This document shows positions 1 through 12,152 of a DNA stretch of 12,152 bases, piece after piece; position 1 is the stretch's first letter, and each line of letters starts with the position of its first letter. Origin of the DNA: Candidatus Desantisbacteria bacterium CG1_02_49_89 (GTDB lineage Bacteria > Desantisbacteria > UBA1551). The notes under the pieces are model-generated. The model was not told where the DNA came from, did not search any database, and worked only from the letters and a program-made list of their open reading frames with translations. Both the position numbers and the translations under genes were made by a program. The stretch spans positions 1 to 12,152 of the forward strand of contig MNUP01000046.1 of the NCBI GenBank assembly GCA_001871075.1, written 5' to 3'.

Positions 1-12
1 GACCTAAAAATC

Positions 13-49
13 GAGATTGCCACGCTCCCTTTGGTCGCTCGCAATGACA
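13..49. repeat. dispersed ATTGCGA-type palindromic repeat, half copy
   Basis: The block reads GAGATTGCCACGCTCCC then TTTGGTCGCTCGCAATGACA. On the minus strand it begins TGTCATTGCGAG and ends GGCAATCTC. The same TGTCATTGCGA ... GCAATC architecture recurs at 2885-2960, 11424-11462 and 11839-11912, so this is one arm of a dispersed repeat family of this genome. It is non-coding here. The rest of 50-119 shows no recognisable feature. Confidence 0.75.
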
Positions 50-119
50 ACTCAAAGCAGAATCAAATGTCAAGGGATTTATGTGACACCACACTAGAAG
101 CCATAAAAGAAATCTTTTC

Positions 120-275
120 AAAATGAATTTCTTCTGCCTTTTCTCGGTGATTCCCTCGGCGGGCCGCTCGCATCTGACTGCCTGCTCACTCTAAAATTTT
201 GACTGTTCCGGGTTTCAGTCAAAATTTTTAAAGCCCGCTACGGGAATACCCCTCGCGGCAGAAAAAATTTATTTT
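120..275. repeat. ~155-bp foldback (MITE-like) element upstream of the URO-D-like gene
   Basis: The outer arms 120-138 and 257-275 pair at 17 of 19 positions. Moving inward, ATTCCC (150-155) pairs with GGGAAT (242-247). After a symmetric 3-nt internal loop, GCGGGC (159-164) pairs with GCCCGC (233-238). At the apex is a perfect 12-bp hairpin: AAAATTTTGACT (193-204), a 12-nt loop, and AGTCAAAATTTT (217-228). No protein is visible inside it. The nested pairing and size suggest a non-autonomous mobile repeat. A structured leader RNA for the gene at 294 is the alternative, because the element ends only 18 bp before that start codon. Confidence 0.55.
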
Positions 276-293
276 TCATACGGGTATGGAAGA

Positions 294-1268
294 ATGAATA
301 AAGAATTGCAAAAACACTTTGAGCATCACGACGGCAGGATAAGGGAGATGTTCGGCGGTAGGCATCCGAAAGAGCCGATATTCCTTACAGGCCTGCCGGC
401 GCACGAAGAAGAGGATATGCTGTCCGATTTTAACAAGGTAAAGGAAAGGGCCCTTGCTGACATAGGAAACATACTTCCCGTTCTCAGCAAAAACACTTTT
501 TACAGCCCGGTCGCGGAGATATGGCCTTTCGGCGTTCATTACCTGGACGTTATCTTCGGCTGTAAGGTGTTCCACAGATCCGGCACGATCTTCGCGAAGA
601 AGCTGAGCTGCAGGCCCGGCAAGCTTAAAAGGCCTGATCTCGGCAGTTCGGATGTTTTCCTGCGGTCATATGAGCTTGCGAAGTTCCTTCTGGATTCAGT
701 GCCTCCGGAAATAAAGATAAGCACGCCTGTTCTTTCAAGCCCTTTGAATATCGCCATGAACCTGTTCGGCGGAGAATTCCTGGTAACGCTTATGGAAAAA
801 AGGGATGAAGCGGTGTCCGCCCTCGAAACGATTACCGGGATTATCATTGAGCTGCACAAGGCGTTCGGGATGCTTGGCCCCAGGGTCCGCCATTACGCCG
901 CGTCCAGCAGGTACACGCCTGACGGGTTCGGCCATATATGCGGGTGTTCGACCCACCTGGTTTCAGGCAGGACCTACGCGGAAACAATAGTGGCGTTTGA
1001 CGAGCAGGTGCTTTCTGTTTACCCTGAAGGCGGCACCATGCACCTGTGCGGCAAACATCTCCAGCACGCGGATGCCTTTAAAAAAATGAAGAAACTGCGC
1101 GGGATCCAGATAAATGACGCTGCGGCTGACGATTTTGAGGGATACCTTGCCGGTTTGCGGGAGGATCAGGTGATATACGTGGCACCCACCGCTTCCGTGA
1201 CCGCGCAGAAGATCATTGAGAAAGGGAAAGGAAGGCGCGTCATAATACAGGGCGTCTGCCCCAAATAA
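294..1268 (+). CDS. uroporphyrinogen decarboxylase / MtaA-type methyltransferase-like protein
   Basis: This 324-residue protein is soluble, with no signal peptide. It resembles the URO-D superfamily, which includes true uroporphyrinogen decarboxylases and the zinc-dependent corrinoid methyltransferases (MtaA/MtbA). The clearest mark is M-H250-L-C252-G, in the place where the methyltransferases carry their zinc-binding H-x-C pair, together with a lone C322 near the C-terminus that could be the third ligand. A second cluster, G-H214-I-C216-G-C218, precedes the conserved-looking stretch ending FDEQVLSVYP (233-244). Length fits the family (about 330-350). The ligand pattern favours methyl transfer or demethylation over haem synthesis. 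Its place beside glycan-degrading genes suggests a methylated substrate, but that is inference. The first ATG (294) is used. The ribosome-binding site is poor: GGAAGA lies almost against the start. The upstream frame is open into the foldback element, so the true start is slightly uncertain. Confidence 0.78.
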   Translation: MNKELQKHFEHHDGRIREMFGGRHPKEPIFLTGLPAHEEEDMLSDFNKVKERALADIGNILPVLSKNTFYSPVAEIWPFGVHYLDVIFGCKVFHRSGTIFAKKLSCRPGKLKRPDLGSSDVFLRSYELAKFLLDSVPPEIKISTPVLSSPLNIAMNLFGGEFLVTLMEKRDEAVSALETITGIIIELHKAFGMLGPRVRHYAASSRYTPDGFGHICGCSTHLVSGRTYAETIVAFDEQVLSVYPEGGTMHLCGKHLQHADAFKKMKKLRGIQINDAAADDFEGYLAGLREDQVIYVAPTASVTAQKIIEKGKGRRVIIQGVCPK

Positions 1269-1309
1269 AAAAACGCGAAAATTAAAAAAGTAAAAAGGAA
1301 AGTAAGCAA

Positions 1310-1717
1310 ATGAAAAAAGGCATTTTTTTAAAAATTATTTTGGCAGTAATTTTAATAAGTGTTATAATAGTAATAATTACTAATGCAAGTTTAAATAAAA
1401 AATTTAAAGTCGGTACATATAAAGAAGAAATAGTAGAAAAATACGGCAAACCAGATATAATAATTTATCCTTACGACTTGGATTTAACACAAGTTAAATA
1501 TAGCTATAAATTTCCATTAGGATATAAAATAAATATATATAGAGTAAAAAGCATCTGGGAAAAAGATAAATGGAAAGGAATAATCAAAATTCCCGCAAGA
1601 TTTGATATGAATAAAGAAAAAGTAAAGGAAATATTTGTATACGATAAAAAAATATGGTTAGAAGCAGTTTGTTTTGATAATAACAATAGAGTTCTCTATA
1701 GTTTTTCGTGGGATTAA
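1310..1717 (+). CDS. small membrane-anchored protein with BamE/SmpA-like motif (tentative)
   Basis: This is a 135-residue protein. Residues 1-4 are MKKG, followed by a strongly hydrophobic segment of about 20 residues (5-25), which reads as an uncleaved signal anchor with the rest outside the cytoplasm. There is no lipobox Cys. Immediately after the anchor comes FKVGTYKEEIVEKYGKPDII (32-51). It resembles the start of the BamE/SmpA fold, a 'G-x-x-x-x-x-V-x-x-x-x-G-x-P' helix that recurs in many small periplasmic proteins. The rest is rich in beta-prone Tyr, Lys and Ile. A good Shine-Dalgarno (AAGGAA, 1295-1300) lies at normal spacing. The gene is much richer in A+T than the genes on either side (Lys codons nearly all AAA, many ATA), which suggests foreign origin. 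The function is not known and the BamE similarity is by motif only. Confidence 0.68.
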   Translation: MKKGIFLKIILAVILISVIIVIITNASLNKKFKVGTYKEEIVEKYGKPDIIIYPYDLDLTQVKYSYKFPLGYKINIYRVKSIWEKDKWKGIIKIPARFDMNKEKVKEIFVYDKKIWLEAVCFDNNNRVLYSFSWD

Positions 1718-1756
1718 GATTCTGAATTGTTGGTTTCAGCGAATTCAGTAACTAAA

Positions 1757-1786
1757 ATTCGTGCTAATTAGTGCAAATTCGTGGTT
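1757..1786 (+). repeat. three 10-bp tandem units upstream of the sialidase-like gene
   Basis: Three consecutive decamers start at 1757, 1767 and 1777: ATTCGTGCTA, then a degenerate copy (ATTAGTGCAA), then ATTCGTGGTT. The array ends in GTGGTTAAA and lies 21 bp before the ATG at 1808. A closely related array, also three decamers ending GTGGTTAAA, lies at 10501-10530 before the second sulfatase. The function is unknown. Confidence 0.65.
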
Positions 1787-1807
1787 AAACAGGTTTAGGC
1801 GGTAAAA

Positions 1808-2869
1808 ATGATAACGGCGAATTTTAAAAAGAAGGTTCAGCTTGAAGGAGTGCGGTCAGCGCTTGTATACGACGCGCGGCTTGACCCGTTCAAATACTCC
1901 CATCATCCGCAGATCACCTTCTGTAACGGAAAATTCTTCGCTATGTGGTCTAACTCTTTGAAAGACGAGGATAGCAGCAGCCAGCTTGTCAGGTGGGCGG
2001 AGTCTGATGACGGCTGTAAGTGGAAGATGAAGGGGATATTTGCGGAGGACCCTGACGGGCCTGAATTACCGTTGAGAAGGTTCGCCGCAGGGTGGCGGGT
2101 TGACGAGCAGGAGCTTACAGGCTACTTCTGCACTTTTTCCGGCGTTTCCTACAACAACGAGGTAAAAGGCCAGAAATGGTCTGATGATCTGAAGGCTGAG
2201 GCAAGAGTTGTCAGGAACGGAGTTCCTGAGGAAAAGATCGGATCCATCCACGCGGATTTCATAGCGAACGAAAGCCCCAGGCGCACCGGTCCGGGCAGGT
2301 GGATAATACCCGGCGAGGACAAGCGCGGGATCACACAGTTGCTCGTGAACGATACCTTGGACAGCGTTTCGGGATGGCGTAAGATAACATTGCCGCAGTC
2401 ACAGGACAAGCATATTATGACAGAGCCCAGCTGGTTTGAAAATGATAAGGGCGTTATAACCATGTTTTTCCGGGACGACACCGGCTCCGGCTTCCTTTAC
2501 GCCTGCGAAAGCGCGGACAACGGGGATACCTGGGGGTCTGTTGAAAGGACAGGTTTTCCGGATAACATCGCGAAATTTGCGTGCGGCAGGCTGGAAGACG
2601 GCAGGTTCTTTATAATAGGCAACTCGCATAACGAAAAGAAGTGGTTTCGTATCCCCCTGACCATAAGCGTTTCGGATGACGGCGCCAGATTTTACAGGCA
2701 GTACTTTATACGCGTAGAAGAAACAAACATGCGGTTCGAGGGCATGCACAAGGGGCCGGGTTACCAGTATCCGGGCGTGCTTGTAAAAGACAACAGGATC
2801 TTTATCGTTTATTCAATCAATAAAGAGGATGTGGGTATAAGCGTGTTCGATGCGGACCGGATGGAATGA
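1808..2869 (+). CDS. sialidase-like beta-propeller protein (BNR/Asp-box glycosidase family)
   Basis: This 353-residue protein has no signal peptide. Asp-box (BNR) signatures of sialidase-type propellers are visible: SDDGCKW (66-72), a near-canonical SADNGDTW (235-242), and a third degenerate SVSDDG (287-292). Each turns between blades. The C-terminal YQYPGVLVKDNRIFIVYS (319-336) has the pattern of a closing blade in the exo-alpha-sialidase/BNR group. Such proteins act on terminal sugars, including sialic acids and other acidic or deoxy sugars, and many members are not true sialidases. No arginine triad can be assigned by eye, so the substrate is open. The start at ATG 1808 is backed by AGGCGG (1797-1802) with a 5-nt spacer. 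Its neighbours are sulfatase and glycosidase genes on the same strand, which supports a role in glycan breakdown. Cytoplasmic location suggests it works on imported oligosaccharides. Confidence 0.78.
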   Translation: MITANFKKKVQLEGVRSALVYDARLDPFKYSHHPQITFCNGKFFAMWSNSLKDEDSSSQLVRWAESDDGCKWKMKGIFAEDPDGPELPLRRFAAGWRVDEQELTGYFCTFSGVSYNNEVKGQKWSDDLKAEARVVRNGVPEEKIGSIHADFIANESPRRTGPGRWIIPGEDKRGITQLLVNDTLDSVSGWRKITLPQSQDKHIMTEPSWFENDKGVITMFFRDDTGSGFLYACESADNGDTWGSVERTGFPDNIAKFACGRLEDGRFFIIGNSHNEKKWFRIPLTISVSDDGARFYRQYFIRVEETNMRFEGMHKGPGYQYPGVLVKDNRIFIVYSINKEDVGISVFDADRME

Positions 2870-2884
2870 AAAAATAATGGATCG

Positions 2885-2960
2885 GTCATTGCGAAGAGCG
2901 GAGTGATGAAGCAATCTTGTTTTTAGAAGCGGGGTTGCTTCGCTATTGCTCGCAATGACA
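2885..2960. repeat. dispersed ATTGCGA-type palindromic repeat, full copy
   Basis: The left end is GTCATTGCGAAGAGCG. The right end, CGCTATTGCTCGCAATGACA, is its imperfect reverse complement. Internal GAAGCAATC and GGTTGCTTCGC halves give a compound palindrome. It fills nearly all the space between the sialidase-like gene and the next gene. It ends only 4 bp before the Shine-Dalgarno GAGGAG (2965-2970) of the gene at 2974, so the transcript leader of that gene must carry the hairpin if transcription comes from upstream. Confidence 0.85.
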
Positions 2961-2973
2961 ATGTGAGGAGCAG

Positions 2974-4380
2974 ATGAACATAATTCTGGTTATTTTTGAT
3001 TCTCTGCGCAGGGACTGCGTCGGGGTATACGGCTCGCCTCCGTGGGGCAGGATCTATACCCCGAGTTTCGACGCTTTCGCGAAAGAATCCGTTATATTCA
3101 CAAAGGCATTTCCTGAATCCCTGCCAACGCTCCCGGCAAGAAGGGCGATCTACACAGGGCAAAGGGTTTATCCTTTCCATAACGCGGATTTCAGGCTCAA
3201 GGGGGATTTTGTCGGGGCGCCGGGATGGGGGCCCATACCTGAGGACCAGCCAACGCTTGCTGAAATGCTTACCGCGGCCGGGTTCCGCTCAGGCCTTATT
3301 TCGGACGTTTACCACATGTTCAAGCCTTCGAAGAACTTCTTCAGGGGGTTCAGCCAGTGGACGTTCCTCAGGGGGCAGGAAACAGACCCCGCAAGGTCAG
3401 GCCCCAGGCTCACGCAAAAGGAAATAGACTACTGGCTTCCGAAGGAATTCCAGAACAAGTGGACGATCGAATTCGTCCAGCAGTGTATAATGAACATGCA
3501 CGGAAGGACCAGGGAAGAGGATTATTTTGCGCCGCGCGTGCTTAACGAGTCGATGAAATGGCTTGACCAGAACCAGGACGCTGATAAGATCTTTCTGACA
3601 GTGGAATCTTTTGACCCGCACGAGCCCTGGCTTGTGCCGCAGCATTACAGGAAGATGTACCGCAAAGAAGAGGAGCAGGAGCACGTGATATCCAGGTACG
3701 GAGAGATGAAGGAAGCCGAGAAGAAATACCTGCCGCGCCTGCAGGCCAACGTCAGCGGCGAAGTCACTATGTGCGACAGGTGGTTCGGGTATTTTATGGA
3801 AAAATTGAAGAAACTGAACATGCTGGACAATACAATGGTCATACTGACCTCAGACCACGGCCATTCCATAGGGGATAGGAATTTCACGGGCAAAAGGGGA
3901 TATCCTTCAGCACCTGAGGTGTATGAGATACCTCTGCTCATACGTATGCCGGGGGCTGTAAATGCCGGGAAGAAAAGCGATATGTTCGTCCAGCACACGG
4001 ATATCTCGGCCTGCATTCTGGATTCAGCCGGTGTGCAGCCTGCCGGAAAGATCGACGGCAGGCCTTTCCTGCAAGACGCGGTTGAAGGCGACAGGGGAAG
4101 GCGGGACCACGTTACGGTTGCTTGGGGCTCAACCCCGACTGTCATAACGGACAGGTGGTGGTTCAACTGCAAGGTCAACGGCAAAGGAATCCTGCTTTAC
4201 GACCTGGCTACAAAGGACCCGTTCGCAAAAAGCGTGGCAGCAGAGAACGCGCAGGTATGCAAGGAACTTTTCGCGCTTGCGAAGGAAGACGCGGGCAACG
4301 GTTTCCCGGAATGGCTGGTAGGGCTTGCGGATAAAGAAGCGGATGCTCCCGGGTGCTCGGACCTTGTGGTGAGAGAATAA
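2974..4380 (+). CDS. sulfatase-superfamily hydrolase with Thr in place of the catalytic Cys
   Basis: This is a 468-residue alkaline-phosphatase-superfamily protein of the type I sulfatase fold, with no signal peptide. The N-terminus NIILVIFDSLRRDCVGVYG carries the first metal ligand D9. The second metal site is TSDHGHSIGD (292-301, D294/H295). DPHEPW (214-219) matches a conserved active-site turn. The nucleophile motif is the oddity: sulfatases have C/S-x-P-x-R followed by TG, but here it reads T52-L-P-A-R56 then A-I-Y-T-G. Thr cannot be converted to formylglycine. In this superfamily a Thr nucleophile is usual in phosphodiesterases and phosphatases, so a phosphate or phosphonate ester substrate is as likely as a sulfate ester. 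GAGGAG (2965-2970) supports ATG 2974. Its place among glycan-degrading genes suggests it removes an anionic substituent, but the chemistry is inferred. Confidence 0.85.
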   Translation: MNIILVIFDSLRRDCVGVYGSPPWGRIYTPSFDAFAKESVIFTKAFPESLPTLPARRAIYTGQRVYPFHNADFRLKGDFVGAPGWGPIPEDQPTLAEMLTAAGFRSGLISDVYHMFKPSKNFFRGFSQWTFLRGQETDPARSGPRLTQKEIDYWLPKEFQNKWTIEFVQQCIMNMHGRTREEDYFAPRVLNESMKWLDQNQDADKIFLTVESFDPHEPWLVPQHYRKMYRKEEEQEHVISRYGEMKEAEKKYLPRLQANVSGEVTMCDRWFGYFMEKLKKLNMLDNTMVILTSDHGHSIGDRNFTGKRGYPSAPEVYEIPLLIRMPGAVNAGKKSDMFVQHTDISACILDSAGVQPAGKIDGRPFLQDAVEGDRGRRDHVTVAWGSTPTVITDRWWFNCKVNGKGILLYDLATKDPFAKSVAAENAQVCKELFALAKEDAGNGFPEWLVGLADKEADAPGCSDLVVRE

Positions 4381-4382
4381 GA

Positions 4383-4418
4383 ATTGTGAGATTGAGAGAT
4401 GTAAGATTGTGAGATTGA
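4383..4418. repeat. direct repeat ATTGTGAGATTGA, two copies
   Basis: The 13-mer occurs exactly at 4383-4395 and again at 4406-4418, 23 bp apart, with a further GAGAT-type partial between them. It starts 3 bp after the stop codon of the preceding gene. It is one of several short repeat arrays in the spacers of this window. No hairpin is evident. Confidence 0.6.
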
Positions 4419-4458
4419 ACTGAAGTTGATTAATTTAAATAGTTTCCTTGCAATTGCG

Positions 4459-4490
4459 TTGACACGTTGATACGTGGACACGTTGACACG
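4459..4490 (+). repeat. four 8-bp tandem units TTGACACG upstream of the GH3 gene
   Basis: Four contiguous octamers start at 4459, 4467, 4475 and 4483: TTGACACG, then variants TTGATACG and TGGACACG, then TTGACACG again. Each perfect unit contains TTGACA, the consensus -35 hexamer. No -10 with correct spacing and room for a leader before the Shine-Dalgarno (GGGAG, 4515-4519) can be assigned confidently. The array could be a microsatellite-like filler or a promoter-strength element. Confidence 0.65.
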
Positions 4491-4523
4491 CCTTTAAACT
4501 CATGATAATACAAAGGGAGCGTT

Positions 4524-7016
4524 ATGCATAAACGGATATTGATTACGGGACTGATCATTTTAGCCGCGGCGGGAAGCGCGGGAGCGCGGGCGGCGTCAGC
4601 CGCTGATATCGAGAACAGCGTAAGCCTGCTCATAAGCCGGATGACGCTGGAAGAAAAAGTTGATATGGTCTTTGGCAGGGGTTCTGAGACAAAACAGATA
4701 AAGCGCCTGGGCATACCGCCGATCAAGCCGACTGACGGGCCTGTGGGCATAAACTGGGACAGGTCAACCTGCTTCCCTTCCTCGATAGCTGTGGCTGCAG
4801 GGTGGGATACCGCGATCGTAGAGAAAATGGGTAAGGCGATGGGCCTGGAGGCAAGGGCGAAAAGAAGGAACGTGCACCTGGGCCCCTGCATAAACATAAA
4901 CCGCGAACCGCACGGGGGAAGGGATTTTGAAAGCTACGGGGAGGACCCCTGGCTTGTTTCAAGGATGGCAGTGGCATATATCAGGGGGGTGCAGAGCCAG
5001 AACGTGATATCCTGCCCCAAGCATTACGCGTGCAACAACCAGGAATGGGAAAGAGGAAGCATAAACGCTGTAGTGGACGAAAGGACGCTTAACGAAATAT
5101 ATTTCCCGGCTTTCAAGGCGAGCATCCAGGAAGCCGGAGCCTGGTCGGTGATGGCTGCGTATAACAAGCTCAACGGTTATCACTGCACTGAGAACGGATA
5201 CCTTCTGACAGACGTCCTGAAAAAGGAATGGGGATTCAGGGGCATAGCGCTTTCGGACTGGGGAGCCACGCACAGCACGGTCGAGGCAGCGAACGCCGGC
5301 CTGGACCTGGAAATGCCGACAGGGGAATTCTTCGGCGGAAACAAGCTTTTGAATGCCGTTAATGACGGCAGGGTTAGCGAGGAAATAATAAATGACAAGG
5401 TAGCCAGGATACTCAGGGCGCTGATAAGCACGGGCCAGCTTGACAAGCTTGAAAGGGTGAGCCTTAGGACCGTTAACTGCGATGAGCACAAGGCGCTCGC
5501 GCTTGAAATAGCCAGGCAGGGGATAGTGCTTTTGAAGAACGAGGGCAATATACTTCCTCTGGATAAAAACAAAATAAGGTCTATCGCGATCATAGGTCCG
5601 AATGCCGCGGTGGCGAGGTTTGCTGGAGGGGGAAGCTCGCACGTAAATCCTTATTACTCGATAAGCCCGCTGAAAGGGATACAGGACAAGGTTGGGGATA
5701 AGATCACGGTTTATTACGCTCAGGGAAGCGGTCTGACAGACGAGATAGCCATTGATTCGCAGTATCTTCTTACACCAGACACGGAAACCGCGCGCCACGG
5801 GCTTAAAGCGGAGTTTTTCGCGAACAAGCGCCTTGCCGGAAAACCCGTTTACACGAGGATCGACCCGACAATTGATTTTAACTGGGGAGGCGGAGGCCCG
5901 CGTTCCGGGTGGAAGGCTGACGATTTCTCGATAAGGTGGACCGGAAGGATTGTCGCCCCGGAAAACGGGGAATACAGGATAAGCACTGTCAGCGATGACG
6001 GAGTACGCCTTTTTCTGGACGGCGTGCTTCGGTTCTCCGACTGGAATGACCACGGAGCCCAGAGGAAGACCGCGACGGTTGAGCTTGAAAAAGGCAGGGC
6101 TTACGACATATGCCTGGAATATTACGAGAACCAGGGAGTGGCTTCGATGAGGCTGATATGGGACGGGCCCGGCCTTGACCCGGTCGCTGAGGCGGTTGAT
6201 GCGGCGAAGAAAGCGGATGCTGTTCTGCTTTTCTGCGGTACCTCGGACGCGCTTGAGAGCGAGGGGTTTGACAGGAGCCTGCTTGAGCTTCCCGCGTGCC
6301 AGGAGGAACTGATAGACGCCGTGACTGCCGCCAATAAAAACACGGTCATGGTCCTGAACACCGGATCACCCGTGCTTATGGAAAAATGGATCGACAAGAT
6401 ACCCGCGCTTGTGGAGGCGTGGTTCCCCGGGGAGCAATGCGGAAACGCGATCGCTGACGTGCTTTTCGGAGACGTAAATCCTTCAGGCAAGCTTCCCGTG
6501 ACTTTCCCCAAAAGGTGGGAGGACTGCCCGGCTTACGGGAATTATCCGGGGGAGAACGGCAAGGTTGAATATGCTGAAGGCATTTTCGTTGGATACAGGT
6601 ATTTTGACGCCAAGGGCGTGGAGCCTCGGTTCCCGTTCGGCTTCGGGCTTTCCTATACAATCTTTCAATTTTCAAATCTTAAAATCGAGCCGAAGACCGT
6701 GGACGCAAAAGGAAAGGTGAGGGTCAGCCTTGACGTCCAGAACACGGGTAAGGTTGAGGGAGCTGAGGTCGTGCAGGTTTACGTAAGGGATTTGCAGTCA
6801 AGTGTTCCCAGGCCGCCCAAAGAGTTGAAACGTTTTAAAAGGATAAACCTTAAGCCGGGTGAAAGATCGAAGGTGGAATTCACGCTTGACCGGAACTGCC
6901 TTGCGTTTTACAGCCCGGAGAAAAAGGGGTGGGTGGCTGAGCCGGGTGAATTTGAGGTGCTTATCGGCAGTTCTTCCCGGGACATCCGCCTGCAGGGCAG
7001 TTTTTCCTTAAAATAG
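4524..7016 (+). CDS. secreted GH3 beta-glycosidase with inserted PA14 domain
   Basis: This is an 830-residue protein. A signal peptide is clear: MHKR, a hydrophobic core, then AGARAASAA, with cleavage near residue 27. The GH3 N-terminal barrel (about 33-300) has DGPVG (71-75), GRDFESYGEDP (132-142), CPKHYACNNQE (164-174) and the nucleophile motif ALSDWGATHST (242-252, D245). The GH3 C-terminal alpha/beta domain starts near 325 and is interrupted by a PA14 domain (about 425-550), recognisable from HGLKAEFFANK, FSIRWTGRI and STVSDDGVRLFLDG. The likely acid/base is E580 in ESEGFDRS (578-585). A fibronectin-III-like domain closes the protein (about 735-825). Architecture and length match PA14-containing beta-glucosidases. 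The family hydrolyses beta-linked glucose, xylose or related units, and PA14 shapes the active-site pocket. The start is supported by GGGAG (4515-4519). It probably works in the periplasm on oligosaccharides. Confidence 0.93.
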   Translation: MHKRILITGLIILAAAGSAGARAASAADIENSVSLLISRMTLEEKVDMVFGRGSETKQIKRLGIPPIKPTDGPVGINWDRSTCFPSSIAVAAGWDTAIVEKMGKAMGLEARAKRRNVHLGPCININREPHGGRDFESYGEDPWLVSRMAVAYIRGVQSQNVISCPKHYACNNQEWERGSINAVVDERTLNEIYFPAFKASIQEAGAWSVMAAYNKLNGYHCTENGYLLTDVLKKEWGFRGIALSDWGATHSTVEAANAGLDLEMPTGEFFGGNKLLNAVNDGRVSEEIINDKVARILRALISTGQLDKLERVSLRTVNCDEHKALALEIARQGIVLLKNEGNILPLDKNKIRSIAIIGPNAAVARFAGGGSSHVNPYYSISPLKGIQDKVGDKITVYYAQGSGLTDEIAIDSQYLLTPDTETARHGLKAEFFANKRLAGKPVYTRIDPTIDFNWGGGGPRSGWKADDFSIRWTGRIVAPENGEYRISTVSDDGVRLFLDGVLRFSDWNDHGAQRKTATVELEKGRAYDICLEYYENQGVASMRLIWDGPGLDPVAEAVDAAKKADAVLLFCGTSDALESEGFDRSLLELPACQEELIDAVTAANKNTVMVLNTGSPVLMEKWIDKIPALVEAWFPGEQCGNAIADVLFGDVNPSGKLPVTFPKRWEDCPAYGNYPGENGKVEYAEGIFVGYRYFDAKGVEPRFPFGFGLSYTIFQFSNLKIEPKTVDAKGKVRVSLDVQNTGKVEGAEVVQVYVRDLQSSVPRPPKELKRFKRINLKPGERSKVEFTLDRNCLAFYSPEKKGWVAEPGEFEVLIGSSSRDIRLQGSFSLK

Positions 7017-7030
7017 GATTGTTTATCCAT

Positions 7031-7154
7031 AATCTTCCTCGGACATCCCCCCCTTTAACAAAGGGGGATTGAGGGGGATTTTGTAGCGTAGGGGCAAGCT
7101 TGCTTGCCCGCTCCGCCACGAATATTGGCGGACTGGGCGGGATGGGGGAAGATT
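7031..7154. repeat. compound repeat cluster with three hairpins
   Basis: Outer AATCTTCC (7031-7038) and GGAAGATT (7147-7154) are exact reverse complements. Between them lie three hairpins in a row: CCCCCTTT/AAAGGGGG (7049-7067, 3-nt loop, followed by a GGGGGATT direct repeat to 7080), GGGCAAG/CTTGCCC (7092-7109, 4-nt loop), and TCCGCCA/TGGCGGA (7112-7132). There is no reading frame of note. The GC-rich segments resemble dispersed repeats common in environmental genomes. It sits 15 bp after the GH3 stop and could also serve as a transcript end or 3' stabiliser. Confidence 0.65.
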
Positions 7155-7266
7155 GAGATGAGGGTGACCAATTTATCAGTTTAAATAACGTGTCAGAGTT
7201 GTGCGGCGAGTGGTTTATGGTCCTTGCAAAAAAGTAGATTATCATTAAAAATTTGATAATTTTATT

Positions 7267-7315
7267 CTGCTAAATGTGTTACAGTATTAGCATATTTGCA
7301 ACACTTGTAGCAGGA
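7267..7315. repeat. inverted-repeat site, copy 1 of a 49-bp direct duplication
   Basis: This is an almost exact copy of 7403-7451, offset by 136 bp and differing only in a few bases near the centre. It has the same imperfect inverted-repeat layout: CTGCTAAATGTGTT on the left and AACACTTGTAGCAGG (7300-7314) on the right. Here the position of the downstream TATAAT reads TACAGT and no consensus -35 precedes it, so it does not look like a working promoter. No Shine-Dalgarno or gene follows it. It is best read as an upstream partner binding site of copy 2, or a remnant of a duplication. Confidence 0.75.
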
Positions 7316-7392
7316 CTTTTAAATAACTCTATTTGGTATTGTGAGTGAGATAGGTAGTAAAAGGATGATAAAGTCATTATTTTTGACATAAT

Positions 7393-7421
7393 TTGACAAA
7401 ACCTGCTAAATGTGTTATAAT
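7393..7421 (+). promoter_or_regulatory. consensus sigma-70 promoter of the AAA+ gene
   Basis: TTGACA (7393-7398), a 17-bp spacer and TATAAT (7416-7421) match the bacterial housekeeping consensus at every position. The predicted transcription start is near 7428, giving a leader of about 30 nt that includes the Shine-Dalgarno. An inverted-repeat site overlaps the spacer and -10, which implies repression by occlusion. The distance to the gene is right, and no other gene lies between. Confidence 0.8.
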
Positions 7422-7451
7422 ATCAGCATATTTGCAACACTTGTAGCAGGA
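7402..7451. promoter_or_regulatory. inverted-repeat operator-like site, copy 2, over the -10 and Shine-Dalgarno
   Basis: Arms CCTGCTAAATGTGTT (7402-7416) and AACACTTGTAGCAGG (7436-7450) pair at 13 of 15 positions around a 19-bp centre. The left arm ends at the first base of TATAAT. The right arm overlaps the beginning of the Shine-Dalgarno AGGAGG (7448-7453). A near-identical copy lies 136 bp upstream. Two sites in direct orientation, one over a strong promoter, suggest cooperative binding by a regulator or by the AAA+ protein itself. Which protein binds is inference. Confidence 0.6.
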
Positions 7452-7460
7452 GGAGGGAAG

Positions 7461-8681
7461 ATGGCCTGGGAATATCTTGGGTTAAATAAGGAACCGTTTT
7501 TATCGATAAACCCATTGTTAATGCAGGAAGAATTGGCCTATTTTGTAAACCGTGAGAAAGAACTCCAGCTTTTAAAAAGGTATTTCGATACCAACATTTC
7601 TCAGCACATTTTGATTTCAGGCAAAGCAGGCCTAGGCAAAACTTCTTTGGTTTGCTATCTAGGGATTCCCAGAGAGAATGAAGATTTTATACGAATTAAT
7701 CTATCTGAATCTAAACAACAAGAAGGCCAGATCCTTGATTTGATAACTCATGATTTGCTAGAATTTGGTTGCAGATTGAAAATAAAAGGGGCAGAGAATC
7801 TTGGGGAAGATTTTTTATATTGCAAAAAAGAAACAGAAGAAATGGCAGGTGATATCAAGGCAGGAGTTATTATAGAAGGAAAAGTATCTTCCAAGAAAGG
7901 AACAGAAAAAACAAGAAGGCGTCTACCATTTGATACGGAACAGATACTGGGTAAAATATTAGTCGCCGTAAAAAATCACATAAAACACCCGCCTATTATC
8001 TTTATTGATGAAAGTGACCATCTGCCGGAATCCACTCAGGAGACTATTCTCTTACAAATAGAGTCACTTTTAGTATCTAACAAGTGCAAAGTTTTTTTTA
8101 CAACACGAAAAGAAATTGAGAATATTTTTCTTGGAGATGTAAATTCTAAGTATAGATCAAGATTTACTGATATTATCCCATTGGGACCTATAAAGCCATC
8201 AGCAGGTAGCATGGCAAAATTGATTTTGGAGAAGAGATTTGAACCTTGTGCTGGTGAAAATTATCAATATCCATTTGCAGAAGAAACTAATATATTTCTT
8301 GAAGACGTTTCCAATGGAAGCATCCGGGAACTTTTAAGATATACATCTTTTATTCTTAGCGAAGCAAGCGCTAGCAAACTGCTAAAGCCAATTAACGTCG
8401 ATTTCGCTTTTAAAGTTTTAAGTGAAAAACAACTTTTAGCATCCGGGATTGAATCTAAAGAATATCAAATAATGAAGATATTGGAATTAAAACCTTTGTC
8501 GCCATCAGATAAAATATTGCAGGAAAAAACACTCTTCAAGCGAGCAACCTTAAATATTTTGCTTACTGAATTAGATAAAAAGGGTTTTACGCAAAAAATA
8601 TGCGAAGGTAAAAAAATTCTACACAAACTGACACCGAAAGGAAAATGGGTCCTTAAGAGTTATGAAATTACAAGGCTATAA
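7461..8681 (+). CDS. Orc1/Cdc6-like AAA+ ATPase with C-terminal winged helix
   Basis: This is a 406-residue protein with no membrane segment. The N-terminal WEYLGLNKEPF is followed by NREKELQLL (30-38), the lead-in typical of Cdc6/ExeA-type AAA+ ATPases. Walker A is GKAGLGKTS (54-62), Walker B IIFIDESDHL (179-188), sensor 1 FFTTRKE (212-218), a likely arginine finger lies in KYRSRF (230-235), and sensor 2 is SNGSIREL (284-291). The charged stretch 110-158 is an insertion between Walker A and B. Residues about 330-400 look like a winged helix (ending KKILHKLTPKGKWVL), a DNA-binding module. Relatives act in replication initiation, transposon target choice or DNA-linked signalling, and the exact role here is unknown. 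ATG 7461 was chosen over the in-frame ATG at 7410 because AGGAGG (7448-7453) sits at ideal spacing and 7410 lies upstream of the -10. Base composition is clearly more AT-rich than the glycan genes, consistent with transfer. It is monocistronic. Confidence 0.82.
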   Translation: MAWEYLGLNKEPFLSINPLLMQEELAYFVNREKELQLLKRYFDTNISQHILISGKAGLGKTSLVCYLGIPRENEDFIRINLSESKQQEGQILDLITHDLLEFGCRLKIKGAENLGEDFLYCKKETEEMAGDIKAGVIIEGKVSSKKGTEKTRRRLPFDTEQILGKILVAVKNHIKHPPIIFIDESDHLPESTQETILLQIESLLVSNKCKVFFTTRKEIENIFLGDVNSKYRSRFTDIIPLGPIKPSAGSMAKLILEKRFEPCAGENYQYPFAEETNIFLEDVSNGSIRELLRYTSFILSEASASKLLKPINVDFAFKVLSEKQLLASGIESKEYQIMKILELKPLSPSDKILQEKTLFKRATLNILLTELDKKGFTQKICEGKKILHKLTPKGKWVLKSYEITRL

Positions 8682-8727
8682 AGGGATTATTTTAAACCTG
8701 AATAATGCGTGAAAACGCTGTTTTCAA

Positions 8728-8875
8728 AGGTGGTCTGTAAACTACTATAATCAAAATTCTAATCAGGGATAGATGGATGTACGGCGGAATCCAGTTCCGG
8801 TTTATTCATTGGGATAACGACCCTTCCAGTGATCTTGGATACACTCACAGGATATCAGTAACAGCGGAGTTTTAA
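8728..8875 (+). pseudogene. degraded 3' end of an outer-membrane beta-barrel protein gene (tentative)
   Basis: The frame closed by TAA 8873-8875 encodes WMYGGIQFRFIHWDNDPSS followed by DLGYTHRISVTAEF. The alternating hydrophobic and polar residues, aromatics and a final Phe are the signature of the last strands of an outer-membrane barrel. The frame one base off just upstream (8731-8769) gives WSVNYYNQNSNQG, also barrel-like, so a single-base shift near 8770 may separate two parts of one gene. The body of the gene is missing: the AAA+ gene ends at 8681. About 30 nt after the TAA lies the terminator that the insertion sequence split, as expected for a genuine gene end. It is judged by residue pattern only. 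Confidence 0.4.
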
Positions 8876-8903
8876 CTGAAAAAAATCTCCGCGTAGAATT
8901 AAA

Positions 8904-8911
8904 GAAAACCG
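8904..8911. repeat. left target-site duplication of the ISL3-type element
   Basis: GAAAACCG here is repeated exactly at 10386-10393. Each copy lies directly outside the inverted repeats, as expected for the 8-bp duplication made by ISL3-family transposases. Confidence 0.8.
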
Positions 8912-8914
8912 AAG

Positions 8915-8939
8915 GCTTTCCCACTTTACTCGCAACTTT
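8915..8939 (+). repeat. left terminal inverted repeat of the IS
   Basis: This 25-bp sequence, beginning GCTTTCCCACTTTACT, is the exact reverse complement of 10358-10382. The 3 bp outside it (AAG) match the other end only at the middle base. Confidence 0.92.
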
Positions 8940-9017
8940 AGATTAGGATTTATATCTTTTTTGTTATTAAGGGCGTCTTGAAAAATAGATGTTGTTTATG
9001 GCGCGCATTTAATTTTA

Positions 9018-9046
9018 TTGCTCTTTGACTTAAAGTGTGGTAGAAT
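9018..9046 (+). promoter_or_regulatory. candidate transposase promoter (extended -10)
   Basis: TTGCTC (9018-9023), a 17-bp spacer and TAGAAT (9041-9046) are preceded by TGG (9038-9040), forming an extended -10. It lies inside the element, 28 bp before the ATG, with a strong Shine-Dalgarno AAAGGAGGG (9056-9064) between. Confidence 0.5.
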
Positions 9047-9073
9047 TTCTCTAAGAAAGGAGGGATTCTACCA

Positions 9074-10309
9074 ATGCAAAACAACGAGAAAGAACCGAAG
9101 GTCAAGATTCTCAGGACAAGGGTTCCTAAAACTGTCATTTGTCCCTTTTGTGGAATGAGACAACCATTTAGAAAAGAAACCGGTTACTGGCGAACCATAA
9201 AGGATATGAACCTTGATGAGCCAGTGCTACTAAAAATCCAGATGGTGTGTGCTAAATGCTTAAATCCTGTCTGTAAAAAGGGAAGTTTCAGTCTGCCTGT
9301 CTCTGGAATAGAAAAATACGCAAGGGCAACAATTAGGCTTAAAAAGGAATCCGTTGCTACAATCATCGAGGATAATTCCACACTTCCCAGGGCAGGGAAA
9401 AGATTATCGCGTTCATTTAATACCACAGGCAGTAAATCCAGTATTGACCGCTGGAAACATCGAGAAGCTGATAAATACGATATTAAGGACATCATTGCCA
9501 GACTTGATTTCTCCGGAGTACTTTCTCTTGATGAATACTGGCCGAGGCGTTCATCCACTCCTGATTTCATAAGTGGTGATGGACTTAAGTGCAGGATCCT
9601 TTATGCCGAGAATGTCCCCGAGAGAAGCTACAAATATGTAAAGGCTCATTTAGAGAAAATAAAGGAATTGGGAATTAATCCCTGGCTGATTATATTTGAT
9701 ACCTGGAAGCCTTTTCCTGGGGCAGCAAGGGAAGTTTTTCCAAATATCCTTATCCAGATTGACTACTTCCACATTATGAAGGTAGTGCACTGGCACTTAA
9801 GGAATGCCCTGGCTGAATACCGCAAGATGCTCAAAGAACAGGAGAATAGCCTTCATAAAGTTCTCTGGAAGAACAGAAAATTAATTCTAAAGAATCTGGA
9901 TGAACAAACTCAAGAACAACGCATAGAAACCAGGTTTACACTCTCTTTGTTTAAGGGAACGGTAGTAGAGGATATTATTACTTTCAAAGAGTGGATCCGT
10001 GATATTTTCCTCTGTAGCAGAGACAAACAGGATGCCCTTAACAGAAGAAACAGGCTTTACGCCGATAAATGGCATTTAAAGAACAGGCACTTCCGTTTTA
10101 TAATGAAGTATCTTATGTCTCATGTCTTTAACTACATGACCACTTATTTAGAACACCCTGGAGTCCCAAGGTCAGGTAACTCAGAAAATCTCATCAGTGT
10201 ATGGCGCCAGATGGAATCAGTGCGCTACGGATTTAAGAGTAACAAGGGCGCCCTGGACCACCTTAAACTCTACCAAATTTCCAAGTATTTAGAGGGCAAG
10301 TTTCCTTAA
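9074..10309 (+). CDS. ISL3-family DDE transposase
   Basis: This 411-residue protein catalyses excision and insertion of the surrounding element. An N-terminal zinc ribbon is visible as CPFCG (23-27) paired with CAKC (59-62) and C67, and serves to bind the element ends. The catalytic acidic residues can be placed by family pattern: D153 in LSLDEYW, D209 in IIFDTWKPFPGAA, and E371 in SGNSENLISVWRQM. The ISL3-typical stretch IQIDYFHIMKVVHWHLRNAL (228-246) follows the second Asp, and VRYGFKSNKGALDHLKLY (383-400) closes the domain. Length is in the usual range of the family (about 400-430) and the frame is intact. The start at 9074 is fixed by AAAGGAGGG with a 9-nt spacer. Composition is intermediate between the AT-rich AAA+ gene and the GC-richer glycan genes. 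Confidence 0.93.
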   Translation: MQNNEKEPKVKILRTRVPKTVICPFCGMRQPFRKETGYWRTIKDMNLDEPVLLKIQMVCAKCLNPVCKKGSFSLPVSGIEKYARATIRLKKESVATIIEDNSTLPRAGKRLSRSFNTTGSKSSIDRWKHREADKYDIKDIIARLDFSGVLSLDEYWPRRSSTPDFISGDGLKCRILYAENVPERSYKYVKAHLEKIKELGINPWLIIFDTWKPFPGAAREVFPNILIQIDYFHIMKVVHWHLRNALAEYRKMLKEQENSLHKVLWKNRKLILKNLDEQTQEQRIETRFTLSLFKGTVVEDIITFKEWIRDIFLCSRDKQDALNRRNRLYADKWHLKNRHFRFIMKYLMSHVFNYMTTYLEHPGVPRSGNSENLISVWRQMESVRYGFKSNKGALDHLKLYQISKYLEGKFP

Positions 10310-10357
10310 AACACGAAAAAATGAGCTAAGTATAGCTATTTCAAACCATTATGTTAA

Positions 10358-10382
10358 AAAGTTGCGAGTAAAGTGGGAAAGC
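10358..10382 (-). repeat. right terminal inverted repeat of the IS
   Basis: This is the exact 25-bp reverse complement of the left end (8915-8939), reading AAAGTTGCGAGTAAAGTGGG onward on the + strand. Confidence 0.92.
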
Positions 10383-10385
10383 GTC

Positions 10386-10393
10386 GAAAACCG
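10386..10393. repeat. right target-site duplication of the ISL3-type element
   Basis: GAAAACCG is identical to 8904-8911. Its last seven bases form part of the left stem of the terminator at 10387-10410. Confidence 0.8.
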
Positions 10394-10430
10394 CCAGGAA
10401 AGGCGGTTTTTACTTTTTCTTGCTTTTTTT
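10387..10430 (+). terminator. rho-independent terminator, interrupted and rebuilt by the IS
   Basis: Perfect 9-bp stem AAAACCGCC (10387-10395) and GGCGGTTTT (10402-10410) with a 6-nt loop, followed by a T-rich tract (TACTTTTTCTTGCTTTTTTT). If the IS and one target copy are removed, the stem joins directly to the sequence after the barrel-like gene remnant, so it probably ended that gene originally. Confidence 0.85.
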
Positions 10431-10447
10431 ATAAAATAATATATAAT
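10420..10447 (+). promoter_or_regulatory. candidate promoter for the second sulfatase
   Basis: TTGCTT (10420-10425), a 16-bp spacer and TATAAT (10442-10447) lie in a very AT-rich stretch (10411-10500) between the terminator and the sulfatase gene. Several overlapping TATAAT-like hexamers make the exact choice uncertain. Confidence 0.35.
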
Positions 10448-10500
10448 ATACTATAACAAATTTATTCTATTTATTACGAATAATGATATTGTAAAATAAA

Positions 10501-10530
10501 ATCCGTGGAAATCTGTGATAATCTGTGGTT
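10501..10530 (+). repeat. three 10-bp tandem units upstream of the second sulfatase
   Basis: Decamers start at 10501, 10511 and 10521: ATCCGTGGAA, a variant ATCTGTGATA, and ATCTGTGGTT. The array ends GTGGTTAAA like that at 1757-1786, with the same unit length and copy number. It stops 11 bp before the ATG and directly abuts the AAAGG Shine-Dalgarno (10531-10535). Confidence 0.65.
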
Positions 10531-10541
10531 AAAGGTTTCAT

Positions 10542-11798
10542 ATGAAGAAGCCGAACGTAATACTTGTAACAAGCCACGACACAGGCACTCACTTCGGGTG
10601 TTGCGGGGACAGGTCCGTAAAGACACCGAACATAGACAGGATCGCGTCGCAGGGCGCGCTTTTCACGGACAATTTCTGCACGACACCGCTGTGTTCCCCT
10701 TCAAGGGGCAGTATTATCACAGGCAGGTATCCTGTTTCAAACGGGCTTATGGGCCTGGTGAACAGGGGATGGGACATGCCTGACACCGAAAGATCCCTTC
10801 CCCATTACCTGGAAGACGCGGGTTACTCGACCTATCTTTTTGGTTTCCAGCACGAGCGCACAGACCCGGCGAAAAGCGGTTACGAAAATATCGCCCGCAC
10901 GAACGGGGTTCTGTGCAGGGAAGTGATAGATGCCGCCGCGCAGTTCGTAAGTGAAAGAAAGGATAAAAAACCCTTTTTCGCCGCGATAGGTTTTTTTGAA
11001 ACTCATTTGCCGTTTAACAACACCAGGTATAAAGGCGCAGACCCTGAAAAGGTGTGGGTCCCGCCTTATCTTGTTGACTGCCCGGAAATAAGGAGCGAGG
11101 TCGCGAAATTCCACGGCCTTGTGCGCGAAGTTGACGATAACGCCGGGAAACTCGCTGACGCCGTCAAAAAGGCCGGGTTGGAAGAGAACACTGTTTTTAT
11201 ATACACGGTTGACCACGGCATAGGTTTTCCCGGAGCTAAGTCCACTCTGTATGACCCGGGCATAAAGACCGCGTTCATGGTCAAATGGCCTGCGGTGATC
11301 CCGGAAGGCACGGTTATCAGCAGGCTTACCAGCAATATTGACCTTCTGCCCACCTTACTGGACCTGCTGGATATACCTGCTGACAGGAGCATACAGGGCA
11401 GGAGCCTTGTTCCTTTATTCAACTGTCATTGCGACCCCGATGCTGTATCGGGGGAAGCAATCTATGCCCAGAAAGACTGGCATGATTGCTATGACCCCAA
11501 ACGCTGCGTAAGGACGCGCGAGTTCAAGTATATAAGGAATTTTGAAAAGGGTCCCATGCTTGTTTTGCCTGAAGATATATTGAACAGCCCTGCCGCGAAA
11601 CACGTGCATGAAAGGTTCAAAGGGCAAAGGCCTGCCGAGGAACTCTACGACCTTAAAAAAGACCCGGACGAGTTCAACAACGTCGCGCAAGACCCTGGAT
11701 ACGCGCAGGCCAAAAAGCAGCTGCGCGCGAGCCTGGATTCCTGGATGCTAGAAAATAACGATTATTTGCGCGGCATGATAGTAACAAGTAACAAGTGA
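10542..11798 (+). CDS. formylglycine-type sulfatase, N-sulfoglucosamine sulfohydrolase-like
   Basis: This is a 418-residue type I sulfatase with no signal peptide. The activation motif C51-S-P-S-R55 followed by GSIITG is canonical. C51 would be oxidised to formylglycine by a maturase (FGE or anaerobic sulfatase maturase) not present in the window. Metal ligands include D13 (in TSHDTGTH) and the VDHGIGFPGAKSTLYDPG segment (224-241). That opening and that segment, together with HDCYDPKRCVRTREFKYIRN (314-333), recall heparan N-sulfatase/SGSH-like enzymes, which remove N- or O-sulfate from amino sugars. Two oddities stand out. Residues about 295-307 are encoded by an in-frame dispersed repeat, and the last residues VTSNK plus the stop are encoded by a 7-bp tandem array. 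AAAGG (10531-10535) supports the start. Location is probably cytoplasmic, acting on imported oligosaccharides. Confidence 0.88.
   Translation: MKKPNVILVTSHDTGTHFGCCGDRSVKTPNIDRIASQGALFTDNFCTTPLCSPSRGSIITGRYPVSNGLMGLVNRGWDMPDTERSLPHYLEDAGYSTYLFGFQHERTDPAKSGYENIARTNGVLCREVIDAAAQFVSERKDKKPFFAAIGFFETHLPFNNTRYKGADPEKVWVPPYLVDCPEIRSEVAKFHGLVREVDDNAGKLADAVKKAGLEENTVFIYTVDHGIGFPGAKSTLYDPGIKTAFMVKWPAVIPEGTVISRLTSNIDLLPTLLDLLDIPADRSIQGRSLVPLFNCHCDPDAVSGEAIYAQKDWHDCYDPKRCVRTREFKYIRNFEKGPMLVLPEDILNSPAAKHVHERFKGQRPAEELYDLKKDPDEFNNVAQDPGYAQAKKQLRASLDSWMLENNDYLRGMIVTSNK
11424..11462. repeat. dispersed ATTGCGA-type repeat inside the sulfatase coding region
   Basis: TGTCATTGCGA (11424-11434) opens the block and GAAGCAATCT (11454-11463) closes it, the same ends as in the intergenic copies at 2885 and 11839. 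Between them CCCGATGCTGTATCGGG is a small hairpin. It is read in frame as Cys295 onward (CHCDPDAVSGEAI) without breaking the gene. Confidence 0.75.
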
Positions 11799-11814
11799 CT
11801 AGTAACTAGTGGTC
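11780..11814 (+). repeat. 7-bp tandem array spanning the sulfatase stop codon
   Basis: Five heptamers starting at 11780: AGTAACA twice, then AGTGACT, AGTAACT and AGTGGTC. The sulfatase frame runs into it, so VTSNK and the TGA stop (11796-11798) come from the array. The array continues 16 bp into the spacer. Confidence 0.7.
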
Positions 11815-11838
11815 CGTGGTGTTAATTTATAACCAGCA

Positions 11839-11912
11839 TGTCATTGCGAGCCCGAAGGGCGTGGCAATCCAGATACAAGATTGCTTCGTCACTTTCGTTC
11901 CTCGCAATGACA
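11839..11912. repeat. dispersed ATTGCGA-type palindromic repeat, full copy
   Basis: It runs from TGTCATTGCGAGCCCGAAGG to TTCCTCGCAATGACA, with the internal halves GGCAATCC and GATTGCTTCG. The two outer 12-mers are exact reverse complements. It sits in the spacer before the rhamnosidase-like gene, 31 bp before its ATG. Confidence 0.85.
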
Positions 11913-11943
11913 GATAAATCAAGAATTTATATCACGAGGAAAC

Positions 11944-12152
11944 ATGGAGAGCAAACCTTTCGAGACCGCAAAATGGATAGCGCCTGCCGGAAGCGAGAAG
12001 AAAAAGAATTTTCATTTCAGGGCGAGGAAGAAATTCACGCTGGATGATGCACCCACCGGAAAAGTTCTTTTGCGCATCGCGGCCGAGTCCTATTATATCC
12101 TTTACGTTAATTCCTTCGTGGCAGGGCAAGGGCCTGCCAGGGGGACAAGGAC
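11944..12152 (+). CDS. alpha-L-rhamnosidase-like glycosidase (GH78), N-terminal fragment
   Basis: Only the first 69 codons are in the window and the frame runs open off the end. The protein begins MESKPFETAKWIAP, continues FHFRARKKFTLDD and then IAAESYYILYVNSFVAGQGP. This is the characteristic N-terminal sandwich domain of bacterial alpha-L-rhamnosidases and related GH78 proteins, in which a 'W-I' opening, an 'F-R-x-x-F' strand and a 'Y-x-L-Y-V-N-G-x-x-V-G-x-G-P-A-R' strand are typical. The catalytic (alpha/alpha)6 barrel lies beyond the window. There is no signal peptide. GAGGA (11936-11940) lies just before the ATG. The family removes terminal rhamnose from plant or algal glycans and bacterial polysaccharides, which fits the sulfatase and GH3 neighbours. 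Confidence 0.75.
   Translation, partial: MESKPFETAKWIAPAGSEKKKNFHFRARKKFTLDDAPTGKVLLRIAAESYYILYVNSFVAGQGPARGTR

Follow-up and report, generated by a model that had tools for sequence, protein, structure and literature searches.

CGTC-tagged REPs are small palindromes of 20-40 bp in which a CGTC/TGTC (or CCTC) tag precedes a stem of 8-9 bp beginning with AT and carrying a loop of 4-5 bases, followed by a short unpaired tail, most (not all) of these tails fitting CCA (Di Nocera et al., 2013; PMC3733652). They are dispersed, mostly intergenic, often paired and occasionally located in genes, a dedicated transposase was not found for them, and RPE-4 and RPE-6 of R. conorii are included among them (PMC3733652). 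The same authors considered units within genes to be possibly neutral by sitting in linkers or loops (PMC3733652). In-frame fusions of Rickettsia RPEs have been reviewed (PMC10969869), and the earlier note on this DNA was right that in-frame capture of palindromic repeats is known there; it has also been described in several other species. In-frame capture of REPs by genes is thus known, though rare, and what is new in the present case is a probable replacement with little net change in length.

In the window, which is the whole stretch of 12,152 nucleotides analyzed here, positions 11424-11462 carry a genuine copy of the palindrome TGTCATTGCGA…GCAATC that is dispersed in this genome, and the sequence at 11424-11463 is TGTCATTGCGACCCCGATGCTGTATCGGGGGAAGCAATCT. 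This REP-like unit, recognized by pattern matches, folding, and in-frame translation, lies on the forward strand within a sulfatase gene and consists of a TGTC tag, an ATTGC/GCAAT outer stem, and a CCCCGAT..ATCGGGG inner stem. In its fold (-18.2 kcal/mol, z -3.5), an internal loop separates an outer stem of 5 bp from a GC-rich inner stem of 8 bp. Positions 11424-11462 are translated into 13 codons giving CHCDPDAVSGEAI, residues 295-307 of the sulfatase, with TGT as codon 295 and ATC as codon 307, and the unit is open in all three forward frames. The earlier note had claimed that the genome's ATTGCGA-type repeat lies with both ends within the sulfatase and is read there without stop or frameshift, which we can confirm: the arm pattern matches, with 0 matches in controls, and the unit stands in frame inside the 418-aa ORF (10542-11798). 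The support which that note asked for, a match of the DNA to many intergenic copies, is given for the arms and the architecture (146 exact arm matches) but not for the full 39 bp; the exact inner hairpin occurs in 1 of 155 sampled strict units, and the nearest relative elsewhere in the genome (C147) shows 85% identity over 41 bases.

The pattern TCATTGCGA-N(5-30)-GCAATCT has 4 matches in the window versus 0 expected (200 shuffles), and GTCATTGCGA-N(5-30)-GCAATCT has 146 exact copies genome-wide (2.48 Mb), while the reversed-pattern control has 0. The hairpin repeat is present in about 150 copies across the genome, mainly between genes. Our unit census covered 898 kb (36% of the genome) in stretches picked mainly around listed copies, a sampling that inflates the copy density but leaves the interior-to-intergenic contrast unaffected. 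Only the sulfatase copy, 1 of the 155 strict units in this sample, lies well inside a long ORF, versus about 105 expected at random, given that 68% of the sampled sequence is well inside ORFs of at least 150 codons. Looser matching in the same sample gave 184 matches versus 3-5 for scrambled patterns, and the remaining ORF overlaps were nearly all at ORF ends, in short ORFs of doubtful status, or loose matches no more frequent than in controls. A second interior copy was not found in the 898 kb; L227:6086 was rejected as such because both of its arms contain a mismatch and 3-5 matches of this kind arise with loose control patterns. A unit at L177:10954-10989 codes for the last residues of an 850-codon ORF and ends 9 bases before the ORF end, and this repeat may supply the C-terminus of that ORF.

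The present family shares with CGTC-tagged REPs the CGTC/TGTC tag, the AT-starting stem, the dispersal, and the pairing, and it resembles them in its 146 exact copies, many facing pairs, and near absence from the interior of long ORFs (1/155). ATTGCGA is preceded by GTC in 99-100% and by TGTC in about 86% of the 155 units, TGTC being the tag of the sulfatase copy. The stem layouts do not clearly agree when compared by description, 8-9 bp with a 4-5 base loop in CGTC-tagged REPs against 5 bp, an internal loop, and 8 bp in the sulfatase copy, and the tails differ, since GCAAT in the 155 units is followed not by CCA but by C and then T (79%) or C (21%). As with CGTC-tagged REPs, no dedicated transposase came to light: no unit was found within about 1.5 kb on each side of the 10 matches to Y1 tyrosine transposase (Y1_Tnp) genes in this genome, and a repeat-linked transposase was accordingly rejected (0/10 loci). 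Paired inverted units dispersed through the genome are also reminiscent of the REPIN/RAYT system (GTAG REPs), but the tag of the present family is TGTC, not GTAG. Like Rickettsia RPEs, the unit is a palindromic repeat read in frame in a gene that is probably still functional; however, RPEs have been reviewed as insertions of about 150 bp, whereas the sulfatase unit appears to replace native sequence with a net gain of about 3 residues, and it is the only such case in the 898-kb sample. An Rfam search of the window gave no match, and a literature search for the ATTGCGA motif gave nothing specific.

Two pairs of repeat-family units, neither assigned to a strand, lie in the window, a facing pair just 3' of the sulfatase stop codon (11840-11911; -34.4 kcal/mol, z -6.6) and an intergenic pair upstream of the other sulfatase gene (2885-2961; -38.2 kcal/mol, z -6.4); in each, one half was detected by pattern and the pair by folding. 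A further copy recognized by pattern matches at the contig start (14-48, reverse strand) is half of an 83-bp facing pair; this pair, identical in its arm and inner sequences, is repeated many times (e.g., C7:29126-29208, C19:113-195, and window 14-48), often at contig ends, where assembly breaks. Not only within ATTGCGA arms but also in several unrelated outer palindromes, the GC-rich inner hairpins CCCCGAT..ATCGGGG and CCCGCCA..TGGCGGG are found repeatedly (e.g., L223:8674, L184:465, L202:13736, and window 11436 and 7113), as if hairpin modules were swapped between frames.

The host of the unit (10542-11798, forward strand, 418 aa) is assigned as an S1-type sulfatase from Pfam (PF00884/PF16347), a PDB match, and homologue alignment. 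It matches PF00884 with an E value of 2e-42, its best PDB sequence match is an S1_8A sulfatase, and the CSPSR maturation motif at residues 51-55, in agreement with the C-x-P-S-R of S1 sulfatases, is intact. In an alignment with 13 homologues, 39 columns are invariant; the query alone deviates at 3 columns that are invariant otherwise (Y21C, R156L, and L381V), a number within the 0 to 4 of such private changes in the homologues. Judging from its sequence, the gene looks functional, without sign of a dead gene. An AlphaFold2 model made from a thin alignment of 10 sequences has a mean pLDDT of 61, and its overall fold agrees with sulfatase structures (4mhx, Z 30.3, rmsd 4.1, 349 aligned). Residues 295-336 are under 50 in pLDDT, and in the low-confidence part the model has a short helix at 290-293 and then coil including the unit stretch, so that a loop position of residues 295-307 is plausible at the low confidence of the model there, in agreement with the alignment.

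Whether the unit lengthened the protein was judged from 23 aligned homologues by counting the residues between the conserved Gly286 and the aromatic residue at 308. This number is 18 in 16 homologues, 19 in 5, 17 in 1, and 14 in 1, and it is 21 in the query. The earlier note had named as support that homologues would be without 10-15 residues at 295-307, which is contradicted by the 21 of 23 homologues having 18-19 residues; of the roughly 13 residues that the repeat was said to add, 13 are indeed encoded in frame, but the net gain is only 2-3, with the native loop apparently replaced. The closest homologue (G046, 51% identity) has 18 residues in this interval, 3 fewer than the query, and reads GRDYKPREEI where the query has CHCDPDAVSGEAI. 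The loop, located between an SLxPL helix and an [IV][FY]A strand, is variable in sequence among homologues. The four closest homologues (G046, G028, G282, and G373) come from genomes in which the repeat has 0 copies, and no strong match to the sulfatase was found in one genome of the same order. A 13-residue insertion needs an ancestor with about 8 residues in this interval, which is seen in no homologue, and the unit would therefore occupy the place of about 10 native codons. We are fairly confident, from this comparison of sequences, that the 39-bp unit took the place of about 30 bp (~10 codons) of native loop, either by replacement or by insertion and compensating deletion.

The right arm of the unit (GAAGCAATCT, 11454-11463, forward strand), examined by homologue alignment and at the DNA level, also codes for a [DE]-x-[IV] motif. 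The last codons of the unit, GAA GCA ATC (E-A-I), coincide with the usual [D/E]-x-[I/V] motif of the family, and in the homologue L079 GCAATCT occurs natively at this position, so part of the right arm may be native, and the arm may have served as an anchor for the exchange. With the codon usage of this genome, native A-I-[YF] would read GCAATCT in 6.2% of cases, and native E-A-I-[YF] would read GAAGCAATCT in only 3.6%, so that the microhomology idea is plausible but not compelling.

From the family membership, frame, loop length, and in-gene rarity observed above, we infer the order of events, mechanism, and neutrality as follows. A single unit of 39-40 bp, belonging to a family like the CGTC/TGTC-tagged REPs that had spread in intergenic DNA, would have entered the sulfatase gene and replaced about 10 native codons, with a net gain of about 3 residues. 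The exchange would most likely have been anchored by short homology between the right arm GAAGCAATCT and native E-A-I-[YF] codons, through template switching or short-patch recombination, while insertion followed by a compensating 30-bp deletion would give the same product. Three features may have allowed the unit to persist, namely its length of 13 codons, the lack of stops in any of the three forward frames, and its arrival in a loop whose sequence varies. The closest homologue, at only 51% identity, is too distant to reveal the empty site or the order of events. Overall, we consider it quite likely that a single REP-like unit entered the sulfatase as a tolerated replacement of variable loop codons.

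Chance resemblance of native loop codons to the repeat, for which one might cite the family-typical motif encoded by the right end, is left with next to no probability: the unit combines both arms with the TGTC tag and a perfect inner palindrome of 7 bp, the strict pattern controls gave 0 matches and led to its rejection, and distant repeat-free relatives already do without the residues of the unit. The earlier note would have taken the same residues in repeat-free homologues as a sign of such chance resemblance; the repeat-free closest homologues do not have CHCDPDAVSG and share only the final [D/E]-x-[I/V] motif. Plain in-frame insertion, by which the unit would have added 13 residues to an ancestor with a very short loop in the manner of Rickettsia RPEs, draws on the clean boundaries of exactly 13 codons and on precedents described as in-frame insertions (PMC10969869; PMC3733652), but we regard it as improbable, since the shortest of the 23 homologues has 14 residues where about 8 would be needed.

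As to the fate of the protein, an early pseudogene, broken by the repeat and open in frame only through recency, would fit the departures at Y21C, R156L, and L381V. We think this very unlikely with CSPSR intact and no stop, and private changes are as many (3) in one homologue and more numerous (4) in another. Selection of the unit in the enzyme, e.g., as a new two-cysteine loop altering substrate binding or stability, is hardly more convincing; the unit keeps the frame of an intact gene open and is the sole sampled copy tolerated within a gene, but the loop is variable among homologues and the inner sequence is common to none of them. Between a function of the unit in the enzyme and neutrality, neutrality is the more likely, and the unit is probably a tolerated replacement without function there.

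The arms of the repeat are present in 86 of 386 genomes sampled across the domain, and the repeat itself is therefore widespread. The genome G062 has 405 copies, and in 800 kb of it there were three interior matches, one of them convincing: at L261:1075-1095, a unit of the same family is translated as part of a low-complexity linker, in the frame of a 484-aa ORF. Interior copies were not found in 400 kb of G172. The in-gene copies in these two genomes and in the present one are too few for a general rule on replacement versus insertion.

The present case adds a sulfatase of a sparsely sampled bacterial lineage to the known instances of in-frame capture of palindromic repeats and suggests that such capture can overwrite a protein instead of lengthening it. 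A replacement with a possibly homologous arm offers a small clue to how tagged REPs move. That REP-like palindromes in general enter genes via short-arm exchange, that is, homology-anchored replacement and not insertion, seems to us doubtful; if true, it would account for constant arms combined with an inner hairpin that differs widely from copy to copy genome-wide, and the units would be exchangeable loop cassettes for proteins.

A transposase gene of ISL3 type, flanked by perfect inverted repeats of 25 bp (GCTTTCCCACTTTACTCGCAACTTT), lies at 8915-10382 a short way upstream of the sulfatase gene and forms with these repeats an insertion sequence. Two near-identical palindromic segments (CTGCTAAATGTGTTA .. 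GCAACACTTGTAGCAGG) are located at about 7267-7316 and 7402-7450 of the window, one just upstream of the gene for an AAA-type ATPase (ORF 7410-8681) and the other at the start of this gene.
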